Source: Chloroflexota bacterium (GTDB lineage: Bacteria; Chloroflexota; Limnocylindria; P2-11E). Taken from it: a DNA stretch of 34,310 bases. Every line of letters starts with the position of its first letter. Position 1 is the first letter of the stretch. Of this stretch, positions 1 through 34,310 are shown piece by piece. The stretch is taken from the NCBI GenBank assembly GCA_005887995.1, contig VBJD01000045.1, positions 1 through 34,310 on the forward strand, in the 5' to 3' direction. The position numbers and the translations under genes are program-made. The notes below the pieces were generated by a model, which saw nothing but the letters and a program-made list of their open reading frames with translations, searched no databases and was not told the DNA's origin.

Positions 1-449
1 TGGACGACCGCGGCCACCGGGGCGCCGTAGCTTCGCACGACGACCGAGAACTGCGTGTCGGCAGGGAGATCGACGTCCGCGTTGGGATCGTCGAGCAGGC
101 TCGCCCCCGGCGGGAGGTCCGCGCGCTTGTGACATGCAATGAACGCACCGTCGCTGAAGCGATAGAACGAGCTCTCGACCGTGGTCTGCACCGCGCCCGC
201 GTTCTGCACGTAGAACGGCGTATCCCATCCGTCAGGTCCACCGAGGGTCTTGGTGACATTCGGGAGGTATGCGCGCATCGTCAGCGCGCTCGCGCTGTCG
301 CAGACCGGGGCGGACGCGGGCGGCGATGACGTGAGCTGAGGCGCCGGAGCGGACGCGAGCTCACGGACCGCGGCAAGTCCGGGAGACGATGCCGCGATCA
401 CGACTGCCAACGCGGCCAGGATCGCGCGAGCTTGGACCGCGCCGCTCAC
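1..449 (-). CDS. Secreted protein, N-terminal part (runs off window)
   Basis: The frame opens with GTG at 449 and stays open to base 1, so about 149 residues are visible and the C-terminus is missing. Residues about 8-27 form a hydrophobic signal peptide (AILAALAVVIAASS region), followed by a Pro/Ser/Ala linker and then a folded-looking domain with the motif YLPNVTKTLGGPDGW and the later stretch TQFSVVVRSYG. I do not recognise a named domain; the pattern resembles repetitive extracellular beta-sandwich proteins. The start codon overlaps the stop of the upstream anti-sigma-like gene as GTGA, so the two are probably translationally coupled and belong to the same sigma-controlled operon. Function unknown; the exported location is well supported by the signal peptide. 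Confidence 0.72.
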   Translation of the reverse strand, partial: MSGAVQARAILAALAVVIAASSPGLAAVRELASAPAPQLTSSPPASAPVCDSASALTMRAYLPNVTKTLGGPDGWDTPFYVQNAGAVQTTVESSFYRFSDGAFIACHKRADLPPGASLLDDPNADVDLPADTQFSVVVRSYGAPVAAVV

Positions 450-1252
450 AGGCAGACCACGTTCGTCGCCGCGAGCCGGAAGTTGTCGACGGCAACGCGC
501 ACTTTCTTGCCGGCGAAGTTCTTCCCGTCTGACCAGAGGAAGATCTGGAACGTCGCGTCGAACGGACTTGTGAGCTGCGCGGGCAGCTCGACCCACGGGC
601 GATCCGCGCCCGCGCGATAGGAGCCCACGACGCTCGTGCCGTGACGCACCAGGCGAAGCGAACCCGCGCGATCCTCAGTCGCGGCTATCGCAGCGTGGCC
701 CGAACTGTCGCTCGCGGCGTACCGCTCCGTCTGGAACTGATCTCGCCTGACGTTCACCTGTCCCGGCGGAAATTCACCGAGCACGAATTGCGTGCCGTTC
801 GCCGACGGCCAGTCGAGCAGCGTGTAGTCGATGCTCACCTCGTAATCGCCGCGCGCTACACATCGGAGAGAACCGAGATTCGCGTTCATCCAGCCGCTCG
901 TGCCGATCGTCGCGTTCGCCTCGAGCGTGAGCTCGACCGCGCCATTGACGGCCTGCACGCTGTATCCCGTGCTCGCGCCCATCGGCGTCCAACGGTTCGT
1001 ATTGATCCCACCGGTGAAGTCATCGGCGAACACCACGACCTTCGTCTCGCTCGAGGCAGGCCGGACCGAGCTGACGATCAGTGGCGCGATCACGAACACG
1101 AAGGCGATGGACGCGGCCGCCAGCGCCATGGCGCGGAAAGGGAGGACGGAGCGGCGCGAGCTCGCTCGCGGATCCCACGATGGGCGTGCGGGCGGCACGG
1201 GCAAGCCGTCGACGGCGGCGACGATCCGGCGCCCGAGCTGGTCTTCATCCAC
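446..1252 (-). CDS. Membrane anti-sigma-like protein with extracellular lectin-like domain
   Basis: A 268-residue protein starting with GTG at 1252, overlapping the end of the ECF sigma gene by 8 bases. It has a short cytoplasmic part (residues 1-40, starting MDEDQLGRRIVAAVDGL), one transmembrane helix (about 41-63, ALAAASIAFVFVIAPLIV) and an extracellular domain of about 200 residues. That domain begins FADDFTGGINTNRW and has the look of a concanavalin/LamG or DUF1349-type beta-sandwich. The position directly after a sigma factor gene and the inside-TM-outside topology suggest an anti-sigma factor that senses something outside the cell, as clostridial RsgI proteins do with carbohydrate-binding modules. 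The N-terminal part is too short to recognise a classic ZAS or RsgI domain, so the anti-sigma role is inferred from context. Confidence 0.75.
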   Translation of the reverse strand: MDEDQLGRRIVAAVDGLPVPPARPSWDPRASSRRSVLPFRAMALAAASIAFVFVIAPLIVSSVRPASSETKVVVFADDFTGGINTNRWTPMGASTGYSVQAVNGAVELTLEANATIGTSGWMNANLGSLRCVARGDYEVSIDYTLLDWPSANGTQFVLGEFPPGQVNVRRDQFQTERYAASDSSGHAAIAATEDRAGSLRLVRHGTSVVGSYRAGADRPWVELPAQLTSPFDATFQIFLWSDGKNFAGKKVRVAVDNFRLAATNVVCL

Positions 1253-1667
1253 TCCGTCGAGACTCCAGCTCGCGGAACCGCGCGGCCGCGCGGCTGATGG
1301 CGGACGAGACGGTCCCCCGCGGAATGTTCAGATGACGCGCGAGCTCGTCCTGCGTCAGGCCGACGTAGTACTTCGCGACGAGCAGCGTGCGCTCGCGCTC
1401 GGACAAAAGCTGGAGCGTCGAGATCACATCCGCGCGGCGCATCGCATCATCCAGCTCATGCGGCTCGGGCGGCCGCACCAGGCGCAGGCGCGACGCGAGA
1501 CGAAAGCGCCGACGCTGACTGCGCAGGCTGTTGAGCGCCACGACGAAGAGCCATGCCTCAGCCGAGCGCAGGTCGGCAGGCGACCTTTGCAACGCGACAG
1601 CGAATGCCTCTTGGATCGCGTCCTCCACGCCTTCGTACGTCCCCGCGGCGGCAGCGAGCGCGCGCAC
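1245..1667 (-). CDS. ECF-type RNA polymerase sigma factor (start uncertain)
   Basis: The visible protein has sigma region 2 (GVEDAIQEAF, then AEAWLFVVALNSLRSQRR) and a clear region 4 helix-turn-helix (LSERERTLLVAKYYVGLTQ, then LARHLNIPRGTVSSAISRA). It would direct RNA polymerase to a small regulon, probably including this operon. GTG at 1667 is the first canonical start but falls inside region 2.1: the same frame continues upstream to 1838 with sigma-like sequence (ERWSALYEQLRPNL directly before it) and contains no ATG, GTG or TTG. The true start is therefore either a rare codon (ATC at 1745 is one option, with a GGAAGAAG stretch upstream) or the N-terminus is shifted by a frameshift or sequencing error. 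The downstream anti-sigma-like gene overlaps by 8 bases. Family assignment is firm; the start is not. Confidence 0.88.
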   Translation of the reverse strand: MRALAAAAGTYEGVEDAIQEAFAVALQRSPADLRSAEAWLFVVALNSLRSQRRRFRLASRLRLVRPPEPHELDDAMRRADVISTLQLLSERERTLLVAKYYVGLTQDELARHLNIPRGTVSSAISRAAARFRELESRRSG

Positions 1668-1855
1668 GAGGTTCGGGCGCAGTTGCTCGTAGAGCGCGGA
1701 CCAGCGCTCCGCCTCTTCGGTGAGGACAGCAGCGCTCGCCGAGATCGTCTGTGTCCGTTCTTCTTCCGTAGAGTCCCGGCGGCTCGCGTTCGCTGCGAGC
1801 GACCGCCGACCTTCCCCACGGCGGAGTATGACGGTGCGTCATAGCGTTTCTGGCC

Positions 1856-2311
1856 TTACGCCTCGCCGTGCCGGACGCCGATGCGTGCACCCCATAGCAG
1901 CTGCTCTGGCGCATCCGGCCGGTCGCGCCGTGTCGATTCGACATGTGACGGGAACCAACGGAAGAGATAGCTCCATCGCTCGTTGTCGACGACGGTCGGT
2001 GTCACCTCGAGCACAACGTTTCGGATCAGGTCGGGACTCGGATCGCTGATCTGACCCTGGCCGATGACCTGAAAGTTGTCGCGAGTGTCGAACGCCAGCA
2101 GGCGCAGGAACGCCGGGCCGGCACCCGAGTTGAAGCGCAGGTTCGCGGAGGCTTCGACGATGATCTCTTTGTCAGGGAGATCGACCCTGACCGAGATAGC
2201 GACACCGTCGCCAGCGCCCACGCGCAGGCCATAGGCCGAGCCGTTGTCCCAGTAGACCGACTCAATGATCTCAGCGTGCTGCGCCTTGAAGTTCACACCC
2301 GCATACGTCAC
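1856..2311 (-). CDS. Hypothetical protein
   Basis: A 151-residue frame with GTG at 2311 (reading MTYAGVNFKAQ). It contains alternating hydrophobic/polar stretches such as AISVRVDLPDKEIIVEAS that suggest a beta-rich fold, but no motif I recognise. No convincing ribosome binding site precedes GTG 2311. The same frame is open upstream to 2458 without another canonical start and still reads like protein (GARGSLAAAVEAPG), so this may be the remaining part of a longer or broken gene. It lies just upstream of the ECF sigma gene on the same strand and could be a leader gene of that operon. No signal peptide or membrane helix is visible in the annotated part. Confidence 0.5.
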   Translation of the reverse strand: MTYAGVNFKAQHAEIIESVYWDNGSAYGLRVGAGDGVAISVRVDLPDKEIIVEASANLRFNSGAGPAFLRLLAFDTRDNFQVIGQGQISDPSPDLIRNVVLEVTPTVVDNERWSYLFRWFPSHVESTRRDRPDAPEQLLWGARIGVRHGEA

Positions 2312-2497
2312 GAACCGAGTGGCTCGTCCCGGTGCTTCGACCGCAGCGGCCAGGCTGCCCCGCGCCCCGACGATGCTTGTTTGCGTACGACGGTCAGCGT
2401 TTCTTGGTCTGGAGGCGTCTAATTCGCAGACGGGGAAGGCTGTAGTCGCGCGCTGCGATTACCTCGCCTGCGGCGCCGCGGTGTGGAGGTGTAAGGC

Positions 2498-2917
2498 ATG
2501 GCTGAAGCGAAGGGCATCTTCGAGGTCAAGGGCTGGGACGAGAAGACCTACGAGGAGCTGCCGAACGGGGGCAAGCTCTCCGAGGCGAAGGTCACGCAGC
2601 ACTTCAGTGGCGACATCATCGGCGAGGGCAACGTCATCTGGCTCATGGCCTATCCGAGCGCGAACACTGCGCACTTCGTCGGCATACAGCGCTTTGTCGG
2701 AACGGTCGGCGGCAAGAAGGGAAGCTTCGTGGCCGAGACGATCGGCGACTTCGACGGCAAGGTCGCGAAGTGGCGATGCTCGATCCTCACTGGGTCGGGG
2801 ACCGACAAGCTCTCTGGGATCAGCGGTGAGGGCGCCTTCGAGGCGCCGCACGGATCGAGGGCCGAATACCGAATCGAGTACGAGTTCGAGCCCGCGAAGG
2901 TGCGCTCGGGGCGTTAG
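2498..2917 (+). CDS. DUF3224 domain protein
   Basis: A 139-residue soluble protein starting ATG at 2498 (upstream GGAGGTGTAAGGC supplies a ribosome binding site). The whole length matches the DUF3224 pattern: FEVKGWDE near the N-terminus, KLSEAKVTQHFSGDIIGEG, the FVGIQRFVGTVGGKKGSFV core and the GTDKLSGISGEGAFE end. This family forms a small beta-barrel of the allene-oxide-cyclase type; its biochemical role is unknown. It stands alone on the plus strand, and its TAG stop overlaps the TAA stop of the convergent FG-GAP/DUF3048 gene (shared TTAG at 2914-2917). Confidence 0.87.
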   Translation: MAEAKGIFEVKGWDEKTYEELPNGGKLSEAKVTQHFSGDIIGEGNVIWLMAYPSANTAHFVGIQRFVGTVGGKKGSFVAETIGDFDGKVAKWRCSILTGSGTDKLSGISGEGAFEAPHGSRAEYRIEYEFEPAKVRSGR

Positions 2918-5058
2918 CGGCTCGGGATCGTCCAGTCTTGCGGCACGACGTGGATCCACGTCTGCCCAGGTGAGAGGAGCACGAGCTCGCCCGACGCGTT
3001 GCGCACCGTGAACGCGTCGACGATGTCATTGCGCGTCCAGGTGACGTCCTCGCGCTGGCCATCGCGGAAGACGATCCCCTTCCCCGTGCCGGTGAGCTTC
3101 TCGTCGAGCTTGGGGTTGCCGGCCGGGTCGAGGCCGAACTCGGTCGTGAAGTGCACCTCGGTCTGGATGACGACGATGTTCCGCGCCGCGATCGCGACGT
3201 TGTTCGCCGCGTCGACCTCGCGCACACCGTCGTCGAAGCGCGCGTACGTCCGCGTGTTGGCGTCGTACGTGTACCGCACTGGGAACCCGCCGCGATACGG
3301 GACGTCGATCGTTGTCGCCGGCGCGCTGTCGCCAAAGCCTCCCGACGCTGGATCGCCGTCCGCGGTCGGCAGGAACTTCCACGAGGCGACGATGACGGGC
3401 TGATCCGCGTCATCGGCGTTCGCCACCGCGGCCATGACGTTGCGGTACGAGGTGAAATAGTTGTACGGCGCGGGCCGCGAGTCGACGCGGTAGCCCCAGC
3501 CGTACGAGGGCCCGAGGTCGATGTAGCGCTTCGCGACCGCGGCGTCGTAGTTGAGCGCCATGAGCTCCTCGGGACCGCCGCCCGAGTAGACGAAGATCGC
3601 GCCGAGGCTCGGGATCACCGGACGGTCGGTCATGCGCGCACTGCGCACTGCGCCGATGACGTCGGGTTGCTGCGACTGGAACACCGCCGCAAGACGCGTC
3701 GTGAGTCCCTCGACGAGCCACTCGTAGACCTGATCGGCCTTGCTGATGCCGTAGTGCGGCCGCGCGGTCGGGTTGTTATCTACCTTCACGTAGATCGGAC
3801 GCTTCGTCGGGTCGCCACCGGCGAGCGGCAGTCCGTTGAGGGGCCACGTCGGGCAGCGCAGCTCGGTCGCTCCCGAGCTCGCCGTGACGAACGTCGTGCC
3901 GTTCGCGCGCAGCGCCGTCGCGTGAAGCGAACTCGCCGCAGCCGGCGCGAGCGACAGTGCGTCGCCGCGCCCGTCGCCGTCCCAGTCCCCCACCCCGAGC
4001 GCGCCGGCGTACGCGCAGCTCGATCCCGCGGGCAGTGTCGCGACACCGCCCCAGCCGCCCACCGGATGGAAGGAGGCTGCCGCGTCCAGCACGTGGATCT
4101 TCGCGCCGCCGTCGGCGTCGAGCGTCTGGAGGACGAGGTCGTCGCGGCCGTCGCCGTTCACATCGATCGCGCCGAGGCTCGTCTGCGCGAGCGAGATGTC
4201 GACGTCGGTCGTGTAGACGTCGGGGAGCATCGTGAAGCCGCTCGGGGTCGACTCGAACACGATCACTGTCGCCTTCGAGCCCGACTGGTACAGCGCTGCG
4301 ATCTGCTCACCGCCGAGAGCGCGCGTGAACCGACCGACGGCGAAGCGCGCCTTCGCGATGTCGAACTGACCTTTGCCCGAGTCGAAGGCGGTGACCGGCG
4401 GTGCCAGCTTGCTGCCGTCCGAGTTGAACTGGTGGATGCGCAGGCGCGCGCCATCGTCCTGGTACATGACAAAGAGCGCGTCGCGCGTGCCTGTGCGCGC
4501 TCCCAGAATGGCGCGAGCGCGCGCCCACGGGTAGTCGTCACCGCTCCACCACGCGTTCGCGAACGTGAACGCGCTGCCCGTCGACTTGAAGACATACAGA
4601 CGTGAGGTGAAGCCGCCCGCGTCGTAGAGCGCCGCGAGGTCGTCCTTCCCGTCGCCGTCGAGGTCCGCTACGGCGAACTTCGCGCGTGGCAGGGAGAGGA
4701 ACGCCGGCTCGCTCTTGAACCATTCCGTCTCGGTGCTCGAGTCCTCGACCGAACCGCGGCGCACCGCGATCTGCACCCCAAGATCGTTCGATGGATCGCG
4801 GATGACCGCGACCTGCGTCGAGCGAGAGCCATCGAAGTGCCCGCTCGCCACGATCGCGTCCCCCACTCGGGTGACGGAGCGCGCGTGCAGCGCCGCGGGC
4901 GTGGGCGTGGCCGTCGGGGAGACGAACGGCGACTGCGTGAAGAGCTCCGTCGGGCTGGGGAGCGGTGACGTGACGGTCGTGCACGCCACGACGATCGTCG
5001 CGAGGACTGCGAGCGCGCGCAGTTTCGCGATCACGCCGCGCGGATACGCACGCGCCAT
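2914..5058 (-). CDS. Lipoprotein with FG-GAP repeats and DUF3048 domain (YerB-like)
   Basis: Starting at ATG 5058 gives 714 residues. The first 26 form a lipoprotein signal ending in the lipobox VVAC (Cys26), followed by a Pro/Ser/Thr-rich linker. The middle section (about residues 60-400) holds FG-GAP/VCBS-type repeats with calcium-loop signatures such as DLDGDGKDDLAAL, DVNGDGRDDLVLQ and DWDGDGRGDALSL, suggesting a beta-propeller. The last 295 residues are DUF3048 (KVDNNPTARPHYG, EGLTTRLAAVF, GAVRSAR, with the C-terminal half ending GQTWIHVVPQDW), as in Bacillus YerB. In-frame starts further upstream (5118, 5127) would add residues before the signal peptide and have no better ribosome site. 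It is probably a lipid-anchored surface protein; the DUF3048 function is unknown. It is divergent from the M23 lipoprotein gene. Confidence 0.85.
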   Translation of the reverse strand: MARAYPRGVIAKLRALAVLATIVVACTTVTSPLPSPTELFTQSPFVSPTATPTPAALHARSVTRVGDAIVASGHFDGSRSTQVAVIRDPSNDLGVQIAVRRGSVEDSSTETEWFKSEPAFLSLPRAKFAVADLDGDGKDDLAALYDAGGFTSRLYVFKSTGSAFTFANAWWSGDDYPWARARAILGARTGTRDALFVMYQDDGARLRIHQFNSDGSKLAPPVTAFDSGKGQFDIAKARFAVGRFTRALGGEQIAALYQSGSKATVIVFESTPSGFTMLPDVYTTDVDISLAQTSLGAIDVNGDGRDDLVLQTLDADGGAKIHVLDAAASFHPVGGWGGVATLPAGSSCAYAGALGVGDWDGDGRGDALSLAPAAASSLHATALRANGTTFVTASSGATELRCPTWPLNGLPLAGGDPTKRPIYVKVDNNPTARPHYGISKADQVYEWLVEGLTTRLAAVFQSQQPDVIGAVRSARMTDRPVIPSLGAIFVYSGGGPEELMALNYDAAVAKRYIDLGPSYGWGYRVDSRPAPYNYFTSYRNVMAAVANADDADQPVIVASWKFLPTADGDPASGGFGDSAPATTIDVPYRGGFPVRYTYDANTRTYARFDDGVREVDAANNVAIAARNIVVIQTEVHFTTEFGLDPAGNPKLDEKLTGTGKGIVFRDGQREDVTWTRNDIVDAFTVRNASGELVLLSPGQTWIHVVPQDWTIPSR

Positions 5059-5159
5059 GCCATTGAACGCTCTGCGAACGAGCAGGCGCTTCGTATCGAA
5101 ACGGTTCGCGAACTTCATCCCACGCACATCGCGGTCAACGGGCGTGGCGTTCCAACGGT

Positions 5160-6650
5160 GTGCGGGTGGGGTTGGGCATCCAATCGATCGTCGTTATGTT
5201 CGTCTGCGTCGCTGTCGCGACCATGCTCGCCTGTACGCCGACACCACGAACGACCGTGGCGCCGCTCCCTCCCTACGCGTCGGTGCCCGAGGACCCGCTC
5301 ACCCACGTCAAGCCGGGCGACATGCTCGCCTGTGTGACTCGGGAGAACATCCCCCAGATCCCGGCCGCGTTCGACGCGAAGTGGTCGCCCGATTCGACAA
5401 GGCTCGCGGTGACGCGCATCTCGCGCGAGGCGAACCACCGGATGATCACGGGCTACGAAGAGGTACAGCGGCTCTCGATCGTCGACGTGACGACTGGACA
5501 GGTGCACGAGCTCGGCCAGGGGAATAAGCCGGTCTGGTCCGACACCGGCACCTACCTCGCGTACTGGCCGGACGGGAACGACCTCCGGGTCGCACGCGCC
5601 GATGGGCGCCTCGCCGCGATCGTCCCCTCCACCGAGCCGTCGGTCCGCTTCGTCGGCGACGACCTCTACTACTTCTACAAGGACGAGCTCCGCGTCTGGC
5701 ACGACGGCCTGGTCATCACGATCGTGCACGTCGATCCCGACCTCGAGCCGAGGTACCCGCAAGACGACGTCTACTTCAGCGCCGACGCCGAGCGGTTCGT
5801 GATGACCCGCTACTACACCGACGGCTCCGCCGACCGTTACCTCGGAGTCACCGCGACCGGTGTCATGACGCCGCTCGCCGCCGATGGCGCGGTCTTCACG
5901 GAGTGGTCGCCCGTCGGCAAGTCCCTGCTCGTGCGGACGACCAATGACGTCTCGTTGCGCGACCTCGCCGGTGACCAGTGGTCGAAGACGCTCGACGTCA
6001 CGACGCGCATCCACGGCTGGACGGCCGACGGTCGGCTGCTCCTCGGCTCGCTGACGCCGGAGACGCCGGGTGCGATCGCCTTCGATCGGTCGAACGTGTA
6101 CTCGAAGAGCGGTATCGGCGCGCCTGCGACCCTGCCGAACCTCTTCGGCGTGCGCGCGTTCAGCCCCGACGGCCGCTACTTCGCCGGGACCTACCTCGCC
6201 GATCGGCTGACCACGACGCTCGCGCTGTTCAGCTGCGGCAGCGCGACGCCGGACGTCCTGCGCGCGGAGACCGCGGCGCGTGCGCACGTCTCGTCGGTGG
6301 AGGGCGGATTCATCCGACCGGCCTCCGGCGCGATCAGCCAGTTCATGCAGGGCAGCCACACCGGCCTTGACATCTCGGCGCCCTACGGCACGCTCCTGGT
6401 CGCCGCCGACGACGGCGTCGTCGATGAGGTCGGCTGGGTCGCTGTCGGCGGCCGGCGCGTCTGCGTGATGCACGCGGGCGCGCTCGAGAGCTGCTACTAC
6501 CACACCTCCGTGCCGCTGGTGAACATCGGCGAGCGCGTGGTGCGTGGACAGCCGGTCGCGCTCGTCGGCATGACCGGCTTCACCGCGGGGCCGCACACGC
6601 ACTTCGAAGTGAAGCTCGACGGCCGCATCGTCGACCCGCTGAGTTACTAG
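5160..6650 (+). CDS. Lipoprotein M23 family metallopeptidase with TolB-like propeller
   Basis: 496 residues from GTG 5160 (GTG 5166 is also possible). A lipoprotein signal ends around LAC (Cys25). Residues about 60-370 carry propeller-like repeats with KWSPDSTRLAV, PVWSDTGTYLAYW and RAFSPDGRYFA, typical of TolB/WD40-type blades. The C-terminal domain (about 375-496) is a LytM/M23 endopeptidase with the full zinc set: HTGLD (His400, Asp404), His448 in YYHT, and the HTH motif (His479, His481). Such enzymes cut peptide cross-bridges in peptidoglycan; this one should act at the outer face of the membrane. No ribosome site is obvious. It is divergent from the DUF3048 lipoprotein, sharing a roughly 100-base promoter region. 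Confidence 0.9.
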   Translation: MRVGLGIQSIVVMFVCVAVATMLACTPTPRTTVAPLPPYASVPEDPLTHVKPGDMLACVTRENIPQIPAAFDAKWSPDSTRLAVTRISREANHRMITGYEEVQRLSIVDVTTGQVHELGQGNKPVWSDTGTYLAYWPDGNDLRVARADGRLAAIVPSTEPSVRFVGDDLYYFYKDELRVWHDGLVITIVHVDPDLEPRYPQDDVYFSADAERFVMTRYYTDGSADRYLGVTATGVMTPLAADGAVFTEWSPVGKSLLVRTTNDVSLRDLAGDQWSKTLDVTTRIHGWTADGRLLLGSLTPETPGAIAFDRSNVYSKSGIGAPATLPNLFGVRAFSPDGRYFAGTYLADRLTTTLALFSCGSATPDVLRAETAARAHVSSVEGGFIRPASGAISQFMQGSHTGLDISAPYGTLLVAADDGVVDEVGWVAVGGRRVCVMHAGALESCYYHTSVPLVNIGERVVRGQPVALVGMTGFTAGPHTHFEVKLDGRIVDPLSY

Positions 6651-6651
6651 C

Positions 6652-6720
6652 CTAGGAGCCCTGCATCGCGAGCTTGCTCGCGGATGGAGGGCGACGACGG
6701 CTAGACGAGCGAAGCGACTA
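6652..6720. repeat. Structured 69-base repeat, copy A
   Basis: It fills the gap between two convergent genes. The first hairpin runs 6659-6691: CCCT pairs with AGGG, CATC with GATG, and GCGAGC with GCTCGC around a TT loop, with one mismatch and one bulge. It is followed by GACGACG and a weaker second hairpin around GAGCGAAGCG. A second copy of identical length lies at 27558-27626, sharing CTAGGAG, GCGAGCTTGC, CGACGACG and GCGAAGCG at nearly the same offsets. No T-tract follows, so although it could end transcription from both sides, its presence next to a tRNA elsewhere suggests a REP-like dispersed element. Confidence 0.75.
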
Positions 6721-8541
6721 TTAAGCCTCGCGCGCCGACGCCTCGTCGGCCCAGAGGTGCCGCATCTCCTCGGACACGCGCAGCAGCTCGTCGAGCGTCC
6801 CCCGGGAGTCGATGCGACCGTCCTTCAGCACGATGACCTGGTCGGCGCGCCGCAGCGCCGGACGGCGGTGCGACACGGCGAGCGTCGTGTGTACCGTCGC
6901 CGACGCGAACAGGCGATCCCAGAGCACGCGCTCCGTGTCGACGTCGAGCGCGCTCGAGAGGTCGTCGACGACGAGGAGCTCCGCCTCGCGCACGAATGCG
7001 CGCGCGGCCGCGGCGCGCTGGACCTGTCCGCCGGACAGACGCACGCCCTTGGACCCGATGAGCGTGTCGTAGCCCCGGGCGAAGTCCGCGACGTCCTGTT
7101 CGAACGCCGCGGCACGCAGCGCTCGCGCGAGCAGTTCGTCACTCGCGTCGAGCCCGAGGAGGATGTTCTCGCGCAGGGTGCCACTGAAGAGGCGCGGCAG
7201 CTGTGGGACGTACGCGCACCGTGGCGGTATGAAGAAGCGCTCCGGATCCTCGACCAGCTCGCCGTTCCACCGGATCGCGCCTGCGTCGCGGGGGACGAGC
7301 CCTAGCAGGACGCGCAACAGCGTCGTCTTCCCCGCCCCGATCCGCCCCGTGATCACCGTGAACGAGCCGCGCCGGAGCGCGAAGGAGATGTCGGCGATCC
7401 CGGGTGAGCGCGCGTCGTCGCGGCGGTGGCGATAGGCCAGGCCGGACACCTCGAGCACGCGGAGCGGCACCACGGCAGACGGCGCCGTCGAGGCGTGTGG
7501 CAGCGGACCGGACATCGAGAGCGGCGTGCGATCGACGAGCCCGGCTGCGGACACCCCGGTCGAGCCGGCGCGCATCAGGCCGAGCATGCGCGCGACCGAG
7601 ACGCTGAGCAGCTTGTACTGCGTGAGGAACACCCCCGCAAAGCCGCTGAACTCGGTCACGAAGCCCAGGTACGACACGAACAGCGCGAAGTCGCCGACGG
7701 TGAACGAGCCGGTGCGCATCGCCTGCGCGCCGAGCAGCAGGATGAGGCCGGTGCCGACGTACACCGTGTTCCAGTAGATCGACTGCGTGACGAGCGTGAT
7801 GGCGCGCTCGCGAAGCGCGTAGCGCCGCCGCTCCTCGGCGAGCCCGCGGAAGTGCTCCACGACGCCGTCCTCGGCACGCCCGATCTGGATCGCCTGCACG
7901 GCCCCGAGGATCTCGCCGAGCGCGCCGGTCACGCGGCTGGTCGCCTGCTGCGTCGCGGATCGCGATCGCCGCAGGCGTGTGGTCGCGGCCTGCGCGACGA
8001 GCATGATCGCGACCAGCGGGAGGAAGACGAGGATCGCGATCGTCGCGTTGACGCGGATGAGGATCGCCATCGCGACCGCCGCGAAGACGAGATTGCCGAT
8101 CATGTCGACGGTCCAGTCCGCGCCGTTCTCGGCGTGCTCGACGTCGTCGCGGAAGATGCTCTGGGCCTCGCCCGGCGTGCGGTCGAGCGCGCGCGCGCCG
8201 GGACGCCGCAGGACCTCGGCCAGCATGTTCCGCTGGAGCCAGCCGGATACGCCGAAGCGGAAGCCGACGTCGACGACCATCCCGACGACCTGAAAGAACA
8301 GCTCGACCGAGCCGGCGCCGACGAAGAGCGCGGCGAGCCAGAGCACGGTCGGGACGTCGGCGTTGCCGCGCTGCAGCGTGTCGAAGCCGAGCTGCGCCGC
8401 GAGGCCGGGCAGCAGCCGCGAGCAGTAGACGCCGATCCAGAGGATGTTGTCGGCGGTGTACCGCCACGGGCGGAACCAGACCGCGTGCCAGAGGAACCGC
8501 GTCGTGCCAAGACCGTCGTCGGTCCGGACGGACGCGCTCAC
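6721..8541 (-). CDS. ABC exporter subunit (permease fused to ATPase, degenerate ATP site)
   Basis: 606 residues from GTG 8541, whose codon overlaps the stop of the upstream exporter gene (GTGA). The frame stays open further upstream, but only as a shadow of that gene. Residues 30-320 form the six-helix type 1 exporter membrane domain. The nucleotide-binding domain has Walker [10 protein letters not shown] (399-407), signature LSGGQ (502-506), Walker B ELLVVDD (521-527) and switch His558. The catalytic glutamate after Walker B is aspartate (Asp527), the hallmark of the non-hydrolysing half of heterodimeric exporters (TM287/288, BmrCD). The upstream gene supplies the complementary half. The substrate (drug, lipid or peptide) cannot be told from sequence. 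Confidence 0.92.
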
Positions 8542-10280
8542 GCCAGCACCTCCTCGAGACCGATACGCAGCAGCTCGTGGAAGCGCGAGGACGGATCCAC
8601 CGCGAGCGCGTGACGCGGGCCGTGCTCGACCACCCGGCCGTTCTCGAGGATGGCGATCTCGTCGCAGCGCTCGACCGTCGCGAGACGATGCGCGATCACG
8701 ATCGCGGTGCGCCGGTCGAGGAGCTCGTCGATCGCGTTCTCGATGTGGCGTTCGGTCGCGGGATCGAGGCGCGATGAAGCCTCGTCGAGCACGACGAGAC
8801 CCGGGTCGCGCAGGAACACCCGGGCGAAGGCGACGAGCTGCGCCTCGCCGGCGGAGAGCGCACCCGAGCGGAGCTCCGCGTCGAGACCGCGATCGTCCGG
8901 CAATGAGCGGAGCCACGGGCCAAGGCCGATCCGCTCGAGCACATCACGGATCCGCTCGTCGCTGATGGAATGATCGAACAGGGTCAGGTTGTCGCGCACC
9001 GATGCGTGGAAGAGCTGCACGTCCTGCGAGACGAGGGTCGCCCTCGCGCGCACCTCCGCGAGGCGCGCGTCGCGCGCGTCGACGCCTCCGAGGCGGACCG
9101 CGCCCGCGGTCGGGTCGTAGAAGCGCAGGAGCAATCGCGCGAGCGTTGTCTTCCCGCTTCCGGTCCGGCCGAGCACGCCGAGGACCCCGCCGGGCGCGAT
9201 CCGCAGCGATACGTCGCGCAGCACGAGGTCGCTCTCGTACGCGAACGACACGCGATCGAAGTCGACGGCGATGGCACCCCGCGGGATCGCCGCGCCGCGC
9301 CCCTCGGTCAGACGCGACTCGGTGTTGAGGAGCTGCTCGACGCGACCGAGGCTCGCCACCGCGCGCTGGATCTGCTCGAGCTCGCGGCGCAGCTGATCGA
9401 TCGGGCGACGCAGGAGCTCGACGTAGTGGAAGAGCAGATAGACGGTGCCGATCGTCACCGTGCCCGTGGCCCAGAGGTATCCGCCGACCGCGAACGCGAT
9501 GCCGTGGCCGACGGCGAACGTCGCGATCGTGCCCGTCCACAGGAACGTGCCTTTGACGATCGACGCCTTCCGCGTCGCGTACCAATCGCGGTGATGCTGG
9601 ACCAGCCCGTTCATCACGTGCCATTCGGCACCGCTCGAGCGGATGTCCTCGGTGCCCGCGAGGCGCTCGCCGATGAAGCCATACATCTGCGCGGAGACCT
9701 CGCGCACGCGTTCCCATTCGCGGACGGCGACTGTGCGTATCCGCGTGAGCACGCCGAGCGCCGCGAGCGCGAACACGAGGAAGGCGACGCCGGCAAGGAG
9801 GCTCTCGCGCGCCACGACCACGACGATGCCAACGAGCAGGAGCAGGTTGCCGAAGACGTTCACGACGAAAGAGGAGAAGAACGTGGCGAGCGCGACCACG
9901 TCGCCGTCGATGCGCTCGATGAGCTCGCCCGAGGTGCGCGCCTTGTGGAACGTCTGGTCCAGGTGGAGCACGTGGCGAAGGAGGTCGATGCGAGCCTTGT
10001 TCGTCGCCGCCCAGCCGAGATCCTCGCCGACGTAGCGGGCGAACGCATCGAGGATCTGCGTGAGGAAGGCGACGCCCATGAAGACGAGCGCGATCGTCAC
10101 GAGGCTGCTCACCTCGGCGCCCGCGAGCGCGCTGTCGATGAACCGGCGCAGCAGCTGCGGGTTCGCGATCTCCAGCCCGATGGTCAGCAGGAGCAGGAGT
10201 GACAGGAGCGTCGCGCGACGCCACTCGCCACCGAGGTAGCGGGCGAAGAGCTGGAGGTAACGCCGGCGGTCGACGTTCAC
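8538..10280 (-). CDS. ABC exporter subunit (permease fused to ATPase, catalytic half)
   Basis: 580 residues from GTG 10280. Membrane domain about 20-310 (helices starting [15 protein letters not shown]). The ATPase domain has Walker [10 protein letters not shown] (371-379), an altered signature LSAGE (475-479), Walker B LVVLDE with the catalytic Glu500, and switch His531 (IAHRLATV). Having a normal Walker B but an altered signature is the mirror image of its partner, so the two are expected to form a heterodimer with one active and one degenerate site. It is the first gene of a two-gene operon with a 4-base overlap, divergent from the broken cyclase gene; the roughly 90 bases between them should hold its promoter. 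Confidence 0.92.
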
Positions 10281-10372
10281 GTCGCGAGTGTCGCATCAGC
10301 CACACTCACGAAAACAGACTCGTTGCGCACACTTCGCGCCGCTACAATTTGACGTGCCAGGGGCGGTGATCG

Positions 10373-11055
10373 TTGCCAGTACTCAGTGCGAGCGCCCGCT
10401 CGCGACTTCCCGACAGCGCCTTCGCCTACATCGACTCGCAGGGCGTCCGGCGCCTGCCGATCAACGACGCGGTGCACGTCCGAAACGCGCTCGCGCGGTT
10501 CGAGCAGGTGACGTTCGAAAGTGACGTGGCCCGCGAGCGCGCGCGGGAGCGCCTGCTACGAGCGGCAAAGAAGCACGGCATCGTCCCGCTGGGGTTCTTC
10601 GACGGTCAGCTGCGGAAGGAGCGCGAGCGCAGGTCGTCCGCGAGTCGGAAAGGCTGGCCGCGCGGCACGGTGACGTTCCTGCTCACCGACATCGAGGGTT
10701 CGACGCGCCTCCTCGAGCGGCTCGGCGACGGATACGCAAGGGTGCTGCGTGATGTGCGCGGTCTCATCCGCGCGAGCGTGCGCGACGCCGGCGGCCACGA
10801 GGTCGACGCGCGCGCCGACGAGTTCTTCGCGGCGTTTGCCGACGCGTCGAGATCTGCTCGGCCGGTCACGGTGGACAGGTCCTCGCCTCGTCCCTTGCGA
10901 TCGCGGAGTTGAAGGCCAGATCGGACGGCATGACCTTCCGCAGCCTCGGCGAGTACGCGCTGCCGAGCCTCAAGGATCCGCTCGCGCTCTTCCAGATCGA
11001 GGCGCGCGGCTTACGCCGGAAGTTCCCCGCCCTGCGCAGCAGCGATCGGGGGTAG
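10373..11055 (+). pseudogene. Class III adenylate/guanylate cyclase, internal deletion with frameshift
   Basis: It starts at TTG 10373 behind GGGGCGGTGATC. The N-terminal 75 residues (LPDSAFAYIDSQG, INDAVHVRNALARFEQV) match a small conserved domain found before cyclase domains in related bacteria. The cyclase domain begins normally (GTVTFLLTDIEGSTRLLERL, keeping the first metal Asp) and continues through GGHEVDARADEFFAAFADAS. At about 10849 the reading frame jumps: the next recognisable sequence, EICSAGHGGQVLAS, lies in another frame and runs to TAG at 11053-11055 (RSLGEYALPSLKDPLALFQ). In intact relatives roughly 50-65 residues separate these motifs, including the catalytic centre, so the gene has lost its core and shifted frame. 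Its last 45 bases overlap the convergent MFS gene. An assembly error is less likely because the missing segment is long. Confidence 0.8.
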
Positions 11056-12264
11056 GTCGTCCGGCGTACGGATCGCGCGCAGCGGTGAGCTCGCGACGTA
11101 GATGAGTCCGAGGACCTGGCCCGCGGTCGAGATCGCGATCGTGTTCCAGAGCCCGATGTGCTCTCCGAGCCATCCGCCCGCGATCGCCGCGACGGGGATG
11201 AGCCCGAGACCGAGCACCTGACCCGCGCCGCCCACTCGTCCCTGGAGCTGGATCGGCACCGCCGCCTGATAGAGCGACGCGGACGACACGTTGAACACCG
11301 CGGCGCCGAAGGCGACGAGCACTCCGCGGCCCGCGAGGTAAACGGTCGCGATGAGCGGCGGCCCGGACGCCACGAGGATGAGCGTCTGCCCGACGACGAA
11401 GAGGAAGATCGCGCCTGCCATCGACGGACCGATTCCGAATCGGCCGGTGACGCGCCGCACGAGCGTCGCGCCGGCGACCGATGCGAGCCCGCCGATCGTG
11501 TAGAGCGCGCCGACCATCGCACCGTCCAACCCGAGCTCGCGCGTGAAGTAGAGGATCAGCACGGCGTCGCCGATCGTGATCGCGAGGTTGAAGATCGACC
11601 CGATGATCGTGACGCTGCGAATGAACGCGTTTCCGATGACGACTCGCATGCCTTCGCCCATTTCGGCCCAGATGGCGCGGCGGGCAGCGCGCGGCGGCGG
11701 CGATTCCGTCGCGCGCACCAGCACGAGCGCGACGGCGGAGATCACAAAGGAGACGGCGTCGATGAGGATCGTGATCGGCGCGGTAACGAGCTGCACGAGC
11801 ACGCCGCCCAGGCTCGGGCCTGCTACACGCGCCACCGACTCGGAGAGCGCGAGCTTCGCGTTCGCGTCGACGAGCGCGTCGCGTGGGACGAGGACCGGGA
11901 TGAACGGGGAATAGGCCGCCCGGAAGAGCACGGTGAGTGACGTGGCGGCGAACGCCGCGACGAGGACGTGCCCGATGGTGAGCGCGCCGGCGAGTGCGGC
12001 GATCGGGATGGTGGCGAGCACGAGCGCGCGCCCGATGTCCGTCGCGATGAGGATCGGCTTACGGCGGAGGCGATCGGCCCACGCCCCGGCGAAGAGGCCG
12101 AACACCGGATACGGCAGCCACTGCGCCGCGACGAGGAAGCCCATCTCCTGTGGGGTCGAGCCGAGCGAGAACGCTGCCGTGAGCGGGAGAGCGATGAGCG
12201 TGACCTGCGAGCCCACCGCGGAGATGCTCTGACCGATCCAGAGCTTGCGGAACTCGCCCGTCAC
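11011..12264 (-). CDS. MFS transporter (MFS_3/EntS-like)
   Basis: 417 residues from GTG 12264, with about 12 hydrophobic helices. The N-terminal SISAVGSQVTLIALPLTAA, the loop GAWADRLRRKPILIATD (the family's G-x-x-x-D-R-x-x-R-R loop between helices 2 and 3) and VAGPSLGGVLV are typical of the EntS/MFS_3 group of exporters. It would pump a small molecule out of the cell using the proton gradient; the substrate is unknown. The gene stands alone on the minus strand, and its 3' end overlaps the decayed cyclase gene by 45 bases. Confidence 0.88.
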   Translation of the reverse strand: MTGEFRKLWIGQSISAVGSQVTLIALPLTAAFSLGSTPQEMGFLVAAQWLPYPVFGLFAGAWADRLRRKPILIATDIGRALVLATIPIAALAGALTIGHVLVAAFAATSLTVLFRAAYSPFIPVLVPRDALVDANAKLALSESVARVAGPSLGGVLVQLVTAPITILIDAVSFVISAVALVLVRATESPPPRAARRAIWAEMGEGMRVVIGNAFIRSVTIIGSIFNLAITIGDAVLILYFTRELGLDGAMVGALYTIGGLASVAGATLVRRVTGRFGIGPSMAGAIFLFVVGQTLILVASGPPLIATVYLAGRGVLVAFGAAVFNVSSASLYQAAVPIQLQGRVGGAGQVLGLGLIPVAAIAGGWLGEHIGLWNTIAISTAGQVLGLIYVASSPLRAIRTPDDLPPIAAAQGGELPA

Positions 12265-12589
12265 TACTCCAGTGTCTTCTTCGGGGCCGCGCGTTCACCA
12301 CGACGTACATGCCTGGGAGCACATCGCAATTGCATCGTCGTCGATCCGCTGAAGCAATAGCTCGCGCTGTCGGGCACGGCGCAGCGCCAAGCGCTTCTCG
12401 GCGGCAGCCGGCGCCTGAGCGCGACAACGCAGACCGCGGCGCGCGAGACGGCTGCCCGCGACGAGCGTCTGCGCCCAGCCGGCCCGTGCGCTAAGGGTGT
12501 GGTTCGCCGCCCCGGCCGGCGTAGCCAGCAGCGAGGAGCGGGCAGCCGTTGAGAAGCGCCGATGTCTGCGCACAGGGGGCTGGCGCGGG
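12265..12589. other. Intergenic region without a convincing gene
   Basis: This 325-base stretch lies between the start of the MFS gene and the stop of the SpoIID-type gene, both on the minus strand. It contains a 12-base inverted repeat (annotated separately) and a 92-codon minus-strand frame (12295-12573), whose C-terminal half (EKRLALRRARQRELLLQ) could form a charged helix. That frame is Arg/Ala-rich, has no clear ribosome site and matches nothing I know. I treat the region as non-coding, probably holding the MFS promoter. Confidence 0.5.
12448..12549. repeat. 12-base inverted repeat with 78-base spacer
   Basis: ACGGCTGCCCGC at 12448-12459 is matched by its exact reverse complement GCGGGCAGCCGT at 12538-12549. 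The 78 bases between contain further GC-rich palindromic runs (CCGGCCGGC near 12513). There is no transposase frame inside or beside it. It could be a long-range hairpin or the ends of a tiny decayed element, or chance in GC-rich DNA. Confidence 0.4.
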
Positions 12590-14686
12590 CTAGAAGGGCG
12601 TCGTCCTCACGAGGGTGCTTCTCAGTCCGAGCGTGGTGCGCAGGAAGCGATCGCCTTTGAGGTCCACGGTCGCGAGGGTCCCATCGATCTGCACCGAGAT
12701 CGGGCGGCCGCCCGGACTTTCGTTGAAGCGCATCGCGACGAAGCCGCCGATGTCATAGCCGTAATCGACCCAGATCTCGTGACGGATCTGCTCGGGCGTG
12801 AACGAGGTGGCCCACAGATCGAATGGCATGCCGCCAAAGCGATCGTATGCGAGCGCCTCCGCCGGATCGTCGATGACCGCCAGGTACGGCCAGCCATCAG
12901 CGCACTTCCATGTGTCGCCAACGCGCTCGGCCTCGAGCACACAGCCGACGTTCTCGGTGATGCCGCCGTCCGCGGACGAGTACAGCGCGCGGATCGGCTT
13001 GCCGTCGTACGTGAGGATCATCGCCTTGGTCGACGCCACGGCCGCGGTCGCGCGTGGCGTCTCGAGTGTGTGCCCGACGTAGCACTGGTCGGCAGTGTCG
13101 TCGCGCACATCCCACGTGCGATCGCCCGCGGTCGATTGGCGCCACGCGACGTACGTCCGTGCGGTGATGGCCTGCGCGCGCAGTGCCTCCATCTGCCAGT
13201 CGCTCGGCATCTCGCCGGGAAGCGCACCCTTCATGTAATCGTCCGAGCCGACGTAATTCACGACGCGCAGCATCCCCTCGTCGCGCACCTGGACGAGCAT
13301 GTTGCCGCGGTAGTCGAGACCCTTCTCGCGCACGAAGATCGGATCCCACCACTGCTTCGGGATCAGCGTCAGCGAGTCATCGTCGCCCGCGAACACCGTG
13401 CGGCCCGACCAGGCGTCGACGGCGACGAGCGTCGTCCCGCCGTACACGCCGAAGCGCACTGGCTGATTCGGGGCGGTCTCGAGGTAGACGACGCTGGGGT
13501 CTGCATCGTTCACGAGCAGCATTCCGCCGGCCGAGCTCATCTGCGCCGTGCTGAAGATCGTGCGACCGACGCAACCGGTGGACGGGTACGAGAGCAGAAC
13601 GCGGAACGGCTTCGTCGCCGGCTGCGTGCCGAGCGTCGCGAGCGGGAAGTAGTGCGCGACGATCTGCTCGCCGGTCAGTGGCCGACCCACCGCACCCTGG
13701 GCCCATCCCTGCGCGCCCCACTGCGAGAAGCCGATCCCGTGACCCCAGCCCTTGCCGTACAGCGTGATGTCCGACGACACCGTGACGACGTCCGTCGCGC
13801 GCATGGGCACGGCGTGGTCGCTGAACCAGCCCACGCCTTCCTCGACCATGTCCCACGCGAGCGTGTACGTGCCCGGCGTCGACGGCGCGCGCACCGCGAC
13901 CGCGATCTCCATCTTCTCGCCCGGCCAGAGGTCGTGCGGCAGTGCGTTGCGCGCTCCATCCCAAATGACCGGCGTGCTGCCATCGAACCAGTGATAGGAG
14001 ACGTGGATCGGATGCGGCCCGCTCGCGTGCCACGTGGCGAGGCCGGTGTTCGCGATGACGAGCTCGACCGGCACCTCGCCGCCCGGGATGATCGTCGCGG
14101 GGGCCGTCGAATCTCCATAGCCCGCGTCGAGATCGGTCGTCACGCGCAGCGGGAACGAGCCCGCAGGCGCTTCCTCGTGCGAGAACCACGCCACGCCGTC
14201 GCGGATGAGATCGGGTCGTACGACGAAGTTGCCCGTGTATCGGGGCGCGATGAGCGACATGAGCACGGTCGTCTCGCCGCCCGGAGCGACGTCCTCGCTG
14301 AGCGGGCTGCGCGGGCCGTCCCAGCTCAAGAGATCGCCCGCGGCGTCATAGAGGTGATAGGAGAGACCCACGGGGTGCGCGCCGTTCGTCTCCCACGTCG
14401 CCTCGCTGAGGTTGCGGATGGTGACCGGGATCGATGCGGTCTCACTCGGCCGCACCGGGTCGGCGGTCGCGACATATGTGGCCGCGCGATGGACCGGATG
14501 CAGCGTGTCGAGCGGAGCGGGACCGATGAATGTCCCTCCGCGCGCGACGGGCGCGGCGCGCTCGACCTGCGCCGAAACCGCCGCTTCCGCCGCGCGGAGG
14601 CCCCGCGCGTCGGTCTCGGTCACGGCGACGCCGAGGAGCATCGCGATCAGGGCGAACAGGACCGCGTACATCCGGCGCAGGCGCAT
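12590..14686 (-). CDS. SpoIID/LytB-domain surface protein with two NBR1-like Ig domains
   Basis: 698 residues from ATG 14686; the frame is open further upstream but the signal peptide (RMYAVLFALIAMLLGVAV) starts right after this ATG. Two repeated beta-sandwich domains follow (IPVTIRNLSEATW and VELVIANTGLATW, each with an aromatic YHLYD/YHWFD and a GVAWFS/GVGWFS end), resembling the Ig-like domain next to BRCA1. The C-terminal 350 residues form a SpoIID/LytB domain: GKGWGHGIGFSQWGAQGW and DDYMKGALPGEMPSDWQ, then EALRAQAITARTYV, the family's catalytic-groove signature. SpoIID cleaves denuded glycan strands of peptidoglycan; non-sporulating bacteria use it in wall remodelling. The gene is divergent from the SnoaL-tailed sigma factor, with about 240 bases of shared upstream DNA. 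Confidence 0.9.
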   Translation of the reverse strand: MRLRRMYAVLFALIAMLLGVAVTETDARGLRAAEAAVSAQVERAAPVARGGTFIGPAPLDTLHPVHRAATYVATADPVRPSETASIPVTIRNLSEATWETNGAHPVGLSYHLYDAAGDLLSWDGPRSPLSEDVAPGGETTVLMSLIAPRYTGNFVVRPDLIRDGVAWFSHEEAPAGSFPLRVTTDLDAGYGDSTAPATIIPGGEVPVELVIANTGLATWHASGPHPIHVSYHWFDGSTPVIWDGARNALPHDLWPGEKMEIAVAVRAPSTPGTYTLAWDMVEEGVGWFSDHAVPMRATDVVTVSSDITLYGKGWGHGIGFSQWGAQGWAQGAVGRPLTGEQIVAHYFPLATLGTQPATKPFRVLLSYPSTGCVGRTIFSTAQMSSAGGMLLVNDADPSVVYLETAPNQPVRFGVYGGTTLVAVDAWSGRTVFAGDDDSLTLIPKQWWDPIFVREKGLDYRGNMLVQVRDEGMLRVVNYVGSDDYMKGALPGEMPSDWQMEALRAQAITARTYVAWRQSTAGDRTWDVRDDTADQCYVGHTLETPRATAAVASTKAMILTYDGKPIRALYSSADGGITENVGCVLEAERVGDTWKCADGWPYLAVIDDPAEALAYDRFGGMPFDLWATSFTPEQIRHEIWVDYGYDIGGFVAMRFNESPGGRPISVQIDGTLATVDLKGDRFLRTTLGLRSTLVRTTPF

Positions 14687-14924
14687 TCGTGGGTGGAACG
14701 TCCCCGAGTGGCCGGTATCACGCCAAGCGGGAGGTCGCTTTAGCGGCTGGTATACGAGCGAGCGGTACTGCCCACCGATGACTTTCGTCCGACTTGACCG
14801 TCTAAGCAGAGAAGAACGGCAAAGGAGGGCGCCCGGTGCGGATCTTGACGGTCGCTGCGCGCCCACGCGGGCGATAGACACCCAGCTCGTGTTTGGCCAC
14901 GGCGCGAGTTCGTACGATGGACTC

Positions 14925-15914
14925 GTGCAGGGGACGACGGTCGTCGCGCCGGACGGCGACCTCGGGCGGCAGCTCGATCAGCATCGCGCCGATCTCGTCG
15001 CGTACTGCTATCGGATGCTCGCGTCGCCGTTCGAGGCTGAGGACGCGGTCCAGGAAACGTTCCTCCGGGCGTTCCGTTCGTACGGCAGCTTCGAGGGCCG
15101 CGCCGCGATGAAGACGTGGCTGCACCGAATCGCCACGAACGTCTGCCTCGACATGCTCCGCAGCAAGAAGCACCGGGTGCGTCCGATGGACCTCGGGCCG
15201 GCCCGCGAGCCGATCGAGCAGAACCTCAACGTGCCGGCGGAGATCACCTGGCTCGAGCCGATCCCCGACACGCTCGTCGCACCCGACCCTGACCCATCGG
15301 ACGTCGCGACGTCCAAGGAGAGCGTGCGGCTCGCGTTCATCGCCGCGCTGCAGCGCCTCCCGGCGAAACAGCGCGCGACGCTCATCCTCTGCGAGGTCAT
15401 GCAGTGGAAGGCCGCCGAGGTCGCTGAGCTGCTCGAGATGAGCACGGCGAGCGTGAACAGCGCCCTGCAGCGCGCGCGTGCGACGCTGAGATCGAGCGAA
15501 GCGAACGAAGTCGCGCCGGCGCCGAAGCTCGACGACGCGCAGCGGGCGCTGCTCGCGCGCTACGTCGAGGCGTTCGAGAAGTACGACATCTCGCTGCTCA
15601 CGAGGGTCATTCGCGAGGACGCGCGTCAGTCGATGCCGCCGTTCGATCTGTGGCTCCAGGGCCGCGACGACATGTTCGCCTGGTGGTTCGGCGTGGGCAT
15701 CGGCTGCAAGGGCTCGCGCCTGCTGCCGGCCGGCACGGCGAACGGCTCGCCTGCGTATGGCCAGTACAAGCCCGCCGCGAATGGCAAGGGCTACGAGCCG
15801 TGGTCGCTGCAGGTCATCGAGCTCACGCCGACCGGCGTTGGCGAGATCACCTTCTTCCTCGACACGCAGAAGCTCTTCCCGCTCTTCGGGCTACCGCTCC
15901 ACCTCGACGCCTAG
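14925..15914 (+). CDS. ECF sigma factor with C-terminal SnoaL-like domain (TIGR02960/SigG type)
   Basis: 329 residues from GTG 14925 (GTG 14889 is an alternative; neither has a strong ribosome site). Region 2: ADLVAYCYRMLASPFEAED with AVQETFLRAF and MKTWLHRIATNVCLDML. Region 4: LQRLPAKQRATLILCEVMQ and AAEVAELLEMSTASVNSAL. After residue about 200 a SnoaL-like/NTF2-fold domain follows (ALLARYVEAFEKYDISLLT, RDDMFAWWFGVGIGC). Such C-terminal domains replace anti-sigma control in this ECF group and are thought to switch the factor by direct ligand or core contacts. The family usually has about 320-340 residues, which fits. It is divergent from the SpoIID-type gene and its stop overlaps the stop of the convergent STAS gene. 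Confidence 0.92.
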   Translation: MQGTTVVAPDGDLGRQLDQHRADLVAYCYRMLASPFEAEDAVQETFLRAFRSYGSFEGRAAMKTWLHRIATNVCLDMLRSKKHRVRPMDLGPAREPIEQNLNVPAEITWLEPIPDTLVAPDPDPSDVATSKESVRLAFIAALQRLPAKQRATLILCEVMQWKAAEVAELLEMSTASVNSALQRARATLRSSEANEVAPAPKLDDAQRALLARYVEAFEKYDISLLTRVIREDARQSMPPFDLWLQGRDDMFAWWFGVGIGCKGSRLLPAGTANGSPAYGQYKPAANGKGYEPWSLQVIELTPTGVGEITFFLDTQKLFPLFGLPLHLDA

Positions 15915-16216
15915 GACGCGGGCTCTAAGACCTCTGGCCTGATCACGTCGTCCAGCCCGCACAGCCTGACGAGATCCGCCAGGTCAGGCGACGCGTTGCG
16001 TAGCCGCACCGAGCAGCCCCAGTGCCTGGCACCGAGCTGGAGCCGGCAGAGGGCGTCGACGACCACTGCGTCGGCTGTCATGCCGGTGACGTCGCAGACG
16101 ACGGGAGCGCCCGCGTTCTCGCCGAGCGCTTTGCACACCCGCGCGTAAAGGCCCGGTAGGTCGGCGCGCTGCAGCGGACTGTAAATCGTGATCACGCGGG
16201 CAGGGTGAGACGCCAT
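15911..16216 (-). CDS. STAS-domain protein (anti-sigma antagonist-like)
   Basis: 101 residues from ATG 16216 (TTG 16219 is directly before it and is less likely). The protein fits a single STAS domain: VITIYSPLQRADLPGLYARV, the central APVVCDVTGMTADAVVVDAL where the phosphorylatable Ser/Thr normally lies, and the C-terminal LADLVRLCGLDDVI helix. STAS proteins bind anti-sigma kinases or act as subunits of transport complexes (MlaB type). The usual D-x-S motif reads DVTGM here, so a Thr rather than Ser would be the candidate site. It is convergent with the SnoaL-tailed sigma factor (shared CTAG stop) and near-divergent from the DHA2 exporter. Its partner is unknown. Confidence 0.72.
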   Translation of the reverse strand: MASHPARVITIYSPLQRADLPGLYARVCKALGENAGAPVVCDVTGMTADAVVVDALCRLQLGARHWGCSVRLRNASPDLADLVRLCGLDDVIRPEVLEPAS

Positions 16217-16318
16217 CAACTGTTAGACGAGGAAATGGCCGGAAATCATCGCCGGCCGACCGATGAGTTCGGGCGCCGGGCGGCGTCTAAGCCACAGAAA
16301 CCCGCTGGAGGGACACCG

Positions 16319-17770
16319 ATGACGACCGATAGGCGCTGGCTCGCGTTCATGGTCCTGACGCTAGGCAGCTTCATGATCGTGCTGGACACGACGATCACGA
16401 ACGTCGCGCTCCCGTCGATCCGCGCCGACCTCGGCTTCACCGCGACGTCGCTCGCGTGGGTCGTGAACGCGTACATGCTCTTCTTCGGCGGCTTCCTCCT
16501 CCTCGGCGGCCGCCTCGGCGACCTCTACGGCCACCGTCGCCTCTTCCTCATCGGCATCGGTCTCTTCACCGTCGCGTCCCTTTTGGCCGGCCTCGCCTCA
16601 TCGCAGGCGGTGCTCATCGCCGCGCGCGCGGCGCAAGGCCTCGGCGGCGCGATCGCCTCCGCGACCGGCTTGTCGCTGATGATGACGATCTTCACCGCGC
16701 AGGCCGACCGCGCGAAGGCCATGGGCGTCGTCGGCTTCGTCTCCGCCGGTGGCGGAAGCGTGGGCGTCCTCCTCGGCGGAATCCTGGTGAGCACGTTCGG
16801 CTGGCACTCGGTGTTCCTCGTCAACATCCCGGTCGGCATCGCTGTCTGCGTGCTCTCGCTCCGACTCATCGACGCGGCGCGCGGCGTGGCGTCGGGAACG
16901 AGTTTGGATTACGGCGGCGCGATCACCGTCACCGCGTCGGTGATGATCGCCGTCTACGCGATCGTGAACGGCAACGAGGCCGGCTGGACGTCGCCGCAGA
17001 CGCTCGGCCTGCTCGGTCTGGCGGCGACGATCTTCGCGAGCTTCATCGCGATCGAATCGCGCACGAGGGCACCGCTCATGCCGCTCGGGCTCTTCCGGCA
17101 GCGGAACCTCTCGATCGCGAACGTCATGGGCGTCCTCTGGGCGGCCGCGATGTTCGCGTGGTTCTTCCTCTCCGCCCTCTACCTGCAGCTGGTCCTCGGA
17201 TACTCGCCTCTGCAGGTCGGGCTCGCGTTCCTACCAGGCAACCTCGTCATGGCCGTCTTCTCGGTGAGCATCTCGGCGAAGCTCGTGATGCGCTTCGGCA
17301 TCAAGCCGCCGCTGGGCACGGGCCTCGCGCTCGCCGGTCTCGGTCTCGCGCTCCTCGTCCGCGCGCCGATCGACGGCAATTACCTCGTCGACGTCTTCCC
17401 GAGCATGGTCCTCCTGGGCCTCGGCGCGGGCATCGCGTTCAACCCGATGCTGCTGGTCGCGATGACCGACGTGCGACCCGAGCAGTCCGGCCTCGCGTCG
17501 GGCCTCGTGAACACGTCCTTCATGCTCGGCGGCGCGCTCGGCCTCGCGATCCTCGCGAGCGTCGCGGCCGCGACCACGAACGCGTCACTCGGCTCCGGCG
17601 TCACGACCGTCGTAGCGCTCACGGACGGCTACCACGCGGCGTTCGCCTTCGGGGCGATCTTCGCGCTCGGTGCCGCGCTTCTCGGAGTGCGCGCCCTTCG
17701 CATCGCGCCGCAACCCGCGATCGCGCCGCAGGAGTTCGAGACCACGGAGTACGCGGCCGCCGCCGATTAG
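16319..17770 (+). CDS. DHA2-family MFS drug exporter (EmrB/QacA type)
   Basis: 483 residues from ATG 16319, with a good ribosome site (GGAGGGACACCG) just upstream. About 14 transmembrane helices. Motif A is GGRLGDLYGHRRLFLIG, motif D1 is FMIVLDTTITNVALPSI with the conserved Asp in helix 1, and motif C-like glycines lie in GFVSAGGGSVGVLLGG. These identify the 14-helix drug:proton antiporter family. Substrate not determinable. A longer frame to 16205 is open but lacks a ribosome site and would overlap the STAS gene start. The gene stands alone, followed by about 80 bases before the glycosylase gene. Confidence 0.92.
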   Translation: MTTDRRWLAFMVLTLGSFMIVLDTTITNVALPSIRADLGFTATSLAWVVNAYMLFFGGFLLLGGRLGDLYGHRRLFLIGIGLFTVASLLAGLASSQAVLIAARAAQGLGGAIASATGLSLMMTIFTAQADRAKAMGVVGFVSAGGGSVGVLLGGILVSTFGWHSVFLVNIPVGIAVCVLSLRLIDAARGVASGTSLDYGGAITVTASVMIAVYAIVNGNEAGWTSPQTLGLLGLAATIFASFIAIESRTRAPLMPLGLFRQRNLSIANVMGVLWAAAMFAWFFLSALYLQLVLGYSPLQVGLAFLPGNLVMAVFSVSISAKLVMRFGIKPPLGTGLALAGLGLALLVRAPIDGNYLVDVFPSMVLLGLGAGIAFNPMLLVAMTDVRPEQSGLASGLVNTSFMLGGALGLAILASVAAATTNASLGSGVTTVVALTDGYHAAFAFGAIFALGAALLGVRALRIAPQPAIAPQEFETTEYAAAAD

Positions 17771-17851
17771 CTCGGACACGGTCGCGCGGGGCGAATCCAG
17801 TGTCGCGGATGACGTGGCGCTGGATCTCGTCGTCCGTCTAGATTCGGGCTG

Positions 17852-19174
17852 ATGCCCGCACGCACCACAGCACCGCTCCCCATGACCGCGCGCGATGCGC
17901 GGCGCCTCGCGATCACGTCCCAGCGTCTCGTCTCTGGCCCTCCGGCGACTCGACGCGGCGTGATGGAGCTGATGCGCGATATCGGCTACCTGCAGCTCGA
18001 TCCGACGAACGTCGTCGCGCGCAATCCGCTCCTCGTGCTGTGGAGCCGGCTTGGCACGTACGACGCGGCGATCCTCGAGTCACTGCTCGCCAAGCGCGAG
18101 CTTTTCGAGACGCCGTCGCTCATCCTTCCGACCACGGACCTGCCCATCCACGCGGCGACGATGCGCGCCTATCGCCGCGCGACGGATCCGCGACCGGCGA
18201 GAGACCTGCGCGGCCGGGGCGACAACGCCGGCGGCGGCACGCGCGCGGAACGCGTGCAGCGCTGGCTCACGCAAAACCGTCACGTGCGCAGCGAGGTCTT
18301 GGCAAGGCTGCGCCGTGAGGGGCCGCTCCCGCTCACCGCGTTCGAGGACCGCGCCATCGTGAGCTGGACGTCCGGCGGCTGGAACGACGAGCGCAACGTG
18401 ACGATGCTCATGGCGATCCTGCAACGGCGCGGCGAGATCATCGTCGCGGGCCGCCGCCGCGGCCAGAAGCAGTGGGGCATTCCCGAGGACTGGCTCAAGG
18501 CCGCGCGGCCGTTGTCGGGTCTTGCGCTCGAACGCGAGGCGACGCTGCGCGCGATCCGCTCTATCGGTATCGCGACCCTCAAGCAGCTGAAGTGGCACTA
18601 CGCGTTCTCTCGCCACGTCAGCCAGCGTGCACTGGATTCGCTCGAGCGCGACGGCGCGATCGCGCGCGCCGAAATCACGGACGCGAAGTGGAAGGGCACG
18701 CACTACGCGCTGACTGACCGACGAAAGCATGAGTGGGAAGAACGCACAACGCTGCTCTCGCCGTTCGACAACCTCATCATCGATCGCGAGCGCACCCTCG
18801 AGCAGTTCGGCTACTTCTACCGCATGGAGATCTACGTCCCGCCGCACCTGCGGAAGCTCGGCTACTGGGCGATGCCGGTGCTCCACGGCGATCGCATCGT
18901 CGGGAGCGCCGACCCGCGCTTCGAACGCGCGGAAGGCGTGCTCGTCGTCAACCGTCTCGTCCTTCAGCCCGACGCGCCGCGGAGCGTCATGCGCGCCATC
19001 GAGCGCGCCGTGGACGAGCTCGCCGAGTTCGTCGGCGCGAAGTCCGTCCGCTGGGCGCGGCGCGTGCCCGTCCGCACGGCGCCTCGCCGCTTCGCCGCGG
19101 GGCTTCGCGCCACGCCGCCAACGACCCGGCGCTCCGCGGCGCGGAACCGGCGCGAGGGCACGAGCGTCTCATGA
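17852..19174 (+). CDS. Winged-helix DNA glycosylase, AlkX/YcaQ-like (HTH_42)
   Basis: 440 residues from ATG 17852 (ATG 17882 also possible). The N-terminal motif GYLQLDPTNVVARNPLLVL includes Gln48-Leu49-Asp50, the Q-hydrophobic-D catalytic motif that separates AlkX/YcaQ enzymes from the QPhiQ AlkZ branch. Tandem winged-helix domains follow, and the C-terminal barrel shows LLSPFDNLIIDRERTLEQF and GSADPRFERAEG, both hallmarks of the family. E. coli YcaQ removes alkylated bases and unhooks interstrand cross-links; similar repair is expected here. The last 40 residues are a basic, Arg/Ala-rich tail. The stop overlaps the start of the next gene as ATGA, indicating coupled translation. Confidence 0.9.
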   Translation: MPARTTAPLPMTARDARRLAITSQRLVSGPPATRRGVMELMRDIGYLQLDPTNVVARNPLLVLWSRLGTYDAAILESLLAKRELFETPSLILPTTDLPIHAATMRAYRRATDPRPARDLRGRGDNAGGGTRAERVQRWLTQNRHVRSEVLARLRREGPLPLTAFEDRAIVSWTSGGWNDERNVTMLMAILQRRGEIIVAGRRRGQKQWGIPEDWLKAARPLSGLALEREATLRAIRSIGIATLKQLKWHYAFSRHVSQRALDSLERDGAIARAEITDAKWKGTHYALTDRRKHEWEERTTLLSPFDNLIIDRERTLEQFGYFYRMEIYVPPHLRKLGYWAMPVLHGDRIVGSADPRFERAEGVLVVNRLVLQPDAPRSVMRAIERAVDELAEFVGAKSVRWARRVPVRTAPRRFAAGLRATPPTTRRSAARNRREGTSVS

Positions 19175-19569
19175 CCATGAGGCGCGTCGCGCTGGCGGTC
19201 GTCGTTGCCGTCGGCATCATCGGGCTCGCGGCGATCGTGGCACGGCCGCCGGCGCTGTCACCGAGCCCCGACCGCCAGACCGTCCAAGCGCCGATCGATC
19301 GGCTCGAGGTGGTCACCATCGCGTCGCAGGCGACGCTGAAGGTCACCGCGGGACTCCCGAGCGGCTGCGCGAAACAGGACTCTCACACCATCGCGCGCGC
19401 GGGCGACACGATCACGGTGACCGTCCTGAACACGATGCCCAAGGGGAATCCGATCTGCACGATGATCTACGGCCAGTACGACCTATCGATCGACCTTGGC
19501 AGCGGGTTCGTACCCGGCAGGACGTACACCGTCCAGGTCAACGACAAGACCACCAACTTCAAGGTCTGA
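19171..19569 (+). CDS. Small exported protein, conserved but unnamed
   Basis: 132 residues from ATG 19171, overlapping the glycosylase stop (ATGA); a second ATG follows at 19177. Residues about 4-25 are a hydrophobic signal or anchor (RVALAVVVAVGIIGLAAIVA). The mature part is beta-rich, with DRLEVVTIASQATLKVTAGL, SGCAKQDSHTIARAGDTITV and VPGRTYTVQVNDKT, plus two cysteines that could form a disulphide (CAKQ and CTMIY). I have seen this general pattern in exported proteins of related bacteria, but it has no name or known function. Its coupling to a repair gene is probably positional rather than functional. Confidence 0.75.
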   Translation: MTMRRVALAVVVAVGIIGLAAIVARPPALSPSPDRQTVQAPIDRLEVVTIASQATLKVTAGLPSGCAKQDSHTIARAGDTITVTVLNTMPKGNPICTMIYGQYDLSIDLGSGFVPGRTYTVQVNDKTTNFKV

Positions 19570-19651
19570 CGCCGCTTCCCTGCCTCGCCCGTCCGAGACC
19601 CTCTTGGGTGACTGTTGATAGGCCTGATACGCCGAGTTTGATGACGGCGGC

Positions 19652-19963
19652 CTAGCCGCGAGGCGACGATCGACGCATGGCGCGCGCTGCCCAGCGCCGC
19701 AACGCCTCGATCGCCGGGCGGAGCTCGCGGCCGCGATCGGTCAGTGCGTACTCGACCCTCGGCGGGACCTCCGCATACGTCGTACGCGAGATCAGCCCAG
19801 CGGACTCCAGCTCGCGCAGACGCGCCGTCACCATCTTTGGGTTCGCGTCCACGAGCGAACGCTGTATCTCCGTGAACCGTCGTGGACCGGTGAGCAGGTC
19901 TTCGATGATCAGCAACGCCCACTTGTGACCGACCAGCCCGAGTGCTCGAGAGAGCTCATTCAC
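19652..19963 (-). CDS. HxlR-family transcriptional regulator
   Basis: 103 residues from GTG 19963. The winged helix-turn-helix matches HxlR throughout: LGLVGHKWALLIIEDLLTG, PRRFTEIQRSLVDANPK, MVTARLRELESAGLISR and the wing PPRVEYALTDRG. Members usually sense electrophiles or aldehydes through a Cys near the N-terminus; the usual Cys-Pro before the first helix is absent here, so the signal may differ. It is divergent from the SnoaL-like gene, and a perfect palindrome lies between them (see 19990), so it very likely represses that gene and itself. Confidence 0.92.
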   Translation of the reverse strand: MNELSRALGLVGHKWALLIIEDLLTGPRRFTEIQRSLVDANPKMVTARLRELESAGLISRTTYAEVPPRVEYALTDRGRELRPAIEALRRWAARAMRRSSPRG

Positions 19964-19989
19964 GATGCCTTTGCTTACAATATTGGATA

Positions 19990-20021
19990 TTACTTGCTAT
20001 TTGCAAGTAAGCGGTTATGGT
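19990..20021 (+). promoter_or_regulatory. Probable HxlR operator overlapping a promoter
   Basis: TTACTTGC (19990-19997), a 5-base spacer, then GCAAGTAA (20003-20010): a perfect 8-base inverted repeat in an AT-rich island between the HxlR gene and the SnoaL-like gene. HxlR dimers bind TACTT/AAGTA palindromes of this type. A promoter fits across it: TTGCTA (19994-19999), 16 bases, then TATGGT (20016-20021), reading toward the plus-strand gene, so binding would block the -35 box. Confidence 0.75.
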
Positions 20022-20047
20022 TCGTCCAAGATGAAAGAAGGTCACGA

Positions 20048-20518
20048 ATGACGCTCGTACAAGACAAGCCGACCACGATCCAGGACAACAAGGCGACAAC
20101 AGCCGCGAACATCGCAACGTTCAAGCAGTGGGTCAACGAGATGGTCAAGGGCGAATATGCGCACGCTCCGTACGCCGAAGACGCCGAGACATCGGACCCC
20201 TCAGGCAAGTACAAGGGCAAAGCGCAGGTCATCCAGAGCTTCAACGTTTGGAAGACCGCGTTCCCGAAGGCCACCGGCGAAGTGAAGAACCAGATCGCCA
20301 TGGGTGACCACCTCACCTCGGAGGTCCTCTTCAAGTCGTCTCACACTGGACCGCTCGTCTCACCGACGGGCACGATCCCGCCGACGAACAAGAACGTCGA
20401 GTTCAAGGCAGTGATCCTGAGCACGTTCCGCAACGGCCTCATCCAGCGCGAGCGCACCTACTACGACCAGGCTGACCTCATGCGTCAGCTCGGCGTCGCG
20501 CTTCCGCCCAAGCCGTAG
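20048..20518 (+). CDS. SnoaL-like (NTF2-fold) protein
   Basis: 156 residues from ATG 20048, preceded by an AGAAGG ribosome site. The pattern ANIATFKQWVNEMVKGEYAH, then SDPSGKYKGKAQVIQSFNVWK and the closing RNGLIQRERTYYDQADLMRQLG, is that of ester cyclase/SnoaL-like enzymes of the NTF2 fold. These act on small hydrophobic ligands or simply bind them; no catalytic residue can be named with confidence. A frame open back to 19925 overlaps the HxlR gene and is not used. Control by the divergent HxlR regulator is very likely, suggesting a role in handling a reactive or toxic small molecule. A strong terminator follows at 20538. Confidence 0.85.
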   Translation: MTLVQDKPTTIQDNKATTAANIATFKQWVNEMVKGEYAHAPYAEDAETSDPSGKYKGKAQVIQSFNVWKTAFPKATGEVKNQIAMGDHLTSEVLFKSSHTGPLVSPTGTIPPTNKNVEFKAVILSTFRNGLIQRERTYYDQADLMRQLGVALPPKP

Positions 20519-20537
20519 CCGCACGACGGTCACTGAG

Positions 20538-20565
20538 AAGGAGCGCCCGAAGGGGCGCTCCTTTT
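20538..20565. terminator. Intrinsic terminator, bidirectional
   Basis: AAGGAGCGCCC, loop GAAG, GGGCGCTCCTT then TTC: a perfect 11-base stem followed by a short T-run on the plus strand; on the minus strand it reads into TTCTC. It separates the convergent SnoaL-like gene and the PBP gene. Confidence 0.9.
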
Positions 20566-20567
20566 CG

Positions 20568-22871
20568 TTACCGCTTTCTCGTCGGACGGGGCGTCGGTGT
20601 CGGCCTCGGCGTCGGCGCGGGCGCGGTCGTCGGTGACGGCGACGCGCCCGCGAAGCCGCAGATCTTCCAGGTGTAGCGGCCGTAGTTGTGAGCGCCAGCG
20701 GCTGCGGCGGACGCCCAGCGGTCGTAGTCCTTCTGCCAGTCGGCGAACGGCGCGACGAGCTTGATGCCGCAGCTCTGGTAGAAGGCGCGGTCATCGCTCG
20801 TCGGCTGCGTGCCGTCGAGGTAGTGCTCGACCATCCGGAAATTGCTCGGGCAGTACGGACCGGGGAGCTCGCCCGAGCCGTTGCCGCCATACAGGGACGG
20901 GTTCACGCAGACGACGCGGTCGACGATGCCGGCGGGTCGCGGATACCAGTCGGGCGGCAGCGCGCCGACGACCGTCGTCATGTAGTCGCGCCAGAGCACG
21001 CCGGGGCCGAGCGCGGACGAGATACCGCGCATCTCCGAGTTGTCGGAGTTGCCCATCCAGATCGCGGTGAGGCGCGTCGGCGTGAAGCCGATGGCAAGAA
21101 CGTCCTGGAGGTCGTCGGTCGTGCCGGTCTTCAGCGCCGCGGGCCGGCCGATGCTCGTCCACGGCCCGAACACGAACGAGCCGTTCGGGTCGGTGTTGTC
21201 CTTGAGGATGTCGGCCATCATCCAGGCGAGCCGCTGATCGATGACGCGCCGGCCCTCGACCTTTGAAAAGTCGCGCACGACCTTTCCGTCGCGGTCGGTG
21301 ATGCGCAGGATCAACGTCGGCTCGATGCGCACGCCCATGTTCGCGATCACCTGATAGGCGCTCGCCATGTCGCTGAGCCGCATCTCGCCTGAACCGATGC
21401 CGAACGCGAGGCCGAGCTGGGACGGCTGCCACTCACGTTCGATGCCAAGCTGGCGGACCATGTCCGCGATCGCTTCGGGTCCGACGGCGCGCGTCACCTG
21501 CAGCGCCGGCAGGTTGAGCGACTCGCGCAGGGACTGGCGGACCGTCACCGGGCCGTGCTGCTGCAGCGTCGCGTCGCGCGGGTGGTAGCCGTCCGGCGCC
21601 TGCCACTCGATGTCATAGAGGCGCGACGACGCTGTGAGCCCGAGCTTCTGCATGCCCGTGAGGTACGTGAAGAGCTTGAACGTCGAGCCGGGCTGCCGAT
21701 AGGCGATGCCCGCGTGGTCGTAGTCGCCCTGCATCGTCGGCGTGTTCCCGTAGTAGTCGTACGAGCCGACGTACGCGAGCACTTCACCCGTGCTCGGATC
21801 CATCGTGATGAGCGCCGCGTTGTTGACGTTGTTGGCCTTCAGCGCGTCGACGTGCTCGCGGACCTGCTTCTCGGCGAGCTGCTGCATGTTCCAGTCGAGT
21901 GTCGTGAGCACCGTGAGCCCACCCTGGTACGCCGCCTTCGCGCCGAGCTCGTTGATGAGCTGCTCGCGCACGCGGAAGACGAAGTGCGGCGCGTAGAGCG
22001 CCGTCGACGCAGGCTTCACGACGATCGGCTCGGCGTCCGCGGCGTCGGCCGCCTCCGGCGTGACGAAGTCCTCCTCGACCAGCGCGTCGAGCACCTGCGT
22101 GCGCCGAGCGCGCGCGCCGTCGGGGTTCTGCGTCGGGTCGTACGCCGACGGCGCCTGCGGCAGGCCCGCGAGCAGGGCGATCTGCGCGAGCGTGAGCTTT
22201 GTGAGATCAGGCTGGCCGAAGTACGTCGTCGCGGCGGCGCGAATGCCGTACGCCTGATTTCCGTAGTAGATCTGGTTGAAGTACATCTCGAGGATCTGCT
22301 TCTTGCTGAACGTGCGGGTCGCCTCGATCGCGAGCAGCGCTTCTTTCAACTTGCGCGTGATCGTCGGCTCGTCGCCGAGCAGCCGGGTCTTGATGAGCTG
22401 CTGCGTGATCGTCGAGCCGCCTTGGGTGATCGCACCGCTTCGCGCGTTGGCGCCGAACGCGCGGAGGATGCCGCCGACGTCGATCCCCGGGTTCGTCCAG
22501 AAGGAGCGATCTTCGATCGCGATCGTGGCGTCCTGGAGCAGCTCGGGCACGGCCGCGAGCGGGACGAGATCGCGGCGCTCGTCTTCGAGCGAGTAGAGGA
22601 GGTGCTCGCCGGAGCGGTCGTAGATCCGTGTCGTCAGCGGGACCGGGAATGTCGCAAGGTCGTGCGCAGCGGGGAGGTCGGCGGCGAGCGCCGCGATCGT
22701 CGCGATCGCGCCGAAGGCGACGACCGCACCGACCCCGAGCATGAGCGAGGCAAGCCCGCCCGAGATCGGGCCAAGTCGCAGAACACGCCGCTGCTGGCGT
22801 TTCGTGCCGGGGGCGCGACCCGCCGCGACCTGATACCCGCGGCGGTGCAAAGCACCCTTCTTGAAAGGCAT
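20568..22871 (-). CDS. Class A penicillin-binding protein (PBP1A-like)
   Basis: 767 residues from ATG 22871. N-terminal cytoplasmic tail, one membrane helix (about 38-63), then a glycosyltransferase domain (GT51): Glu120 in AIEDRSFW is the catalytic acid, followed by GGSTITQQLIKTRLL and RKLKEALLAIEATRTFSK. The transpeptidase domain has S396-T-F-K399 (active-site serine and lysine), S451-L-N453 and K581-T-G583, all intact. The usual His of the ED-x-x-F-x-x-H motif is Asn here. The Pro/Thr-rich tail (PTPRPTPTPRP) is a wall linker. It polymerises and cross-links peptidoglycan outside the membrane. The protein has the typical length of the family. It is divergent from the O-antigen-ligase-like gene. 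Confidence 0.95.
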   Translation of the reverse strand: MPFKKGALHRRGYQVAAGRAPGTKRQQRRVLRLGPISGGLASLMLGVGAVVAFGAIATIAALAADLPAAHDLATFPVPLTTRIYDRSGEHLLYSLEDERRDLVPLAAVPELLQDATIAIEDRSFWTNPGIDVGGILRAFGANARSGAITQGGSTITQQLIKTRLLGDEPTITRKLKEALLAIEATRTFSKKQILEMYFNQIYYGNQAYGIRAAATTYFGQPDLTKLTLAQIALLAGLPQAPSAYDPTQNPDGARARRTQVLDALVEEDFVTPEAADAADAEPIVVKPASTALYAPHFVFRVREQLINELGAKAAYQGGLTVLTTLDWNMQQLAEKQVREHVDALKANNVNNAALITMDPSTGEVLAYVGSYDYYGNTPTMQGDYDHAGIAYRQPGSTFKLFTYLTGMQKLGLTASSRLYDIEWQAPDGYHPRDATLQQHGPVTVRQSLRESLNLPALQVTRAVGPEAIADMVRQLGIEREWQPSQLGLAFGIGSGEMRLSDMASAYQVIANMGVRIEPTLILRITDRDGKVVRDFSKVEGRRVIDQRLAWMMADILKDNTDPNGSFVFGPWTSIGRPAALKTGTTDDLQDVLAIGFTPTRLTAIWMGNSDNSEMRGISSALGPGVLWRDYMTTVVGALPPDWYPRPAGIVDRVVCVNPSLYGGNGSGELPGPYCPSNFRMVEHYLDGTQPTSDDRAFYQSCGIKLVAPFADWQKDYDRWASAAAAGAHNYGRYTWKICGFAGASPSPTTAPAPTPRPTPTPRPTRKR

Positions 22872-22924
22872 CTAGACCACTAACGAACAGGCCCGCCGGA
22901 TGATCTGCTCCGCCTGCCACCGAG

Positions 22925-22952
22925 CTGATAGGACCATCGCTTTGGCTATGGT
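22925..22952 (+). promoter_or_regulatory. Possible promoter for a leaderless O-antigen-ligase-like gene
   Basis: CTGATA (22925-22930), 16 bases, TATGGT (22947-22952) reads toward the ligase gene. Transcription would begin within a base or two of the CTG codon at 22959, which is the likely start. The same -10 hexamer and spacing occur at the HxlR-controlled promoter (20016). Confidence 0.4.
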
Positions 22953-22958
22953 GACGCC

Positions 22959-24737
22959 CTGAGCTACGAGAGATCGACCGCGCGGCGGCTGCTCCTCTGG
23001 CTGTGCGCGTTCAAGGTCGCGGCGATCATCCTCGTGCTCGATCCCGCCGGCCTCGTCGCGTTCCAGCTGCCGAAGGCACTCATCAGCCGCGCATTCGATT
23101 GGCCGATCGCCGCGGCGCTGCTCATCGCATTCGTGACGCACGGCAATGCGATCGTCCCGAGACATCGACTGCACGTGCTGATGGCGGCCCTCATCGCGGT
23201 GGTGGACCTGTCGGCTCCGTTCGCGGCGGACCGCTACATCGCGATCTTCGGTGACGCCGAGAACTACGCGGGGCTCACGTTCCTCATCGACATGTTGCTC
23301 CTCTACGTCGCGACTGCGGTCGCCGTTCGCGCGGAGCGCGACGTGCTCGTTCTCCTCGGTGCTGCCATCGCCGCGGGGGCGGTCAGCATCGTGTACGGGC
23401 TCGCGCAATCGTTCGGTCTCGATCCGTTCGGCTGGGAGACGGACCCGCGCGCGCGTCCGTTCGCGACGTTCGGTAATGCCGATCACTTCGGCCACTTCCT
23501 CAGCGTGCTCTTCGGCATCACGCTCGGTCTTGCGCTCGCGCTTCCCGAGCGGAGAGGGCGCGTGGTCAGTGCCGTGAGCGTGCTCGGCGCGCTCGCGATG
23601 TCAGCGATCGTCGCGACCCGCGCGACGCTACTCGGCATCGTCGCAGCCCTCATCGCCGCCGCGACCATTCGCCGGCCCACGGGACGAGCGCTCATCGTCG
23701 GCACCGTCGCGACCGCCGCCGTTGGCGTCGCCCTCGCGATGACGCCGCTCGGCCAACGCGTCATCGGCGGCGCCAGCGTGAATGACCGCTTCGCGCTGTG
23801 GGACGTCGCGCTCCGCGCCACCCTGGCGCGGCCGCTCCTCGGATACGGCCCGGACAACTTCCGCGCGGCGTTCGCCGCCCACCGCACGATCGACAGCATT
23901 CCGCTGCTCGGCGTCGGACCGCAAGCGACCGCGCACAACTGGATCCTCGACGCGTCCGCGACCACCGGCATGATCGGTCTCGCCGCGCTCATCGCACTCA
24001 TCGCCGCAGGGACGATCGAACTGTGGCGGCTCGCCACGAGCCGTCCATCCGTCGGCGTGCCGCTGCTGCTCGGCTGGGCGGCGTACTGGGCCGATGGGCT
24101 CGTCGCGGCGGTGTCGATGGCCGCGGCGTGGTATCCGTGGATCGCGCTCGGCTCGGCCGTCGCACTGCGCGGCGCGCGCCCGGCCGAGTCCGCCGAGCGT
24201 CGCATCCCGCGCTGGGCGATCGCCGTCCTCGCGGTCATCGCACTCGTCGCTGCCGCGACCGGAGCGCGCGCGTTCCAGGCGAATCGCGATGCGTGGAGCT
24301 CGGAGGAATCGACGCACTTCGGAGATCAAGGTGAAGCGCTCACCTTCGCGGACCGCGCCGCGGCGCGCGACGGCGGCCGCGCCGATCACTGGAACCGCCT
24401 CGGGCTCGCGCTCGAAGCGCTGCAGCGCAGGAGTGATGCGGTCGACGCGTACCGCGAGGCGACGCGGCACGGACCGTACGAGGCCGTGTACTGGGCCAAC
24501 CTCGCGCGCGCGCTCACGCGCGTCGCGGGATCCGATCCGGATCGGCGCGACGACGCGATCGCCGCCGCGCGCCAGGCGACCATCGTGGATCCGAACGCGC
24601 CGGTCGGTCACGTCGTGCTCGCGGAGATCGCGATCGCGTTCGGACGCTGCGAGCTCGCGCTGTCGGAAGCGACACGAGCCGCGTCGCTCGAGCCGGGCCA
24701 CGATGCGCTCGTCGGGCGCGCGCAAAGCTGCCGCTAG
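22959..24737 (+). CDS. O-antigen ligase/polymerase-like membrane protein with TPR tail
   Basis: 593 codons if it starts with CTG at 22959, 25 codons before the first standard start (GTG 23034). The CTG version adds ERSTARRLLLWLCAFKVAAI, which completes a first helix of the Wzy_C type; starting at GTG removes it. About 10-11 helices follow, with the family's ligase signature (FALWDVALRATLARPLLGYG, then AHNWILDASATTGMIG). The last 150 residues are TPR-like (WNRLGLALEALQRRSDAVD, VYWANLARALTR, ALSEATRAASLEPGHDAL). Such proteins attach or polymerise glycans on the outer face of the membrane or transfer sugars to proteins. It is divergent from the PBP gene. Confidence 0.85.
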   Translation: MSYERSTARRLLLWLCAFKVAAIILVLDPAGLVAFQLPKALISRAFDWPIAAALLIAFVTHGNAIVPRHRLHVLMAALIAVVDLSAPFAADRYIAIFGDAENYAGLTFLIDMLLLYVATAVAVRAERDVLVLLGAAIAAGAVSIVYGLAQSFGLDPFGWETDPRARPFATFGNADHFGHFLSVLFGITLGLALALPERRGRVVSAVSVLGALAMSAIVATRATLLGIVAALIAAATIRRPTGRALIVGTVATAAVGVALAMTPLGQRVIGGASVNDRFALWDVALRATLARPLLGYGPDNFRAAFAAHRTIDSIPLLGVGPQATAHNWILDASATTGMIGLAALIALIAAGTIELWRLATSRPSVGVPLLLGWAAYWADGLVAAVSMAAAWYPWIALGSAVALRGARPAESAERRIPRWAIAVLAVIALVAAATGARAFQANRDAWSSEESTHFGDQGEALTFADRAAARDGGRADHWNRLGLALEALQRRSDAVDAYREATRHGPYEAVYWANLARALTRVAGSDPDRRDDAIAAARQATIVDPNAPVGHVVLAEIAIAFGRCELALSEATRAASLEPGHDALVGRAQSCR

Positions 24738-24766
24738 ACAAACACGGCTGCCGCTGGACAAAGAAG

Positions 24767-24792
24767 AACGGAGCGGGTCTCCCCGCTCCGTT
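24767..24792. terminator. Stem-loop terminator between convergent genes
   Basis: AACGGAGCGGG (24767-24777), loop TCTC, CCCGCTCCGTT (24782-24792): a perfect 11-base stem with only a short T-run. Its place between two convergent stops (24737 and 24816) suits a bidirectional terminator. Confidence 0.75.
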
Positions 24793-24815
24793 CAACAAGT
24801 CCAGGCGTGATGCGC

Positions 24816-25331
24816 TTAGTGCTTCGTGCACCCCGGCGGCAGCGATGCGTTCGGCCGGCCGGGCGGTCCCTCGGAGTGGTCGTGGTTCTTATCGCCGCAA
24901 CCGAAGCCGGGTCGCGACCCCGCGGTGCCGGTCAGTACGACCTGCTGGCCAGTCGAGACCTGGTTCGTTTCGACCTCGGTCTCCGTGGCCTCGTCGTTGT
25001 CGGTGTCCTCGTCGGCGTCCTTGGCCTCTTCGTTGGCCTTGTCCGCCTTGTCACCGCCGTGCGGCTTCGCGTTGACCTGGGTGGTGACGGACTCGCGCGC
25101 GGCGAGCGTCGACGGGTTCTCACCGCCGACGAGCGCCGACACGACGCTCGCGGCGACCGCCGGCAGATCGACGTTCAGGGTCGCGTGCTGAGCGGCTGAT
25201 GCGCCGCTGTCCTGCGCCGCGTTCGCGCCCGCGACAGTCACGCGGATGTCGGAACCAAGCGCGGTGCCGGCCAGCGCAATGGCCAACGTCCCGACGGTGA
25301 TTGTGCGAAGAATCGCGATTCGTCTCTTCAT
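24816..25331 (-). CDS. Exported acidic protein, unnamed family
   Basis: 171 residues from ATG 25331, preceded by a good GGAGGG ribosome site; the frame is open further upstream but the signal peptide (RIAILRTITVGTLAIALAG) begins at this ATG. The mature protein has a central highly acidic segment (DADEDTDNDEATETEVET) and a C-terminal motif with two Cys and two His (FGCGDKNHDHSEGPPGRP, LPPGCTKH), which could bind a metal or form a disulphide. I do not know the family's function; the C-terminal GCGDKNH pattern seems typical of exported proteins in related bacteria. No operon partner; it is convergent with the ligase gene and upstream on its own strand lies Ku. Confidence 0.72.
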   Translation of the reverse strand: MKRRIAILRTITVGTLAIALAGTALGSDIRVTVAGANAAQDSGASAAQHATLNVDLPAVAASVVSALVGGENPSTLAARESVTTQVNAKPHGGDKADKANEEAKDADEDTDNDEATETEVETNQVSTGQQVVLTGTAGSRPGFGCGDKNHDHSEGPPGRPNASLPPGCTKH

Positions 25332-25468
25332 TGGCGCCCTCCAAACGGGTATGTGCTGAGACGCGGATGCCGCGTCCGACATGCCTGAACGAAGGCGATT
25401 CGCCCTCTGTTAGCCATTGGAACGAAAGTCCTAGGTAGGTCTGCGCGCCTGCGCGACAGGCGCTCGCA

Positions 25469-26428
25469 CTAGCCCGCGCGCTTCGAGCGGGGCTTACGTG
25501 CGGTCGCGGTGCGCTGTTTCGCGGCCTCGACGCTCGCTTTGAGCTTTGCCATGAGATCGGCGATCGGCATGGGCGCTTCGGCCTCAGGCGCGCGCTCGGT
25601 CGCGGGCTTCGCGCGTAGGAGCTCGAGCAGACCTTCACGGTATTCGTCCGCGTGCTTCTCGGGCACCCATTCGGTCGCGAGCGTTCCGATCAGCTGTTGC
25701 GCCATCTTCAGCTCGCGGTCGGAGACGCTGATCTGCGGTACGCGCGCTATCTCTTCAGGGTTTCGCACCTCATCGCCGAAGTAGAGCGTCTCGAGGCCAA
25801 GCACCTTCTCGAGCGGACGGATCGCGACGAGGTGAGGCTTCGTGCGAAGCACGAAGCGACCGATGCCGACCATCCCGGCCGCTTGCATGGCGCGCAGCAA
25901 CAGCGCGTACGGTTTCTCCGCGCCCGAACTCCACTGCGGCGCGACGTAGTAGCTCTTTTCGAAGAAGACAGGATCGATCTCCGCGAGATCGACGAACTCC
26001 TCGATGTCGATCGTGCGGCTGCGCTCCGGCAGGAGCGACGCGAGCTCTTCCTCTTCGACGGTCACCAGCTCGCCGCTCGGGAGCTCAACGCCGCGCACGA
26101 CGTCGCCTGCCTCGATCGTGCGCGCGGCCGCGATGGTCTCGTCACGCGAATCCTCGTGAGGAACCGGCTCCGGCGCTCGCAGGTCCTCACGCGCTTCGCG
26201 CTCCTCGCGCGGCGCTGGCGCGTACGTCGGCGGTGCGACGATCGGGACCTCGGAAGCGAACGACGGAGGCTCGTATTCGCGCGTCACTCGCTCGTACCGG
26301 ACGCGCTTGCCGGTGCGCCGGTCATAGAGATGGAAGCGCACGTCCTTCGGGTCCGTCGCCGGATAGAGCTTCACCGGAATGCTCACCAGACCGAAGTTGA
26401 TGCTTCCGCTCCAGACTGCCTGCCGCAT
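25469..26428 (-). CDS. ku: Ku protein (bacterial NHEJ), with internal insertion
   Basis: 319 residues from ATG 26428, with the strong ribosome site GGGAGGACGT; a frame start 5 codons earlier is less likely. The Ku core is plain: MRQAVWSGSINFGLVSIPV, then EIDPVFFEKSYYVAP, MVGIGRFVLRTKPHLVAIRP and LETLYFGDEVRNPEEI. The C-terminal basic tail (KQRTATARKPRSKRAG) is the usual DNA-contact extension. It forms a homodimer ring on DNA ends and recruits LigD. Between residues about 57 and 105 an E/P-rich stretch replaces the short CxxC segment of typical bacterial Ku. No ligD lies in this window. Confidence 0.95.
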   Translation of the reverse strand: MRQAVWSGSINFGLVSIPVKLYPATDPKDVRFHLYDRRTGKRVRYERVTREYEPPSFASEVPIVAPPTYAPAPREEREAREDLRAPEPVPHEDSRDETIAAARTIEAGDVVRGVELPSGELVTVEEEELASLLPERSRTIDIEEFVDLAEIDPVFFEKSYYVAPQWSSGAEKPYALLLRAMQAAGMVGIGRFVLRTKPHLVAIRPLEKVLGLETLYFGDEVRNPEEIARVPQISVSDRELKMAQQLIGTLATEWVPEKHADEYREGLLELLRAKPATERAPEAEAPMPIADLMAKLKASVEAAKQRTATARKPRSKRAG

Positions 26429-26464
26429 ACGTCCTCCCGGCATGAAACTCTAAGCCGACTGCTC

Positions 26465-27283
26465 TCAGGGCTCCGTCTCGAAGTCCCACTCCGCGGTCAT
26501 GTCCGTGCCCGAGAGCCGGAGCTCGAATCGGACGTGATAGCGAGACCCGCGCACAAGTGGCTGCGCTGGGACGATCGCGGCGTAGTCGCCCTCGTAGAGC
26601 TGGGGAACGACGTGATACGTGATCTCGCGCCCGGCCCCGTCCGTGAGTCGCGCGGATCGCAGCTCCAACGCGTTCGCGTGCGAGGCAACGAGCATCACTG
26701 GATATCCCACCGGACGCACTGCGCCAAAAGGAAGCACGTCGGGGGACTCGTCCCCATCCCATGAGGCCTGAACGCGCTGACCGCCCGCGGGTGAGCGCAC
26801 CAGATCGGGCGCTGACGAGCTGAAGTCGTAGACGATCACGCCCACCGTCGCGGATCTGGCGCCGGATTCGGCGTGGCCCCACCCCGCAACGATCGCGTGC
26901 GGATGCATGAGGCCAAGACGGTGATACGGCAAGATCCACAGCGACCGCACGCCGTCGGTGCCACTCCCGAAAGATGTCGCGACCTCGCTCGCCGTCGCGT
27001 CGGTGTACCCCTGCGCAGCCAACCGATCTCTGACAGTTGCGCCGGTGAAGCCGTCAGCGCCCGGGGTCTCGTCATGGCCTATCGCGCCGTTGCGTGCGAG
27101 GTACTCGGCATGCCGCTTCGCGGCGGTCGTCACGCGATCGTCGCCGCGGACCGCGGGGACCGAGATCGCGACACGAAGCTCGTTGTGGACGCGGAGCATC
27201 TCATCGGCTGAGTTGGATCCTGACGCGGGAGGCGCGGTCGATGGCTGCGCGGTCGATGGCAGCGCTGCTGCCGACCGCGGCAT
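26465..27283 (-). CDS. CAP (SCP/PR1) domain protein, probably N-terminally truncated
   Basis: 272 residues from ATG 27283; the frame upstream ends at a stop within 16 bases. A Pro/Ser/Thr-rich linker (residues 1-27) leads into a CAP-like domain: MLRVHNELRVAISVPAV, AAKRHAEYLARNGAIGHDE and a later YHRLGLMHPHAIVAGWG. These domains are normally exported, yet there is no signal peptide; a linker-first start like this suggests that the signal region was removed. The lost part would lie where the VgrG-like remnant now begins (27319). A C-terminal domain (about 180-272, ending in the TAEWDFETEP strand) is of a type I do not recognise. Function unknown. Confidence 0.7.
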   Translation of the reverse strand: MPRSAAALPSTAQPSTAPPASGSNSADEMLRVHNELRVAISVPAVRGDDRVTTAAKRHAEYLARNGAIGHDETPGADGFTGATVRDRLAAQGYTDATASEVATSFGSGTDGVRSLWILPYHRLGLMHPHAIVAGWGHAESGARSATVGVIVYDFSSSAPDLVRSPAGGQRVQASWDGDESPDVLPFGAVRPVGYPVMLVASHANALELRSARLTDGAGREITYHVVPQLYEGDYAAIVPAQPLVRGSRYHVRFELRLSGTDMTAEWDFETEP

Positions 27284-27318
27284 GCAGTCTTTGTGTCACG
27301 TGCCGTGCCGCGTCTCCG

Positions 27319-27486
27319 CGGATCCGCGTCGTGCAGCTGTTCTCAGGTTCGGGGCAGGGAACGTTCTGGATCCCAGACAAGGACGACGAGGTGCTCGTCG
27401 CGTTCGAGCACGGCGATCCGGATCGGCCGTACATCGTGGGCAGCCTGTTCAACCCGCGGCGCCCACCGCCCCGGACCGCGAACTGA
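27319..27486 (+). pseudogene. VgrG/gpV-type spike or baseplate gene remnant (C-terminal end)
   Basis: About 55 codons read RIRVVQLFSGSGQGTFWIPD, then DEVLVAFEHGDPDRPYIVGS and LFN before TGA at 27484-27486. The pattern GDEVLVAFEHGD-x-x-RPYVLG-x-L is the signature of the OB-fold of VgrG/gp5 spike proteins of contractile injection systems (T6SS, eCIS, phage tails). Everything upstream of the OB-fold is missing, and the frame leads into sequence antisense to the CAP gene. The final A of the stop codon is also the 3' terminal base of the tRNA-Thr gene on the other strand. It cannot be functional alone. Confidence 0.75.
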
Positions 27487-27558
27487 GCCGACGGGCAGAC
27501 TCGAACTGCCGACCGGCGGTTTACGAAACCGCTGCTCTACCGGCTGAGCTACGTCGGC
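27486..27558 (-). tRNA. tRNA-Thr (anticodon CGT)
   Basis: Read on the minus strand, it folds into a full cloverleaf: acceptor GCCGACG/CGTCGGC, D-arm GCTC/GAGC, anticodon stem GCGGT/ACCGC with loop TTCGTAA (anticodon CGT, decoding ACG), five-base variable loop, and T-arm GGCAG/CTGCC with loop TTCGAGT. Discriminator T; CCA is not encoded. ACG is a common Thr codon in this GC-rich DNA. Confidence 0.97.
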
Positions 27559-27626
27559 TAGGAGGGACATCCGGCGAGCTTGCCCGCCGAGGGTCCCGAC
27601 GACGCCGACAAGGCGCGAAGCGCCTA
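27558..27626. repeat. Structured 69-base repeat, copy B
   Basis: Second copy of the element at 6652-6720, of identical length and shared block order. Its outer stem is GGGA/TCCC where copy A has CCCT/AGGG; both pair. The inner stem is CGGCG/CGCCG around a GAGCTTGC core. A second hairpin here is stronger than in copy A: AGGCGC, loop GAA, GCGCCT, flanked by GCCGAC/GTCGGC just beyond the element. It abuts the 5' end of the tRNA-Thr gene and lies upstream of the amidohydrolase gene, so it is not simply a terminator between convergent genes. Confidence 0.75.
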
Positions 27627-27735
27627 CGTCGGCCCGCACTGGAGATTTTCGCATGTTCTGAACGTCCGCGCTGCGGCCCGGGACAAGGGCGGGGACGTCA
27701 GCAGTGATCGCCATGCGCGCGTACTCTCTCGGCTC

Positions 27736-28749
27736 GTGCTGCGGATCGACGCGTTCCCGCACATCCTCCCGCCGAAGTTCTTCCAAGTCATGTTCGAGAA
27801 GGCCGGCCCGCTCGCGGCGAACCTGGGGAAGCGGGTCCGCGGCATACCCGTCCTGTACGACCTCGAGGCACGCTGGCGCGCGCTGGAAGAGTTCGGCGAC
27901 GACTACCGGCAGATCCTCACGCTCGCTCATCCGCCGATCGAGGCGTTGGGCCCGCCCACGCATTGTGTCGAGCTCGCGCGCCGCGCGAACGACGAGGTCG
28001 CAGACTTGGTCGCGAAGCACGGGCGCTTCCTCGGCTTCGCGGCGTCGCTCCCGATGAACGATCCGGACGGCGCGGTCCGCGAGGCGCAGCGCGCGGTGCG
28101 GGAACTCGGCGCGCTTGGCATCCAGATCCATACGAATGTCAACGGTATGCCGCTCGACGATCCGCGCTTCGCGCCGCTCTTCGCTGCGATGGCGGAGCTC
28201 GACAAGCCGATCTGGGTGCATCCGGCGCGTATCGCGACGCATCCGGACTACGTGACCGAGCAGCGCTCGAAGTTCGAGATGTGGTGGGTGTTCGGCTGGC
28301 CCTACGAGACTGCGCTCTTCATGTCACGGGTCATCTTCTCCGGCGTGCTCGATCGGCATCCGAATCTGCGAATCCTCACGCACCACGGTGGCGGGATGGT
28401 GCCTCACTTCGCCGGCCGCATCGGCCCCGGCCTGGATCAGCTCGGCGCGCGCACGCCGGACGAGGACCTCACGCAGGTCGCGCGCTCGCTGAAGAAACGC
28501 CCCTTCGATTACTACAAGATGTTCTACGGCGACACCGCGCTCTTCGGCGCCCAGCACGCGGTGCGGTGTGCGCTCGAGTTCTTCGGCGTCGAGCACATGC
28601 TCTTCGGCACGGACATGCCGTTCGATCCCGAGAAGGGCCCGATGTTCATCCGCGAGACGATGAAGAACATCGACGCGCTCGGACTGTCGCCGGCCGATCG
28701 CCAGTCACTGTACGAAGGCAATGCCCGAAAGGTCCTGGGGGTGCACTGA
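27736..28749 (+). CDS. Amidohydrolase-2 family protein (ACMSD-like)
   Basis: 337 residues from GTG 27736 (CTG 27739 also possible); the frame is open upstream, but homologous proteins begin near this IDAFPHI motif. It is a metal-dependent TIM barrel of the aminocarboxymuconate-semialdehyde decarboxylase type: IDAFPHILPPKFF at the N-terminus, His162 in WVHPA, His216/His217 in LTHHGGGMV, and Asp293 in FGTDMPF. The first His of the usual N-terminal HxH pair is Phe (D-A-F-P-H9), so the metal site differs from canonical members. The reaction is unknown: decarboxylation or hydrolysis of a ring-derived acid is typical. It is convergent with the ABC importer genes. Confidence 0.88.
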   Translation: MLRIDAFPHILPPKFFQVMFEKAGPLAANLGKRVRGIPVLYDLEARWRALEEFGDDYRQILTLAHPPIEALGPPTHCVELARRANDEVADLVAKHGRFLGFAASLPMNDPDGAVREAQRAVRELGALGIQIHTNVNGMPLDDPRFAPLFAAMAELDKPIWVHPARIATHPDYVTEQRSKFEMWWVFGWPYETALFMSRVIFSGVLDRHPNLRILTHHGGGMVPHFAGRIGPGLDQLGARTPDEDLTQVARSLKKRPFDYYKMFYGDTALFGAQHAVRCALEFFGVEHMLFGTDMPFDPEKGPMFIRETMKNIDALGLSPADRQSLYEGNARKVLGVH

Positions 28750-28766
28750 GAGGGAACACGACTCGC

Positions 28767-29585
28767 TCACACGGCGCGCGCGCCGCGCCACGGGATGAGC
28801 CAGCGCTGGAGCTCGTCAAGGAGGAGGAACGAGAGGTAACCGATGGCCGACAGCACGATGAGCCCGGCGTACATCTTCTCCACCTGGAACGTCTGGTACG
28901 AGTTATTGATCAGGTAGCCGAGGCCCGAGCGCGACACGAAGATCTCACCGACCACGATGAGGATGAGAGCAGTCCCCCACGCGAGCCGGATGCCGGTGAA
29001 CACAAGCGGGAGTGCGCCGGGGAGCGCGACGGTGAGGAACGTCTGCAGGCGGCCCGCGCCGAAGTTCCGTCCGACATCGAGGTACACCGGCTCGATCGAG
29101 AGCACACCCGCGACCGTGTTGAGTAGCACGAGGAAGAACACGCCGCTCGCGACGATCGCGTACTTCGACGCCTCGCCGGTGCCGAAGACGAGGATGAGGA
29201 GCGGGAGGATCGCGCTCTTCGGGATCGGGTAGAGCGCGCCGACCATGGGATTGAGCGCGGCGCGAAGGTAGCGCGAGAGTCCCATGGCGAGGCCGAGGAC
29301 GAGCCCGGGCACGGCGCCGATGAGGAAGCCGATGGCGATGCGACCGAGGCTGACGAGCGTGTCGTCCCATAGCTCGCCTGAGGCGAGAAGCGTCGGGAAG
29401 GCCTGCGCGATCGCGGTCGGCGGGGGGAAGAAGCGGACATCGAGCAGGCCGAACCGACCGGCACCCTCCCAGAGGACGAGGAGCAGGATCGGCGAGAGGA
29501 TCGAGACGAGGCGCTCGCCGGCCACCTCTCCCAGCGCGCCGACCCGCTCGCGCACCGCGCGCCCCGTGCGCACCTTCACGGTCAC
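28767..29585 (-). CDS. ABC importer permease (SsuC/TauC type)
   Basis: 272 residues from GTG 29585, overlapping the stop of the ATPase gene by the GTGA junction; the frame is open to 29636 but that part is only a shadow of the ATPase gene. About six helices, with the EAA-like loop NFGAGRLQTFLTVALPGALP that docks on the ATPase. It forms the membrane channel for the nitrate/sulphonate/pyrimidine-precursor family of importers. Last gene of a three-gene operon (binding protein, ATPase, permease) with no gaps. Confidence 0.92.
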   Translation of the reverse strand: MTVKVRTGRAVRERVGALGEVAGERLVSILSPILLLVLWEGAGRFGLLDVRFFPPPTAIAQAFPTLLASGELWDDTLVSLGRIAIGFLIGAVPGLVLGLAMGLSRYLRAALNPMVGALYPIPKSAILPLLILVFGTGEASKYAIVASGVFFLVLLNTVAGVLSIEPVYLDVGRNFGAGRLQTFLTVALPGALPLVFTGIRLAWGTALILIVVGEIFVSRSGLGYLINNSYQTFQVEKMYAGLIVLSAIGYLSFLLLDELQRWLIPWRGARAV

Positions 29586-30370
29586 GATGCGAGCACCGCG
29601 TAGCTGGTGAGCACCTCGCGGCGGAGTGGCTCCCACACCTTCGCGACGAGCTCAGAGAACTCGGCCGTCGACTTCAACTCGTACACCGACCGAGGGCGCG
29701 GCAGCGTGACCGGGATCTCCGCCTTCACGTGGCCGGGCCGTGCGGACATGACCACGACGCGGTCGCCGAGCACGAGTGCCTCGTCGATGCTGTGGGTGAT
29801 GTAGACGACGGTCTTCCGGTCGCCCTCCCACACCCGGAGGAGCTCCTCCTGCAAGAGCGCGCGCGTCTGCTCGTCGACGCTCGCGAACGGCTCATCCATG
29901 AGGAGGATCTCGGGATCCGTTGCGAATGCGCGCGCGACAGAGGCGCGCTGCTTCATCCCACCGGAGAGCTGATGCGGGTACGCCCGCGCGAACGGCGCGA
30001 GCCCGACCTTCGCGAGGTAGTGGTCGACGACGCGCCTCCTGACGGTCGGATGGACACCGCGCATGCGCAGCCCGTAGCCGACGTTGTCCTCGACCGTCAT
30101 CCACGGGAAGATGCTCTGCTCCTGGAACACCATCGCCGTGAGCGGCTTCGTCGGGTCGCGCACCTCGATGTGCAATTCGCCGGCGGTCTGCCGCTCGAGG
30201 CCGGCGAGGATGCGAAGGAGCGTGGTCTTCCCACAGCCGCTCGGGCCGACGATGCAGCAGAACTCGCGGTCGCGGACTTGGAGGTTCACGTCCTCGAGGG
30301 CGACGAGCGCGCGGCCGCGCAGGCTGAAGCGCATCCCAAGGTGACGGGCGGCGACGCGGACGTCAGCCAC
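29582..30370 (-). CDS. ABC importer ATPase (SsuB/TauB type)
   Basis: 262 residues from GTG 30370, directly following the TAA of the binding-protein gene. Walker A GPSGCGKTT (42-50), Q-loop FQEQSIFPW (about 82-90), signature LSGGM (135-139), Walker B ILLMDE (155-160) and the switch YITHSIDEA. The FPW/MTV wording after the Q-loop is typical of nitrate/sulphonate/taurine importers. It would power uptake through the downstream permease. Confidence 0.95.
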   Translation of the reverse strand: MADVRVAARHLGMRFSLRGRALVALEDVNLQVRDREFCCIVGPSGCGKTTLLRILAGLERQTAGELHIEVRDPTKPLTAMVFQEQSIFPWMTVEDNVGYGLRMRGVHPTVRRRVVDHYLAKVGLAPFARAYPHQLSGGMKQRASVARAFATDPEILLMDEPFASVDEQTRALLQEELLRVWEGDRKTVVYITHSIDEALVLGDRVVVMSARPGHVKAEIPVTLPRPRSVYELKSTAEFSELVAKVWEPLRREVLTSYAVLAS

Positions 30371-31435
30371 TTACCGGTAGCTGCCGAGCTCCTTCACCGC
30401 GGCCTCGGCGAAGGACGTGTCCACGACCTTGGACATGTCGATCGCCTTCGTCTGCGAGCCCTTCTGTACGAAATACTGCTGTGCCGCGTCGAGGCTCTTG
30501 GTATTCACGGCGCCGTTCGGGTCGATGCCCGGAAGGACGACGCGTTCGATGAGCGCAGCGTCGAGCTTCGTCCCCTTCGCGAGGATGTCGATCGCCTCCT
30601 TGCGCTTCGCCGGATCCTTCTTGTCGAACGCATCGTTGTAGAAGCGCGCGCCCTGCAGGTACGCCTTCATGAAGCGCACCGCGGCATCCTTGTTCTGCGC
30701 CGCGAACTTCTCCGAGTAGAGGATGACCGCGGTCTGCTCGCCGGGGACGACGACGTCGGTGCGCGTGATGAGCACACCCGTGCCGGCGTCGAGGATGCGC
30801 GTCGCGGTCGGCTCGGTCGGCACGGCGACGTCGATCGCCTTGTTCGCAAGCGCCGCGATCATGTCTGGGAAGGCGAGCGGCACCACGGTGATGTCCTTGA
30901 TCGTGAGCCCGCCGGTCCGCAGGAACGCGTCGAGCGAGTACTCCGGGACGATGTCCTGCGCCGCGATCGAGACCTTCAGGCCCTTCATGTCCTTCGCCGA
31001 CTTCACGCGCTCGGCGAGATCCTTGCGGACGATCACCGCCTCGTACCCGTGCCCTGGGGTGAGGCTGCCCTTATCCGCGACGATGCGGATGTTGACGCCG
31101 CGCCCGATCGCGTTGAAGAGGCCCGCGCTCGGTGCCCCACCACCGGCGTCGAGCTCGCCGGTGCCGAGCGGCGTCGTCATGTTCGCCGCGGACTGGAACG
31201 TCTGGAGGTCGAGGGTGATGCCCTGCTCCTTGAAGTAGCCCTTCGCGTCGGCGATGAAGATCGCCGCATCCGAGATCGACCCGACCTGCCCGAACTTGAT
31301 CGTCACCGGAGCCGGCGTTGGCGTCGCACTGTTGGCCGCGCTCGCGGTCTGCGAGGTCGGGCTCACTGTCGGTGCCGCCGCACCGCACGCCGCGGCTGCG
31401 AGGATGAGGACGGGACCGACGACGAGCTTCTTCAT
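30371..31435 (-). CDS. NMT1/SsuA-like substrate-binding lipoprotein
   Basis: 354 residues from ATG 31435. Lipoprotein signal with lipobox AAAC (residues 14-17), followed by a Thr/Pro/Ser-rich linker. The mature domain is the NMT1/THI5 periplasmic-binding fold: FGQVGSISDAAIFIADAKGY, GLKVSIAAQDIVPEYSLDAF and GVLITRTDVVVPGEQTAVI. Ligands of this group include sulphonates, nitrate, nitriles and pyrimidine precursors of thiamine; the sequence alone does not say which. First gene of the importer operon, divergent from the MetE-like gene, sharing only about 50 bases of upstream DNA. Confidence 0.93.
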   Translation of the reverse strand: MKKLVVGPVLILAAAACGAAAPTVSPTSQTASAANSATPTPAPVTIKFGQVGSISDAAIFIADAKGYFKEQGITLDLQTFQSAANMTTPLGTGELDAGGGAPSAGLFNAIGRGVNIRIVADKGSLTPGHGYEAVIVRKDLAERVKSAKDMKGLKVSIAAQDIVPEYSLDAFLRTGGLTIKDITVVPLAFPDMIAALANKAIDVAVPTEPTATRILDAGTGVLITRTDVVVPGEQTAVILYSEKFAAQNKDAAVRFMKAYLQGARFYNDAFDKKDPAKRKEAIDILAKGTKLDAALIERVVLPGIDPNGAVNTKSLDAAQQYFVQKGSQTKAIDMSKVVDTSFAEAAVKELGSYR

Positions 31436-31485
31436 TCCAGCCTCTCCACCCCGGGATGCGCGCGCATCATACGTCCGCCTCCTTC

Positions 31486-32655
31486 ATGATTTGCCACGTG
31501 CGGCGGAGCAGCGAACGGATCCTCACGACGCACGTCGGCAGCCTCATCCGACCGCCGGAGCTCCTCGACGCGATGCGCGCGCGGGACCGCGATCCGGCCC
31601 GGTGGAACGCCGCGGTGTCGACCGCGGTCCGCGACGTCGTTCAGCGCCAGCGGGACGCGGGCATCGACATCGTCGACGACGGCGAGTACTCGAAGACCGG
31701 CTTTACCGCGTACGTCACGGACCGCCTGGAGGGCTTCGAGTTCCGCCCGCCACCACCCGGGCAGAGCGCGATGCTGAACCGGGGGCGCGACCGCCGCGCG
31801 TTCGCCGATTTCTATCGCGAGTACGACGCGACCGAGGGTCAGACTGAGGGCGGGATGACGGCCGTCTGCGTCGGCCCGATCGCGTACCGCGGACGCGAGG
31901 TCCTCGAGCGCGACTTTGCGAACCTACGCGCCGCGATGCGCGAGGCCGGCGCGGATGAGGCGTTCATTCCCGCGGCTGCGCCGGGCACGATCGAGCTCCA
32001 GCGCACCAACGCGTACTACCCCTCCGAAGAGACATACCTCTTCGCGATCGCCGACGCGATGCGCACCGAATACCAGGCGATCGTCGAGGCCGGCTTCATC
32101 CTCCAGCTCGACGACCCCCGCGTTGTCGTGCAGTGGGATCTGCAGGATCCCGCGCCGACCGTCGCCGAGTACCGCGCCTTCGCCGAGCTGCGCATCGCGG
32201 CGCTCAATCGCGCGATCGCGGGCCTGCCCGAGGACCGCATGCGCTACCACCTCTGCTGGGGCAGCTGGCACGGCCCGCATACAACAGACATCCCGCTGGC
32301 GGACATCGTCGACCTCGTGCTCCGCGTCGGCGTGGGCGGGTACTCGATCGAATCGGCGAACGCGCGCCACGCCCACGAGTGGACGGTGTGGGAGCGGGCA
32401 AGGTTGCCGGCCGGCAAGGTCCTCATCCCGGGTGTCATCTCGCACAACACCAACGCCGTGGAGCACCCGGACCTCATCGCCCAGCGCATCGTGACCTTCG
32501 CGCGCCTCGTGGGCCGCGAGAACGTCATCGCCGGGGCAGACTGCGGCTTCGCGCAGGGCGCGGCGTACCGTCGCGTCCACCCATCGATCATGTGGGCAAA
32601 GCTGCGCGCGCTGGCCGACGGCGCGCGCCTCGCGTCCGCGCGGCTATGGCGGTAG
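31486..32655 (+). CDS. MetE-like (cobalamin-independent) methyltransferase, C-terminal-type domain
   Basis: 389 residues from ATG 31486; GTG 31498 (reading RRSSERILTTHVGSLIRP) is a realistic alternative and neither has a clear ribosome site. It has only the catalytic MetE barrel, not the N-terminal duplicate. Zinc ligands are present: His255 and Cys257 (YHLCWGSWHGPHTTDIP), Glu289 (SIESANARHAHEW) and Cys353 (GADCGFAQ). Such short proteins are annotated as methionine synthase II or as methyl transferases acting on other thiols. Divergence from an NMT1-type importer hints at a thiol or sulphur compound as substrate, but this is inference. Confidence 0.9.
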   Translation: MICHVRRSSERILTTHVGSLIRPPELLDAMRARDRDPARWNAAVSTAVRDVVQRQRDAGIDIVDDGEYSKTGFTAYVTDRLEGFEFRPPPPGQSAMLNRGRDRRAFADFYREYDATEGQTEGGMTAVCVGPIAYRGREVLERDFANLRAAMREAGADEAFIPAAAPGTIELQRTNAYYPSEETYLFAIADAMRTEYQAIVEAGFILQLDDPRVVVQWDLQDPAPTVAEYRAFAELRIAALNRAIAGLPEDRMRYHLCWGSWHGPHTTDIPLADIVDLVLRVGVGGYSIESANARHAHEWTVWERARLPAGKVLIPGVISHNTNAVEHPDLIAQRIVTFARLVGRENVIAGADCGFAQGAAYRRVHPSIMWAKLRALADGARLASARLWR

Positions 32656-32789
32656 CGAACCGTGACAACGTCGTTGACTCGCGACACATCGCAGGGTTCT
32701 TCGCCGTCGACGCAGCGGCGGGCCGACCTGGGGGCTCCTCGCGATGTACTCCGATGCGCGGAGGACCGTTCAAAACGACGCGGTCGTAC

Positions 32790-33929
32790 TCACACGGCGG
32801 ACGCGGGAGCTGGCGCCCGCGATCCCGGACGAGCGTTCCACGCGTACAGCGTCATCACGCCGAGCCCGGCGAGCAGGACCACAAGCTTTGCGATCCCTCC
32901 GACGAACGGCAGCGACTCCAGCGCGACGACGATGACCGCGCCGAGAGCGAGCTCGAGCGCCGCCTGCCATTGACCGAGCTGGGTCGTCCGTAGGATCGCC
33001 CGGCCCACGACGTAGCTGACGACCGCGTCGACGACGATCGCGCACACGACGACGAACGCGAGCGTCCCCAGGGCGATGACCAACAACCCGCCGATGACGT
33101 CGATCGCCGCGAGCGCGCCGAGCGTGAGCACGCCGAGGATGATCGCCAGCACGATCACCGCGAGGAACGCAATGATGAGCGCCGCGACGAATCCGACGAG
33201 CGCGAGGATGCCGTAGCCGGCGGCCGCCGCAGGACGCGCCCGCAGGAGCGCGTCCCACGCGGGCAGAAGCCGCGGGCGCAGCCAGAGGAAGAGAAGGCCC
33301 ACGACGAGCACGGCGGCGAGCTGTCGCACCGCATCTACGACGGGATCGCGCGCGACCGGGGTGCGCTGTGCGCCACCGCCGCTCCCCGAGATCGTGACCT
33401 CTTCGGTGCCGCCGAGCGATCCGCTGCGCGTGTACGCGCCCGACGATCCGAGCACGCTCCCGGCGACCGACCCGCCGAGCGTGGTCGCGCCGGTCGCGAA
33501 GAGCACATCCTGGCCGACCTTTCCATTCGCGTTCGTCGAGAACTGGCCCGCTGCGACGACGGCATCTCTGCCGATCGGCCCGTTGATCGTGACCTGTCCC
33601 GCCGCCGCACGGACGGCGCCCTTCGTCTGACCGTTGAGCGTGATGGTGCTGCCCGCGGCGATGATCGACCCGTTCACCGTCCCGTTCACCGTGATCTGGC
33701 TACCCGTGGTCACCAGATCGCCGTCGATAGTTCCGTCGATGGTGACCATGCTCGCGAAGACGTAGAGGTCGGTGCGCACGGTCTCGTTGACTGGGACAGT
33801 GACGACATCGCCCGTGCGTACCTTGCCGTTCAGATAGCTGACCTGATCCGCGAACGCGGTCCCGGCGAACACCACGGCGGTGAGCCCCAGCGTCGCGAGC
33901 GCGATGAGAAGACGCCGCGTGCGTGTCAT
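32790..33929 (-). CDS. Exported bactofilin-like beta-helix protein with C-terminal membrane domain
   Basis: 379 residues from ATG 33929, behind a strong purine-rich ribosome site (GGGAGGGGAGGTC). Signal peptide 1-27, then residues about 30-185 form a bactofilin-like right-handed beta-helix with regular short strands (VTIDGTIDGDLVTTGSQITV, NGSIIAAGSTITLNGQTKGA). After a Gly/Ser linker come about five hydrophobic helices (VLVVGLLFLWLRPRLL and onward). Bactofilins usually are soluble cytoskeletal polymers; this one appears to be exported with the polymer-like part outside. It is the only gene on its strand here, and divergent from the last gene. Function unknown, probably envelope structure. Confidence 0.85.
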   Translation of the reverse strand: MTRTRRLLIALATLGLTAVVFAGTAFADQVSYLNGKVRTGDVVTVPVNETVRTDLYVFASMVTIDGTIDGDLVTTGSQITVNGTVNGSIIAAGSTITLNGQTKGAVRAAAGQVTINGPIGRDAVVAAGQFSTNANGKVGQDVLFATGATTLGGSVAGSVLGSSGAYTRSGSLGGTEEVTISGSGGGAQRTPVARDPVVDAVRQLAAVLVVGLLFLWLRPRLLPAWDALLRARPAAAAGYGILALVGFVAALIIAFLAVIVLAIILGVLTLGALAAIDVIGGLLVIALGTLAFVVVCAIVVDAVVSYVVGRAILRTTQLGQWQAALELALGAVIVVALESLPFVGGIAKLVVLLAGLGVMTLYAWNARPGSRAPAPASAV

Positions 33930-34088
33930 GACCGACCTCCCCTCCCGCCGAGTCGATCCACGCTTGGATCGCCGGCCGCCGCGTGAGCGGACGCCGCGAG
34001 CATGCCACGTTCGGAAGGCGGCGATAAGTCTGTTTCCGGCAAATGCTTAACGAGCCAAGACGCGCCTATGCTCCGCGCGGGAGCAACG

Positions 34089-34310
34089 TTGAGGAAGCGA
34101 CAGGGCAGGCTGCTCCGGAAGTACGCGCTCGTCTTCGGCGCGCTCGTTGGCGGCACGCTCATCGCGGGAAGCCTCGTCCAGCTCTACTTCTCGTACCAGC
34201 AGAGTCAGGCTGCCGTCCTGCAGATCGAGCGCGTCGAGGCGTCGCGCGCCGCGCTGGCCATATCGCAGTTCGTGGACAGCATGAAGGCCCAGATCGTCGG
34301 CATCCTTCCC
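34089..34310 (+). CDS. Membrane sensor protein (kinase or cyclase), N-terminal part
   Basis: 74 codons visible; the gene runs off the window. TTG 34089 is chosen because GGGAG (34079-34083) lies 5 bases before it; ATG 34068 is in frame too but overlaps a -10-like TATGCT (34067-34072). The protein starts with a basic patch and a membrane helix (KYALVFGALVGGTLIAGSLV), followed by YFSYQQSQAAVLQIERVEAS and a helical stretch, which matches the N-terminus of sensor histidine kinases or adenylate cyclases with a Cache/HAMP layout. Which output domain follows cannot be seen. Confidence 0.7.
   Translation, partial: MRKRQGRLLRKYALVFGALVGGTLIAGSLVQLYFSYQQSQAAVLQIERVEASRAALAISQFVDSMKAQIVGILP

Follow-up and report, generated by a model that had tools for sequence, protein, structure and literature searches.

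The question raised by the left end of this Chloroflexota contig is whether three overlapping genes encode a device by which an extracellular ligand sets the activity of an ECF sigma factor, and how such a device would relate to the SigI/RsgI systems of clostridia. The draft genome of the host (3.02 Mb in 231 contigs, 87% complete) includes the window analysed here, a stretch of 34,310 bases that constitutes one whole contig. Its left end carries, on the minus strand and in leftward order, an ECF sigma factor gene, a gene for a 268-residue protein with a single transmembrane (TM) segment and a gene for a secreted protein. An earlier note on this DNA, made from the sequence alone, had described the three genes as joined by an 8-base and a GTGA overlap, and both overlaps were read in the sequence. 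The first (1245-1252, minus strand) places the sigma stop codon (1245-1247) inside the TM gene, whose start is at 1252, and in the second (446-449, minus strand) the TGA stop of the TM gene (448-446) overlaps with the GTG start of the third gene (449-447). The layout given in the note for positions 1-1838 is correct, but the limits themselves are not those of the genes, since 1838 is merely the end of an open frame and the third gene is truncated by the contig end at base 3.

A frame of 151 residues (1856-2311) closely precedes the sigma gene on the minus strand; it may belong to the operon, and no match to it was found in Pfam or NCBIfam. The window also contains a minus-strand gene (2914-5127) for a DUF3048 protein with FG-GAP repeats, adjoined by a DUF3224 gene (2498-2917) and an M23 peptidase gene (5160-6650), as well as a plus-strand gene (14412-15914) for another ECF sigma factor, whose C-terminal domain is SnoaL-like and which we take to be ECF41-like.

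On the basis of its profile matches, the first gene product is an ECF sigma factor with regions 2 and 4. Region 4 is present (PF04545, 45.6 bits against a cut-off of 24.1), the match to region 2 is marginally below its cut-off (PF04542, 23.8 against 24.0 bits) and the ECF superfamily model TIGR02937 is passed with 59.3 bits (cut-off 42.9). The top-scoring NCBIfam model is nevertheless that of the SigE family, TIGR02983, whose cut-off of 141.55 is not reached (68.6 bits). A plasmid search with the sigma factor gave no matches. The stop-to-stop frame extends over 1245-1838 on the minus strand and offers no ATG, GTG or TTG ahead of region 2, the earliest such codon being GTG at 1667. Because of the comparison with the nearest relative, in genome G006, the gene is assigned to 1245-1745, and ATC at 1745 is probably its start, or else the site of an assembly error. 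The missing ATG, GTG or TTG, together with the absence at the window of the promoter motif of the sigma family (described below), could also be taken to indicate a decayed locus, in which the gene has lost its start and the sigma factor is no longer functional. We regard such decay as quite improbable, as the frame is open across regions 2 and 4 with the conserved residues of the family kept, both gene overlaps are intact, ATC is a listed start codon in translation table 11 and the draft assembly may contain an error at this point.

The second gene (446-1252, minus strand, GTG start), as characterised by its frame, a profile of related inner segments termed A3, AlphaFold2 and hydropathy, encodes the candidate anti-sigma factor. 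Hydropathy, which peaks over residues 42-60, places its only TM segment at residues ~41-60 (1073-1132), with the sequence RRSVLPFR on the inner side, preceded by an inner segment of residues 1-37 (1142-1252), for which the AlphaFold2 pLDDT is ~45-57. Alignment of related inner segments yields the consensus L-x3-L/I-D-x2-P-L-P-P-x3-W, referred to as the PLPP subtype, and a second subtype is similar to R-A-I-E-T-x4-E-T-P-Y-E-R-S-R. HxxxCxxC, the zinc motif of class I anti-sigma factors, which members of that class can lack, is absent from the TM protein, where cysteines occur only at 131 and 267. A PDB sequence search with the inner profile returned nothing credible.

Profile A3 was derived from 20 of 57 distinct inner segments, those of the PLPP subtype being picked by hand and the host genome being excluded; the source proteins are encoded directly behind ECF sigma genes in other genomes. 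When the host genome was searched with A3 in six frames, the window protein came top of five matches (residues 3-55, E 1.8e-5), followed by a protein which is likewise encoded directly behind an ECF sigma gene and by three weaker matches without an adjoining sigma. The inner segment of the window protein scored 28.5 bits, as compared to at best 17.6 bits when the inner part was shuffled 1000 times and the TM segment left as it is, and 13.8 bits when both were shuffled 1000 times. As it matches A3 and is encoded immediately after an ECF sigma gene, the window protein is a member of the PLPP family as defined here.

Matches to A3 at E ≤1e-3 were detected in 32 of the 177 genomes of the class and in 23 of 400 in a sample of the phylum, and most weak matches in both sets have no sigma. 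Among 52 loci that were read, sigma is directly upstream in all 19 scoring at least 50 bits, a count which is partly circular as A3 was derived from some of those places, and in only 10 of the 33 scoring less. Because of this low proportion among the loci under 50 bits, the family as counted here excludes weak matches from outside the class, even though one of them (L196) does have a sigma. Matches to P0001 over residues 2-57 or 8-57 (G026, G115 and G129) were not taken as relatives either, the one in L004 being by eye a frame for a HAD-like hydrolase, nor was a weak match in G018 (L005; 22% over residues 30-160).

Conservation of gene order, which the earlier note had proposed to survey in related genomes, was approached from the sigma factor. 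A search of the 177 genomes of the class gave a match in 162 at E 1e-3, as is expected for a large family. Places were chosen by sigma score and not by the next gene, and comprised 30 loci and 40 regions taken by hand from the list of sigma matches; three loci were dropped, where the sigma gene did not end inside the locus or was not found again, and removal of identical sequences left 64 places, each with at least 330 bases downstream. A place was counted if the sigma stop is overlapped or directly adjoined by a gene whose product has 25 or more residues ahead of a TM segment. Such a gene follows sigma in 57 of the 64 places. With shuffled downstream DNA the count was 4 of 1280, and for the other ORF ends of these loci it was 24 of 542. 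The closest sigma, that of G006 (53% identical), is the sister of the window sigma on the sigma tree (100/98), with both branches long and flagged by the program. Profile comparison of the two partner proteins aligns residues 4-50 only, with 40% identity, and no similarity was found between their outer parts. Because of the rank in the A3 search, the conserved gene order and this sharing of the inner part only, sequence comparison gives good support to the reading of the TM protein as the anti-sigma factor of the adjacent ECF sigma. The pairing supposed in the note is upheld in that the gene order is conserved as a type and the inner ~37 residues are conserved behind other ECF sigma genes.

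The TM protein could instead be a cotranscribed target and not an inhibitor of sigma, the pair being regulated at transcription like those ECF groups that have no anti-sigma factors. Binding to sigma is deduced from sequence, the inner segment has just ~37 residues and no described anti-sigma family in Pfam or NCBIfam is matched by it above the curated cut-off. However, the inner segment is conserved across the family and the outer domains are unrelated, and this is the pattern expected of a contact with sigma. We therefore think it unlikely that the protein is only a target, and continue to regard it as a putative anti-sigma factor.

Structure prediction, also proposed in the earlier note, is informative for the outer domain (residues ~70-268; 449-1045, minus strand). 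The AlphaFold2 model, computed from 14 sequences, has a mean pLDDT of 81.7, and residues ~71-268 form a beta sandwich with pLDDT mostly 83-97. According to Foldseek and VIA-align, residues 70-264 group with concanavalin-like lectins, GH16 glucanases and the GH43 C-terminal sandwich. The best VIA match has a Z of 18.9 with an rmsd of 2.9 over 177 residues, and ranks 1-50 extend from Z 18.9 to 16.4 (rmsd 2.4-5.2), families beyond those among the matches listed possibly fitting as well. The outer domain is thus confidently predicted to have a concanavalin-A-like lectin/glucanase fold, in agreement with the lectin-like sandwich that the note had seen in the sequence. Since the fold matches lectins and sugar-active enzymes, sugar binding by this domain is plausible. 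ExDxxE, the catalytic motif of GH16, is absent from it, and a PDB sequence search with the domain returned nothing credible. In the alignment of the outer domain, 8 of the 14 members have a weak match to the DUF1583 C domain (PF07622; best E 5.5e-4), and the window protein itself has none.

Relatives of the outer domain were found at 15 loci, in Chloroflexota, Gemmatimonadota, Geobacteraceae, Methanolinea and others, inside proteins which by eye are of secreted or surface type. For one of these relatives, L109, the neighbours were read, and there is no sigma among them; the same locus has a membrane-protein frame (803-2875, minus strand) inside which a long stretch is repeated in tandem, perhaps as a result of assembly. 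At E <1e-6 the domain is matched in just 3 of the 177 class genomes, the other two matches being in secreted LamG proteins, and it is not conserved beside related sigmas. The genes could form a sigma/anti-sigma pair in which the sandwich is structural or makes a protein-protein contact, for example holding the secreted partner, and is no glycan sensor. Not every concanavalin-type fold binds sugar, no sugar-binding residues were identified and the relatives of the domain occur in diverse secreted proteins. The top fold matches are nevertheless sugar-active enzymes or lectins, though a common fold proves no function. We consider this alternative to be of some weight without expecting it to hold, and retain a sandwich that senses a probable glycan as the preferred reading.

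Clustering of the outer parts from 54 distinct family members gave 25 clusters, between which no similarity is detectable (phmmer E <1e-3), although some loci are truncated and this may have split clusters. In a Pfam scan of 20 proteins, 15 had no match at E 0.01, and the remaining ones showed PD40, Gmad2/Germane, Sortilin/BNR, NfeD and a sub-threshold Cytochrom_D1. Along with the lectin fold of the window protein, the outer domains joined to the inner module include beta propellers, an Ig domain of the germination type and a membrane protease similar to NfeD. When the 25 cluster labels are placed on the sigma tree, 24 changes are needed, which is the minimum possible, so that outer domains are inherited within clades and replaced between clades; neither of the clusters c00 and c03 is a single clade on this tree. 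In the case of the NfeD-like protein (L073, 839-2362; NfeD1b_N, NfeD_membrane and NfeD), it is the second inner-segment subtype that is fused to the membrane protease, directly behind an ECF sigma gene, and a truncated relative is present at L047 (2-916).

The third gene (3-449, minus strand) is cut by the contig end after its first 149 residues, which comprise a signal-peptide-like stretch and, as recognised from relatives, the first copy of a repeat. This opening agrees with the secreted protein that the note had described. A single-sequence fold of the fragment is uninformative (pLDDT 39.5); in its relatives, which are long proteins of secreted type, the repeat is present in several copies. 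Of 28 genomes of the same family, 22 contain the first repeat, as does the one searched genome from another family of the same order, and none of 32 other genomes of the class does. The trio recurs in one other genome (G016), where a relative of the third gene starts 65-149 bases after a sigma/anti-sigma pair of the family and the outer domain of the TM protein is unrelated to that of the window. In G006, the gene after the pair is by eye a FabF-like synthase and not a relative of the third gene. Because of the GTGA overlap, we infer that the third gene is co-transcribed with the pair, and its product may be a target of the sigma factor.

A motif CTAA[AC][GC] occurs at a distance of 25-65 bases from the start in the upstream DNA of 29 out of 63 sigma genes of the family (shuffle mean 1.3) and is often followed by CATTA-like bases. 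The extended element, with 16-20 bases between CTAA[AC][GC] and CATTA or similar, is located 35-43 bases ahead of most starts, as seen near 3952 on the plus strand of L078 and near 2950 on the minus strand of L087. The occurrence of CTAA[AC][GC] in this position suggests autoregulation in relatives of the window pair. The CTAA-type motif was not found in the window, and its stricter form is absent from the whole host genome.

We consider it probable that the cassette operates as follows. The ECF sigma would be kept inactive at the membrane by the cytosolic anti-sigma segment of ~37 residues, and the outer lectin/glucanase-type sandwich would sense either a ligand outside the cell, probably a glycan, or the condition of the cell surface. 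Upon binding or loss of the ligand sigma would be released, most likely because the protein is cut within the membrane segment or close to it, and the freed sigma would transcribe its own operon, including the gene for the secreted repeat protein, and probably further genes.

The SigI/RsgI systems of Clostridium thermocellum comprise several parallel pairs per genome, and the outer domains of RsgI vary, with CBM3, CBM42, PA14, GH10, NTF2-like and others (PMC4711584, PMC12203970). The window pair has a similar arrangement, in that the gene after sigma encodes a candidate anti-sigma which crosses the membrane once and whose outer domain is variable. However, its sigma is of the ECF type and not SigI, its inner part has ~37 residues and leaves the RsgI model unmatched in Pfam and NCBIfam, and in its TM protein no distinct periplasmic domain separates the sensor from the membrane. 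Because sigma type and inner domain differ, the pair is not a member of the RsgI family, and the suggestion in the earlier note of an RsgI-like system in an unrelated lineage is valid as an analogy of layout and not as membership.

By size, class II (CnrY) is the closest anti-sigma class, with a very short inner segment (~37 residues here, below 50) before one TM segment, and in that class two helices wrap the sigma factor, but there is no sequence match to a solved chain of that type, and the PLPP-W motif is not mentioned in the available text of PMC7406223. In that survey, anti-sigma domains under 50 residues were set aside as possible divergent class II, and 72% of the ECFs from Chloroflexi are reported to be linked to class I domains (PMC7406223); part of the PLPP family may therefore already be counted among the latter. 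Inner segments of 4 of 20 members weakly match the CU044_5270 family (NF038083, best E 0.0037), and those of 3 of 20 match NF052375, 'anti-sigma factor' (best E 0.026), although the scores are far under the curated cut-off where shown and the window protein has no NCBIfam match. These weak matches hint that a related inner segment is known in other phyla. Judged by title, the papers listed on CU044_5270, concanavalin anti-sigmas, Limnocylindr sigma factors and Chloroflexi carbohydrate-binding sensors do not describe a PLPP-type pair family. We give an even chance to the broader proposal that an undescribed minimal anti-sigma domain of ~37 residues (L-x3-LD-x2-P-L-P-P-x3-W) defines a family of Chloroflexota ECF pairs which, with this one inner module joined to ~25 unrelated outer domains, is an independent counterpart of the RsgI panel.

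Because the published survey set aside anti-sigma domains of less than 50 residues, an entire set of proteins that signal from outside the cell to its inside may have gone without annotation in uncultured Chloroflexota. The inner motif could serve to list such sensors in any such genome, with the outer domain giving a hint at the signal of each.

What the first reader, a model, noticed from the sequence alone, without database searches (positions are those of the whole stretch)
6652..6720. Two-copy 69-base double-hairpin repeat with compensatory stem changes
Copies at 6652 and 27558 have the same length and share CTAGGAG, GCGAGCTTGC, CGACGACG and GCGAAGCG at nearly the same offsets. The outer stem is CCCT/AGGG in one and GGGA/TCCC in the other, so the pairing is kept while the sequence is changed. 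That favours selection on a folded DNA or RNA shape. Inference: a REP-like dispersed element or a structured RNA common to this clade.
Basis: seen in the sequence. Interest (0 to 1): 0.65.

Follow-up and report, generated by a model that had tools for sequence, protein, structure and literature searches.

The report
Hairpin insertion that mirrors its target
A ~75-base double-hairpin DNA element, scattered through one family of soil Chloroflexota, inserts right beside genes (above all at the exact start of tRNA genes) and carries inside it both a copy and a complement of the 9 bases it landed next to, which no transposon recalled or found here does.

Summary
Both window copies belong to a family with ~60 copies in 22 of 28 genomes of one GTDB family (Chloroflexota) and none in 149 other genomes of the class. 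The unit is X1 | TAGGAG-hairpin1-CGACGAC | X' | GNA-loop hairpin2 | X2. X1 is the host flank (TACN5C), X' is its reverse complement, and X2, where it persists, is a direct copy of it. X1:X' and hairpin 1 co-vary strongly (85% of cells paired, covariation 0.51 against 0.16 shuffled). About half the copies abut nucleotide 1 of a tRNA gene on the other strand; others lie at ORF ends or tRNA 3' ends. Relatives with empty tRNA-Thr and groEL sites show that it is an insertion; at tRNA-Thr it leaves an exact 9-nt direct repeat. No Y1/RAYT transposase was found in 28 genomes, and a reverse transcriptase in only one. Best reading: a REP-like, non-autonomous palindromic insertion whose arms are copied from, or kept matched to, the target, probably by hairpin-primed copying (inferred). 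The enzyme is unknown. It is not a classical REP/RAYT member.

The parts
6644..6652 (+). Copy 1, left arm X1 (TTACTAGCC); includes the TAG stop codon of the upstream M23-peptidase ORF (5160-6650)
6653..6658 (+). Copy 1, conserved TAGGAG strand of the internal loop
6659..6691 (+). Copy 1, hairpin 1 (CCCT..GAGCTTGCTC..AGGG) with a one-base bulge on the 3' arm
6692..6698 (+). Copy 1, conserved CGACGAC strand of the internal loop
6699..6704 (+). Copy 1, X' (GGCTAG), reverse complement of the end of X1 (CTAGCC)
6705..6719 (+). Copy 1, hairpin 2 with GNA-type loop (GAGC-GAA-GCGA)
6719..6727 (+). Copy 1, decayed X2 (TATTAAGCC, 5 of 9 equal to X1); overlaps the end of the convergent ABC-transporter ORF (6721-8916, -)
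27485..27558 (-). tRNA-Thr(CGT); its nucleotide 1 is the left boundary of copy 2
27550..27558 (+). Copy 2, left arm X1 (TACGTCGGC) = complement of tRNA-Thr nt 1-9
27559..27633 (+). Copy 2, inserted stretch (75 bp) as defined by empty sites in relatives
   Evidence: the tRNA end is followed directly by the native flank in G003, G018, G020, G026
27559..27564 (+). Copy 2, TAGGAG
27565..27596 (+). Copy 2, hairpin 1 (GGAC..GAGCTTGCCC..GTCC)
27597..27603 (+). Copy 2, CGACGAC
27604..27609 (+). Copy 2, X' (GCCGAC), reverse complement of the end of X1
27610..27624 (+). Copy 2, hairpin 2 (GGCGC-GAA-GCGCC)
27625..27633 (+). Copy 2, X2 (TACGTCGGC), exact 9-nt direct copy of X1

Best explanation
A non-autonomous palindromic insertion element, REP-like in look. 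SHOWN: it sits 3' of a TACN5C target, with a strong preference for the exact 5' ends of tRNA genes; at the tRNA-Thr site it is an insertion that left a 9-nt direct repeat (X1, X2); between the repeats it has a constant hairpin module, an arm X' complementary to the target, and a GNA-loop mini-hairpin. SHOWN: X' follows the host flank rather than the element's lineage, and X1:X' and hairpin 1 stay paired over long vertical descent. INFERRED (most likely mechanism): the element acts as folded single-stranded DNA. A nascent or nicked 3' end at X1 is joined to, or switches onto, the element's TAGGAG end. Hairpin 1 folds back and brings CGACGAC next to X1, X1 is copied into X', and the GNA hairpin then turns the strand back so that X' is copied into X2, which re-anneals to the original template. 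The same hairpin-templated copying later keeps the arms matched. The enzyme that starts this, if there is one, was not found.
For: Family: CM search gives ~60 copies in 22-23 of 28 family genomes and 0 of 149 others in the class. Structure: 50-copy alignment, 85% of cells paired, covariation 0.506 against 0.159 shuffled and at most 0.118 slid; 7 of 9 X1:X' pairs have changes on both sides. X1:X' fit 7.45 of 9 against 5.86+-0.12 with X1 permuted; non-tRNA-5' copies 7.06 against 5.48+-0.16. X' identity correlates with X1 identity (rho 0.55), hardly with hairpin-1 identity (0.14). Empty sites: tRNA-Thr in G003, G018, G020, G026 and others against filled G000, G004, G002, with an exact 9-nt repeat in G000 and G004; groEL end filled in G000 and G025, without this element in the other ends read. 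Target rule: 28 of 29 tRNA-5' insertions are on TAC...C tRNAs (79 such flanks, 28 filled; 77 other flanks, 1 filled). GNA loop in 49 of 65 copies against 12% in control windows; GNA mini-hairpins are exceptionally stable as DNA (PMC4686876). Polymerase copying of one palindrome arm from the other is an established bacterial process (PMC7202029).
Against: Fold-back copying at insertion is not observed directly; no pre- and post-insertion pair within one species was available. Several copies have X1:X' mismatches (for example the recurrent position-5 G.A mismatches in G009) and many lack X2, which needs decay or a second route. Persistence of X1:X' at the syntenic tRNA-Met site across genera could also mean selection on a host function. 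No transposase was identified, and the genomes are incomplete MAGs.
Confidence: 0.55

Rival explanations
1. A single-strand transposon derivative of IS200/IS605 type: X' is a 9-nt guide inside the element that pairs with the left flank (X1) and with the right end (X2) to choose cleavage and target sites, mobilised in trans by a Y1 enzyme that is lost or outside the assembled genomes.
For: Geometry is like IS608, where internal guides pair with both cleavage sites and set target choice (PMC8266576); two end hairpins; tandem copies sharing X2 as the next X1 (L246, L253).
Against: PF01797 absent from all 28 family genomes with a positive control. Guides would be inherited with the element, yet X' follows the target and not the element lineage. 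Many different X', each matching its own tRNA, would need repeated coordinated changes of X' and X2.
Confidence: 0.2
2. A cis-acting RNA element (tRNA leader or 3'-UTR switch) kept by selection: X' pairs alternatively with the tRNA 5' strand (X1) or with its copy X2.
For: Covariation; syntenic tRNA-Met site in most genera with X1 and X' changed together (GGGCCCG to GGGCCTG in G018 and G027); in predicted pre-tRNA folds X'' often captures tRNA nt 1-7 while X2' takes over the acceptor role.
Against: No constant position or strand relative to genes: antisense to tRNAs 5', sense at tRNA 3' ends, after stop codons, between divergent genes. Absent from the same genes in relatives. X2 decays while X' stays. 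The constant loop is one known to be stable as DNA.
Confidence: 0.15
3. A classical REP/BIME spread by a RAYT.
For: Short bulged palindrome with an AGGAG-like foot, intergenic, fast-changing stems; a Pseudomonas-like GGGAGCTTGCTCCC core is recalled, not tested.
Against: No RAYT; 1-18 copies per genome; no GTAG tag; outer arms mirror the target, which the REP papers read here do not describe.
Confidence: 0.06
4. Retro-insertion: cDNA of a tRNA runs off at its 5' end and the polymerase jumps to the element RNA.
For: Junction exactly at tRNA nt 1 in about half the copies.
Against: Reverse transcriptase (PF00078) in only 1 of 28 genomes; ORF-end and tRNA-3' insertions are not RNA 5' ends; does not give X2 from the new site.
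Confidence: 0.03

Closest known systems
REPs (GTAG/CGTC-tagged palindromes) with RAYT/TnpA-REP
   Same: Short bulged palindrome with a tag at its foot; intergenic; stems change while pairing is kept; on the minus strand the palindrome follows CGTCGTC, like CGTC-tagged REPs, which 'apparently lack a dedicated transposase'. T. roseum GTAG-23 REPs lie inside small degenerate palindromes (PMC3733652).
   Different: No RAYT; few copies; second GNA hairpin; outer arms that are the target and its complement; 9-nt direct repeat; docking at tRNA 5' ends.
IS200/IS605 elements (IS608, ISDra2)
   Same: Hairpin ends; internal guide complementary to flanking cleavage site; target set by base pairing (PMC8266576).
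   Different: Guide 9 nt rather than 4, placed 3' of the hairpin and differing from copy to copy with the target; direct repeat formed; no Y1 gene.
IS110 bridge-RNA elements
   Same: Target chosen by complementarity to a structured nucleic acid of the element (PMC11208160).
   Different: Element only ~75 bp, non-coding; the complement lies in the inserted DNA itself. An IS110 recombinase search was not made.
Quasi-palindrome template-switch mutagenesis
   Same: Arms of a palindrome are copied from each other during replication, which makes an imperfect palindrome more perfect (PMC7202029).
   Different: Known as a mutation process at existing palindromes, not as the way a dispersed element takes on a new target's sequence.
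Bacterial MITEs (NEMIS, RUP, ERIC)
   Same: Short, non-coding, intergenic, direct repeats at the ends.
   Different: No terminal inverted repeats of its own; no related insertion sequence known.

Membership tests
REP / RAYT | RAYT (Y1, PF01797) in genomes that carry the repeats | tested here: not met
   0 of 28 family genomes; control genomes positive
REP / RAYT | GTAG (or close) tag at the foot of a 20-40 nt palindrome | tested here: not met
   Near-invariant foot is TAGGAG / CGACGAC
REP / RAYT | High copy number (tens to hundreds) | tested here: not met
   1-18 per genome, incomplete MAGs
CGTC-tagged REP | CGTC beside the palindrome, 8-9 bp stem, tail CCA, no dedicated transposase | tested here: inconclusive
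   CGTCGTC precedes hairpin 1 on the minus strand and no Y1 gene was found, but the stem is ~12 bp with a bulge and there is no CCA tail
IS200/IS605-type element | Y1 HUH transposase | tested here: not met
IS200/IS605-type element | Internal guide pairing with flanking cleavage site | tested here: met
   X1:X' pairing; but X' differs from copy to copy with the target
IS200/IS605-type element | Insertion without target-site duplication (own knowledge) | tested here: not met
   9-nt direct repeat at the tRNA-Thr site
MITE of a DDE transposon | Terminal inverted repeats fixed in sequence | tested here: not met
   Ends TAGGAG and X2 are unrelated; only X1:X' are complementary and they vary
Integron attC | RYYYAAC / GTTRRRY core boxes at the outer ends | tested here: not met
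   Outer arms are TACN5C / GN5GTA; an IntI search was not made
IS110 / bridge RNA | IS110 recombinase and bridge RNA adjacent | not tested
   No family search made for PF01548/PF02371
Known structured RNA (Rfam) | Match to any of 4227 families | tested here: not met
   Only tRNA matched in the window
Retroelement | Reverse transcriptase in carrier genomes | tested here: not met
   PF00078 in 1 of 28 genomes

The most novel reading that the evidence does not exclude
A self-tailoring insertion element: at each jump its internal arm X' and right end X2 are newly written by copying the target through the element's own DNA hairpins, so that each copy becomes a palindrome-protected, precisely excisable insertion, with no dedicated transposase. 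Different hairpin modules with the same X1-hairpin-X'-hairpin-X2 plan at other tRNA 5' ends would make this a general class rather than one family.
Probability: 0.3. Interest if true: 0.87.

Novelty: new variant of a known kind. Interest (0 to 1): 0.64.

Why it matters
REP-like palindromes are widespread in bacteria, and how those without a RAYT spread is an open question (PMC3733652 says so for CGTC repeats). Here the element carries a record of its insertion site, so the spreading step can be read from sequence: the target rule, the direct repeat, and an arm that matches the target. If the arm is written at insertion, this would be DNA mobility by hairpin-primed copying rather than by a transposase with fixed ends. 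It would also explain tRNA 5' ends as landing sites (TAC from A9, U8 and G7, final C from G1). Short of that, it is a well-defined new repeat family with unusual anatomy and a clean set of empty sites.

Tried and rejected
Chance resemblance: rejected. Rfam family: none. RAYT/Y1: none. Reverse transcriptase route: RT in only 1 of 28 genomes. First genome patterns used wrong spacers and missed the window's own copies. Whole-collection pattern scan of genome contigs was swamped by chance hits; the one real copy recognised, L154, is on a contig (VBFY01000063.1, 'Chloroflexi bacterium CF_64') that contains the fetched 4 kb of G002:C70 exactly and has the same length, which gave the phylum. Phage and plasmid carriage: no BLAST match (copy 2 against plasmids, copy 1 against phages), and 11 viral pattern hits without the hairpin or X1:X'. 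Terminator: no T-run at the window copies; the groEL copy lies before that gene's own terminator-like hairpin. attC: core boxes absent. An exact triple scan X..X'..X was weakly specific on its own (53 hits against 38 shuffled in family loci), though the TAGGAG hits stood out. In one search X' was taken one base late, so its 'own-fit' columns are not used; the correlations do not depend on that.

Full report
Observation. Both copies are in the window as described. The shared words lie at matching offsets and the outer stem of hairpin 1 is swapped from CCCT/AGGG to GGGAC/GTCCC. TAGGAGN{25,50}CGACGACG is found twice in the window against 0.03 expected. Rfam knows nothing here except the tRNA.

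What the unit really is. Reading the other genomic copies showed that the flanks belong to the structure. From left to right: X1, 9 nt of host sequence, consensus TACN5C; TAGGAG; hairpin 1 (~32 nt, loop GAG-CTTG/CTCG-CTC, usually with a bulge on the 3' arm); CGACGAC; X', the reverse complement of X1; hairpin 2 with a GNA loop; and, in the best-kept copies, X2, a direct copy of X1. In window copy 2, X1 is the complement of nucleotides 1-9 of tRNA-Thr(CGT), and TAGGAG begins at the base next to tRNA nucleotide 1. In copy 1, X1 holds the stop codon of an M23-peptidase ORF, and the right end runs into the stop of a convergent ABC-transporter ORF.

Family and range. A covariance model of 31 copies finds about 60 copies at E<0.01 in the 28 genomes of the GTDB family (G009 18 and G000 8 at E<=0.1, most others 1-6) and none in 149 other genomes of the class.

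Pairing evidence. On 50 aligned copies the full structure (X1:X' plus hairpin 1) has 85.0% standard pairs, against 62.6+-1.0% shuffled and at most 43% when slid. The covariation score is 0.506 against 0.159+-0.012, with 0 of 500 shuffles reaching it. Seven of nine X1:X' pairs and all twelve hairpin-1 pairs have changes on both sides. Permuting X1 among copies drops the fit from 7.45 to 5.86+-0.12 of 9; for copies not at tRNA 5' ends, from 7.06 to 5.48+-0.16. X' resembles another copy's X' when the targets resemble each other (rho 0.55), hardly when the hairpins do (rho 0.14); among pairs with >=85% identical hairpin 1 the X1-X' correlation is 0.80 (20 pairs). Hairpin 1 of a G009 non-tRNA copy is identical to that of the G022 tRNA-Met copy while X' differs.

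Insertion. The tRNA-Thr(CGT) 5' flank is '...CTACGTCGGC|GCGGATTTCC...' or close to it in relatives without the element (G003, G018, G020, G026, and, as GGGGATTTCC, a second G002 locus). It is '...CTACGTCGGC|TAGGAG...TACGTCGGC|GCGGATTTCC...' in G004, the same in G002 with one changed base in X1, and in G000 with TACGTCGGC|CCGCACTGG. So the inserted stretch is TAGGAG...X2, and it leaves a 9-nt direct repeat. The groEL 3' end carries the element in G000 and G025; the other groEL ends that could be read run from the stop codon to the terminator without it, with a different hairpin in G018. Tandem units share X2 as the next X1 (L246, L253).

Target rule. Of 156 distinct tRNA 5' flanks gathered, 79 end in TAC...C and 28 of these are filled; 77 do not and 1 is filled. 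This sample was enriched for carriers. In the tRNA survey of four genomes the four filled G000 sites are all TAC sites. Other copies mostly follow YACR-N4-C at ORF ends, tRNA 3' ends and between divergent genes. In L218, L245, L257 and L267 the element's own TAG serves as the stop codon of the ORF end.

Vertical persistence. The tRNA-Met site is syntenic across most of the family (many neighbouring proteins 65-99% identical). Within it X1 and X' changed together (GGGCCCG to GGGCCTG in G018 and G027) and hairpin 1 changed heavily while staying paired (for example G002 against G003, with a neighbour 96% identical). X2 is often decayed there. So something keeps X1:X' matched after insertion: selection, or arm-to-arm copying. 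The latter is an established bacterial process (PMC7202029) and would make clustered matched changes such as those between the G002 and G004 tRNA-Thr copies (GGCCAAG/CTTGGCC against GACTGAG/CTCAGTC).

DNA or RNA. The hairpin-2 loop is GNA in 49 of 65 copies against 12% in control windows, while its stem varies. GNA mini-hairpins are exceptionally stable as DNA (PMC4686876), which favours a single-strand DNA form. As RNA, the tRNA-strand transcript can fold with X'' capturing the tRNA 5' strand and X2' replacing it in the acceptor stem. This keeps a regulatory-RNA rival alive, but copies have no constant strand or place relative to genes.

Enzymes. PF01797 (Y1, including RAYTs) is absent from all 28 genomes, with controls positive. 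PF00078 occurs in only one. IS110 and IntI were not searched. No phage or plasmid carrier was found.

Mechanism offered. Shown: target rule, direct repeat, target-matching X', paired evolution. Inferred: the element invades as folded single strand at X1|. Hairpin 1 folds back so that the 3' end CGACGAC is extended on X1 (making X'). The GNA hairpin then turns the strand so that X' is copied to X2, which re-anneals to the genomic template; the required TAC/GTA and C/G matches would be the microhomologies. The main rival is an IS608-like guide used by a lost Y1 enzyme.

Membership. It looks like a REP but fails three tested REP/RAYT features (RAYT, tag, copy number), and it fails the Y1 and no-duplication tests of IS200/IS605. 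It shares a CGTC-side motif with the orphan CGTC REPs, and T. roseum REPs inside small degenerate palindromes are a precedent worth re-reading (PMC3733652). I file it as a new variant of small palindromic bacterial repeats. Other hairpin modules with the same plan at tRNA 5' ends (7 untagged flanks against 1.6 by permutation, 0 of 300 reaching 7; one of these, L210, is a degenerate TAGGAG copy) suggest that the plan may be wider than this family.

Noticed in passing
L200/L298 (G012 tRNA-Ala), L293 (G007 tRNA-Ala), L314 (G006 tRNA-Thr), L315 (G007 tRNA-Thr), L325 (G023 tRNA-Trp), L417 (G006 tRNA-Arg): Other tRNA 5' ends carry different perfect or near-perfect hairpins followed at once by a complement of the tRNA 5' end and mostly a further hairpin and copy: same plan without TAGGAG/CGACGACG.
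   Followed up: partly
window 27485-27527 and hits in G006, G001, G003, G022: The 3' ~45 nt of tRNA-Thr(CGT) recurs several times at 93-100% identity in some relatives, as expected of attachment-site remnants of integrated elements; the full tRNA is 100% identical in several genera.
   Followed up: no
window 27094-27486: A 130-aa ORF with a Phage_base_V / T6SS baseplate OB domain ends exactly at the 3' end of the tRNA-Thr gene.
   Followed up: no
L449 (G018 groEL 3' end): A different hairpin stretch (TCGGAGCGGCGAAAGCCGCGAAGGTTAG...) follows the groEL stop codon, with a GTTAG that could pair with the CTAA of the gene end.
   Followed up: no
G002 contig C98 (L249, L313): Two tRNA-Thr(CGT) 5' ends 1.9 kb apart: an intact tRNA with an empty site, and a tRNA-like end not called by ARAGORN that carries the element.
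   Followed up: no
L241/L293 (G007) and L250/L298 (G012): tRNA-Ala(CGC) is flanked on both sides: a TAGGAG-type element at its 3' end and another hairpin insertion at its 5' end.
   Followed up: no

What the first reader, a model, noticed from the sequence alone, without database searches (positions are those of the whole stretch)
27284..27558. Contractile-injection spike remnant ends exactly on the 3' end of tRNA-Thr(CGT)
A 55-codon C-terminal piece of a VgrG/gpV-type gene has its stop codon sharing a base with the tRNA 3' end, and the CAP gene on its other side lacks the signal peptide expected for its family. tRNA 3' ends are common integration sites. Inference: a larger phage-tail-like or eCIS island once lay here and was lost by a deletion that also trimmed the CAP gene. 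The full system might survive at another locus.
Basis: partly seen in the sequence, partly recalled or inferred. Interest (0 to 1): 0.6.

Follow-up and report, generated by a model that had tools for sequence, protein, structure and literature searches.

The report
Rearrangement scar beside a tRNA-Thr gene
A 55-codon leftover from the middle of an injection-spike gene is wedged between a tRNA gene that mobile elements of this bacterial family use as a landing site and a neighbouring gene that lost its start; it is a real but ordinary genome-rearrangement scar, not a working injection system.

Summary
Window 27319-27483 (+) encodes 55 residues of a VgrG/gpV-type spike OB domain (PF04717 positions 33-75, E 8e-14) with a normal coding signature. 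It is an internal piece: 29 homologs all run on for 88-197 more residues. Its stop codon is supplied by the tRNA-Thr(CGT) 3' end, sharing one base by Rfam's boundary. The adjacent CAP gene is truncated: all nine relatives aligned have an N-terminal membrane anchor that it lacks.

In this family the tRNA is a mobile-element site: its 3' half is duplicated in five relatives, with a tyrosine integrase near four sites. CAP and the tRNA are linked 15-29 kb apart, same orientation, in three relatives, and about 200 bp apart here. But no relative has an injection cluster at this tRNA. None of 27 other family genomes has a spike (PF04717) or sheath (PF04984) match, and neither does the rest of this genome. 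Spikes occur in a sister family (at most 55% identical in this segment), with no tRNA-Thr found near 21 of them. This genome has no duplicated tRNA end. Most likely an acquired element's spike fragment was left by illegitimate recombination. Assembly error is not excluded.

The parts
27319..27483 (+). 55-codon internal fragment of a VgrG/gpV-type spike gene (second half of the OB domain plus linker)
   Evidence: PF04717 positions 33-75, E 8e-14; aligns to residues 409-460 of solved VgrG 7q5p; homologs continue 88-197 aa further
27484..27486 (+). stop codon TGA ending the fragment, supplied by the tRNA end and its trailer rather than by the spike gene
   Evidence: sequence; the motif CTGAGCC is also found at the tRNA 3' end in most relatives whose flanks otherwise differ
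27485..27558 (-). tRNA-Thr(CGT), intact; 3' end faces the fragment
   Evidence: ARAGORN; Rfam RF00005 at 27486-27558, 68 bits
26465..27283 (-). CAP-domain gene without its N-terminal membrane anchor
   Evidence: PF00188 E 9e-8; alignment with nine relatives
27250..27319 (.). junction 1, CAP/spike, located only to this interval
   Evidence: CAP linker to the left, spike homology from about 27319 to the right
27480..27486 (.). junction 2, spike/tRNA 3' end; coincides with the edge of the tRNA block that is duplicated in relatives
27559..27655 (-). structured leader of the tRNA: hairpins, a 10-bp repeat of the tRNA 5' end (CTACGTCGGC) and a promoter-like motif shared with two genomes of the same genus

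Best explanation
A non-functional rearrangement scar at a mobile-element landing site. In this lineage only, DNA carrying a CIS- or phage-tail-type spike gene became joined to the 3' end of tRNA-Thr(CGT). A further breakage removed most of that DNA together with the 5' end of the CAP gene, leaving 55 internal codons of the spike between the two. Shown: both truncations, the position of both junctions (junction 1 to within about 70 bp), the hotspot status of the tRNA in the family, and the uniqueness of the arrangement among the genomes searched. Inferred: that the spike DNA arrived on an element recombining at the tRNA end, and the order of events.
For: Fragment truncated at both ends. The spike/tRNA junction lies at the same edge (27483-27485) where identity begins in the tRNA 3'-half copies of relatives G001, G003, G006, G022 and G027. 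Tyrosine-integrase matches lie within 3 kb of four such sites: G006:C84 (two), G001:C3 and G001:C30. CAP anchor lost in this genome only. CAP-tRNA linkage at 15-29 kb in G004, G018 and G026, about 200 bp here. Fragment still has coding composition and no internal stop, so the event is probably recent. No relative in the family has a spike or sheath, so the piece is not residue of a family-wide system.
Against: No displaced tRNA 3' end in this genome (up to 2 mismatches, 87% complete). No integrase match in the window; the one in the genome is on another contig. An integrative element would not normally have the middle of a gene abutting its att site, so at least one illegitimate join or a cryptic att inside the spike gene is needed. 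A gene of the ancestral CAP-tRNA interval survives on contig C13, so more than one rearrangement is required.
Confidence: 0.55

Rival explanations
1. One reading: a resident eCIS or phage-tail island at this tRNA was lost by one large deletion that also trimmed CAP.
For: CAP trimmed; CAP and tRNA linked at 15-29 kb in relatives; eCIS-type spike with a sheath gene on the same contig exists in a sister family.
Against: No spike or sheath in 27 family genomes; the CAP-tRNA interval of relatives holds ordinary-looking genes; no tRNA-Thr found near 21 sister-family spike loci; spike gene cut on the tRNA side too; interval gene survives elsewhere.
Confidence: 0.15
2. Filler DNA: an unrelated spike-gene piece was captured during end joining of a double-strand break between CAP and the tRNA; Ku-type end joining may be available in the cell.
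For: Ku gene next to CAP and a second Ku match in the genome; no evident homology at the ends of the fragment beyond the tRNA edge; gene order around CAP and Ku is heavily shuffled between relatives.
Against: Does not explain why one join lies exactly at the tRNA 3' end, the edge of the block duplicated in relatives. Ku occurs in all ten family genomes tested, so its neighbourhood may be chance.
Confidence: 0.2
3. Assembly chimera: the tRNA is identical in many genomes and could have caused a false join in a metagenome assembly.
For: Draft of 231 contigs; the tRNA is 100% identical over 74 bp in many relatives; the arrangement is seen in one genome only.
Against: Two separate joins within 200 bp would be needed, one of them (CAP/spike) not at an evident repeat. 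CAP (about 70% identical to G002 and G004) and the tRNA leader (shared with G002 and G004) both match the genome's own genus; codon usage of the fragment fits.
Confidence: 0.1

Closest known systems
Phage_base_V / gp5-VgrG OB domain (PF04717), as in eCIS spikes (NCBIfam VgrG_rel NF033848), phage gpV and T6SS VgrG
   Same: Second half of the OB domain with its conserved motif (DDEVLVAFEHGDPDRPYIVGSLFN).
   Different: About 55 of roughly 600 residues; lacks the N-terminal spike body, the first part of the OB domain and the C-terminal needle. Scores are intermediate (vgr_GE 54, VgrG_rel 50, TssI 45 bits), closest in pattern to the split gpV of a Streptomyces plasmid cluster (61/55/57), so the exact source type is unresolved.
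tRNA-associated genomic islands mapped by displaced tRNA fragments (Islander, PMC4383910)
   Same: tRNA gene that has duplicated 3' halves and nearby tyrosine integrases in relatives.
   Different: In this genome neither the displaced fragment nor an integrase was found at the site.

Membership tests
VgrG / gpV spike protein (PF04717) | OB domain | tested here: met
   Positions 33-75 of 75, E 8e-14; partial domain only
VgrG / gpV spike protein (PF04717) | Complete gene with N-terminal spike body (Phage_GPD PF05954) and C-terminal needle | tested here: not met
   PF05954 absent from the genome; both ends missing compared with 29 homologs
Contractile injection system cluster (eCIS or T6SS) | Sheath gene in the same genome | tested here: not met
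   No PF04984 match in this genome or in the 27 other family genomes; assembly 87% complete; other core genes (tube, baseplate) were not searched
tRNA-integrated genomic island | Target tRNA with displaced duplicate of its 3' part in the same genome | tested here: not met
   One copy only in this genome; several copies in G001, G003, G006 and G022
tRNA-integrated genomic island | Integrase gene at the site | tested here: not met
   The one PF00589 match in this genome is on contig C165, none in the window. Integrases lie within 3 kb of four sites in G001 and G006

The most novel reading that the evidence does not exclude
A mobile element with a contractile, phage-tail-type spike integrates at tRNA-Thr(CGT) in this family but has not yet been sampled intact; this fragment would be its only trace.
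Probability: 0.15. Interest if true: 0.35.

Novelty: new member of a known kind. Interest (0 to 1): 0.15.

Why it matters
Mostly as a caution: a short spike-domain match beside a tRNA is not evidence of an injection system in this organism or its family. Its modest positive value is that it marks tRNA-Thr(CGT) as a site of repeated recombination in this family and shows how an anchored CAP protein can lose its membrane anchor.

Tried and rejected
A complete spike elsewhere in the genome: none. A duplicated tRNA 3' end in this genome: none. A close donor of the fragment: best matches are about 52-56% identical in phylum genomes and 53-54% in plasmid spikes, at most 48% in phage records; one genome-contig hit with 65% over 26 residues only; none in IMG/VR by the pattern scan; no closer one among 177 same-class genomes. 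T6SS origin specifically: disfavoured, since a true T6SS VgrG segment scores 95 bits with the TssI model against 45 for the fragment. tRNA genes near sister-family spike loci: no tRNA-Thr; two oversized tRNA-Arg/Pro predictions are probably false. A CAP/spike junction defined by microhomology: only a 10-bp repeat, 27268-27277 and 27506-27515, at a place that does not fit the joins. A short functional gene: the only in-frame ATG found lies antisense within CAP and shows no ribosome-binding site by eye.

Full report
Check of the observation. The window is contig C93 of a 3.02 Mb draft genome (231 contigs, 87% complete). At 27319-27483 on the + strand lie 55 open codons that match Phage_base_V (PF04717) from position 33 to its end with E 8e-14, and solved VgrG spikes at residues about 406-460. 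Codon-position GC (0.69/0.47/0.87) and synonymous codon use are those of the neighbouring genes, and those of the other frames are not; this was coding sequence. tRNA-Thr(CGT) on the minus strand ends at 27485 (ARAGORN) or 27486 (Rfam); the stop TGA is 27484-27486.

Correction. The fragment is not the C-terminus. In 29 homologs fetched from the phylum, 88 to 197 residues follow the matched segment. The spike gene is therefore cut on both sides, and the stop codon is provided by the tRNA end: the motif CTGAGCC is also present at this position in most relatives, whose flanks are otherwise unrelated.

CAP gene. Nine relatives of the same family carry an ortholog, 64-71% identical, with a hydrophobic N-terminal anchor and a Pro/Ala/Ser/Thr-rich linker; the window's copy starts in the linker and has a stop codon five codons upstream. 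The loss of the anchor is confirmed.

The site in relatives. In G004 (same genus) CAP and this tRNA lie on one contig 28.5 kb apart, in G018 and G026 (another genus) about 15-16 kb apart, always in the window's relative orientation; the genes between look by eye like transporters, kinases and enzymes, not tail genes. In three same-genus genomes the CAP neighbours are conserved (kinase-like genes and the gene family called c2). In this genome c2 lies at the very end of contig C13 with different neighbours, and Ku beside CAP is unique to this genome among those compared. So the surroundings were rearranged more than once, and one clean deletion between CAP and tRNA does not account for everything.

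The tRNA as a landing site. Copies of its 3' half (37-49 bp, from the anticodon loop to the 3' end) occur in G001, G003, G006, G022 and G027; 5'-half copies occur in G002, G018 and G027. A tyrosine integrase (PF00589) directly precedes one 3'-half copy in G006:C84 (integrase to 7017, copy at 7108 in L087), and integrase matches lie within 3 kb of three further sites (the second copy on G006:C84, G001:C3, and the full tRNA on G001:C30). By my estimate from integrase density, about 0.3 such pairs would be expected by chance in those two genomes. Regenerated tRNA plus displaced fragment is the pattern by which tRNA-integrated islands are mapped (PMC4383910, abstract). In the window's genome no second copy was found.

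No injection system here. PF05954 is absent from the genome and PF04717 occurs only as this fragment. The 27 other genomes of the family have neither PF04717 nor PF04984, and none of them matches the fragment. Within the class, 23 genomes of a sister family match it, at 41-55% identity, mostly in full-length genes; in four of them (G029, G039, G045, G055) spike and sheath lie 6-7 kb apart on one contig, as expected for contractile clusters. ARAGORN finds no tRNA-Thr in 3-20 kb stretches around 21 of these loci. The fragment's NCBIfam scores are intermediate between eCIS-type and other spikes and clearly not those of a T6SS TssI, so its source can only be called CIS- or phage-tail-type.

Conclusion. 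The best account is a recent, non-functional scar: spike-bearing DNA joined to the tRNA end, most of it then lost together with the CAP start. Recombination at the tRNA end is suggested by the coincidence of the junction with the edge of the duplicated block and by the hotspot status; the join inside a gene shows that at least one step was illegitimate. End-joining capture of a stray fragment and an assembly join remain possible. The finding is real but ordinary.

Noticed in passing
window 27559-27655 (-); L023:13971-14070 (G004); L028:3174-3275 (G002): The tRNA-Thr leader holds about 70 bp with strong hairpins, bounded by a 10-bp repeat of the tRNA 5' end (CTACGTCGGC, 27549-27558 and 27624-27633) and a promoter-like motif TTCAGAACATGCGA; conserved in two genomes of the same genus.
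   Followed up: partly
L080, L081, L082, L083, L084, L085, L086, L087, L088, L090, L091, L093: Many tRNA-Thr 3'-half copies in family genomes, several followed by hairpins, and some with a motif like that beside the tRNA 5' end (TCAGAACGTGCGAGA) on the other side, so they might be transcribed or be a repeated mobile element; two copies in G006 share identical flanks.
   Followed up: partly
G000:C13:1-1456 (L099): Contig C13 begins inside the gene that lies two places upstream of CAP in three same-genus genomes, pointing to a rearrangement or contig break at that locus.
   Followed up: partly
window 18859-18939: ARAGORN calls an 81-nt tRNA-Ala inside the AlkZ-like gene 17852-19174; Rfam does not report it, so it is probably false.
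   Followed up: partly
window 25469-26443; G000:C194:3457-4260: Two Ku genes in this genome, and Ku matches in all ten family genomes tested.
   Followed up: no
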